Part shown: positions 1-39,947 of the stretch, piece by piece | Numbering within the stretch: position 1 is the stretch's first letter | How the letters are laid out: the number at the start of each line of letters is the position of its first letter | NCBI GenBank assembly: GCA_027365345.1 | Contig: DAHXNO010000017.1 | Coordinates: 1 to 39,947 of the forward strand | Length of the DNA stretch: 39,947 nt | DNA from: Granulicella sp. | GTDB taxonomy: Bacteria > Acidobacteriota > Terriglobia > Terriglobales > Acidobacteriaceae | Reading direction: 5' to 3' | Translations under genes and position numbers: made by a program | Notes under the pieces: model-generated | The model's database searches: none | Told to the model about the DNA's origin: nothing | Seen by the model: only the letters and a program-made list of their open reading frames with translations

Positions 1-1086
1 TCCCATGCGGGGGTGGTGATCTCCGCGAGCCACAATCCGTGGAGAGACAACGGGATCAAGGTCTTTGGCGGTGACGGCTACAAACTGCCCGACGAGGTGG
101 AGGCCGGCATTGAGAGAGAGATTGACCAGGTGCTGAGCGAAGAGCCGATGATTCCGGAAGACCCCCGATTTCCCGAGGTGAACGACAGCTATCGAGTGGA
201 GTATATCCGCTTTCTGCTGGATGCGGTTCCCGGCCTGTCGCTGGATAGCCGACATATCGTGCTGGACTGCGCCAACGGAGCGGCGGGTTCAGTAGCGCCG
301 GAGCTCTTTGAGCGCTTGCAGGGCACGGTGGAGATTACCCACGCATCCCCGGATGGCCGTAACATCAACGAGCAGTGCGGCGCGCTGCATCCAGAGGTGA
401 TTGCGGCCCAGGTGAAGGCCTCCGGCGCGATGCTGGGGATTACCTTTGACGGGGATGCGGACCGCGCTCTGTTTGCCGACGAGAACGGCAACGTGGTGAA
501 CGGGGACGCCGTGATGCTGGCGTGTGCGCGCGATCTGCAGGCGCGGGGTGAACTGGCGAACAACGTGGTGGTGGCCACGACGATGTCTAACATGGGGCTG
601 GAGGCGGCCTTTGCGCGCTCGGGGATCCGCATGCTGCGCGCCCCCGTGGGCGATAAATACGTGTTGGAAGAGATGCGCAACTCGGGGGCGTCGCTGGGCG
701 GAGAGCAGTCTGGCCACATACTGTTTCCGGATCGCGCGACCACCGGCGACGGGCTGCTGACCGCGCTTCTGGTACTGGATCTGGTTCATCGCAGCGGGGA
801 GACGCTTGGCCAACTGATCGCGGATCTGAAGAACTACCCGCAGGTAATCCTCAACGTGAAGGTGCGGGAAAAGCGGCCTTTGGAGACGATTCCCGCAGTG
901 GTGGCGACGATTGAGGCAGCAGAGCAGGAGCTTAAGGACACAGGCCGGATTGTGATTCGCTACTCTGGAACGGAGGCGCTGGCGAGGGTGATGATCGAGG
1001 CCGCCAACGCTGAGGCCATGCACCGCCACGCGAACGCCATTGCCGATGCCATCCGCTGCGAGCTTGGGGTCCAGGGACACCCATGA
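1..1086 (+). CDS. glmM: Phosphoglucosamine mutase, 5'-truncated by the window edge
   Basis: Converts glucosamine-6-phosphate to glucosamine-1-phosphate in the cytoplasm, on the way to UDP-GlcNAc for peptidoglycan and LPS. The reading frame is open from base 1 (S-H-A-G-V-V-I-S-A-S-H-N-P), so the GTG at 13 is an internal valine codon and not the start; roughly the first 95 residues of a usual ~450-residue protein are missing. The active-site phosphoserine loop SASHNP lies at about 22-39, the metal loop DGDADR at 448-465, the sugar-binding loop GEQSGH near 700-720, and the phosphate-binding RYSGTE near 958-975. These four motifs in this order define the phosphohexomutase family; GEQSGH and the C-terminal sequence favour GlmM over phosphomannomutase. 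The stop is TGA at 1084-1086. Confidence 0.95.
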   Translation, partial: SHAGVVISASHNPWRDNGIKVFGGDGYKLPDEVEAGIEREIDQVLSEEPMIPEDPRFPEVNDSYRVEYIRFLLDAVPGLSLDSRHIVLDCANGAAGSVAPELFERLQGTVEITHASPDGRNINEQCGALHPEVIAAQVKASGAMLGITFDGDADRALFADENGNVVNGDAVMLACARDLQARGELANNVVVATTMSNMGLEAAFARSGIRMLRAPVGDKYVLEEMRNSGASLGGEQSGHILFPDRATTGDGLLTALLVLDLVHRSGETLGQLIADLKNYPQVILNVKVREKRPLETIPAVVATIEAAEQELKDTGRIVIRYSGTEALARVMIEAANAEAMHRHANAIADAIRCELGVQGHP

Positions 1087-1531
1087 GGCAGGTTGTTGCT
1101 CTGATAGAGGCAAGCGAGCTTTGGTAGTTGTCCTTGGAACGTCTGCATGCGCCTACGCTTGATGGGCTGATGGAACATCCAAGCCCGGAGGATGGGCGAG
1201 ACGAGGCCCAAGAAATGACCTTGAACGAAGGCCGTACGGGGCCGGAGATCCTGGGGCCCTGTACGACTGGTGTTCGAGTTTTCCCCCGCTGGTGGCGGCG
1301 CGTAAGCCGTCAGGCTTAGCGTAACTTTCGCTAAAAGCCTCGCGCGCGGACTAGTTGGAAGGGACGTGAAGAGGCAGGGCGCAGATCTTGCAGGATGCCT
1401 TGAGGCAAGGACGTTTCGGCACGCAGATGTTCGCAAGGAGGATGGCGAGATCCATCGTTCTTGCGGCTGTTCCAGCGTGCTGGAGAGACGGCGTGCAGGT
1501 GGCAGCCGCGGTGAGCGGCGCGCGCCGTGCT
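1087..1531. other. Hairpin-rich non-coding stretch; candidate structured RNA
   Basis: No convincing protein is encoded in these 445 bases on either strand. Several strong stem-loops stand out. An 11-bp stem pairs 1233-1243 with 1255-1265 (one G-U pair). A bulged stem pairs AGGCTTAGCG at 1312-1321 with 1329-1340. A three-tier stem-loop spans 1419-1480: GCACGC with GCGTGC, inside it CGCAAG (1432-1437) with CTTGCG (1460-1465), and inside that GATGG (1441-1445) with CCATC (1452-1456). A 5-bp hairpin CCTTG-AGG-CAAGG sits just before it. I looked for RNase P, tmRNA, SRP and 6S landmarks and could not establish any of them. Strand and ends are not determined. It could also be the 3' region of glmM plus terminators. 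Confidence 0.35.
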
Positions 1532-2425
1532 TCATCTGGGTGAGGCCGGCTTAGCTGATGTTGGTTTGCTCGCTGGAACGGTTGTGACAGGCTTTGGGTT
1601 CCAGAAATCGGCGTCGTCCTTGGTCCAACTCTCCGGCAGGCGGCTCATGCTTGGCGCAAAGACGTAGAGGTTGGACTCGACGCTGTTGTAGTCTGTGCTG
1701 CGAACCTCCAGCATATGCTTGTGCAGTTCTTCACCCATGTTTTTGAGGTATTGCGGCACCAGCGATTGGTGCTTGTCAATAGCGTCCAGCGATTTGACGG
1801 GAATGATGATCAAGATGGAATTGTCCTTCGCATTGCCGAAGATCTGCTGGTAGACAGAATAGTGAAAATTTGGGTCGGTCTGAACCCAGGCATCACCGAC
1901 CTTTCTGAGAACGCTGGAAACCTCCGCATCATGCCCGAGCTTCGCGTGAATATGGATCAGTTCCATGAAGCGCATGCTGCCGAGGCTCTCCGGCGACGGA
2001 TTGCTGAGATCTGGACGCAGCCGCCAGATCGAGGTGTCGGTTCCCAACAGCGTCGCGTTATGTTCCGTTTCGAGGTGGTCCAGCTTGTCTCCGATGACGG
2101 TGGCGTCATTGTCGTGGACATCCGCCATCTCCTGGAGAGAGGAGTAGCCTGACAGGAACATAGATTGCGCCGACCCGGAGATCTCATCCATTCCAAGGTA
2201 GTATTGCTTGGCCTGAGCTGCGTTCATGGCCACTGCATAATCTGCCTCCAGCCGGGCATGCAGGGCCTCCTGGCCTGGCTGTATCGTCTCTTGAACCGTT
2301 ACCAGGATCGGCGCAGGACCAAACGGCGCCGACTGTTGTTTCTGGGCGCGCGCTGCAATCGCCGTCAGGCTGGTTGCGGCTACGCCTATCCATACAAGGC
2401 ACTTCCGAAGTCGGAGCTGGATCAT
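1532..2425 (-). CDS. Secreted protein of unknown function
   Basis: A 297-residue protein with a Sec-type signal peptide (basic start RLRKC, hydrophobic stretch to about residue 23, then A-R-A-Q as a likely signal peptidase I site), so it is probably periplasmic. The mature part is mixed alpha/beta with a short hydrophobic strand ILIIIPVKSLDAID near residue 205, and a low-complexity Pro/Thr/Ser/Lys tail over the last 20 residues. I recognise no catalytic motif; the layout recalls ligand-binding or dimeric alpha-beta barrel proteins, but that is only an impression. Purine-rich AGGAG/GAGGA sits upstream of the ATG. It follows the efflux operon on the same strand after 163 bases and may or may not be transcribed with it. 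Confidence 0.75.
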   Translation of the reverse strand: MIQLRLRKCLVWIGVAATSLTAIAARAQKQQSAPFGPAPILVTVQETIQPGQEALHARLEADYAVAMNAAQAKQYYLGMDEISGSAQSMFLSGYSSLQEMADVHDNDATVIGDKLDHLETEHNATLLGTDTSIWRLRPDLSNPSPESLGSMRFMELIHIHAKLGHDAEVSSVLRKVGDAWVQTDPNFHYSVYQQIFGNAKDNSILIIIPVKSLDAIDKHQSLVPQYLKNMGEELHKHMLEVRSTDYNSVESNLYVFAPSMSRLPESWTKDDADFWNPKPVTTVPASKPTSAKPASPR

Positions 2426-2588
2426 ATTCCTCGCTTCTCCTAGTGAACGAAATCAGGACCAAGGATATTGTACGCGGCGACGCAAAAATAGACCATGAGG
2501 TTTACGCCAGATGGAGAGAGATGCAAAGCCGAGAGGCCCGGGAGATATGCGATGTAGGGACGGAATCCTGGCTGGCATGGAGGTGGGA

Positions 2589-4058
2589 CTACCAGCCTCC
2601 TCCCAGTGCATTGTAGAGCTGCACCAGGGAGAGAGCCTCTTGCTGCTCGGCGGTTTCCAGCGTCAACTGTGCGTTGTAGAGGTTGGTGTCAGTGGTCAAC
2701 ACCTCCAGGTAGCTGGTGTCGCCAGCCTTGTAGCGGAGACGAGCCAGACGTAACGCGTCGGCTGCGGCTGCGGTCTGCTTCTGTTCCAGTTCGCGATACT
2801 CCCGGCTCTTGTGATAGGCCACCAGAGCGTTTGAGACATCGCGCAATGCCCCGGCAATGGTCTTTTGGTAGGTATCGAGAAGCTCCTTGTGCGTGGAGAG
2901 AGCGAGGTGGTAGTTGTTGCGAATCTTGCCTGCGTCGAAGATGGGCTCGGTGAGACCGCCTGTTGCGTAGTAAAAACCGTTGGCGGGGTTCAGAAGCTCG
3001 TCAAACTGGCTGCTACCCATGCCGCCCTCCGCGGTGATGGCTAACTGCGGGAAGTATGCGGCACGAGCAACGCCGATGTTGGCGTTGGCTTGGATGAGAA
3101 GCTCTTCTGCCCGGCGGATATCCGGTCTGCGCTCGAGAAGATCAGAGGGGAGACCGACGGGAATATTGACCGGGTGTGGGGCGTCGGCTACGGGAGCGCC
3201 ACGGAGGATGGGTCCGGGAGCCTCACCCAGCAGCAGGCGAAGGTTATTTTCCTGGCTCGCGATCTGGCTTTGGAGGTTGGGGATCTGCGCCTGGGCTGTG
3301 TCGTAGAGTTCTTCGGCCTGGCGCACATCCGCCAGAGAGTCCGCCCCGCCCTGCTCTAACGTTTGGGTTAGATGGAGGGATTGCAGGCGCGCCTGAAGGG
3401 TCTTCTGGGTGAGCTCAAGTTCGGCGTCGAGGGTGCGCAACTGATAGTAGCCTGTTGCGACGTCTTCAATCAGGGTGCTGTAGGTGGTCTGGCGAGCCCA
3501 CTCGGTGGCGCGCAGAAAGGCGCGCTGGGCCTCAGTCTGGCGACGGTAGTAGCCCCAGAAGTCCATATTCCAGGCAGCAGATCCGGTAAGTCCTCCGAAG
3601 AAGTAGTTGCTGGAACTGTTGGAGCTACCGAGCAGGCCACCGGGCAAACCTAAGGCGACGTAGGATGCGCCAACGTCGAAGCTGGGATACTCAGCGGACT
3701 TGGTGATGCCGAGCTGGGCTTGCTCTTCCAGCACGCGATCAGCAGCGATCTTGACGTCGTAGTTGTTCTTGAGGGCCTGGCGAATGAGTTGTTGCAGGAC
3801 TGGGTCGGTAAAGACATTATTCCAGCTTTGCGCGCCAAGGGGAGTGGGGCTGGATTTGGCGGCAGCGCCTGTGGAAGAGGCGATCTCCGGAGCCATGGCT
3901 CCGCGATAGCTGGTGGGCAGGTTGACGACTGGGCGCTTGTAGTTGGGACCAGCCTTGCAGCCGGCGAGACAGAGGGTGAGCCCTGCGGCGAGGAGGGCGC
4001 CGATGAGGCGACCGGTAATGGGTTTGGATAAAGACAGAGCGCTCCCTGGGCGATTCAT
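2589..4058 (-). CDS. RND efflux outer-membrane channel lipoprotein (OprM/NodT family)
   Basis: The TolC-like exit duct of a tripartite drug/solvent efflux pump: a trimer spanning the outer membrane and periplasm that docks on the adaptor and inner-membrane pump encoded just upstream. The 489-residue product has a lipoprotein signal (L-T-L-C-L-A-G-C, Cys34 as the acylated residue), the typical start of the mature protein (C-K-A-G-P-N-Y-K-R-P), and the two tandem outer-membrane-efflux repeats of alternating beta and long coiled helices, with the family phrase LPSDLLERRPDIRRAEELL in the middle. Length is normal for OprM. An AGGAGG ribosome site lies upstream of the ATG at 4058. The start overlaps the stop of the pump gene by 4 bases (ATGA), so the two are probably translationally coupled. 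Confidence 0.93.
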   Translation of the reverse strand: MNRPGSALSLSKPITGRLIGALLAAGLTLCLAGCKAGPNYKRPVVNLPTSYRGAMAPEIASSTGAAAKSSPTPLGAQSWNNVFTDPVLQQLIRQALKNNYDVKIAADRVLEEQAQLGITKSAEYPSFDVGASYVALGLPGGLLGSSNSSSNYFFGGLTGSAAWNMDFWGYYRRQTEAQRAFLRATEWARQTTYSTLIEDVATGYYQLRTLDAELELTQKTLQARLQSLHLTQTLEQGGADSLADVRQAEELYDTAQAQIPNLQSQIASQENNLRLLLGEAPGPILRGAPVADAPHPVNIPVGLPSDLLERRPDIRRAEELLIQANANIGVARAAYFPQLAITAEGGMGSSQFDELLNPANGFYYATGGLTEPIFDAGKIRNNYHLALSTHKELLDTYQKTIAGALRDVSNALVAYHKSREYRELEQKQTAAAADALRLARLRYKAGDTSYLEVLTTDTNLYNAQLTLETAEQQEALSLVQLYNALGGGW

Positions 4059-7000
4059 GCGTTGCCTCCTGCGGGGCGGTCTGGGCCATCGCCCGGTCTG
4101 GATTCAAAGTGCTGCGATCCGTCTGGATGCTGCGCGGGGAGTGCTAGCTCTTCGAGCGTCCGGTTGTGGGCGGGGTGTCCCTTTAGCTCCAGAGAGCCAC
4201 TGTGTTCCTTACCGAACCTGCCGGCGAAACGTTCAGCGATGGTAAAGGTGACCGGGATGAGGAAGATGGCGAGCAAGGTTGCCGCTAGCATGCCGCCGAT
4301 GACCACCGTACCGAGAATGCGTCGGGAGACGCCGCCGGCTCCGCTGGAGAACCAGAGCGGAACGCAGCCCAGGATGAAGGCGAAGGCCGTCATGAGGATG
4401 GGGCGAAAGCGCAGCTGGGCTCCGTTCATGGCTGCTTCAAAGAGGGTCTCACCCTTTTCGTACTCGTCTTTGGCGAACTCCACGATGAGGATGGCGTTCT
4501 TGGCGGCAAGGCCGATCAGCATGACGAGGCCGATCTGGGAGAAGACATCATTTTCCAGATGGCGCAGGGTGAGCGCGAGATAGGCTCCCAGAATGGCGAT
4601 GGGGGTGCTGAGAAGCACGCCGAAGGGAAGCGACCAGCTCTCATACTGTGCCGCGAGGATGAGGAAGCAGAGCAGAACGGAGAGCGCAAAGACGACCCAC
4701 GCGGGCACACTCTGCTGCGCCTTTTTCTGTTGAAAGCTGAGGCCGGAGTAGTCCATCCCGATGCCAGGGGGCATGGTCTGGCGGAATACGCTCTCAAGCG
4801 CGTCCATCACCTGGCCGGAGCTGTAGCCGGGCCGGGCGACGATTGTGACGTCAGCGGCCTGAAACTCATTGAAGCGAGTGATGAACTCTGGCCCGGTGAT
4901 GCGGCGGACGCTTACCAGAGAGGAGAGCGGCACCTGATTGCCATTGGCCGCGGTTACGTAGAACCGGCTGATGTCTCCAATGTTGGTGCGCGAAGTTCCC
5001 TCGGCCTCAATATAGGTTTGCCACTCGCGACCGAAGCGGTTGAAGTAGTTCACCAGCGTGCCGCCCATGAAGGCCTGCATGGTGGTGTAGACATCACTGA
5101 GGCTTACCTGGTCCTGGGCAACCTTCTCGCGGTCTACATCGACATAGAGTTGAGGAACCGCTGGGAAGTAGCTGGGAATTGCGACGGCGATCTCCGGCCG
5201 TTTGCTGATGGCGCCAAGATACTTGAAGAGATTGGCGGTGAGGAAGCTGGGGTCGTTGCCGCCGGAGCGGTCTTCCAAGACCATGCTGACGCCGCCGGAG
5301 GTGCCCAGGCCGGCGATGGCCGGTGGCGTAAAGGAGAAAGCGATACCCTCCTTGGTTCCTAACAGCGCTCTGGCGAGGTTGGCTTGCAGGGCATCAAATT
5401 GTTCGTCCGGCGCCTTGCGCTGATTCCAATCCTTGAAGGTGACGAAGAAGAAGCCGCTATAGGTGGTCTGAACCTGGGATAAGAGGCTGAAACCGACCAC
5501 ATCCACAACGCTTTGGACCCCTGGCACGGTGTGGAGCGCCTGATCGATCTGCCGAGCGGATTGGGTGGTGCGTTGCAGACTGGCTCCGGGCGGAAGTTGC
5601 AGGTTTACGAAGGCGTAACCCTGATCCTCTGTGGGGAGGAAGCCGCGGGGAATCCGGGCGCCGAGCAGCAGCACAAAGACGCTGACAACGGCGATGATGA
5701 GCACGCCCAGCCAGGACTTGTGGACCAGCCATCCAGAGGTGGTGACGTACCTTTCCGTGGTGCGGCGGAAGACGCGGTTGAACCAACGAAAAAATCCAGC
5801 CAGAATGCTCCTGGATTCATTGCGTGGTTTGAGCAGCAGGGCGCAGAGGGCGGGGCTGAGGGTGAGAGCGTTGAAGGCGGAGAAGAGGACAGAGATGGCG
5901 ATGGTGACTGCGAATTGCTGATAGAGGCGGCCAGTGATGCCGGGAATAAATGCGGTGGGAACAAACACGGCGGTGAGGATGAGAGCGATGGCGATGACCG
6001 GGCTGGCGACCTGCTCCATGGCGGCGTAGGAGGCGGCCAGCGGGGTCATGCCCTCCTCGATATGATGTTCCACCGACTCAACCACCACGATGGCGTCGTC
6101 CACCACCAACCCGATGGCCAGGACAAGGCCGAAGAGCGAGAGGGTGTTGATGGAGAAGCCCAGCAGCGGGAAGACCATGAAGGTTCCGATGAGGGAGACG
6201 GGAACGGCGAGCAGAGGAATGAGGGTGGCCCGCCAGCCCTGGAGGAAGATGTACACCACGAGTATGACCAGCGCTAAGGCGAGCAGCAGCGTGATGAGGA
6301 TCTCATGCATGCCGGCGGTGACCGCCTTGGTGGTATCCAGCGGCACGGCGGAGGCGATGTCTGAAGGGAAGCTGGAAGAGAGCCTGGCCAGTTCCAAACG
6401 GACGTTTTTCGCGGTCTGAACAGCGTTGGTTCCAGGGAGTTGATAGACGGCCATGATAGCGGCTGGCTTGCCGTTGAACATGCCGTTCAGATTGTAGACC
6501 TGGTCGCCCAGTTCAATGCGCGCCACATCGCGCAGGTGCAAGACAGAGCCATCGGGGTTGCTACGCAGGATGATGTCGCCAAATTGCGCGGCGTTGAGCA
6601 ATCGTCCCTGGGTGCGCACGGTATAGGTGAACTGCTGGCCGTTGGGGACCGGTTCGCCGCCGATCTGGCCGGCTGGGTTGACGGTGTTCTGCGTCAACAG
6701 GGCAGCTTCAATCTGGGGAATGGTGACGCCGAGCCGAGCGAGCGTATCTGGCTTGACCCAGATACGCATGGCGTATTGACCGGCGCCAAATACCTGAATG
6801 CGCGAGACCCCTTTAACACGCGTAAGATCATCCACCAGGTGGATGTAGGCATAGTTGGCCAGGAAGATGCCGTTATAGGTTGAGTGTGGAGAGGTAAGCG
6901 CCAACAGCATCAGCGGAGACGACAGAGACTTTTGAACGGTGAGGCCGGCGGTGTTCACCTCTGCCGGGAGTTGGCTCTGCGCCTGGGAGACGCGGAGTTG

Positions 7001-7324
7001 GGAGAGGATCTGGTCCGTGTCCGGGTTGGTGTCAACGCCGAAGTCCACGATGAGCTGCGTTACGCCGCTGCTGGCATTAATGGACTGCATGTAGTTCATG
7101 TTGTCTACGCCGTTCATCTGCTGTTCGATGGGCGTGGCGACGGAGCTGGCCAGAGTCTCCGCATCGGCGCCGGGATAGGTGGCCTGGACCATGATCTCTG
7201 GCGGGACGATGTTTGGGTACTGCGCTGTGGGCAGGCTAAAGAGCGAGACGAGGCCGCCGATCACCATGAGAATGGCGATCACCATGGCCACAATGGGCCG
7301 GCGTATGAAGAATTTCGAGATCAT
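4055..7324 (-). CDS. RND multidrug efflux pump, inner membrane (HAE1/AcrB family)
   Basis: Proton-driven inner-membrane pump that exports hydrophobic drugs, detergents or solvents through the adaptor and channel of the same operon. The 1089-residue product starts MISKFFIRRPI with the first membrane helix, has the proton-relay pair D409-D410 in GLVVDDAIVVVE, two large periplasmic loops, and the second half with the conserved lysine in GLAAKNAILIVEF, all diagnostic for HAE1 pumps. It is about 40 residues longer than AcrB because of a hydrophilic, His/Pro-rich C-terminal tail after the last helix. Only 3 bases separate it from the adaptor gene, and its stop overlaps the channel gene. Substrates cannot be read from the sequence. 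Confidence 0.96.
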   Translation of the reverse strand: MISKFFIRRPIVAMVIAILMVIGGLVSLFSLPTAQYPNIVPPEIMVQATYPGADAETLASSVATPIEQQMNGVDNMNYMQSINASSGVTQLIVDFGVDTNPDTDQILSQLRVSQAQSQLPAEVNTAGLTVQKSLSSPLMLLALTSPHSTYNGIFLANYAYIHLVDDLTRVKGVSRIQVFGAGQYAMRIWVKPDTLARLGVTIPQIEAALLTQNTVNPAGQIGGEPVPNGQQFTYTVRTQGRLLNAAQFGDIILRSNPDGSVLHLRDVARIELGDQVYNLNGMFNGKPAAIMAVYQLPGTNAVQTAKNVRLELARLSSSFPSDIASAVPLDTTKAVTAGMHEILITLLLALALVILVVYIFLQGWRATLIPLLAVPVSLIGTFMVFPLLGFSINTLSLFGLVLAIGLVVDDAIVVVESVEHHIEEGMTPLAASYAAMEQVASPVIAIALILTAVFVPTAFIPGITGRLYQQFAVTIAISVLFSAFNALTLSPALCALLLKPRNESRSILAGFFRWFNRVFRRTTERYVTTSGWLVHKSWLGVLIIAVVSVFVLLLGARIPRGFLPTEDQGYAFVNLQLPPGASLQRTTQSARQIDQALHTVPGVQSVVDVVGFSLLSQVQTTYSGFFFVTFKDWNQRKAPDEQFDALQANLARALLGTKEGIAFSFTPPAIAGLGTSGGVSMVLEDRSGGNDPSFLTANLFKYLGAISKRPEIAVAIPSYFPAVPQLYVDVDREKVAQDQVSLSDVYTTMQAFMGGTLVNYFNRFGREWQTYIEAEGTSRTNIGDISRFYVTAANGNQVPLSSLVSVRRITGPEFITRFNEFQAADVTIVARPGYSSGQVMDALESVFRQTMPPGIGMDYSGLSFQQKKAQQSVPAWVVFALSVLLCFLILAAQYESWSLPFGVLLSTPIAILGAYLALTLRHLENDVFSQIGLVMLIGLAAKNAILIVEFAKDEYEKGETLFEAAMNGAQLRFRPILMTAFAFILGCVPLWFSSGAGGVSRRILGTVVIGGMLAATLLAIFLIPVTFTIAERFAGRFGKEHSGSLELKGHPAHNRTLEELALPAQHPDGSQHFESRPGDGPDRPAGGNA

Positions 7325-7327
7325 GGG

Positions 7328-8545
7328 TCAGTTTCCCTGCTGGTCTGCACTCTGGTCTGAGGCGCTGGAGGCGGGGCCGACAGCCGGTTGGGGCGCGGTA
7401 TCCGGTTGTGGAATTACCTTCATTCCGTCCCGCACCTTGTCATTGCCCTGTGTAATGATCTGTTCGCCTGCACGGAGACCGCTGGTGATGACGATATTGG
7501 GACCGATCTGAGGACCGAGTTGCACGGTGCGAAGGTGGGCGACGTGGTCTTCCCCGACGACAAAGAGTTGATGCATGCCCTGAAACTCAGAGATAGCGCG
7601 CTGGGGCGCCACCACTGCGTTTCTTAGCATGGTGGTTTGAGCAGAGACGCGCCCGAACTGGCCGGGGCGAAGAAGGTTTCCAGGGTTCTGAAAGGCGGCC
7701 GCGAGGCGAATGCTACCGGTTTGGGAGGTTATGGCGCGGTCCACAAAGATGATGTGGCCGATGTGCGGAAAGAGCTGGTTGTTGGCCAGCTCGAGATGGA
7801 TGGGAATGAGATTGCCGCTATCCAGCAGATCTTCTTTGCCGTGGGATGTGGCCTGGGCTGAGAGAGCGAGATACTCCTGCTCACTGATGTAGAAGTAGAC
7901 CTTGATGGGATTGACCTGCGAGACCGAGGTGAGGACGGAGTTGGCATTGACCAGATTTCCTACCTGGAGCATGGCCTGACCGGCAACGCCATCCACCAGG
8001 GAGCGAACCTTGGTGAATCCGAGATTGAGAGAGGCTGACTCTATGTTGGCCTGCGCACTGGCCACGGCGGCCCTATCCGCAGCCTCGGTTTGAACTTCAG
8101 TGTCCAGTTGACTTTGTGCAATGGCATGGGCGGCGGCGAGAGGGGTATCACGGCGTACGTTGATCTGAGCGAGCTTCAACTGTGCCTGGGCCTGCGCGAG
8201 TGATGCATTGGCCGCATCCAAAACGGCCTGGAAAGGGCGAGGGTCAATCTCAAAGAGCACCTGGCCCTTGTGAACCTCACTACCTTCACGGTAGTCCTGG
8301 CGGATGAGATAGCCCGAGACCTGGGGCTGAATCTGGGCATTCACATAACCGTCTGTGGTAGCCACCCAGTGCCCGATGACGGGGACGTTCTGTTGCGCGG
8401 CTGGAGTGACCATGACCGGCATCGGTCCATAGGCAAGCTGCATCCCCGGCGGAGGGCCAGCGCTCTTGCATCCGGCAAGGAGTCCTGTGGCCAGGAAAGT
8501 GGCGCTGAGGGCAAGAGATCTCCGGAAGGAAGGGGAGTGCGTCAT
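7328..8545 (-). CDS. RND efflux periplasmic adaptor (MexA/AcrA family), lipoprotein
   Basis: Membrane-fusion protein that bridges the RND pump and the outer-membrane channel. 405 residues with a lipobox (G-L-L-A-G-C, Cys26), so it is probably anchored to the outer face of the inner membrane. The order is beta-barrel strand, lipoyl half-motif (GSEVHKGQVLFEIDPRPFQAVLDAA), alpha-helical hairpin with AQAQLKLAQINVRRDTPL, second lipoyl half, then beta-barrel and membrane-proximal domain, as in MexA. The C-terminus is Pro/Ala/Ser/Gln rich. It is the first gene of the operon; the promoter must lie in the 106-base gap shared with the divergent TetR gene, which carries the palindrome at 8602-8621. An AGGAGG precedes the ATG at a rather long distance of about 11 bases. 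Confidence 0.95.
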   Translation of the reverse strand: MTHSPSFRRSLALSATFLATGLLAGCKSAGPPPGMQLAYGPMPVMVTPAAQQNVPVIGHWVATTDGYVNAQIQPQVSGYLIRQDYREGSEVHKGQVLFEIDPRPFQAVLDAANASLAQAQAQLKLAQINVRRDTPLAAAHAIAQSQLDTEVQTEAADRAAVASAQANIESASLNLGFTKVRSLVDGVAGQAMLQVGNLVNANSVLTSVSQVNPIKVYFYISEQEYLALSAQATSHGKEDLLDSGNLIPIHLELANNQLFPHIGHIIFVDRAITSQTGSIRLAAAFQNPGNLLRPGQFGRVSAQTTMLRNAVVAPQRAISEFQGMHQLFVVGEDHVAHLRTVQLGPQIGPNIVITSGLRAGEQIITQGNDKVRDGMKVIPQPDTAPQPAVGPASSASDQSADQQGN

Positions 8546-8601
8546 GGGATGAGGGCCTCCTGGAGGGGAAGATGGAGGGACGTCTTCGGGGAGATTCCAA
8601 A

Positions 8602-8621
8602 AATATACATGTACGTATATT
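8602..8621. promoter_or_regulatory. Palindromic operator candidate between RND operon and TetR gene
   Basis: AATATAC (8602-8608) and GTATATT (8615-8621) are perfect inverted arms around a 6-base centre ATGTAC. It is the only strong palindrome in the divergent gap and is far more AT-rich than its surroundings, as expected for an operator overlapping a promoter. TetR repressors of the AcrR type usually bind such sites next to their own gene and the efflux operon, so this is the likely binding site of the neighbouring regulator (inference). Confidence 0.6.
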
Positions 8622-8651
8622 ATGCTTGCAAGGTACGAGAGGATTCAAAAA

Positions 8652-9326
8652 ATGTCGCGGCGAAAACCAGAGCAGGCGCCAAGGGCTCCCTTGGCAAAGA
8701 AGGGCGCTGAAAGGGCCGTCCTGCAGATGCGGAAGTCTGAGAAGACGCGAGCGGACCTGTTGCGGGCGGCGGAGATGATCTTTGCTCGTGACGGCTTTGA
8801 AGCCTGCCGCATTGAAGATATTGCCGCAGCGGCTGGCCGCAGCCGTGGGGCGTTTTACGCAAACTTTGCGAGCAAGACAGCGGTTTTTCTGGCGCTGCGT
8901 ACGCTGGCCCAACAGCGGCATGCGCGGGCCGTGCGAGAACGAGTGCAGGGGATTGAGGACGAGGAGACGCGATACCGGGCTCTGATTGGGTACATCGTAG
9001 AGCAGATCCATGACGTCCAGACTCAGTTGCTGCAGATTGAATTCAAACTCTTTGCTCTGCGGCATCCGGAGAGGCAGGCGGAGTTGGCGGAGATGCATCT
9101 GGAGGCCAGCACGTCCGTGAATCGCCAGGAGCTATCGGATCTGTTTCCTGAGAAGACCAAGCGGCAGAAAGAAATACGCTGCAGCACGCTGGAGATTGAG
9201 GCGCTGCTGGAGGGGTTTGCGCTGAATGCGCGCTTCAGCCCCAAGGATCTGGATGAAGAGAGGATTCAGGCGATCGTACCGCAACTGATGGCGCAGATTT
9301 TCCATCGCATGGAGAGCGTGTCATAG
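8652..9326 (+). CDS. TetR/AcrR-family transcriptional regulator of the efflux operon
   Basis: A 224-residue protein, probably the ligand-sensing repressor of the divergent RND operon and of itself. After a basic N-terminal arm rich in Arg/Lys/Pro it has the TetR DNA-binding domain: helix 1 around [20 protein letters not shown] and the helix-turn-helix [27 protein letters not shown], then a helical ligand domain of normal size. I chose the ATG at 8652 and not the in-frame ATG at 8622: the latter directly abuts the palindrome at 8602-8621 and has no ribosome site, while 8652 has GAGAGG about 9 bases upstream. The stop codon lies within a 6-base convergent overlap with pckG. Confidence 0.88.
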
Positions 9327-11171
9327 GCGGTAGATGAGGAGTTCGCGCTCATAGATCATCTGTGCCGGCAGATGGTCATGCAAGGCGACGAAGAGTTCTT
9401 CATGGTCCATGACCTCGCGCAACCAGGCTTTCGGATCTACCTTTTCCAGTTTGTCAAAGTCTTCTGGAGAGATATTGAGTCCCTCCCAATTGAAGTCCTG
9501 ATAACGGGGGACCCAGCCGATGGGGGTCTCTCTGGCTTGAGCGCGACCGCGGGCGCGATCGACGATCCACTTGAGTACGCGCATGTTTTCGCCATAGCCG
9601 GGCCAGAGAAACTTGCCATTTTCATCCTTGAGGAACCAGTTGACCTGGAAGATGCAGGGCGTGGTGGTAAGTTGCCGCTGCAGGGTGAGCCAGTGACGGA
9701 AATAATCCCCCATGTGATAGCCGCAGAAGGGAAGCATGGCCATAGGATCGCGGCGCACTTTGCCGACGGCTCCTTCAGCGGCGGCGGTAGTCTCCGAGGC
9801 CATTGTGGCCCCGAGATAGACTCCGGACGACCAGTTGAAGGATTGAAAGACGAGCGGGATGGAGGCAGCGCGTCTGCCACCGAATACGAAGGCGGCGATG
9901 GGCACACCGTCTGGAGACTCCGAGGCGGCCAGATCAAAGGACGGACACTGGGAGGCAGGGGCGGTGAAGCGACCGTTGGGATGGGCCGCAGTGCGCCCAT
10001 GCTGGCGGCCGATCTCCGGCGTCCACCTTTCGCCGCGCCAATCGATACACTCAGCGGGCGGCTGATCGGTCATACCTTCCCACCAGACGCCGCCCTCTGG
10101 GGTAAGGGCGACGTTGGTGAAGATTGTATTGCGGCTGAGGGCAGCCATGGCGTTGGGATTCGTCTTGACGCTGGTTCCGGGAGCGACGCCGAAGAAGCCG
10201 GTTTCAGGATTGATGGCTCGGATCTGGCCGGTCTCGTCGGGCCGAAGCCAGGCGATGTCGTCACCGACGGTCCAGGTCTTCCAGCCATCGAATCCCCGGG
10301 GAGGGATGAGCATGGCGAGGTTGGTCTTGCCGCAGGCAGAGGGGAAGGCTGCGGCGAGATAGGTTCTTTCTCCTTGAGGAGACTCCAATCCGAGGATGAG
10401 CATATGTTCGGCCATCCAACCCTCATCGCGGGCGATGTTGGAGGCGATACGGAGAGCAAAGCATTTTTTGCCAAGCAGCGCGTTGCCGCCATAGCCGGAG
10501 CCGTAGCTCCAGATCTCCCGGGTTTCCGGGAAGTGGACGATGTACTTGGTGTCATTCTGCGGCCAGGGCACATCGGCTTGACCAGGTTCCAGCGGAGCTC
10601 CGACGGAGTGCAGGCAGGGGACGACGCGGTGGATGTCCTTATCGATTTCGGCGAAGACGGGCACGCCGATGCGGGTCATAATGCGCATGTTCACGACAGC
10701 ATAGGCAGAATCCGTAAGCTGCACGCCGATGCGGGACATGGGTGAGCCCACCGGGCCCATGGAGAAGGGAAGGACGTACATGGTGCGGCCACGCATGGAG
10801 CCGCGGAAGAGGTCCTTGAGCTTTTTGCGCATGGCGAAGGGAGCTTCCCAGTTATTGGTGGGCCCGGCGTCGTCTTTGGAGAGGGAGCAGATGAAGGTGC
10901 GATCCTCCACACGGGCCACATCTTTGGGGGAGGAGCGGGCGAGATAACAGCCGGGCCAAAGCTCCTGGTTGAGGCGAATGAATGTCCCGGCGTCCACAAG
11001 CTGCTGACAGAGGTACTGGTTCTCTTCCTCTGATCCGTCGACCCAGTGAATGGCTGCCGGCTGGGTAAGATTGGCCATCTTTTCCACCCAGCGGATGAGG
11101 TGAATATTCGTTGACAGGACACGCGTCGATGTGGGGCGTTGCGCTGTGACTGTATCCGGGACCGTCGCCAT
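9321..11171 (-). CDS. pckG: Phosphoenolpyruvate carboxykinase, GTP-dependent
   Basis: Converts oxaloacetate plus GTP to phosphoenolpyruvate, CO2 and GDP, the first committed step of gluconeogenesis. The product has the GTP-PEPCK P-loop with the reactive cysteine ([13 protein letters not shown]-loop near residue 279 of the chosen start), the kinase-2/metal motif [11 protein letters not shown] near 302, the substrate loop [17 protein letters not shown], and the guanine-pocket region near [12 protein letters not shown]. The open frame extends 50 codons further upstream (to 11321), but the ATG at 11171 has GGAGG 6-8 bases before it and gives 616 residues, the usual family length. Gluconeogenic PEPCK fits a genome that also burns fatty acids, as the fad genes in this window show. 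Confidence 0.96.
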
Positions 11172-11185
11172 GATCTTCCTCCAAT

Positions 11186-11269
11186 ACCCAAGGATTGCTC
11201 CACTTGGGTTGCGCCAAAGGCGCAAATAACTGACTTGAGATTTATAGTCCATTGGATAGGGTTTGCGCC
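11186..11269 (-). promoter_or_regulatory. Structured mRNA leader of pckG with alternative pairings
   Basis: Read on the minus strand, the segment TTTGCGCC (11226 to 11219) can pair with the downstream GGCGCAA (11215 to 11209, 7 bp, 3-base loop) or with the upstream GGCGCAAA (11269 to 11262, 8 bp). The two pairings exclude each other. A further hairpin pairs ACCCAAG (11209 to 11203) with CTTGGGT (11192 to 11186) immediately before the GGAGG ribosome site and ATG, and shares base 11209 with the first. This is the geometry of an attenuator or translation-control leader; no known riboswitch class is recognised. Confidence 0.4.
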
Positions 11270-11652
11270 TGTGGAGTAGCCGGATGGATGCCTCACCGAG
11301 GCGATAACCGGCTGCCCGCATGGAGAGCTTGGATCGGGAATTGCGAGGAGCCCTGTTGCTGGAGGCAGAGGTTTATGGCTGGAGGGATTCTTCTGCCGAA
11401 GCGAGACGGATTGCCTATGTTGGGCGAATTGCGCAGGGCATAGCTTTGCCGATACACTTGCGTAGGAGTGAGCATCGGTTCCCTGGTGCAGGGAGGACTG
11501 CTCGGTTCCAAAGCTATTTGTGGAGTCGCTGATCATTTGCTGCGAGGGTTCTGAAGGGAACGGGCAGCAGTCAAGCTCGCGGGTTGGGGGACGGGGTTGT
11601 GAAGAATACCTGTCGCGCTTCAAGCGAGGAATCAGCCGCCACGGCTTACAGC
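11270..11652. other. Non-coding spacer upstream of pckG and tRNA-Ser
   Basis: Short overlapping open frames occur on both strands but none has a ribosome site, a recognisable domain or a credible composition. The promoters of pckG (minus strand) and of tRNA-Ser (plus strand) should lie here; I could not place either with confidence. Confidence 0.5.
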
Positions 11653-11744
11653 GGAGAGTTGGCAGAGCCCGGTTGAATGCACCTGACTCGAAATCAGACA
11701 TAGTCGCAAGGCTATCGGGGGTTCGAATCCCTCACTCTCCGCCA
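11653..11744 (+). tRNA. tRNA-Ser, anticodon CGA
   Basis: Folds as a class II tRNA: acceptor arms GGAGAGT (11653-11659) and ACTCTCC (11734-11740), discriminator G, and CCA encoded at 11742-11744. The anticodon loop CTCGAAA places CGA at 11689-11691, reading UCG. The long variable arm (around TAGTCGCAAGGCTA) and T-loop GTTCGAATC are typical of tRNA-Ser. The outermost pair of the anticodon stem is a C-A mismatch. Confidence 0.95.
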
Positions 11745-11853
11745 GTTTTCTTTGGAATTCACTGAAAAAACGCAAGTTGATGATGTTCCATCTACTTAGT
11801 TTGTCGGGCACCCAACAACATCTGCGCAGATTTCACCAAATTTGCACTGCTTC

Positions 11854-11967
11854 TAGTCACCATGGAGTGACCGGTTCCTTTCCGCTTGTGGCTCTGCGTT
11901 GAAGTTTCTTTCGACTACAGCGTAACCCACGATCAGCGCATCGGCACCGGTCACTCCATGGTGACTA
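11854..11967. repeat. Perfect 22-bp inverted repeat between two tRNA genes
   Basis: The arms 11854-11875 and 11946-11967 are exact reverse complements over 22 bases (starting TAGTCACCATGG and ending CCATGGTGACTA) and are separated by 70 bases. Each arm also contains its own near-palindrome TCAC-CATGGA-GTGA, so the element looks like two short palindromic units facing each other, as in REP/BIME-type repeats, or like a very small non-autonomous element. It contains no open frame of note. No second copy was noticed in this window. Confidence 0.75.
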
Positions 11968-12029
11968 AACCCTCACGCAGTTCGCGCGGCTGGATACAGG
12001 TAGCATCCGGTTCTGGGCCTCTGAAGTGA

Positions 12030-12116
12030 GCCGAAGTGGCGGAATTGGCAGACGCGCATGGTTAAGGTTCATGTACTCGCAGGGGTACGAAGGTTCGAGT
12101 CCTTTCTTCGGCACCA
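12030..12116 (+). tRNA. tRNA-Leu, anticodon AAG
   Basis: Acceptor arms GCCGAAG (12030-12036) and CTTCGGC (12106-12112), discriminator A, and CCA encoded at 12114-12116. D-arm GCG-GAATTGGCAGA-CGC and a long variable arm mark it as a class II tRNA-Leu, very close in layout to the usual bacterial GAG isoacceptor. The anticodon stem CATGG/TCATG (last pair G-T) encloses the loop TTAAGGT, which puts AAG at 12064-12066 where GAG would be expected. It would read CUU, and CUC if A34 is edited to inosine. Confidence 0.9.
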
Positions 12117-12150
12117 ATCCTCTCTAAAAATCAAAAGTTTTAACGCCAGG

Positions 12151-12215
12151 GCGCCCTTCACGATGGGCGTCGCAGCGCGCCTCGCGATGTGCCTGCGGCA
12201 CTCCCAACCCATCGC
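12151..12215. terminator. Hairpin cluster between tRNA-Leu and the TonB receptor
   Basis: GCGCCC (12151-12156) pairs with GGGCGT (12165-12170), and GTGCC-TGC-GGCAC forms a tight hairpin at 12189-12201, enclosed by GCGATG (12184-12189) and CATCGC (12210-12215), which share base 12189. Minus-strand transcripts leaving the receptor gene meet these stems and then a T-rich stretch (complement of 12124-12142). A terminator is the simplest reading; the tandem hairpins also resemble intergenic palindromic repeats. Confidence 0.4.
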
Positions 12216-12224
12216 ATCCAGCGG

Positions 12225-15200
12225 TCACCAGAGAAGCTTCAGGGCAAGCTGGATCTGGCGAGAGGTCGTGGAGGTGCTGGTGATCACCCCGGCGGTAGGC
12301 GAGACACCGGACGGGGTAAAGGTCACCAGGTTGGGAGTATTGAAGTTCGCGTGGTTCAGCAGGTTGAAGAACTCGGCGCGGAACTGGGCGGTCAGAGTCT
12401 TGCGGATGGGGATCAACTTGAGCATGGAGTAGTCCCAGGTGGCGATGCCGGGCCCGGTAAGGTTGTCGCGGCTAAGGTTGCCGTAAAACCCGCTGCCGCT
12501 GGGCGGCGGCAGGAATGCTTCCGGGTTGAACCACTGGGTCGGCGTGCCCTCAATGGGTGAGCGGTGGAAGTCGGGGTTGGCAAATGGGCGCACGGGGTTG
12601 CGGATGTCGCCGTTATTGGAGGGGTTGTAGCTCAACTGCGGCGTGAAGGGGAAGCCGGACTGGAGTGTAACGATCGAGTTCAGCGTCCAGTCGCTGACCA
12701 CGGCGCTCAGGACATGCCTGGCATGGCGCAGCATGGCGCGTCCGGGACCGAAGGGCAGATCATAGATGCCTTCGAGCACGGCAACATTGCGGACGTCATA
12801 GGTAGCCGGGCCCCAGTCCGCGTGGATGTCAAACGGATTGGATACCAGGCCCGGAGCGTTGCCGGCGGCGGTGGCGTTCAGGGAATCGCCGTCGTCAAGA
12901 GCCTTGGACCACGTATAAACAGCGCGAACCTGCAAGCTGTGGCTCATGCGGTGGTTCAGGTCAACCTGGAGTGCGTTGTAAGAGGAGCTGCCTTCGGAGA
13001 ACCATGCCCAGGCGGCTCCAAGCGACGGATTGGCCAGCGGAGTGTTGGCTGGGATGTAGTAGCTGCCTGCGGGAACGGCCGACCCGGCGAGCGGTGAGGG
13101 AAAGTTGCTGGAGTAGCTGGCCGGGCACGTCGCGGACGGGCAAAGGTCCGGGGTCGGCTCGTTGTCGTCCAGGCTCACAATCTGGTGGTAGCCGTGTGAG
13201 CCCACATAGCCCAGCGTAAAGACGGTGTTCGGGGTCACCTCGCGCTGGACGCGCAGTGACCAGGAGATGAGCGTTGGCGTGCGAAGATCAGGCTGGACGC
13301 CGCCGGGCTCGATCTTCGCGTCGCCGGGGATCGTCGAAACCGGCAGCGGAAGCGAGGCGACCGGCAGGTTGGCAATCGAGTACGACGGGTTGAACGGCGC
13401 ATTCTGGTCCGTGCGGTAACCCAAGGCGTCCTGCAACTCGTTGTACATGCCGAAGCCCGCATGGAGGATCGTCTTTGGGTCAAGGGGTGCCCAGGCGATG
13501 CCGAGGCGCGGCTGGGGCAAAAAGCGCGCGTGGTTGGTGGTGAGGGCCGAGCTGGCAATGCGCGGCTGGGTCTGGATGATGCCGTTTTTGAAGATAAACG
13601 TCGAGGCGCGTCCGTGGGCCTCGTTCCAGCCGTCGGTGAACTCGTCGCGGAAGCCCAGGTTGACCGTCAGCGTGCGGGACACGCGGAAGGTGTCCTGAAC
13701 AAACCAGGCGCCCAGCAGCGAACGCCAGTTCATCTCGGTCGGCGTCGGATCGTACAGGAAGCTCCCCGCTGTGCCCTCAAGAAACTGCTGGAGTCCGGTG
13801 AAGGTGGCCTGCCCGAACTGCGTCAGCGCCAGGTCTTCGTTGGACTGCAACTGCTGCAGCCACACCCCGGCGCTCACGTTGTGGCGCCCTGCGTTGCGGG
13901 CCAGCTTGTCCTCATAGGTGAACAGGTTGCGGTGAATGTTCAGATTGCTCCCGGTATTGCTTCCGGCCAGGCTCACCTGCGCCGCCGGGTTAGCCGCGGC
14001 GCTGCCTCCCACCACAACGGTGCCCACGGGCCTGCCCGCCACAAATCCGTTGACGGCCGCGGCGGGTGTCCCGGGCGTAGGTTCACCGGTGTAGTAGTAG
14101 GCCCCACGCGAAAAGCCGAAGCGCGCCAGATTCAGCAGCGCGGGTGAAAAGACGTGCGTCTCGCTCACGCTCGCCACCTGCTCGCGCAGGGATTCAATGT
14201 CGGTGCTGTAGAGGTTCGTGCTGGTCGGCGTTACGTCCGCGCTGTCGTCAATGGTGTAAACGCCGGTCAGCATGTCGGACGTGGAGAAGATCTGGTCGAT
14301 GCGTGTCGTGCCGAAGTCGTCCCGGATCGTCTGCAGCGGGCTGCTGAAGACTTCGGCGATGCCGCCGAAGTCCGGCGCGCCCGCCGTGGAGACCGGCCAT
14401 AGCGCGAGCAGCGGGGCCACGGAGCTCGCTACGCCCACGTAGTACAGGCCGCTTGCCGGGCACGGGTCAGGCGCTGGCGTCACCAGCTTGCAGGGCAGGT
14501 ATCCGTTGCGCGCGTTGTTGTCCGGCACCAGCGCAACGCCGGTCTGGTCAAGATGCTGCATCAGGCCCTCAAAGTTAGCAAAGGCAAAGGTCTTGTCGTG
14601 GCGAATCGGCATGCCCACGGCCGCACCAAACTGATTGCGCCGGAACGGCGGCGCGGATCCGGTGTCGAAGTAGTTGGCCGCGTCGAGCGCGTTGTTGCGC
14701 AGGAACTCGTAGAGCGAGCCGTGGAGCTGGTTGGTGCCGCCGCGCGTCACAATCAGCACCTGGGCGCCGGGGCGCTTGCCATATTCGGCATCGTAGCTGT
14801 CGCGGAGCACATTGAACTCCTGCACAGATTCAACGCCCAGCAGCTCCTGGCTCACGCCACCGGGCTGCATGTTGTTCTCCGCCGCGCCGGTAAACTCCAC
14901 CCCATTCAGCAGGAACAGGTTCTGCTGCGGACGATTGCCGGAGACGGAGAAGTTGTTGCCGACAGTGGAGTTGGTGATGCCGACGCCGCCAATCTTCTCG
15001 AAGGTAAAGTTCATAATGCCGGGATTCAGCGTCAGCAACTCGTCGTAGCTGCGGCCGTTGAGCGGCAGGTCGCGAATCTGCCGGCCGCTTACCAGGCCGG
15101 AGATGTCGGAGGTGGACAGGCTGACGGGCGATGCGTTGTCATTGACGACCACCCGTTGCGGAGCCGCGCCGGGGCGCAGCGTAATGTTGATCTCAGCATC

Positions 15201-15533
15201 CTGGCCCACCACCAGCTCGATCCCTGTCCGGATAACGGGGGTAAATCCCGGCCGCATGATCTGGGCCTCATAGCTGCCCACCGGCAGCGACTGTACCTCG
15301 AAGCGGCCGGAGCCATCGGTGGACACATTGCGCTGCATGCCGTTGTCCAGGCTGCGCACGGTCACGGCTGCGCCGGCAACCAAGGCTCCGGACGGGTCGC
15401 GCACCACCCCGGCGAGGTTGGCGGAAGCCTGTGCCCAGGCAGAGGGTCCGGCGAGCCCAGACACCACAGCCAGCAGCAGGCCGGAAAAGATAACCGGTAG
15501 ACACCGGGACGTACGCAGAGAAGCGGAGCGCAC
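12225..15533 (-). CDS. Oar-like TonB-dependent receptor with carboxypeptidase-regulatory domain
   Basis: Outer-membrane beta-barrel transporter of the large family expanded in Acidobacteria, thought to import oligosaccharides or other polymers with TonB energy. Order: signal peptide (VIFSGLLLAVVSGL...SAWAQ), a CarboxypepD_reg-like Ig-fold domain (ANLAGVVRDPSGALVAGAAVTV), a TonB plug domain (SDISGLVSGRQIRDLPLNGR), and a long barrel ending QIQLALKLLW with a terminal aromatic residue. The open frame reaches 15713, but those extra 60 residues are Cys-rich and precede the signal peptide; the GTG at 15533 with GAGG six bases upstream gives about 1102 residues and puts the signal sequence near the start. 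The choice of start is uncertain. It is divergent from the GH29 gene and next to a fucose cluster, which suggests fucose-containing glycans as ligand (inference). There is no SusD partner. Confidence 0.9.
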   Translation of the reverse strand: MRSASLRTSRCLPVIFSGLLLAVVSGLAGPSAWAQASANLAGVVRDPSGALVAGAAVTVRSLDNGMQRNVSTDGSGRFEVQSLPVGSYEAQIMRPGFTPVIRTGIELVVGQDAEINITLRPGAAPQRVVVNDNASPVSLSTSDISGLVSGRQIRDLPLNGRSYDELLTLNPGIMNFTFEKIGGVGITNSTVGNNFSVSGNRPQQNLFLLNGVEFTGAAENNMQPGGVSQELLGVESVQEFNVLRDSYDAEYGKRPGAQVLIVTRGGTNQLHGSLYEFLRNNALDAANYFDTGSAPPFRRNQFGAAVGMPIRHDKTFAFANFEGLMQHLDQTGVALVPDNNARNGYLPCKLVTPAPDPCPASGLYYVGVASSVAPLLALWPVSTAGAPDFGGIAEVFSSPLQTIRDDFGTTRIDQIFSTSDMLTGVYTIDDSADVTPTSTNLYSTDIESLREQVASVSETHVFSPALLNLARFGFSRGAYYYTGEPTPGTPAAAVNGFVAGRPVGTVVVGGSAAANPAAQVSLAGSNTGSNLNIHRNLFTYEDKLARNAGRHNVSAGVWLQQLQSNEDLALTQFGQATFTGLQQFLEGTAGSFLYDPTPTEMNWRSLLGAWFVQDTFRVSRTLTVNLGFRDEFTDGWNEAHGRASTFIFKNGIIQTQPRIASSALTTNHARFLPQPRLGIAWAPLDPKTILHAGFGMYNELQDALGYRTDQNAPFNPSYSIANLPVASLPLPVSTIPGDAKIEPGGVQPDLRTPTLISWSLRVQREVTPNTVFTLGYVGSHGYHQIVSLDDNEPTPDLCPSATCPASYSSNFPSPLAGSAVPAGSYYIPANTPLANPSLGAAWAWFSEGSSSYNALQVDLNHRMSHSLQVRAVYTWSKALDDGDSLNATAAGNAPGLVSNPFDIHADWGPATYDVRNVAVLEGIYDLPFGPGRAMLRHARHVLSAVVSDWTLNSIVTLQSGFPFTPQLSYNPSNNGDIRNPVRPFANPDFHRSPIEGTPTQWFNPEAFLPPPSGSGFYGNLSRDNLTGPGIATWDYSMLKLIPIRKTLTAQFRAEFFNLLNHANFNTPNLVTFTPSGVSPTAGVITSTSTTSRQIQLALKLLW

Positions 15534-16018
15534 AAAGACCTCACAGAATGGGCAGGGGCACGACAGAACGGCACGGATGCCGAGCGTGCATGGTTGGGAA
15601 CGGCAGAACATCGCCTGGGAGCTGCTTCCGGGCCGAAGTCCGCCCAGGATGCAATCATATTTTAATGGGTATCCGCTTGACTCACCACGCCTCAAGCGGT
15701 CATGTTTTCCCATCTGGTTTCTCTTCGCCGGGGTGAACGATTTGATGGCGAGTGACAGGATCGACGGCCACAGATTGTTACGCCAAGCGATGCCGATCCA
15801 AAGGGACGTCCAGTGGTTACAGAATTCACCAGCCTATAAATTTTGCTAACCTCTTATGCCTAGGAATCTTGACCAAGGGCACCCAGGGTTGTGGCGTGGG
15901 AGTGGTTCTTCGAGCAGATTGCGGGGGCGGGGGTTGCCTTACAGAAAATCGTTACCTGTAGCGTTGCCCAAAGTATCTCCCAGCATTTATAGTGGGGCAG
16001 ATCCACCCGAGGTGATTC
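15534..16018. promoter_or_regulatory. Divergent regulatory region of TonB receptor and fucosidase
   Basis: No gene is credible in these 485 bases. For the fucosidase, TTGCCC (15964-15969) and TTATAG (15987-15992), 17 bases apart, form a plausible promoter, and GAGGTG precedes its ATG. Just upstream, TACAG (15940-15944) and CTGTA (15956-15960) form an interrupted palindrome with a central A-rich CG-containing core, similar to LacI-family sites. The octamer CCTTACAG at 15937-15944 recurs at the lacI/adh promoter near 20875. Confidence 0.4.
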
Positions 16019-17872
16019 ATGCGACGTCGTGATTTCTGCAAACTGGTAGCGGCCGCTGCTGCATCGGTTGCCGCTCCTGAAGCTGCCACGCTCTCAGCCC
16101 AGACTCCTGTTCCAACTTCCACCGATGGCGCTGCAAGCAGCGCCTCTGCTGGGGAAGCTCCCGGCTTCGACCAGTACACCCAGGACTACGCTCAGTTTTG
16201 CGCAACACCGGCTGACCAGCGCGTTTTTTATGCTCTGGTCGACGGCAAGATCGTAAGTGAAAGGCTCGATGAGAGCACATGGAAGCCTACCGGCTGGGGC
16301 GATTCTCCCGTTCTGCCGGTTCCTGGCGGCTCCTGGGACGGGGTCCCGATGCGGTCGCCGATTCCTGATCTGGCGGGCAGCGGTCCTTACCAGCCCACCT
16401 GGGATTCGCTGCTCCAGTATGACGCCCCTGAGTGGTACCGCGACGCCAAGTTTGGCATCTGGGCACACTGGAGCCCGCAGTGCGTCCCGGAAGACGGAGA
16501 CTGGTATGCACGCAAGATGTATATACAGAGCAACGATCCGAAGAGCCAGTACGCCTATCAGAGCCAGCACTACGGCCCAGTCTCGCGCTTTGGCTACAAG
16601 GATCTCTGCGCACAATGGACCCTGCTCAATTGGGATCCTGAAGCGCTGATTGAGCGTTACAAGAACGCCGGGGCAAAGTTCTTCATCACGCTGGCGAACC
16701 ACCACGATGGCTTTGACGCCTGGAACTCCAAGCACCACCCCTGGAATGCGACCAACATTGGCCCGCATTGCGATGTTGTAGGGCGTTGGGCCAAGGCTGC
16801 CCGAGCGCAGGGGATGAGGCTGGGAGTTACGGTGCATCAGGCCCGTAACTGGTGGTGGTTTCAGCCCTCCCATGGATCGGATGCTACCGGGCCGCTTGCC
16901 GGCGTACCCTACGACGGCCACCTGATCGCGGCCCAGGGCAAGGAACAGTGGTGGCAAGGGTATGACCCGCAGCAGCTTTACGGCGTCAAGCACCCCTTCA
17001 ACGCCTTACCGGACGTCTCCTACGTGAAGGACTTTTACGATCGCACGCGGGATCTGATCGACCAGCACGACCCCGACCTTCTTTATTTTGACAACTCGCT
17101 GTTCCCCCTGGGCTGGGGCGGCATGAACATTGGCGCTTACTTCTACAATCACAACCTTCAGACTCATGGAGGGAAGATGGAAGCCGTCGTCACGATCAAG
17201 GAGGTTCCCGACAAGTGGCAAAAGTCAGTGGTTGCCGATATCGAGCGGGGCATCAGCAGCAAGATCAGGACTTATCCGTGGCAATCGGAGACCTGCATCG
17301 GCGAGTGGCACTATAACCGCGCGCTCTACAACAAGCCGGGTGAGTATGGCGGCTATCTGCATCCGCGCGAGGTGATCCACTGGATGATCGACACGGTGAG
17401 CAAGAATGGCACCTTCATTCTCAACGTTCCCGGCAAGCCCGACGGTACGATCGACTCCAAGGAGATCGCCGTGCTGGATGGCGTGACGGCCTGGATGAAG
17501 ACCAATGGAGACGCCATCTATGCGACGCGCCCATGGAAGGTGTTCGGCGAGGGGCCGAATATGATCAAAGCCGGCAGCTTCCAGGGCAACAGCATCTCCA
17601 AACTGGATGAGAAGGACATTCGATTCACGCGCAGCAAAGACGGCAAAACGATCTTCGCCTTCGCTCTGGGATGGCCCTCCGGCGAGGTGGTGATCCAGTC
17701 GCTCGGCCTGAACAGCGCAACTCAGCCCGGGAAGATCCACAAGGTTGAGTTGCTGGGGAGCAGCGCGAAGGTTCACTGGAAGCAGGCCGCCAGCGCTCTC
17801 CGCCTGACTCTTCCAGCAGAGGGCCGACCGGACGCCGACTATGCTGCTGCGCTGAAGGTGACCTTGGGCTGA
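16019..17872 (+). CDS. Alpha-L-fucosidase, GH29, Tat-exported
   Basis: Hydrolyses terminal alpha-L-fucose from glycans with retention. The 617-residue protein starts MRRRDFCKLV followed by an Ala-rich hydrophobic stretch: a twin-arginine signal, so it is exported folded. The catalytic (beta/alpha)8 domain begins near residue 125 with EWYRDAKFGIWAHWSPQ, continues with ITLANHHDGFDAWNSKHHPW (His228/His229), and has DPDLLYFDNS, where Asp358 corresponds to the GH29 nucleophile. About 75 residues between signal and barrel are not typical and may be an extra linker or domain. A beta-sandwich domain follows at the C-terminus. GAGGTG lies upstream of the ATG. Neighbours FucP, FucX and LacI support fucose as the product used. 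Confidence 0.95.
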   Translation: MRRRDFCKLVAAAAASVAAPEAATLSAQTPVPTSTDGAASSASAGEAPGFDQYTQDYAQFCATPADQRVFYALVDGKIVSERLDESTWKPTGWGDSPVLPVPGGSWDGVPMRSPIPDLAGSGPYQPTWDSLLQYDAPEWYRDAKFGIWAHWSPQCVPEDGDWYARKMYIQSNDPKSQYAYQSQHYGPVSRFGYKDLCAQWTLLNWDPEALIERYKNAGAKFFITLANHHDGFDAWNSKHHPWNATNIGPHCDVVGRWAKAARAQGMRLGVTVHQARNWWWFQPSHGSDATGPLAGVPYDGHLIAAQGKEQWWQGYDPQQLYGVKHPFNALPDVSYVKDFYDRTRDLIDQHDPDLLYFDNSLFPLGWGGMNIGAYFYNHNLQTHGGKMEAVVTIKEVPDKWQKSVVADIERGISSKIRTYPWQSETCIGEWHYNRALYNKPGEYGGYLHPREVIHWMIDTVSKNGTFILNVPGKPDGTIDSKEIAVLDGVTAWMKTNGDAIYATRPWKVFGEGPNMIKAGSFQGNSISKLDEKDIRFTRSKDGKTIFAFALGWPSGEVVIQSLGLNSATQPGKIHKVELLGSSAKVHWKQAASALRLTLPAEGRPDADYAAALKVTLG

Positions 17873-17880
17873 TGCTCTGA

Positions 17881-17910
17881 GCCGCCGCAGGCCCGAGCGC
17901 CTGCGGCGGC
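17881..17910. terminator. Bidirectional terminator hairpin between convergent genes
   Basis: A perfect 12-bp GC stem (GCCGCCGCAGGC at 17881-17892 with GCCTGCGGCGGC at 17899-17910) with a 6-base loop starts 8 bases after the fucosidase stop and lies 74 bases past the end of the convergent fucP. There is no T-run on either side, so it may act as a strong 3' stabilising hairpin rather than a classical intrinsic terminator. Confidence 0.6.
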
Positions 17911-17984
17911 CAAGCAGGTTTGGCGTAGGCGAGTTCCAGTGTTTGGCGTGGAAGGTTTTCCTTTCCGCCGGAGGGTTGATGGGG

Positions 17985-19298
17985 TTAGCCGAGCTGGTTT
18001 TCGGTAGCGCTGATCCGTAGATCCATGAACGCATAGAAGGCGATGAAGATATATGCGGCCAGCGGTACCAGATAGGCCAGCGCCTGGCTCCCGGTGCGCT
18101 CCGTGATGAGCCCCATCAAGGGAGTTAGCACGGCCCCACCTACAATGGCCATCACAATCATGGATCCACCCAGCTTGGTGTTGGCTCCAAGTCCTCGAAT
18201 GCCCTGGGCAAAGATGGTGGGATACATGAGAGACATAAAGAAGCTGGTCAGCAACAGCGACCAGACTCCCAGCCATCCTGGAAACACGACCCCCACCAGC
18301 ACCAGAAACAGGTTTGCGATGCAATAGAGCGCCATCAGCCGGCTGGGATGAACGAAGCGCATGAGCCATGCCGAGACAAAGCGGCCAACCAGGAAGGCGA
18401 TCAGAGAGGTGGTCAAGAGAAATCCAGCCGCTTTGTCCTGGTCGTGGGTGTAGGAGAGAACGTAGGGAATGAAGTAACTCCAGGTTCCTACCTGAGCGCC
18501 GACATAGGCGAACTGGGCCCCCACGGCAAGCAGAAAGCCAGGGTGGCGCAGTAGCGCTGGAAGGCTGCCGCTGTGTTCCTCCCGAGCTTCACTTTGGGTA
18601 AGGGAGTCAGGAAAGTGGGTTGCGGCAATCAGCGCCAGCATGACAAGCGTGGCCACGGCGAGCGCCAGGTAGGGACCGATCACGCGCATCGTCTCGACGT
18701 GCAGATATGCGGCATAAGCGTGACGCGCCTTGAGGGCCGCTACCTGGGACGCATTGAGATTTACCCCGGAGAAGATGAAGATGGTGCCGATCAACACCCC
18801 AGTGATTGCGCCCAGCGGATTGAATGCCTGGGCCATGTTTAGCCGGCGCGCCGCGCTGCGTGGATCGCCCAACTGCGCGATGAAAGGGTTGGAGGCCGTC
18901 TCCAGGAAAGACAAACCACTGGCGATGACAAACAGAGCCGCCAGAAAGTACGCATATCGATTGGCCAGGGCCGCAGGCCAGAAGAGAAAGGCTCCCACAC
19001 TATAGAGTCCCAGCCCGATCAGGAAGCCGGATTTGTAGCCGAAGCGGCGCATCACCAGAGCGGCGGGCATCGCGAGCAGAAAATACCCCATATAAAAAGC
19101 CGACTGAACCAGCCCAGCCTGCAGCCGCGTCATCACAAACGACTTCATGAACTGGCGGATGAGCACATCATTCAGGTTGTTGGGAATACCCCATAGAAAG
19201 AACAGTGCGGCGATCAGAAGGAATGGAATCAGCGTGGCCCGAGTGAGTAGCGGGACGTCGAGATCGCTTTCGTCGGCAGGGGACGGTGTGAGATTCAT
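17985..19298 (-). CDS. fucP: L-fucose:proton symporter, MFS superfamily
   Basis: Inner-membrane permease importing L-fucose with protons. 437 residues with about 12 hydrophobic segments and the FucP/GluP family marks: FFLWGIPNNLNDVLIRQFMKSF in helix 1 and its loop, QSAFYMGYFLLAMPAALVMRRFGYKSG over helices 2-3, and GLSFLETASNPFIAQLGDP near residue 125. Homologues carry fucose, and some carry glucose/galactose or N-acetylglucosamine; the fucosidase and fucose dehydrogenase nearby favour fucose. An AAGGA site lies upstream of the ATG. It lies 233 bases downstream of the zinc dehydrogenase gene on the same strand, possibly one transcript. Confidence 0.9.
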   Translation of the reverse strand: MNLTPSPADESDLDVPLLTRATLIPFLLIAALFFLWGIPNNLNDVLIRQFMKSFVMTRLQAGLVQSAFYMGYFLLAMPAALVMRRFGYKSGFLIGLGLYSVGAFLFWPAALANRYAYFLAALFVIASGLSFLETASNPFIAQLGDPRSAARRLNMAQAFNPLGAITGVLIGTIFIFSGVNLNASQVAALKARHAYAAYLHVETMRVIGPYLALAVATLVMLALIAATHFPDSLTQSEAREEHSGSLPALLRHPGFLLAVGAQFAYVGAQVGTWSYFIPYVLSYTHDQDKAAGFLLTTSLIAFLVGRFVSAWLMRFVHPSRLMALYCIANLFLVLVGVVFPGWLGVWSLLLTSFFMSLMYPTIFAQGIRGLGANTKLGGSMIVMAIVGGAVLTPLMGLITERTGSQALAYLVPLAAYIFIAFYAFMDLRISATENQLG

Positions 19299-19499
19299 CC
19301 GTGAGGTCCTTGGAGTAATTCTTCAGCGTAGTTCTTCAGCACCATCTTGCAGAGCTATTTTGCAGCGCAAGCTTCCAGAGCCGTCTTCTTGCGGATGGAT
19401 CTGTGAAAGCGTCCGTGCGGCAGTGCCTTCCCCGGGGTGAGCGCTGATCCATCTTGTGGTTCCGCATACTGCGGGAAGGGAAATGAATCCAGCGCGGGT

Positions 19500-19540
19500 C
19501 TGGGAGCTCATCTGGGAGCTCATCTGGGAGTTCATCTGGG
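19500..19540. repeat. 12-bp tandem repeat, about 3.4 copies, across the end of the dehydrogenase gene
   Basis: CTGGGAGCTCAT is present at 19500-19511 and 19512-19523, with one change (GTTCAT) at 19524-19535, and CTGGG starts a fourth copy at 19536. The stop codon of the dehydrogenase (19532-19534) lies in the third copy. Read on the minus strand the repeats keep a frame open downstream of the stop. Confidence 0.8.
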
Positions 19541-20587
19541 GGGCGCATCAAGATCAATGACGATTTTGGTAAAACGTGTGGGTTCCGCACTCCAGGCAGC
19601 GAAGATCTCCGGCGCCTGTTCCAGAGGAACCGTTCTGCTGATCACATCGTCGACGGGAAATCTTCCAGCCTCCAGCATCGCGATCACCTGGCGGAAGTCC
19701 TCCGGCAGCGCGTTGCGCGTGCCCAAGACATCCAGTTCCTTCTGGACAAAGAGCCGTGTCTCGTAACAAACCGGTTCCTTGGCATAGCCGATGTAGACGA
19801 CGCGTCCGGTGTAGGCCACCTCTTCCACCGCGGCTCGAAAGGTCTCCGGCATGCCGACGGCTTCGATGATGACATCCGGCCCGAGGCCGCCCGTCAGGTC
19901 TCGCAGGGTCTTGGTGAGGGGTTGCCGTTGGGAGTGGATTGTGTGGGCTGCACCCGCCTTGCGGGCGATGGTCAGCTTGGTATCGTCCACGTCGACTGCC
20001 ACCGTAACGGCTCCACGAAAGGCCGCCGCCGCGATGGCTCCCAGGCCAACGCCGCCGCAACCCACCACCACGACCGTCTCGCTTGCGGCAACGCGGCCGC
20101 GAGCGACGGCGTGGGCGCCGACCGTCAGCGGTTCCACCAGGCATAGCTCCGTCAGGCTCAGCTCTCTGGAACTGGGATCCATCGGATCCCGAAGCGCGGG
20201 GAAGAGTTTTTCCAGCGGCACAGCAATATATTCGGTGAGCGCTCCGTCGCGCTGGACCCCCAGCGTCTGGTTTGACTCACAGGCATTGGGACGTCCGCGG
20301 CGGCAGGAGGCGCAGCTTCCGCAACTCGTGTAGGGGGAGAGGGTGACGTTGCTTCCGACGCTGAGCGTGGGGTGTGCGCCGTGAAGCTCGACGATGGTGG
20401 CTGCTACCTCATGCCCGGGAACACGTGGAAATGTCACCATGGGATTGCGGCCGCGAAAGGAGTTCAGATCGCTTCCGCACAACCCAATCCGGCGAACCTT
20501 GAGGAGAGCCTGCCCTGGCTCCGCGGAGGGCTTGGGTCTTTCCACAAGTTGGGCCCTTCCGGGCCCGGCAAGAACAACAGCTTTCAT
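19532..20587 (-). CDS. Zinc-dependent alcohol dehydrogenase, fucose locus
   Basis: A 351-residue medium-chain dehydrogenase that should oxidise a secondary alcohol of a sugar or sugar acid with NAD(P). Catalytic zinc ligands are visible at Cys37 and His59-Glu60, structural zinc cysteines at 89, 92, 95 and 103, and the Rossmann motif VVVVGCGGVGLGAIA near residue 173. The sequence type is that of the sorbitol/idonate/galactonate dehydrogenases. In this locus it could act on 2-keto-3-deoxy-L-fuconate, on lactaldehyde, or on fucose itself; the sequence alone does not decide. GGAAGGA lies before the ATG. It is divergent from the lacI-type gene and probably controlled by it. Confidence 0.88.
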   Translation of the reverse strand: MKAVVLAGPGRAQLVERPKPSAEPGQALLKVRRIGLCGSDLNSFRGRNPMVTFPRVPGHEVAATIVELHGAHPTLSVGSNVTLSPYTSCGSCASCRRGRPNACESNQTLGVQRDGALTEYIAVPLEKLFPALRDPMDPSSRELSLTELCLVEPLTVGAHAVARGRVAASETVVVVGCGGVGLGAIAAAAFRGAVTVAVDVDDTKLTIARKAGAAHTIHSQRQPLTKTLRDLTGGLGPDVIIEAVGMPETFRAAVEEVAYTGRVVYIGYAKEPVCYETRLFVQKELDVLGTRNALPEDFRQVIAMLEAGRFPVDDVISRTVPLEQAPEIFAAWSAEPTRFTKIVIDLDAPPR

Positions 20588-20968
20588 ATTTCTATCCTTC
20601 CTCGAACAGCTTTCGCAGTCTCTCCCCTTGATTTAGCGGGGCGGAGGAGCTTTTCATGGATGTTCCTCCTGACCGGCCCGGCGAGCGCAGACGCGGCTAC
20701 CGGCTTGCCGATGGGGACTGGAAGTTTGAGACAGGCTTGCAACAGATTCGAGACAGTCTTCCGGCCAAGTTCGCGGTTTTGCGTCCGTTCAGGCTGACGG
20801 AGAGATGGCTCCAACTGCACGGGGACTGCGCCTCGCCGGCGTGAGCACTCACTCCAATCCAACCTTGAAATACCTTACAGGAACCGATAAAGTTATTTCA
20901 ATAGACTTTACTCGAATTCTTCGGATGCACTTTCGCTTTTGCGTCCGGGGTTGGGATGGGTATTCACT
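20588..20968. promoter_or_regulatory. Divergent regulatory region of dehydrogenase and LacI regulator
   Basis: These 381 bases hold no credible gene. An interrupted palindrome TAAAGT (20888-20893) and ACTTTA (20905-20910) with an 11-base spacer lies in the AT-rich part upstream of the LacI-type gene. The octamer CCTTACAG just before it is shared with the fucosidase promoter region. Either could be the LacI-type operator; the distance to the dehydrogenase start (about 300 bases) leaves a long leader for that gene. Confidence 0.35.
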
Positions 20969-21982
20969 ATGGCTGTTCGGATGAAGGACATCGCGCAGGA
21001 TCTTGGTCTCTCTGTGGTTACCATCTCGAAGGTGCTGCGCAACCATCCCGATATTGCGGAAGAGACTCGGGAACGGGTGATGAAGCGAGTGAGCGAACTC
21101 GACTATCAGCCCAATCTGCTGGCGCGCAGCCTGGTTACCGGGCGCAGTTATCTTATCGGACTGGTGGTTCCCAGCCTGCTGCATCCGTTCTTTGCGGAGA
21201 TTGCCAAAGCCATCTCCGCGGCTGTTGGAGCACAGGGGTACTCGATTCTGCTCTCTTCCTCGGAAGAGGATCCCGCGCTTGAGTCTCGCGAGATTCAGCA
21301 GTTGACTGCCCGCAGGCTGGATGCTCTGGTGATCGCGACGACAGGGGCCGACCGATCGATCTTTGAGCGATTAGCCAACCATCGCGTTCCCTTTGTTCTT
21401 ATCGACCGCGAGATTGCGGGCCTGGCCGCGAACTTTGTCGGCATCGACGATGAAGCTGCGGGGCGGCTTGCCACGGAACATCTGATTCAGCTTGGCCGCC
21501 GCCGCATCGCACACATCCGCGGACGCGAAAACAGCACAGGCGTTCACCGCTTTGAGGGATACCGCAAAGCATTGGACAAGGCAGGGTTGAAGTTCCGTGA
21601 AGACATGGTGATCCCACGTTCGAACGTGGATGTGGACAGTACCCGGATGGGAGCGGAAGCCATGCGCCTGTTGCTGGAGCACAAGCCTCTGCCGGATGCG
21701 CTCTTTGCCTACAACGATCCTTTGGCCATTGGCGCTATGAATGCTATCTTTGAGGCCGGCCTTCGCATCCCTCAGGACATCGCTGTGATTGGCTGCGGCA
21801 ATCTTCACTACGACGCGCTGCTGCGTGTCCCGCTCTCCAGCATAGACCAGCGCAGCACCCAGATCGGCGAGCGGACAGCCGAGGTTCTGCTGCGCATGAT
21901 CGGGTCTCGCAAAGAGCAGCAGCCCATCAACGTGATTCTGGAGCCGACGCTGGTTGTCCGTGACTCCACCAGCGGTCCTTGA
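20969..21982 (+). CDS. LacI-family transcriptional regulator of the fucose locus
   Basis: 337-residue sugar-responsive repressor. The N-terminus is a LacI helix-turn-helix (MKDIAQDLGLSVVTISKVLRNHPDIAEETRERV) with hinge helix (NLLARSLVTGRS), followed by a periplasmic-binding-protein-like sensor domain (IGLVVPSLLHPFFAEIAKAI, DGVAVIGC-type strand VIGCGNLHYDALL). The open frame allows a TTG at 20939, but the ATG at 20969 has GGGATGGG eight bases upstream and gives the standard beginning. Position between the dehydrogenase and the dehydratase genes suggests it controls both; the effector is probably fucose or a pathway intermediate (inference). Confidence 0.92.
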   Translation: MAVRMKDIAQDLGLSVVTISKVLRNHPDIAEETRERVMKRVSELDYQPNLLARSLVTGRSYLIGLVVPSLLHPFFAEIAKAISAAVGAQGYSILLSSSEEDPALESREIQQLTARRLDALVIATTGADRSIFERLANHRVPFVLIDREIAGLAANFVGIDDEAAGRLATEHLIQLGRRRIAHIRGRENSTGVHRFEGYRKALDKAGLKFREDMVIPRSNVDVDSTRMGAEAMRLLLEHKPLPDALFAYNDPLAIGAMNAIFEAGLRIPQDIAVIGCGNLHYDALLRVPLSSIDQRSTQIGERTAEVLLRMIGSRKEQQPINVILEPTLVVRDSTSGP

Positions 21983-22123
21983 GGCATCTGATGATATGAC
22001 CGAAGAGGTTCGCAGCGGGTCGGCTCGCGCTTGCACTCCACGGAGCGGGGGTTGTCCTCCAGAGAGTTAAAGATCTTCACCCTCGCCCGCTATGGGCGCG
22101 CATCTCAACCTCAGGATTTTTCT

Positions 22124-23785
22124 ATGCCCAAAGTCATGCAAGTCGATCCACGTGATCATGTGCTGATTGCACTCGAAGATCTGAAGGCCGGTGAGGTGGT
22201 CCGGCTGGGCGGCAAGAGCTGGACCCTGGCGACCCCGGTTCCACGCAAGCACAAGTTTCTGAGCGAGGCGCGCCAGACAGGCGACCCGGTACTGATGTAC
22301 GGCGTTCTGGTTGGCCGCGCCAGAGAACCGATCCCCGCGGGCGCGGTTTTGACGGTAGCCAATCTGAAACATGACATCAGCGAGTTCTCGTCTATTCGTC
22401 ATCCCCAGCCAGAGGCGATGGGGGCTCCCTCTGGCTTGGAAGCATGGAGGCAGAAAACGTTCTTGGGCTATCACCGTGCGGATGGTCAAGTGGGTACGCG
22501 GAACTACTGGCTGGTGATCCCGCTTGTCTTCTGCGAGAACCGAAATATCGCCACGCTGCGGCAGGCCTTTGAGGAAGAACTGGGATATGCCGCGCCCTCC
22601 AGATATCGGCGTCAGGTGGCGCATCTGGCGCGTCTTTACCGGGAGCGGGGAGCGGATTGGATGGCCTCTGCCGACTCTACGGCCTTGGAACAAGCCCTTG
22701 AGGATGCATCGGAACGTCTGTTCCCCCATGTCGATGGTCTTCGCTTTCTGCTGCATGAAGGTGGCTGTGGCGGCACGCGTGAGGATGCACGGAATCTGTG
22801 CGCTCTTTTTGCCGGTTACCTGCATCACCCCAATGTTGCAGGAGCTACCGTGCTCAGCCTTGGCTGCCAGCATTCGCAAGCTTCCATCCTTATGGAGGAG
22901 CTCGGCAAGCGCGACCCGGAGTTCAACAAGCCTTTGATTCTTCTGGATCAGCAGACCGTGGGGAGGGAGTCAACCCTGATGGACTGCGCGATCCGAGAGA
23001 CATTCGCCGGCCTGGTGGAGGCAGATGGATGCAGCCGCGCGCCTGCGCCGCTGAGCAGCCTGACCCTTGGGCTGAAGTGCGGCGGCTCGGATGGTTTCTC
23101 TGGCATCTCTGCGAATCCCGCGATTGGTTACACCTCCGATCTGCTGGTAGCTTTGGGCGGTAAAACCATCCTCGCGGAGTTTCCGGAACTATGTGGGGTG
23201 GAGCAGAGTATCGTGGACCGCTGCGCCGCGCAGGCGTCTGCGGATCGATTTGTGGCCCTGATGCGCGACTATGCTGCTCGCGCGCGAGCCGTCGGCTCCG
23301 GTCTGGAGATGAACCCTTCCCCTGGCAACATTCAGGATGGACTGATCACCGATGCCATGAAGTCCGCAGGCGCGGCTCGCAAGGCGGGCACCGCTCCGGT
23401 CTCCGCGGTTCTGGACTATCCGGAGTATGCCGTCCGTGCCGGGCTGAATCTTCTCTGCACGCCTGGCAATGATGTGGAATGCGTGACAGGTGAGGTTGGG
23501 GCCGGGGCCAGCATCGTGCTGTTTACCACCGGACTGGGAACACCCACCGGCAACCCGATTGCTCCTGTCCTCAAGATTGCGACCAACACGCCGCTGACGC
23601 AACGAATGCCTGACATCATTGATATCGATACGGGCCCGGTTATCTCCGGCAACACGACCATTGAGCAGATGGGAGAACAGATTCTGGACCGGGTGATCGA
23701 TGTGGCCAGCGGTACGGTACTGACTTGCGCTGAGCAACTCGGCCAGCACGACTTCATTCCCTGGAAGCGAGGCGTCTCTTTGTGA
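22124..23785 (+). CDS. UxaA-family sugar-acid dehydratase, likely L-fuconate dehydratase
   Basis: Enzymes of this family (altronate and galactarate dehydratases) remove water from aldonic or aldaric acids to give 2-keto-3-deoxy acids. The 553-residue product has an N-terminal SAF domain (about residues 1-85) and the UxaA catalytic part with GYHRADGQVGTRNYW near 115-129, LHEGGCGGTREDARN, LSLGCQHSQ, and the signature LKCGGSDGFSGISANPAIG from about residue 317. It ends with TNTPLTQRMPDIIDIDTG. The ATG at 22124 was chosen over the open frame from 22031 because it starts the SAF domain and has CAGGA upstream. UxaA-type genes also occur in the Campylobacter fucose locus, so L-fuconate is the favoured substrate here (inference); altronate or another sugar acid remains possible. 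Confidence 0.85.
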   Translation: MPKVMQVDPRDHVLIALEDLKAGEVVRLGGKSWTLATPVPRKHKFLSEARQTGDPVLMYGVLVGRAREPIPAGAVLTVANLKHDISEFSSIRHPQPEAMGAPSGLEAWRQKTFLGYHRADGQVGTRNYWLVIPLVFCENRNIATLRQAFEEELGYAAPSRYRRQVAHLARLYRERGADWMASADSTALEQALEDASERLFPHVDGLRFLLHEGGCGGTREDARNLCALFAGYLHHPNVAGATVLSLGCQHSQASILMEELGKRDPEFNKPLILLDQQTVGRESTLMDCAIRETFAGLVEADGCSRAPAPLSSLTLGLKCGGSDGFSGISANPAIGYTSDLLVALGGKTILAEFPELCGVEQSIVDRCAAQASADRFVALMRDYAARARAVGSGLEMNPSPGNIQDGLITDAMKSAGAARKAGTAPVSAVLDYPEYAVRAGLNLLCTPGNDVECVTGEVGAGASIVLFTTGLGTPTGNPIAPVLKIATNTPLTQRMPDIIDIDTGPVISGNTTIEQMGEQILDRVIDVASGTVLTCAEQLGQHDFIPWKRGVSL

Positions 23786-23939
23786 CGAACCGCCTCCGCT
23801 CCGCATGCATGGAAGACAGGGATTCGAGCAGCAAGCGAGGATCTCTGTGACCGTGGCAAGGCGTCGGCTTCGGCGTGGTCATCCTGCACCAACCAGAATC
23901 GCTCTAGTGCGGTTTGATTAACCTGAAAGGCTGGTTCCC

Positions 23940-24722
23940 TTGGACCTTGGACTGAAAGACAAAGTCATCCTGATCACTGGCGGAGCGGAGGGGATTGGCG
24001 CGGCTATCTCCCAGGCTTGCATTGCTGAAGGCGCCGTTCCGTGCATTGTTACGCGCGACTCTGAAGGTGTGCAGGCGTTTGCGAAGGGCTTGCGCGCCAA
24101 AGGCGAGCGATTCGAGCTGATCACCATGGAACTGCAGTCGCCGGAGAGCTGTCGCCATGCTATTGAAGGGGCTATGCAGCGGCTCCAACGCATTGACGCC
24201 CTGGTGAACAATGCGGGCATCAATGACAAGGTGGGGTTGGAGTCTGGTACTCCGGAAGGATTCCTGAGCTCTATCCAGCGCAACCTGTGGCACTACTACT
24301 CCATGGCGCACTATGCGTTACCGTCTCTGAAGGCGGCGCAGGGCTCGATCGTAAACATCGCGTCAAAGACGGCAATCACTGGACAGGGAGGCACCTCTGG
24401 CTATGCGGCGGCCAAAGGCGGGCAACTTGCTCTTACCCGCGAGTGGGCGGTTGAACTGCTTCCATTTGGTATCCGTGTGAACGCCGTGGTTCCTTCTGAG
24501 GTGATGACGCCGCTCTACCGTAGCTGGATTGCTACCTTCCCCGAGCCGGAGTCTAAACTTCGTACCATCACAGGCAAGATCCCCTTGGGGAGACGGATGA
24601 CGGAGCCAGCCGAGATTGCCAGCATGGTTCTGTTTCTGCTCTCAGAAAAGGCCAGCCACATCACCGGGCAACATCTCTTTGTCGATGGCGGCTACGTTCA
24701 CCTGGATCGCGCCATCGACTGA
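23940..24722 (+). CDS. Short-chain dehydrogenase, FucX-like L-fucose dehydrogenase
   Basis: NAD(P)-dependent SDR of 260 residues, probably oxidising L-fucose to L-fucono-1,5-lactone, the entry step of the non-phosphorylated pathway. Cofactor motif TGGAEGIG at 13-20, NNAG at 90-93, catalytic Ser142, Tyr155 and Lys159 (G-Y-A-A-A-K). The C-terminal phrases VVPSEVMTPLYRSW and GQHLFVDGGYVHLDRA are those of the fucose dehydrogenase group. The frame begins with TTG at 23940, with AAAGG nine bases upstream; no ATG gives a complete N-terminus. It lies 154 bases after the dehydratase gene in the same direction. Other sugar-oxidising SDRs cannot be fully excluded. Confidence 0.85.
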   Translation: MDLGLKDKVILITGGAEGIGAAISQACIAEGAVPCIVTRDSEGVQAFAKGLRAKGERFELITMELQSPESCRHAIEGAMQRLQRIDALVNNAGINDKVGLESGTPEGFLSSIQRNLWHYYSMAHYALPSLKAAQGSIVNIASKTAITGQGGTSGYAAAKGGQLALTREWAVELLPFGIRVNAVVPSEVMTPLYRSWIATFPEPESKLRTITGKIPLGRRMTEPAEIASMVLFLLSEKASHITGQHLFVDGGYVHLDRAID

Positions 24723-25087
24723 ATCCTGTTCCAGGATGTGTCGGCTGCTGCTGTGGTGGATTATGAATTTGGCGAATAGGGCTGTGATGCGGCGGCGTGG
24801 CGGTCAAGCGCGCAGTGGAGAGCCCGTACGGGCCTTGCAGTGGAGGGTGCGGGGGAGGGAGCGTGATTTGCCGCGATTCTCCATGGACAACCACGGCGGA
24901 GACTGATTTGGACTGACCAGGCCGAATCGGCTCTCAGTCCGTTCCGAAGGGGCTTGAACAAAGCTGTGACGGCGCGGATAATGGGCGCAATCGCTGGTGC
25001 GCGTCCCCCGCAATGGAGTAGATTGGTTCCAGGCACCGAACATCCTGCTGCGCGTGGTGATGACCTGGCAGTTGAACGAGGGAAACA
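24723..25087. other. Non-coding gap after the fucose genes, with a hairpin
   Basis: No open frame here is credible. A hairpin with arms GGACTGA (24910-24916) and TCAGTCC (24934-24940), and an inner GCC/GGC stem, is the best candidate for the 3' end of the fucose transcript; it lacks a T-run. A promoter for the next gene should be near its 3' end but I could not place it. Confidence 0.45.
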
Positions 25088-25306
25088 ATGAAAAATGAAG
25101 GTACCGTTGATCGCGTGATCCGTGTAGTGGTAGGGATTGGTCTATTGTGTCTGTTGTTTCTGCTGCGTGTGCATGGTCCAAATTACTGGATTGGCTGGCT
25201 TGGGCTGATCGGTCTGGTTCCGCTGTTGACAGGGCTGGTGGGCGTCTGCCCGATGTATAGTTTGTTGGGCATCCGCACCTGCAAGCTAAGCCAGCCGAGC
25301 AAGTAA
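25088..25306 (+). CDS. Small inner-membrane protein, DUF2892 (YgaP-like) family
   Basis: 72 residues, beginning MKNEGTVDRVIRVVVGIGLL, with two hydrophobic helices separated by a short polar turn (VHGPNYWIGW) and the family ending GVCPMYSLLGIRTC. This matches the DUF2892 membrane module that is often fused to or found near rhodanese domains; here it stands alone and no rhodanese is adjacent. Its role is unknown. GAGGG lies 5 bases before the ATG. A 7-bp hairpin (25314-25320 with 25330-25336) follows the stop within 10 bases and may terminate the transcript. Confidence 0.88.
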   Translation: MKNEGTVDRVIRVVVGIGLLCLLFLLRVHGPNYWIGWLGLIGLVPLLTGLVGVCPMYSLLGIRTCKLSQPSK

Positions 25307-25662
25307 AGCACTGGGAACGCCTGCATGGTGCGTTCCGCTGGAGACAAAGGGAAGGGTGTGCCATTTCTCGCGTGTTCTCCGATAGGCCTTGATCCCTTCA
25401 ATCCGTGCTTCCCGGCGCGTGATAAGACCATGTGGGATGCATGCGGGACGCGCAGCGCCCGAACGGACTTCGAGACAGCGCAGGAGCACGCCGCGCGCAA
25501 GGGAGCAGGGGGGCGACCTCCGTACGCCGCGTCACGATCAGCCGCGCACAGCGCAATGTTTCGGTTTTGCGATGTTGGGGGCTGACTGTTTCTGGTGAAT
25601 TGCCCGGGGTGCGGTGTTGGGACAGGCCGGGACACGGTCGCACGCATTCCGCAGCCAGCGGA
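25307..25662. other. Non-coding gap
   Basis: Apart from the GGAACGC/GCGTTCC hairpin at 25314-25336, nothing is recognised here. Open frames on both strands are Arg-rich shadows of GC-rich sequence without ribosome sites. Confidence 0.5.
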
Positions 25663-25905
25663 TTACTCTTTGGTTTTGAGCCGCAGTTCATTCTCGCGGA
25701 TGAACGCCTCGATCTCTGGCGCAGCGGCCAGTAGGCGGATCCACTGCTCTTTATAGAGCGTGACCGGAAAGCGGCCCATGCCATAGACAGAAACCGCGCC
25801 CTTCTCGCTGACCTTCAGGCTGATGCCGCCCTTTTCCTTGTTCTTGAGTTTGGCATTCTCCGCCCGCAGACGTTCCAGTTCCGCCTGCATCTCTGATTCA
25901 TTCAT
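25663..25905 (-). CDS. Small coiled-coil protein of unknown function
   Basis: 80 residues. The first 25 form a heptad-rich coiled coil (EMQAELERLRAENAKLKNK), followed by a compact domain with KVSEKGAVSVYGMGRFPVTLYKEQWIRLL and a charged C-terminal helix. The second part reads like a small beta-hairpin plus helix domain seen in short proteins of unknown function in many soil bacteria (from memory; not checked). A strong AAGGGAG lies about 8 bases before the ATG, which makes this a real gene despite its size. It probably self-associates through the coiled coil. No neighbour suggests a role. Confidence 0.75.
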   Translation of the reverse strand: MNESEMQAELERLRAENAKLKNKEKGGISLKVSEKGAVSVYGMGRFPVTLYKEQWIRLLAAAPEIEAFIRENELRLKTKE

Positions 25906-26328
25906 TCGGCAATCTCCCTTTCACTTCCAATCTAAATGGAATGCGCTCGGCGCGTCCTTCCTGTTGCCGAGGAATGCTCGCAGTCGCCGGACAGTTGGCG
26001 TCAGGTTATGGCTGGAGCGGGCCACTCAAGCCGCGGGCCAGAGCGTGGCGCTCTGGGGCCAGAGGCGGGGGGAGATCGAAGCAGCTCGCGAAGGTGATAC
26101 GTTGGTCTTGGCCGCCATAGCGATGGGTCCAGCGCCAAAACCTTCCGCCCGAGGGTGTGCCCACCCATACAGCCCGCCACCGTTGCTGACCTTGCACGGC
26201 TTTGCTCCTGGCTGGATGCGGTCTACTTCTACGGCGCCCCGCTGGCCGGAACTGTTCCGTCCATCTCCCATGTTCGGAGATGAACTTGGTTGAGGTTGGA
26301 CCGGGCAGGGTGGCATCAGTAGAATTTG
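25906..26328. other. Non-coding gap before tRNA-Ser(GGA)
   Basis: 423 bases without a convincing gene on either strand. A perfect 8-bp stem with a 3-base loop (CCAGAGCG at 26038-26045, CGCTCTGG at 26049-26056) is the only clear structure. It has no T-run. Confidence 0.5.
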
Positions 26329-26416
26329 TGGCGGAGAGACAGGGATTCGAACCCTGGATACCTTGCGGTATACACGCTTTCCAAGCGTGCGCCTTAAGCC
26401 ACTCGGCCATCTCTCC
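26329..26416 (-). tRNA. tRNA-Ser, anticodon GGA
   Basis: On the minus strand: acceptor arms GGAGAGA (26416 to 26410) and TCTCTCC (26339 to 26333), discriminator G, CCA encoded at 26331-26329. Anticodon stem CACGC/GCGTG encloses TTGGAAA with anticodon GGA. A long variable arm (TATACCGCAAGGTAT) marks it as class II; it reads UCC and UCU. Confidence 0.96.
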
Positions 26417-26511
26417 GCTCAAGCACCAGGCAACGTTTTGACTGTATCACAAGCAGGGAATGAAACGAAGGAGTCCATGCATTGCGTGATGACGCAAGGA
26501 AGATGGCTTTA

Positions 26512-26886
26512 TCAAAAACCGCCGCTCAGGCTGTAGAGCAATACCAGCAGAACGATCGAGCTGACGGCCACATACAAGCGATCTCTCTGTCTGGCAAACC
26601 CAACCACGCAGAAGACAACGCGCGCTATGGGTGTCGCGATCAGAAGAACAAGCCCAAGCTGGATCAAGGATCTGGGATCCAGATGAACCGCGCCATGCCA
26701 TATACCTGAGATCGTCCTCAAATCAAGGCTGCCCGCATGGAACGTTTTGTAGTGAGAGACGGGAAGATGAGGCTGGCGCAGGTAGAGAAATCCGCCCACG
26801 GCAGATACAATCGCCGCTGCGGTTACACCGAAGCGCAGCATCCCAGCCACAGAGAGTTCGAGTTCATGGTCGGTCGGTACACTCAT
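26512..26886 (-). CDS. DUF1634 membrane protein, partner of the TauE/SafE exporter
   Basis: 124 residues with three hydrophobic segments (about residues 16-34, 72-94 and 104-122) and the DUF1634 pattern near the start (ELELSVAGMLRFGVTAAAIV) and middle (DPRSLIQLGLVLLIATPIARVVFCVVGF). The function of this family is not established; it is regularly encoded next to TSUP-type permeases, and here its ATG overlaps the stop of that gene (TGATG), so the two are likely translationally coupled and probably work together in the inner membrane (inference). Confidence 0.88.
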   Translation of the reverse strand: MSVPTDHELELSVAGMLRFGVTAAAIVSAVGGFLYLRQPHLPVSHYKTFHAGSLDLRTISGIWHGAVHLDPRSLIQLGLVLLIATPIARVVFCVVGFARQRDRLYVAVSSIVLLVLLYSLSGGF

Positions 26887-27722
26887 CAGATTCTCCCCGT
26901 GATTCCGCTATAGATCATCTCGCAGCCAAGCACCACGACAACCAGAGCAAAGAGCTGCTTCAGGATAGAGACCCTTGCTTTGACCAGAACCCGTGTGCCC
27001 AGCAGCGAGCCGCACAAGACGCCCAACATGACCGGCAGAGCAATGGTTGGGTTGATATACCCGCGGGCCAGGTAGATGCCAGCGCTGGCGGCGGCAGTGA
27101 CTCCGATCATGAAGTTGCTGGTGGTGGTTGAGACCTTGAAGGGCAACTTCATCACCTGGTCCATGGCCAGCACCTTGACTGCGCCCGAGCCGATCCCCAG
27201 CAGTCCGGAGAGCGTGCCTGCCCCAAACATAATTCCAAAGCCGAGCGGCACGTCTTCCGCCGAATAAGCGTTGGTTCCTTCGAAGGAGGTAAAGGTCCCA
27301 GTGAGTTTTAGTTTGCTGGCCAGCGTATTTGGGTTTACGGGGATAAGATGATCGACTTTGCTTCGATAGGACGAAAAGGCGGAGTAAAGAAGGACGACGC
27401 CAAAGATGATGGCAATCCAGTGACCGGAGATCTTGGCGGTCAAATAGGCTCCGAAGACGGCTCCCAGCGTGGTGGCCACCTCCAGAAACATGCCGATGCG
27501 GATGTTGGAGAGACCTTCTCGCACGTAAGCGATGGCGGCTCCGGAAGACGTTGCAATCACGGAGACAAGGGACGCTCCGATCGCGTAGCGGATATCCACC
27601 TTGAAGAGGAGGGCCAACACGGGAACGATGACCACGCCGCCACCTAAACCAGTCATGGCTCCCAGTAAACCCGCCAGGATGGAAATGAAGAACAGAAGGG
27701 AACTGAAAACCAATGCACTCAC
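26886..27722 (-). CDS. Sulfite exporter TauE/SafE (TSUP) family permease
   Basis: Inner-membrane permease of 278 residues with about eight hydrophobic segments in two halves. The family motifs are GLLGAMTGLGGGVVIVPVLALLF in the first half and GIMFGAGTLSGLLGIGSGAVKVLAMD in the second. Members export or import small sulfur anions such as sulfite or sulfonates; the exact substrate is not visible. The start is GTG at 27722, with AAGGA seven bases upstream. It overlaps the DUF1634 gene by one base. Confidence 0.9.
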   Translation of the reverse strand: MSALVFSSLLFFISILAGLLGAMTGLGGGVVIVPVLALLFKVDIRYAIGASLVSVIATSSGAAIAYVREGLSNIRIGMFLEVATTLGAVFGAYLTAKISGHWIAIIFGVVLLYSAFSSYRSKVDHLIPVNPNTLASKLKLTGTFTSFEGTNAYSAEDVPLGFGIMFGAGTLSGLLGIGSGAVKVLAMDQVMKLPFKVSTTTSNFMIGVTAAASAGIYLARGYINPTIALPVMLGVLCGSLLGTRVLVKARVSILKQLFALVVVVLGCEMIYSGITGRI

Positions 27723-28109
27723 TCTGGATCCTTGGGGGCTGCCCGCAGGCGGCCACTGGCGTGGGTTAAGGATATGGGCGCTTCTAACGCCCTAAAAGCT
27801 GTTCTTCCTTAAGCTTACCCATGGTTTGCATCCCACACCTTCGCAGGGTGCTCTTGAGCTAGACCAAGCAGATGCCTTGTGCCTGGAATCCGCTCCGTGT
27901 CTTCACTCAACGTTAGGATACCAGAGGACAAAGGCTGGATAATGGAGGGCGCAGCGAGCAAGCGATGCGACAACAAGGGCAGATGGCGATAGCGAACGCC
28001 GCGTGGCGCTGGATGCGGATCCGTTGCTTCGGCTGAAATAGGTTTGGATCTGGGTAACGAAGCGAGGCAGGAACGAGGGGAGGGTTGCACGGCAGAAGAT
28101 AAGGATGAA
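27723..28109. other. Non-coding gap upstream of the TauE gene, with an extended imperfect palindrome
   Basis: Nested inverted segments span 27762-27821: TGGGT with ACCCA, TTAAGG (27766-27771) with CCTTAA (27807-27812), and GGGCG (27776-27780) with CGCCC (27788-27792). This lies 40-100 bases upstream of the exporter start, so it may be a leader structure or operator. The remaining 290 bases up to tRNA-Pro show nothing I recognise. Confidence 0.4.
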
Positions 28110-28186
<77 letters not shown>

Positions 28187-28558
28187 AACATGACCCTCTG
28201 GATACGCTCTGAGGGTTTGCTGATCTTCAGCCGATGGCGCGGGCGTTGAGGCAACAACAGAGCAGCAAGGCCCGGCAACCACCCCTCTGATAGTAGCAGA
28301 AGTTGAGCAATGCTGCCGTCGATTGCCGCCTGCACTCTGGTAGGAATTTTGCCGTTGCCGGGTATCGTGGAGTGGCATGCGGCGGCGCTTGCCTGGAGGA
28401 AAAAGCCGGGCATCCAGCGTCCCGGCGCGTTCTTGCTGCCGGCTGCTTTTCCCTCGCCATGGTGGCTCGCTCAGGTTCCATCCTTGACGCCATTCCTGCG
28501 CCGGTATGGGCTGCGTGGCCTTTGGAAGCCGCTCCTCTGAAGCGTTCCCCTGTAGCGA
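28187..28558. other. Non-coding gap upstream of tRNA-Pro
   Basis: 372 bases with no recognised gene. ACCCTC (near 28192) and GAGGGT (near 28212) could form a 6-bp hairpin just upstream of the tRNA. Other open frames have no ribosome site. Confidence 0.45.
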
Positions 28559-29005
28559 TCATCGGTAGATCAGATGGATGGTTGTCTCCGTCGATGGACA
28601 GGTGACCTGCACAGCCGCAGCGGAGAAATGCGGCGGGCTCAGAAAGGCGTGTGGATTATTGGCGAAGCCGAAGCCTTCCTTGGGAATGCCGAGGAAGTTG
28701 CGATCGAGCTTATGATTACTGTTCTCGTCGTGCAACACGGCGATGGAGTAACGGCCGGCCGGAACCTGGAGCGTGACGCTTGTCGCTGTTCCAGTGATCG
28801 GATAGCCATGATGGAAGTAGGCTTTGTTGTTGTTCTCCGGCCAGCCATCCGGAGAGGTGAACAAGGTGATGCCGAGATCCCCTTTCAGATTGCGAAAGCC
28901 ATCGACATGGATGGTTAAAGAGCAGGTGGCGCTCTGCGCGGCAGCCGACGAGGGCATCCACAGGAGGATGGTAACGGCAAGGAGGGCAAAGAATGCCTTT
29001 TGCAT
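28559..29005 (-). CDS. Secreted DUF2141 protein
   Basis: 148 residues with a signal peptide (FFALLAVTILLWMPSSAAAQ) and a single beta-sandwich of the DUF2141 type: CSLTIHVDGFRNLKGDLGITLFTSPDGWP at the start and PAGRYSIAVLHDENSNHKLDRNFLGIPKEGFGFANN in the middle, the latter with an acidic D-E-N-x-N-x-K-L-D loop that resembles a calcium site. Function is unknown; the protein is periplasmic or outer-membrane associated. GAGG lies 8 bases before the ATG. It is 66 bases downstream of the beta-barrel gene on the same strand and probably the last gene of that operon. Confidence 0.87.
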   Translation of the reverse strand: MQKAFFALLAVTILLWMPSSAAAQSATCSLTIHVDGFRNLKGDLGITLFTSPDGWPENNNKAYFHHGYPITGTATSVTLQVPAGRYSIAVLHDENSNHKLDRNFLGIPKEGFGFANNPHAFLSPPHFSAAAVQVTCPSTETTIHLIYR

Positions 29006-29071
29006 GGTGCGGCCTCGCTATGCGGGACGGCGGAGAAGATGCCCTCCGCCTTCCGGTCAGGTTGCTTTTGC

Positions 29072-29803
29072 TTAGTGGACGTTGTGGCCAAAGTGGATGG
29101 CAGGACCGACGGAGAAGCGATAGACCCAGCCGCCGTTGGCCAGCAGATCATTCATGGGGTGAGTATGGGCGATGTCGATGGTAAAGCGAGCGCTGAAATG
29201 CTTGCTGAAATTGACATCCGTTCCGCCGCCAACTCCGTAACCGCCTGTCCAGTCCAGCTTGACGCCGGAAGTCGGCACCAATCCCTGCTGCTCCAACGCG
29301 CCCACCACTGCCGTGGAAACGGCGTCCGTCGGATGCGGCGTTGCGCTAACGCGGAAGGCGCTCAGCACCGGATGGATAAAGAACGTCTCCTTGACGAAAT
29401 GCCGGTAGACGAGCTGCGGACCTGCGGTGAAGGTCTGAATGTTCACGTGCGTTGGGACACTCAGACTGTATCCGGGCGGCAGGATCGCGGCCAACTCCAT
29501 CTGCAGGGCTGTGGGCAGCAGAGACGGCGTCAGTTGCGTGCTGCCCGTTTGGACGCTGTAATCGAAGCCGCTGGCTAACCAGCGGGTATTGTTGACTCCA
29601 AACTGCGTGCCGACTCCCTGTTGGTTCAAGTCATTCACAAACGGAGCGTAAATGCCTGAGAATCCAACATAGGCGTCGTAACGGCCTACATAGGTGCTGT
29701 TTCCTGGGGCCTGCTGTGCCAGGACGCCTTGTCCGGTCAGCAACGCCAGGCCGGTCAGTAACATGAACCTTCCCATTGCTCGAAAGTGATTGTTCCGCGT
29801 CAT
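29072..29803 (-). CDS. Outer-membrane beta-barrel protein
   Basis: 243 residues with a signal peptide ending near VLAQQ and alternating amphipathic strands through the rest (YDAYVGFSGIYAPF, AGPQLVYRHF, DWTGGYGVGGGTDVNFSKHFSARFTIDIAHTHPM, WVYRFSVGPAIHFG), the pattern of small OmpA/OmpW-type barrels of eight to ten strands. It is not a FadL homologue by sequence. AAGGAG lies directly upstream of the ATG at 29803, and that ATG overlaps the stop of the hydrolase gene by 4 bases (ATGA). Coupling to an acyl-CoA ligase and a hydrolase suggests a role in uptake or sensing of a hydrophobic substrate (inference). Confidence 0.8.
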   Translation of the reverse strand: MTRNNHFRAMGRFMLLTGLALLTGQGVLAQQAPGNSTYVGRYDAYVGFSGIYAPFVNDLNQQGVGTQFGVNNTRWLASGFDYSVQTGSTQLTPSLLPTALQMELAAILPPGYSLSVPTHVNIQTFTAGPQLVYRHFVKETFFIHPVLSAFRVSATPHPTDAVSTAVVGALEQQGLVPTSGVKLDWTGGYGVGGGTDVNFSKHFSARFTIDIAHTHPMNDLLANGGWVYRFSVGPAIHFGHNVH

Positions 29804-30633
29804 GGTTTCTCCTTGCTTCGTTCGAATGCTGTGATGGGTTGGGATGGCCGAGTGCAGAAGTCCCTTGCAGAGAGGAACTGAGCCACCTGCGCAATGAGTG
29901 CGCTGGTCTGCTCACGGTGCGGGAGGTGGCCCGCCTCGGGAAAGACATGTGATTCAAGATTTGGCAGATATTGCCGCAGTACATCGAGGTGTGCGTTGGT
30001 TCCAAATTCGTCGCGGCCGCCTTGGAAGACCTGGACGGGACATTGGATCCGACGAAGCAACTCGCGGGGGAAAAAATCTTCCAGCCTCATGCGTAGAACC
30101 CACTTGGCCCAATGGCTGAAGACTCCGTCGGCGTCGCGATGATATTTGGCTAAGTTGGCCTGGAGTCTGCTGCCGGGGTAGGTTTCCACGAGATTCTGGA
30201 CATAGTGGTGCACAGCTTCATCCGGATTGAGGTGCGGACTTTCCAGAATGAGAGCGCGGGGGGAGGCGCCGGATGCGGCGTACAGCATGGCGATGGCTGC
30301 GCCTTCGCTGTGGCCGTACAGAACCGGATCGGAGATTCCGTAGATTGCGAGCAGAGCTGGAATCACTTTTTGCACCTGACGCTGGTAATGCGCGGCATCG
30401 CGCTCTTCGAGAGGACCTTCGGAGCTTCCATGTCCAGGCCGTGAGTAGCTCAGGACGTGGTAGCTGGTAGCTCGGCATAATTGTTGGGGAAAATCTTTCC
30501 AATAGCTCACTGAACCAAGAGCCTCGTGCAGCAGGAGGATGGTTCCGCGGGCTGCCGGCGCGGCCTGATAGGCCACTTCGACTTGTTTCCCGAGGATCAA
30601 CTGAAATTCCGGTGAGGACAATGCGGATGCCAT
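29800..30633 (-). CDS. Alpha/beta hydrolase
   Basis: 277 residues with the alpha/beta hydrolase fold: oxyanion region LLLHEALGSVSYW, nucleophile elbow G-H-S-E-G with Ser109, and acid and base at Asp208 (GGRDEFG) and His236 (EAGHLPHRE). Likely an esterase, lipase or thioesterase-like enzyme in the cytoplasm; no signal peptide is seen from this start. The frame is open to 30765, but the ATG at 30633 forms TAATG with the stop of the ligase gene and gives the expected start just before the first strand. Lying between an acyl-CoA ligase and an outer-membrane barrel, it may release acyl chains from esters for activation (inference). Confidence 0.87.
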   Translation of the reverse strand: MASALSSPEFQLILGKQVEVAYQAAPAARGTILLLHEALGSVSYWKDFPQQLCRATSYHVLSYSRPGHGSSEGPLEERDAAHYQRQVQKVIPALLAIYGISDPVLYGHSEGAAIAMLYAASGASPRALILESPHLNPDEAVHHYVQNLVETYPGSRLQANLAKYHRDADGVFSHWAKWVLRMRLEDFFPRELLRRIQCPVQVFQGGRDEFGTNAHLDVLRQYLPNLESHVFPEAGHLPHREQTSALIAQVAQFLSARDFCTRPSQPITAFERSKEKP

Positions 30634-32369
30634 TATTGCGCCTCCAGCCAGAGAATTCGTTTGCCCGCAAGCTCCCATTGCCGGAACTGCGAGGAGTAAC
30701 GTTGTTCCAGAGCGAATCGGCGCACCTTGAAGGTCGGGGTGAGATAGCCGTTGTCTATCGTCCACGGCTGCTGCGAAACAGCGATGAAGCCGAGATGCTC
30801 CGCTGTCTCCAGATTTGCGTTGACACGCTGCAAGCAGGCTTCGAGCTCGGCTTCGACCTGGGCGCGATGCTTCGGGTTTAAGCAGGCTTCACGCCGTTCC
30901 GGCGAGAGAACGGCGAGGGCAAAGGGCTGATTGACGCCCTCGCCGAAGACCGCTACGCTCTCAAAGATGTTGGTCACGGTCAGGAGTTCCTCGATGCGAG
31001 CCGGATAGACGTACTTGCCTTTGGAGGTCTTGAACTCTTCCTTGAGCCGGCCAACCAGGCGGAGGCGGCCTTCGGCATCGATCTCTCCGCGGTCGCCGGT
31101 GCAGAAGAATCCATCCGAGGTAAAAGCAGCGCGGGTCTTTTCCGGATTGCGGAAGTATCCCAACATATTCATGGGTCCGCGAATCTGTATCTCCCCTTCG
31201 GGCGAGATTCGGGTTTCCGCATAGGGGCTGGCCTGGCCGACAAAGCCCACGCGCTCCGAGCCCGGCAGGGGAACATGCGTGATGCCGGTTTCCGTCATGC
31301 CGTAGCCTTCGATAAAGTTCAATCCCAAGCTGCGGTACCAGCGGATCAGATCCACCGGTGTGGCGGCTCCGCCACCGGCCAGGATGCGGGTGTGGTCCAG
31401 CCCGAGGCCGCGCCGGATCTTTCTTCGGGTGAGTGCGCCCACCACAGGCAGCGCCAGAAGCAGCCGCAGCCGTTTCTCCGAAACGCGCTCGTAGACCTTC
31501 TGCTGAAAACGAGCGTAAAGCCGAGGTACGGAGAAAAATACCGTGGAACGGGCGCGGGCAAGATCCGTAGGGAATGTTTCCAGACTTTCGACAAAGTAGA
31601 TTTCAACCGGCGAGAAGAGCGCGTTCATCTCGATGAGAGCGCGTTCAGCGATATGGGCCAGGGGCAAATAGGAGAGGACGCGATCAGTCTCCGTCAGGCC
31701 GGCAGGAAACTGCGACTGCATCGACAACCCCATCATGCTGAGGCCCTGGAAGGAGTGGATCGCGCCTTTGGGCTGGCCGGTGCTGCCGGATGAGTAGATG
31801 ATGGTGGCGACATCCAGCGCGTCGCGCAGCGGGCTGTGCTGGAGCGGCGGCTGGGCTGTCAGCAGGTCATTCCAATGCAGGCAATGAGCGGGGAGGGAGG
31901 CGGGATCGGCGTCCGGGCATGCGATGGAAACAAAGGAATCTGTGCTTTGGGGCGAGTTGGGGATCGCATGCTCAAAGCGCCCCAGGAAGCAGGCTACCGG
32001 ACCGCAGTGCTCGCAGATGGCTTCCTTGGTTTGCAAGCTGGCGGAAGGAAAGAGCGGAACGCTGACGTATCCGGCCATCCAGATAGCAAAGTCAGCCATG
32101 AGCCACCATGCGCTGTTTTTGCCCAGAATGATGATGCGCGATCCGGCAGGCCAGCGCTGCGCCTTGAGCCATGCCGCCATCCGCCGAACCTCCAGCATGG
32201 CTTCGCCCCAGGTCCAGGTGCGGGTTGTGCCCTGGATGGGCTGGACAAGAAAGCGCATCCATCTGCGCTCTTGCTCAAATGCGTAAAGCCTCTGGAGGGG
32301 AAGCTCTCGCGGGTTGAGCACAGCCGTGGCGGCGGGGTTGGCGCCGATACTCTCCGTAACGATCCGTTC
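30633..32369 (-). CDS. AMP-forming acyl-CoA synthetase (long-chain type)
   Basis: Activates a carboxylic acid, probably a fatty acid, with ATP and CoA. 578 residues with the adenylate-forming core motifs: P-loop YSSGSTGQPKG at 193-203, EGYGMTETGITH, FCTGDRGEIDAEGRLRLVGR, and SKGKYVYPARIEELL, the hinge region of long-chain ligases. I chose the ATG at 32369 (GAGG about ten bases upstream) over a GTG at 32405 that would add an Arg-rich piece. It heads an operon with the hydrolase and beta-barrel genes, and is divergent from an SDR gene. The neighbouring beta-oxidation operon supports fatty acid or a related branched or aromatic acid as substrate. Confidence 0.9.
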   Translation of the reverse strand, partial: ERIVTESIGANPAATAVLNPRELPLQRLYAFEQERRWMRFLVQPIQGTTRTWTWGEAMLEVRRMAAWLKAQRWPAGSRIIILGKNSAWWLMADFAIWMAGYVSVPLFPSASLQTKEAICEHCGPVACFLGRFEHAIPNSPQSTDSFVSIACPDADPASLPAHCLHWNDLLTAQPPLQHSPLRDALDVATIIYSSGSTGQPKGAIHSFQGLSMMGLSMQSQFPAGLTETDRVLSYLPLAHIAERALIEMNALFSPVEIYFVESLETFPTDLARARSTVFFSVPRLYARFQQKVYERVSEKRLRLLLALPVVGALTRRKIRRGLGLDHTRILAGGGAATPVDLIRWYRSLGLNFIEGYGMTETGITHVPLPGSERVGFVGQASPYAETRISPEGEIQIRGPMNMLGYFRNPEKTRAAFTSDGFFCTGDRGEIDAEGRLRLVGRLKEEFKTSKGKYVYPARIEELLTVTNIFESVAVFGEGVNQPFALAVLSPERREACLNPKHRAQVEAELEACLQRVNANLETAEHLGFIAVSQQPWTIDNGYLTPTFKVRRFALEQRYSSQFRQWELAGKRILWLEAQ

Positions 32370-32559
32370 CATAGAAGAACGCCTCAACCGTAAAAATCTA
32401 ACCACCGGGTAAAATAATCATTCTTGTAGACGTTTGTCACGAACTTTTTTACTATCGGGACAGAAAAAGCTTTCCAGTATTCGGTTCGCGGGGCGGAATG
32501 GGCTGCCCACTATGCCGGATCATTGATAGTATTTATAAGAAAATAAAGGAGATAATACT
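32370..32559. promoter_or_regulatory. Divergent promoter region of acyl-CoA ligase and SDR genes
   Basis: AT-rich 190-base gap. AAAGGAG at 32546-32551 (with the preceding A) is the ribosome site for the TTG start at 32560. The stretch around 32525-32545 (TTGATAGTATTTATAAG) is the likely -10 area for the rightward gene. I searched for the TGACC-type palindromes found at the fad promoter and did not see one here. Confidence 0.4.
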
Positions 32560-33378
32560 TTGTCGAGCCTAAAGGGAAAGACCTTGCTGATTACCGGAGC
32601 CAGTCGAGGGATCGGGTTGGCCATCGCTCTGCGAGCAGCCCGGGAAGGCGCCCACATTGTTCTGCTGGCCAAGACGACCGAGCCGCATCCCCGTCTGCCG
32701 GGCACCATTTTTACGGCCGCCTCTGAGATTGAAAAGGCTGGCGGCAAATCGCTTCCGCTGGCCGTGGACATCCGGTTTGAGGATCAGATTCAGCAAGCGG
32801 TGCAGCGCGGAGCGGAGCACTTTGGTGGGATTGACATCCTGGTGAACAACGCCAGCGCCATCAGCCTGACCGGCACGACAGAGACCAGCATGAAGCGGTT
32901 TGACCTGATGATGGGCGTGAATGTGCGCGGAAGCTTCGCCTGCGCGCAGGCTTGTCTTCCGTATCTGAAGAACGCGGAAAACCCACACATTCTGATGCTG
33001 TCGCCGCCGATCGATCTGCGTCCCAAGTGGTTTGCCCCGCATACGGCTTACACGATCTCCAAGTATGGAATGAGCATGTGCGTGCTGGGCATGGCCGAGG
33101 AGTTTCGTTCGTTGGGGATTGCGGTGAACGCACTTTGGCCGCGGACCGTGATCGCTACCGCGGCGCTGCAGGCGATTCCCGGAATGGACGGCGCACCGGC
33201 GAGAAGTCCGGAGATTGTGGCGGACGCGGCTGCGGTTATTCTGAAGCAGGAGGCGCGTTCGACCAGCGGCAATTTCTTCATTGATGAAGAGGTGCTGCGG
33301 GCCGCGGGCGTCACGGAGTTCAGCAGGTATGAGACACAGCCAGGGCGGCCGATGCTGACCGACCTGTTTCTGGATTGA
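32560..33378 (+). CDS. Short-chain dehydrogenase, HSDL2-like
   Basis: NAD(P)-dependent SDR of 272 residues. Cofactor motif TGASRGIG at 12-19, NNAS at 97-100, catalytic Ser148, Tyr164 and Lys168 (AYTISKYGM). The phrases AKTTEPHPRLPGTI and LSPPIDLRPKWF are characteristic of the hydroxysteroid-dehydrogenase-like-2 group, which lies near fatty-acid or isoprenoid-acid catabolism in bacteria; the true substrate is unknown. Start is TTG with AAAGGAG eight bases upstream. Setting between the acyl-CoA ligase and the fad operon suggests oxidation of an acyl-chain alcohol or hydroxyacyl compound (inference). Confidence 0.88.
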   Translation: MSSLKGKTLLITGASRGIGLAIALRAAREGAHIVLLAKTTEPHPRLPGTIFTAASEIEKAGGKSLPLAVDIRFEDQIQQAVQRGAEHFGGIDILVNNASAISLTGTTETSMKRFDLMMGVNVRGSFACAQACLPYLKNAENPHILMLSPPIDLRPKWFAPHTAYTISKYGMSMCVLGMAEEFRSLGIAVNALWPRTVIATAALQAIPGMDGAPARSPEIVADAAAVILKQEARSTSGNFFIDEEVLRAAGVTEFSRYETQPGRPMLTDLFLD

Positions 33379-33385
33379 GCGCAGC

Positions 33386-33480
33386 AAAACCCTGCTGGTT
33401 TGGGCGCAAGCCATGTTCCTGGGCTAGCCCAGGACAGGCAAGCAGGGACAGACACAGGGTGGTGAGCCAAACAGGGTTTT
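33386..33480. repeat. Nested inverted repeats between SDR and TetR genes
   Basis: A perfect 18-bp palindrome (TCCTGGGCTAGCCCAGGA, 33417-33434) is framed by a second inverted pair, AAAACCCTG (33386-33394) and CAGGGTTTT (33472-33480). Minus the central palindrome the whole could fold as one large cruciform. It lies past the SDR stop and about 60 bases before the TetR start, so it may be terminator, operator or both. Confidence 0.6.
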
Positions 33481-33537
33481 GAGATTGCCTACGTTGCAGG
33501 CGCGCCCGACGCCGATCGACTTGGAAGGAGATGCGGA

Positions 33538-34194
33538 TTGCCGACTGAAAGCAAGGACACTGAATCCGTTGTATCGGCTCATGAGCCATGGAAGGCGTTC
33601 AATGTGCGCTCGCAGCACCGCATGGACACCAAGCGGGATGCGGTGTTGCAGACCGCCGCGAAGTTATATCTGGAGAAGGGGTACCACAAGACCTCCATGA
33701 GTGAGCTTGCCGCTCGGCTGAACATCACGAAGCCGGCGCTGTATTACTATTTCCGCAACAAGGAAGACCTGCTAGTGGGGTGCTATCGGGCGGGGATCGA
33801 GTCAATCGAAGCGTCTCTGCGCGAGGCCGGGGACTGCAAGGGTACGGGCCTGGAAAGGCTACGTGCCTATGTGGAATCGTATGCGACGGCGATCGCGACC
33901 ACCGACTTTGGCCGTTGCGTGCCCACGCTGGACGACGCCGAACTCTCCAGTCCCGCTCGCCGCCAGGTGCGGGATTTGAAACGGCGCATTGACGCCGCCA
34001 TTCGAGCCAATATCGAGCAGGGAATTGCAGACGGATCGATTGTCCCCTGCAATGCCAAGCTGGCCACATTCGCCATTGCCGGCGCGATCAACTGGATCGG
34101 AACCTGGTATAAACCGGGTGGAGGGCTGGGCGCAGCGGAGATTGTCTCAGAATTTTCGCGGCTTTTGATGTCAGGATTGGCCACAAGGTCCTAG
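33538..34194 (+). CDS. TetR-family regulator, probable fatty-acid degradation repressor
   Basis: 218 residues. TetR DNA-binding domain with helix KRDAVLQTAAKLYLEKGYHKTS and helix-turn-helix MSELAARLNITKPALYYYFRNKEDLL (about 54-79), then a ligand domain of the TetR_C type typical of fatty acid-related regulators. The frame begins with TTG at 33538, with GGAAGGAG upstream; the first 25 residues are an unstructured arm. It lies 262 bases upstream of the fadNAE-like operon in the same direction, and that gap contains two matching 14-bp palindromes. By analogy with TetR-type FadR proteins, acyl-CoA would release it from DNA (inference). Confidence 0.87.
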   Translation: MPTESKDTESVVSAHEPWKAFNVRSQHRMDTKRDAVLQTAAKLYLEKGYHKTSMSELAARLNITKPALYYYFRNKEDLLVGCYRAGIESIEASLREAGDCKGTGLERLRAYVESYATAIATTDFGRCVPTLDDAELSSPARRQVRDLKRRIDAAIRANIEQGIADGSIVPCNAKLATFAIAGAINWIGTWYKPGGGLGAAEIVSEFSRLLMSGLATRS

Positions 34195-34309
34195 TGTTGG
34201 AATGAGGAAACGACCTGATGGTGGGCTGTGACGTACTGCGTTTTTGTGTGGCAACACCTGTGGCTCCTTTCACCACTCGTCCCGCATCCTCAGCGAGATG
34301 GGTTGCTTG

Positions 34310-34338
34310 TTGACTTTTGACCGCACGTTCAGTACTAT
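34310..34338 (+). promoter_or_regulatory. Promoter of the beta-oxidation operon
   Basis: TTGACT at 34310-34315 and TACTAT at 34333-34338 are separated by exactly 17 bases and each has only minor deviations from the sigma-70 consensus. The spacer is almost filled by the operator at 34318-34331. Transcription would start near 34345, leaving a leader of about 110 bases before fadN. Confidence 0.65.
34318..34331. promoter_or_regulatory. Operator site 1, between -35 and -10
   Basis: TGACCG-CA-CGTTCA, a 14-bp palindrome with 6-bp arms and one mismatch, placed exactly between the two promoter hexamers. A repressor here would block RNA polymerase. It matches site 2 in layout and in the TGACC half-site, so both are probably bound by the same protein, most simply the TetR regulator encoded upstream. 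Confidence 0.65.
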
Positions 34339-34367
34339 TCATTCGCCAAGGGAGATGGAGTTTTATT

Positions 34368-34381
34368 TGACCTGAAGGTCA
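34368..34381. promoter_or_regulatory. Operator site 2, downstream of the promoter
   Basis: TGACCT-GA-AGGTCA, a perfect 14-bp palindrome with 6-bp arms, 36 bases beyond the end of site 1. It lies in the predicted leader, where bound repressor could block elongation or cooperate with site 1. Confidence 0.65.
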
Positions 34382-34456
34382 GCTCCGTCTGAACGCAAGT
34401 TTTGATGAGTACGCGAGTCGCCTCAGTCTTCCCTGGCAAGAAAAGGAGATCTCTCG

Positions 34457-36883
34457 ATGGACCTACAGTCCAGTCCAGTTGCCGTTTCCCGGCCGGGAAC
34501 GAGCGAGTATCCCATCCGGCGTGTGGCCGTGCTGGGGGCGGGAACCATGGGCGCGCGCATTGCCGCGCACGTGGTTGATTCCGGAGTTCCGGTGTTGCTG
34601 CTGGATGTGGTGGCCCCCGGAGCGGATCGCAATGCGGTTGTGGCGCGGGGTATGGAGGCTCTGAAGAAATCCAAACCCGCTGCTTTTGCCCTTCCCTCTC
34701 TGGCAGGCATGATCGCGATCGGCAACTTTGAGGATGATCTGCCGCGCCTGCACGATTGCGACTGGGTGATCGAGGCGGTGGCGGAGAATCTGGAGATCAA
34801 GCGTAGCCTTCTGGCTCGGGTGATTCCGCACCTGCACGCCAGGGCGATTTTGACCACCAATACGAGCGGATTGCCGGTGACGAAGATTGCAGCCGAATTC
34901 CCAGCCTCGGTGCGGCAGCGATGGTTTGGCGCGCACTTTTTCAATCCGCCGCGGTACATGCGGCTGGTGGAGTTGATTGCGACCGCAGAGAGCGACCCCG
35001 ATGCGCTGGCGGCAATTGCCGACTTTTGCGACCGCAAGTTGGGGAAGGCCGTGGTTCCAGCGCACGATACGCCCAACTTTATCGCCAATCGCATTGGCAC
35101 CTTCGCCATGCTCAATACGGTCCGCATCATGCAGCAGCAGGGGTTGACCGTGGAAGAGGTCGATCTGCTGACTGGCCAGATCGTAGGCTGGCCCAAGACC
35201 GGAACCTTTCGGCTTGCGGATATGGTGGGCATCGACGTACTGGGGCATGTGGCGCGGAACTTTGCCGCCAACGCCAGCGATGAGCGCCAGGATGTGAAGC
35301 TGCCCGTGGTGATTGAGAAGTTGATGGAACACAATTGGCTGGGCGATAAGACTGGCCAGGGCTTCTACAAGAAGCAGCGCGGCGCGGGCCGTGACCAGCT
35401 TGAAGTGCTGGACTTCGAGAGCCTCCAATATCGTCCCGTGGCGCGGGCCTCTCTGCCGGAGGTGGAGATGGCGAAGACCAGCGATTCGCTGCCGGGGAGG
35501 ATTCGGGCGCTGCTGGGTGGCGATCCGCGTGGCAAGGCAGCGCGCTTCTATCGGCAGATGCTGCCGGAGCTGTGGATCTATGCCGCCAACCGTATTGGCG
35601 AAGTGGCTGAATCCATTGTCGACATCGACCGTGCGATGAAGACCGGCTTCAACTGGGAGCTTGGTCCCTTTGAGATGTGGGATGCGGCCGGGGTGACGGA
35701 GACTGTGGCTCTGATGCGGGCAGCGGAGATGCCGCTCCCTGCGGTGGTGGGAGCGGTGCTGGCTGCAGGCGGCGCGTGGTATCGCCAGGGTGGCGATGAG
35801 TACTTTGATCCCGCCAGCGGTGGTTACAAAAAGCGGGAACTGGATCTCGGCCTGGCGCCAGTGAACTTCTACAAGAAGAGTCGTGGTGAGGTAGCGGGCA
35901 ATTCGAGCATTTCGCTGGTCGATCTGGGCGATGGAATTGCCTGCTTTGAGTTCCACTCCAAGATGAACAGCCTTGGGCAGGACATTCAGCAGTTCATCCA
36001 GCAGGTGCTTACCCCCTCCAGCGAACACGTGCGCAACTTCGAGGGCTTCATCATCACGAGCGATGCCGCCAATTTTTCGGTGGGCGCCAACCTGATGCAA
36101 TTGTTGATGGCGATTCAGGATCAAGAGTGGGACGAGATTGACCTTTTCACGCGCGCCTTCCAGGCGATGACGCAGGCCATCAAGTTCTGTCCGCGGCCTG
36201 TGGTGGCGGCTCCCTTTGGGCTTTGCCTGGGTGGGGGAACAGAGATCTGCCTGCACTCGGCGCTGCGTCAACCGCATCTGGAGCTGTACACCGGGCTGGT
36301 GGAAACCGGCGTGGGTCTGGTTCCAGCCGGCGGAGGCTGCAAGGAGATGGCGCTGCGCGCCCTTGCTGCAGCGAACGCGGTGAAGGCGGATAGCCGAGGA
36401 GAATCCGTGGAGGTCTATGACGCGTTCCGCAGCATCTTCGAGACCATCGCCATGGCGAAGGTTTCTACGTCCGCGCTGGAGGCCAAGGCCATGCGGATTG
36501 TAGAGGCCGGCGAGATGGTGACGATGAATCGCGAGCGGCTGGTGGCCGATGCCAAGGCGCAGGCGTTACGTCTGGTGCGGGCCGGCTATCGTCCGCCGCT
36601 GCCGGAGACGGCGATTCCCGCACCTGGTGAGAATGTGCGCGCCACGCTGCAGATGGGCGCTTATTTCCTGCGCCAGGGTGAGTACATCAGCGATCACGAT
36701 GTGAAGATCGCCAATCACGTAGCGCATATTCTCGCCGGCGGAAAGCTGCCGGCAGGAACTCTGATCAGCGAACAGTACCTGCTGGATCTGGAACGGGAAG
36801 CCTTTGTTTCGCTCTGCGGTGAACCGAAGACCGCTGAGCGGATCGCACACACGTTGAAGACCGGCAAACCACTGCGGAACTGA
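34457..36883 (+). CDS. fadN: 3-hydroxyacyl-CoA dehydrogenase/enoyl-CoA hydratase fusion (FadN type)
   Basis: Bifunctional beta-oxidation enzyme: hydrates enoyl-CoA and oxidises 3-hydroxyacyl-CoA with NAD. 808 residues. The dehydrogenase comes first (Rossmann GAGTMG at 27-32, then TNTSGLPVTKIAAEFP, RWFGAHFFNPPRYM and the C-terminal dehydrogenase domains), and the crotonase-like hydratase domain comes last, with CPRPVVAAPFGLCLGGGTEICLHS and GLVETGVGLVPAGGGCKEM carrying the two catalytic glutamates. This order is that of Bacillus-type FadN, opposite to proteobacterial FadB/FadJ. AAGGAG lies before the ATG. It is first in a three-gene operon and under the two operators above. Confidence 0.95.
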   Translation: MDLQSSPVAVSRPGTSEYPIRRVAVLGAGTMGARIAAHVVDSGVPVLLLDVVAPGADRNAVVARGMEALKKSKPAAFALPSLAGMIAIGNFEDDLPRLHDCDWVIEAVAENLEIKRSLLARVIPHLHARAILTTNTSGLPVTKIAAEFPASVRQRWFGAHFFNPPRYMRLVELIATAESDPDALAAIADFCDRKLGKAVVPAHDTPNFIANRIGTFAMLNTVRIMQQQGLTVEEVDLLTGQIVGWPKTGTFRLADMVGIDVLGHVARNFAANASDERQDVKLPVVIEKLMEHNWLGDKTGQGFYKKQRGAGRDQLEVLDFESLQYRPVARASLPEVEMAKTSDSLPGRIRALLGGDPRGKAARFYRQMLPELWIYAANRIGEVAESIVDIDRAMKTGFNWELGPFEMWDAAGVTETVALMRAAEMPLPAVVGAVLAAGGAWYRQGGDEYFDPASGGYKKRELDLGLAPVNFYKKSRGEVAGNSSISLVDLGDGIACFEFHSKMNSLGQDIQQFIQQVLTPSSEHVRNFEGFIITSDAANFSVGANLMQLLMAIQDQEWDEIDLFTRAFQAMTQAIKFCPRPVVAAPFGLCLGGGTEICLHSALRQPHLELYTGLVETGVGLVPAGGGCKEMALRALAAANAVKADSRGESVEVYDAFRSIFETIAMAKVSTSALEAKAMRIVEAGEMVTMNRERLVADAKAQALRLVRAGYRPPLPETAIPAPGENVRATLQMGAYFLRQGEYISDHDVKIANHVAHILAGGKLPAGTLISEQYLLDLEREAFVSLCGEPKTAERIAHTLKTGKPLRN

Positions 36884-36949
36884 TCCAGCGTCGTGCTGAA
36901 ACGAACAGAGAGGGAGACGACCGGTGAAGACCGGCAAGGAGGCGAAACA

Positions 36950-38131
36950 ATGCGGGATGCAGTGATCGTGAGCGCGGTGCGCACGCCAGTGGGCAAGGCT
37001 CCACGCGGCATGCTGAAGAATACCCGCCCGGATGAGTTGGGCGCAGTAGCGGTTCGCGCCGCTGTCGAGCGGGTTGCGAATCTGGAAACCAGGGAGATCG
37101 ACGATGTGATCATGGGCTGCGCGATGCCGGAGGCAGAACAAGGCATGAACGTTGCCCGCGTGCTTGCGTTGCGCGCAGGACTGCCGATCACGGTTTCGGC
37201 GATGACGATCAATCGCTACTGTGCGTCGGGTCTGCAGTCGATCGCATTGGCTTCAGAGCGAATCCGTTGCGGCGGCGCCGAGGTGATTGTGGCCGGTGGT
37301 ACGGAGTCGATGTCGCAGGTGCCGATGGGCGGCAACAAGGTCACCATGAATCCGTGGCTGGCGGAGAACTTTCCCGGCTCGTATATGACCATGGGTCTGA
37401 CTGCGGAGCGCGTGGCCGCGCAGTACAGCGTGAGCCGCGAAGATGCGGACCAGTTCGCCTTTGAGAGCCATCGCAAGGCTGTGCAGGCCATGGCGGCGGG
37501 TGATTTTCAGGACGAGTTGGTTTCCGTTCCGGTCCGCGTAGCCGCGCCCGGTGATGGCAAGCCGGTGGTGACGGAGGTTGAGTTCAGCGCCGACGAAGGA
37601 CCGCGCGCGGATACTTCGCTGGAGGCGCTGGCCAAACTGAAGCCCGCCTTCCATGCCAAGGGTGTGGTGACCGCGGGCAACAGTTCACAGATGTCCGATG
37701 GCGCCGCGGCTGCGGTGCTGATGTCGGAAGAGCGAGCCCAGGCGATTGGCGCGCGGCCCCTGGCGCGGCTGCTGGCCTATGCCTATGCCGGCTGTGAACC
37801 GGAGCTGATGGGCACTGGCCCGATTTATGCCATTCCCAAGGCATTGAAGATGGCGGGGCTAAGCCTGGATCAGATGGAAGTGATCGAGCTGAACGAAGCC
37901 TTCGCTACCCAGTCGCTGGCCGTGATCCGGACGCTGGGAATTGATCCGGCGCGGGTGAACCGCAGCGGCGGCGCGATCGCTCTGGGCCATCCGCTGGGAT
38001 GCACCGGCGCCAAGCTGACGGCAACGCTGCTGGGTGAAATGAAACGAAGCCATGCCCGCTACGGCATGGTAACGATGTGTGTTGGCGGTGGCATGGGCGC
38101 GGCCGGCATCTTCGAAAACCTGCAAGACTAA
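36950..38131 (+). CDS. fadA: Acetyl-CoA acyltransferase (3-ketoacyl-CoA thiolase)
   Basis: Cleaves 3-ketoacyl-CoA with CoA to acetyl-CoA and a shortened acyl-CoA. 393 residues with nucleophile Cys91 ([12 protein letters not shown]), the base histidine in [16 protein letters not shown], and the second cysteine in [11 protein letters not shown]. The frame is open from 36893, but the ATG at 36950 has AAGGAGG seven bases upstream and starts the family exactly ([16 protein letters not shown]). A 13-base direct repeat (TGAAGACCGGCAA) occurs at 36855-36867 in the end of fadN and at 36925-36937 over the ribosome site. Spacing to the neighbours is 66 and 10 bases. Confidence 0.96.
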
Positions 38132-38141
38132 AGGAGAAGCG

Positions 38142-39932
38142 ATGAGCACGGAAACTGTTTTGCATTCTTCCCGCAAGGTGAGCGGTGGCGCTTTTCTGGT
38201 TGACGATCTGCTGCCCGAGGAGATCTTTACGGCAGAGGATCTGAGCGCTGAGCAGAAACAGATGGCGGAGATCACGGCCGACTTCGCCGAGAAGCAGATT
38301 TTAGGCAACATTCAGGAGATTGAGGCGAAGAACTATAGCTTGTCGCGGAAGTTGATGCGCGATCTGGGCGAGCTTGGCCTGTTGAGCGTGGATGTGCCGG
38401 AGGCCTACGGCGGAATGGGGCTGGGACAGGTGACCTCGGCTTTGCTGACCGATAGGATTGCTGTCTCCGGAAGCTTTTCGGTGACCTTCAGCGCGCATGT
38501 GGGCATCGGCATGTTGCCTTTGATCTGGTACGGAACTCCGGAACAGAAACAAAAGTACCTGCCCAAGCTGGCCAGTGGAGAGTGGATTGCGGCCTACGCG
38601 CTCTCTGAGGCTTCAGCGGGATCAGATGCGATGAACATCCACACGCGCGCGGCTTTGTCGCCGGACGGGAAACACTATGTGCTGAACGGCGAGAAGATGT
38701 GGATTTCAAATGCCAGCATGGCAGGCCTGTTTACCATCTTCGCCAAGGTTGACGGGGAACAGTTCACGGCTTTTCTGGTGGAAGCAGGAACGCCGGGATT
38801 GACGGTGGGGCCGGAGGAGCACAAGCTCGGCATCCGCGGTTCTTCTACCTGCCCGCTTGCGCTGGTGGATTGCGCCGTGCCGGTGGAGAATGTGCTGGGC
38901 GAGATCGGCAAGGGGCACCACATCGCTTTCAATGTGCTGGATGTTGGCCGCTACAAGCTGGCGGCCGCGGCCGTGGGCGGGGCGCGTACCGTGCTCCGCG
39001 ACGGCATCCGCTACGGCAGAGATCGGATTGCATTTGGCAAGCCTGTCACTTCATTCGGCCTGATCCAGGAAAAGATTGCAGAGACGGCAGCGGACATCTA
39101 TGCCTGTGAAGCTGCGGTGTATCGCACGGTGGGCGCCATTGACGCCGCCATGCCTGAGGGAGAGAGGACTCCGCAGGAGATCCAGAAGGCGATTGGAGAG
39201 TTTGCGGTGGAGTGTTCGATCCTGAAGTTCTGGGGCTCGGAGATGCTGGAGCGCGCCGTGGACAAGATGTTGCAGATCTTCGGCGGCTACGGTTACGTGG
39301 AAGAGTTTCCTGTGGAGCGCGCCTATAGGGATTCGCGTATCAACAAGATTTTTGAAGGCACCAATGAGATCAATCGCCTGATCACCACTGGCTGGATGAT
39401 CAAGCGAGCGATGCAGGGCCGTCTGGCGCTGCTGCCGGCGATCAAGAAGGTGATGGATGAGGTGATGGCCGGCCCAACGCTGCAAGCGCCGCCAAGCGGA
39501 GTTCTGGGCGCGGAGAGAAACCTGGTGCGCAACGCCAAGAAGCTGGGCCTGTTCTGCTCCGGCGCTGCCTCACAACGGTTCGGTACGGAACTGAGTGAAC
39601 AGCAGGAGGTGGTGGGCATGCTGGCGGATATGCTGGCCGAAATCATGGTCTCTGAGTCTGCGTTGCTACGCGCCGAGAAGTCCGCCGAGCGAATGCCCAT
39701 GGGCGTGCGCCTGGCGAAGTACTTTATCGCCAACTCCTTCCGGCGGATGGTGCTGCTCGCAGAAAAACTGGTGGCCGCGATTGCGGAGGGCGATACGCTG
39801 CGCACGCAGATGGCGATTGTGCGCAGATTGGCCAAGCACGAGCCGGCGAACACGGTGACGCTGGGCCGGGAGATCGCCGCAACCATGGTGGCGGCCGGGC
39901 GTTACACAATCGAGGAAGTCCGCGGTTCGTAG
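38142..39932 (+). CDS. fadE: Acyl-CoA dehydrogenase, two-domain long-chain type
   Basis: FAD-dependent first step of beta-oxidation, acyl-CoA to trans-2-enoyl-CoA. 596 residues, about 200 longer than short-chain members, as in the very-long-chain (VLCAD-like) group and Bacillus FadE, with an extra C-terminal helical domain. Core motifs: LGLLSVDVPEAYGGMG, ALSEASAGSDAMN and MWISNASMAGLF in the FAD/acyl site, FGGYGYVEEFPVERAYRDSRI, and catalytic Glu405 in FEGTNEI. The ATG at 38142 has AAAGGAG before it; an in-frame earlier start at 38079 would overlap fadA and lacks support. Third gene of the fad operon; the window ends 15 bases after its stop. Confidence 0.95.
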   Translation: MSTETVLHSSRKVSGGAFLVDDLLPEEIFTAEDLSAEQKQMAEITADFAEKQILGNIQEIEAKNYSLSRKLMRDLGELGLLSVDVPEAYGGMGLGQVTSALLTDRIAVSGSFSVTFSAHVGIGMLPLIWYGTPEQKQKYLPKLASGEWIAAYALSEASAGSDAMNIHTRAALSPDGKHYVLNGEKMWISNASMAGLFTIFAKVDGEQFTAFLVEAGTPGLTVGPEEHKLGIRGSSTCPLALVDCAVPVENVLGEIGKGHHIAFNVLDVGRYKLAAAAVGGARTVLRDGIRYGRDRIAFGKPVTSFGLIQEKIAETAADIYACEAAVYRTVGAIDAAMPEGERTPQEIQKAIGEFAVECSILKFWGSEMLERAVDKMLQIFGGYGYVEEFPVERAYRDSRINKIFEGTNEINRLITTGWMIKRAMQGRLALLPAIKKVMDEVMAGPTLQAPPSGVLGAERNLVRNAKKLGLFCSGAASQRFGTELSEQQEVVGMLADMLAEIMVSESALLRAEKSAERMPMGVRLAKYFIANSFRRMVLLAEKLVAAIAEGDTLRTQMAIVRRLAKHEPANTVTLGREIAATMVAAGRYTIEEVRGS

Positions 39933-39947
39933 CAGGAAGCAAGACGG

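Follow-up and report, generated by a model that had tools for sequence, protein, structure and literature searches.

Introduction

Bacillus subtilis FadR, a repressor with a TetR fold, acts on target genes of the same kind as the fad genes described here, through an operator whose consensus we take to be TGAATGA-N4-TCATTCA. In Thermus thermophilus, PfmR (TTHB023) recognizes sites of 14-bp layout with the consensus (a/c)Y(g/t)A(A/C)YGryCR(g/t)T(c/a)R(g/t), and the excerpted account of this protein maps its sites to fatty acid biosynthesis promoters (PMC7022988). SbtR (TTHA0167) from the same organism has a 14-bp consensus as well, written TGACTGGCCAGTCA in excerpts of PMC4948773 and TGACYrnnyRGTCA in those of PMC7022988, and T. 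thermophilus FadR (TTHA0101) has a 15-bp consensus, TTRNACYNRGTNYAA (PMC5597230, in excerpt). Exchange of regulators is described for Proteobacteria, where FadR, PsrA and FadP, which are not orthologous, replace each other over one pathway (excerpts of PMC5343134).

Here we analyze a fatty acid degradation locus in an acidobacterium; among the titles listed in searches of the openly licensed literature, we saw none on fatty acid breakdown under the control of a TetR protein in Acidobacteria. The window, by which we mean the whole stretch of DNA analyzed, comprises 39,947 nt of Granulicella sp. (contig DAHXNO010000017.1 of assembly GCA_027365345.1, positions 1 to 39,947, forward strand). It encodes a TetR protein that shares its fold with Bacillus-type FadR, but the predicted operators at its fadN promoter have a 14-bp layout rather than the form TGAATGA-N4-TCATTCA. 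That layout and TGAC-type arms are common to these sites and to the published SbtR and PfmR sites (PMC7022988 and PMC4948773, in excerpt). Site 1 fits the excerpted PfmR consensus except at its two central bases, and site 2 departs from it at arm positions 6 and 9. PfmR, however, has fatty acid biosynthesis as its target (excerpts of PMC7022988), whereas the target here is a fadN beta-oxidation operon, and the identity of 29% between PfmR and the window's TetR is too low for orthology to be inferred. T. thermophilus FadR is a repressor of the TetR family linked to the degradation of fatty acids, but its operator layout, as excerpted, is unlike that of the window (PMC5597230). We consider it highly probable that the window's TetR is a dedicated repressor of fadN, thiolase and fadE, and probably also of acs and the SDR gene, via 14-bp operators, and that acyl-CoA releases it.

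Genes and Predicted Operators in the Window

The predicted repressor gene, tetR (33538–34194, forward strand; Pfam TetR_N 2.8e-17, TetR_C_24 2.1e-25), sits between a gene for an SDR-family oxidoreductase (32560–33378) and three genes of fatty acid degradation, all on the forward strand. These are the predicted regulated gene, which encodes a fadN-like 3-hydroxyacyl-CoA dehydrogenase/enoyl-CoA hydratase (34457–36883), a fadA-like thiolase gene (36893–38131) and the acyl-CoA dehydrogenase gene fadE (38079–39932; NF058590, 736.7 bits against a cut-off of 600), whose reading frame is drawn from its first start and overlaps the 3′ end of the thiolase gene. Upstream, and divergent from the SDR gene, lies a gene for an AMP-binding acyl-CoA synthetase (acs; 30633–32405, reverse strand). 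Between the SDR gene and tetR, a strong single-copy inverted repeat, AAAACCCTG...CAGGGTTTT (33384–33485), folds with about −45 kcal/mol and is possibly a terminator or attenuator, which would keep the two transcripts separate.

The fadN promoter consists of a −35 box, TTGACT (34310–34315), and a −10 box, TACTAT (34333–34338), both on the forward strand and 17 bp apart (18 bp in more distant relatives). Predicted operator 1, TGACCGCACGTTCA (34318–34331, forward strand), lies inside this spacer and pairs at five of six arm positions; predicted operator 2, TGACCTGAAGGTCA (34368–34381, no strand assigned), pairs at all six, and its center, 50 bp downstream of that of operator 1, probably lies just beyond the start of transcription. 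The initial annotation had described both palindromes, the two boxes with their 17-base spacer and a TetR gene directly upstream, and all of these are found where it placed them. A weaker predicted operator 3, TAACCACCGGGTAA (32399–32412, no strand assigned; 8.0 bits), falls in the divergent acs/SDR promoter region, at a position where the close relatives L141–L143 carry TAACCGNTGGGTAA (12.0–13.5 bits); the initial annotation had overlooked it. Operator 3 overlaps one of two start candidates for acs, a GTG at 32405; the other, an ATG at 32372, is the more probable one. When every 14-mer of the window was scored with a matrix built from 47 sites of genomes other than the window's own, to which the near relatives L141–L143 contribute, operator 1 ranked first (34318; 15.9 bits), operator 2 second (34368; 11.3 bits) and operator 3 fifth.

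The TetR Protein and Its Candidate Ligand

The protein carries a TetR_N helix-turn-helix domain (PF00440, 62.7 bits; cut-off 24), and its AlphaFold model is helical (pLDDT 86). Foldseek places it closest to PfmR (3vpr), 3dcf and AibR bound to isovaleryl-CoA, with PfmR as the first match (TM-score 0.76/0.88); in a PDB sequence search PfmR is second-best after 3dcf (4.2e-22). VIA-align Z-scores are 19.1–21.7 for DarR, 3him, AibR, KstR2 and PfmR, and 18.2–18.5 for B. subtilis FadR (3whb/3whc) with and without stearoyl-CoA.

The initial annotation had called the repressor FadR-like. The term holds for its role, given the fad operon and a fold near those of acyl-CoA-responsive TetRs, but not for membership in the Bacillus FadR type. 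Against the model for the latter (NF053878) the window's TetR scores 50.6 bits, below the cut-off of 200 and far below the strong matches in its relatives (142–206 bits). A protein tree of 35 sequences (14 window-type, 11 from the 12 FadR-type loci and 10 from 18 others) places the FadR-type proteins on a separate branch with support of 100/100, the window's group having 94/91; neither score nor tree supports that assignment. The best match to TGAATGA-N4-TCATTCA within 450 bp upstream of fadN in the window has more than four mismatches.

Resemblance in fold does not prove a ligand. It is possible, if on balance unlikely, that this TetR binds the sites and responds to a short or branched acyl-CoA or to another lipid instead of a long-chain acyl-CoA: AibR, which binds isovaleryl-CoA, and KstR2, from steroid metabolism, match the model no less closely than the FadRs. 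The targets, however, are genes of beta-oxidation together with one for an acyl-CoA synthetase, but the sequence does not reveal a chain length.

Conservation and Placement of the Sites

Among 150 genomes of the same family, 12 encode a TetR match with 45–100% identity (E≤1.6e-51), the next match having 30% (E=7e-23). In five of the relatives, with TetR identities of 89% (L002), 63% (L003 and L004) and 56% (L006 and L007), the gap between tetR and fadN contains TTGAC, three to four bases, TKACC-N4-GKTMA and GTA. A scan of a named genome collection yielded 80 TetR loci, of which 52 (L141–L191 and L195; TetR identity 35–94%) entered the motif, dyad and matrix counts and 28 (L192–L194 and L196–L220) were excluded as too distant. 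The pattern TKAMC-N4-GKTMA, picked after the first relatives had been viewed, several of which recur among the 52 loci, occurs 47 times within promoter masks (37 loci) and three times elsewhere, the masks covering 39,512 of 520,219 bases. Column-permuted palindromes (119) average 0.95 occurrences inside the masks and 4.1 outside, and those that score highest (24, 19 and 16 loci) all but reproduce the motif itself. The count depends sharply on the gap between the arms: a gap of four gives the 47 masked sites, the next best (two) gives six, and the other gaps from zero to 10 give zero to six.

With a matrix from which each locus was left out in turn, its kin being retained, a masked site of at least 8.7 bits is found in 43 of the 52 loci; for 785 random 800-bp stretches the median best score is −2.4, the 95% point 5.3 and the largest value 19.1. 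No site of that score is present in nine loci, namely L168, the upstream DNA of which is cut off, L177, L179, L190 and L191, and also L185, L187, L188 and L189, which carry a weaker variant. Many of the loci are close kin, and such counts are therefore not independent; the Granulicella-type and Bryobacterales-type loci form the more independent part. A screen for 5-base dyads in 19 locus clusters ranked CTTAC-N6-GTAAG, the operator dyad shifted by one base, first among perfect arms (eight clusters; the next dyad, five). With one mismatch allowed, TTACC-N4-GGTAA came first with 10 clusters, but other dyads, mostly G+C-rich, reach nine, so this unbiased screen is weak on its own.

The site recurs in several settings. 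At 20 of the 52 loci, and likewise in L037 and the window, it is found downstream of tetR and ahead of fadN or etfB, flanked by TTGAC and GTA. In L146 and L148 the promoter precedes etfB, followed in L146 by etfA and an Fe-S oxidoreductase gene; acyl-CoA dehydrogenase passes its electrons to ETF. TTGACT or TTGACA precedes each of the 22 aligned fadN/etf operators, the window's included, and 21 of these operators have the right arm GTTCA followed by GTA, the exception being L037 (genome G064) with GGTAA. The left arm is TTACC, not TGACC, at 12 of the 20 fadN/etf-type loci, as it is in the close relative L141. Where tetR runs straight into fadN, as in the Bryobacterales-type loci, TTACC-N4-GGTAA is found upstream of tetR/acs, and Granulicella-type loci have TTAAC-N4-GGTAA at the acs/SDR or acs/tetR promoter. 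The right arm is GGTAA in all 24 strict matches at tetR/acs promoters, and AGTAA in seven weaker sites that still score 8.7 bits or more (L155, L159, L160, L178, L182, L183 and L186). The sets of 20 and 24 are hand-listed strict-pattern matches, some of which (L156, L158) share an isolate.

In the close clade of the window and L141–L143, nine of 10 arm bases are invariant in site 1 and all 10 in site 2, with no invariant base at the four central positions of either site (four sequences). Invariant bases number 16 of 29 between the −10 box and site 2, nine of 46 downstream and three of 19 upstream. Site 2 was seen in these four loci only, at 50 bp from site 1 in each, and it looks to be under selection there, as judged from the alignment; at the other aligned fadN/etf promoters site 1 was found and a second site was not. 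The paired operators that the initial annotation described thus hold for the window and its closest relatives, but not as a general feature. That the two sites act cooperatively, as had also been suggested, strikes us as doubtful. That four species retain the exact spacing even though 13 of the 29 bases between the −10 box and site 2 vary is suggestive; yet 50 bp corresponds to about 4.8 helical turns, which is no clean in-phase spacing, the remaining aligned promoters show site 1 only, and a simple independent roadblock fits equally well.

Co-occurrence of TetR and Its Putative Operator

The initial annotation had inferred that this TetR acts on these sites, and comparison of genomes, the check that it had proposed, supports the link. 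A site within 450 bp upstream of fadN is present at six of 10 copies in genomes with a TetR ortholog versus none of 100 others (Fisher p=1e-7). These 110 copies come from 133 matches; 23 were left out, including copies cut at contig ends. Two copies were viewed through their TetR loci, that of G148, which is outside the 110 (L009), and that of G087, which falls below the match threshold and has the site (L007). The four copies that lack a site despite a TetR ortholog are those of G040 and G128, where tetR is directly in front of fadN, that of G070, where the TetR (49%) is about 50 kb from fadN, and the second copy of G114.

Presence and absence coincide within genera as well: in genus g63, tetR and site are both present in G138 and G114 and both absent from G062; in genus g9, they are present in G008 and absent from G083, G124 and G144. 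The site also stays near tetR when the target differs (etfB in L146 and L148) or the arrangement does (Bryobacterales-type loci).

Several further observations concern individual genomes. In L179 (Acidobacterium sp. S8) and in G070 (L008/L060), a 49% identical TetR lies away from fadN, with no recognizable operator nearby. The second fadN copy of G114 (L061, contig C52) lacks an operator although the genome has the TetR, and the two copies are probably regulated differently. Outside the phylum, Tistrella mobilis (L184, 5796–5809) carries TTACCC-N2-GGGTAA between an alphaproteobacterial tetR (48%) and a thiolase gene that diverges from it. Its genome contains a further site of this kind (L277, C4:919151), and a Rhodospirillales locus (L180) carries the same sequence. 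Transfer between phyla is a possible explanation.

That the sites serve some regulator other than the adjacent TetR is quite improbable. Thermus SbtR and PfmR both recognize sites of the 14-bp type (excerpts of PMC7022988 and PMC4948773), and the motif alone therefore names no protein. Here, however, the site co-occurs with the window's TetR clade, the masked sites of the 43 loci lie beside tetR, fadN or acs, and the window's genome contains no second match to the window's TetR at E≤1e-3.

Palindromy as such, which we rejected as evidence for operators, would not have carried the case. In simulated 262-bp stretches of the same composition (n=5000), a perfect 6-2-6 palindrome occurs in 7% and two palindromes with at least five arm pairs in 35%, and the window holds 235 14-mers with at least five of six arm pairs. 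The consensus of the initial annotation gives 22 matches at up to two mismatches against 16 expected, a number that 12 of 100 shuffles reach. Exact TGACC-N4-GKTCA occurs twice in the window against 0.08 expected, but the excess is circular because the pattern was derived from the sites themselves. The palindromes being unremarkable by themselves, the case must rest on conservation. Frequent as such palindromes are, the reading that ours are chance promoter features and the spacer operator mere conserved promoter sequence is already contradicted, and we give it hardly any credence, because both arms are conserved around a free center, the motif recurs at other promoters beside tetR and it is missing upstream of all 100 fadN copies examined in genomes that lack the TetR.

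A Second Putative Operator in the Same Promoter Slot

Strong matches to NF053878 (E<1e-40) occur in 39 of the 150 family genomes, two of them above the curated cut-off of 200, and none of the 39 has the window's TetR type, which 12 of the 150 possess (Fisher p=0.04). With up to two mismatches, TGAATGA-N4-TCATTCA is found upstream of 28 of 31 fadN copies in these genomes versus one of 79 others (p=1e-21), the exception, G038, having the 18-bp site but no strong NF053878 protein. Across the 29 upstream regions that carry it (e.g., L045, L046, L049, L056, L070 and L113), TTGAC directly precedes the site in 28 and NTA follows it in all 29 (GTA in 23); 200 shuffled 18-bp templates yield at most three copies. 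The FadR-type site thus occupies the fadN promoter slot that the operator of the window's TetR fills. Two other assignments were dropped: TGAATG-N2-CATTCA proved to be an under-reading of the 18-bp form, and TetRs with 26–30% identity to that of the window (L013–L030) were set aside, though not disproved, as its binders, since the strong NF053878 proteins, which form a different branch of the tree, fit far better. A scan for the 14-bp form found it in none of the 18 loci of these 26–30% identical TetRs.

Three of the examined genomes with a strong FadR-type protein lack the 18-bp form, G067 (L044), G034 (L058) and G098 (L047), and have a 14-bp TGAATR-N2-CRTTCA that is in register with the operator of the window; these sites are possible intermediates between the operator types. 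The G098 promoter reads TTGACTAC-TGAATGGTCGTTCA-GTA and that of the window TTGACTTT-TGACCGCACGTTCA-GTA, with arms that differ at two left-arm bases only (AT to CC). We tentatively raise the idea, which we think has a limited chance of being right, that the fadN promoter is a fixed −35/−10 slot served in turn by two TetR repressors and that the operator in the window arose by conversion of a FadR operator. The right arm GTTCA at fadN/etf promoters, as opposed to GGTAA at tetR/acs promoters, looks as if it were the right half left over from a FadR site. Conversion is made doubtful by the TTACC left arm of many relatives and the GGTAA right arm of L037; given the former, the ancestral step was not necessarily one from TGAATG to TGACCG. 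The shared TTGAC and TANNAT boxes, being common to promoters in general, are by themselves no evidence of homology. Unlike the exchange of FadR, PsrA and FadP in Proteobacteria (excerpts of PMC5343134), the sites of both regulators here share one promoter slot within one bacterial family.

Extent of the Regulon

Compared with its control, the strict motif is rarer in four of six relatives (G409, 15 versus 20; G410, 8 versus 18; G411, 14 versus 18; G412, 3 versus 8) and more frequent in two (G413, 20 versus 16; G414, 14 versus 2), and in the window's genome the looser TKACC-N4-GKTMA occurs 18 times against 46 for the control. These counts give no basis for a wider regulon. A genome-wide regulon was rejected also on location: of the nine other exact matches that the window's genome contains, eight lie inside open reading frames of at least 120 codons, and the ninth is 19 bp before a reading frame without a Pfam family. 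Beyond the cluster sites of L146–L148, the arrangement TTGAC-site-GTA was found only at fadN of G412 among the matches examined in the six relatives, and the stretches around the ETF beta homologs of the window's genome contain no convincing site. The regulator looks local, with a few distant targets still conceivable.

Discussion

The operators, their place within the promoter, their conservation and their co-inheritance with tetR emerge from comparison of sequences, and in conjunction they suggest the following model for the window's TetR as a repressor of fatty acid degradation. We infer that TetR binds and represses, that acyl-CoA is the effector and that the repressor may regulate its own synthesis. 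A TetR dimer would bind the 14-bp operators of the form TKACC-N4-GKTMA. Since operator 1 lies inside the −35/−10 spacer, bound repressor and RNA polymerase should be mutually exclusive, and occupation of this site would fill the spacer and keep the polymerase from the fadN promoter. In the window's lineage, operator 2, just downstream of the start, may provide a second block. Operator 3 may act likewise at acs/SDR, and read-through from there into tetR could give autoregulation. On the arrival of fatty acids, acyl-CoA made by the acyl-CoA synthetase would enter the C-terminal pocket of TetR and release it from the DNA.

The circuit is thus well supported as one of an ordinary type, in a lineage for which we found none described and with an unusually clear footprint. 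It provides a regulator, an operator and a set of targets that are open to test, in a phylum common in soil, and may represent a compact natural instance of one regulator replacing another, where a single promoter allows base-by-base comparison of two operators, possible intermediates included.
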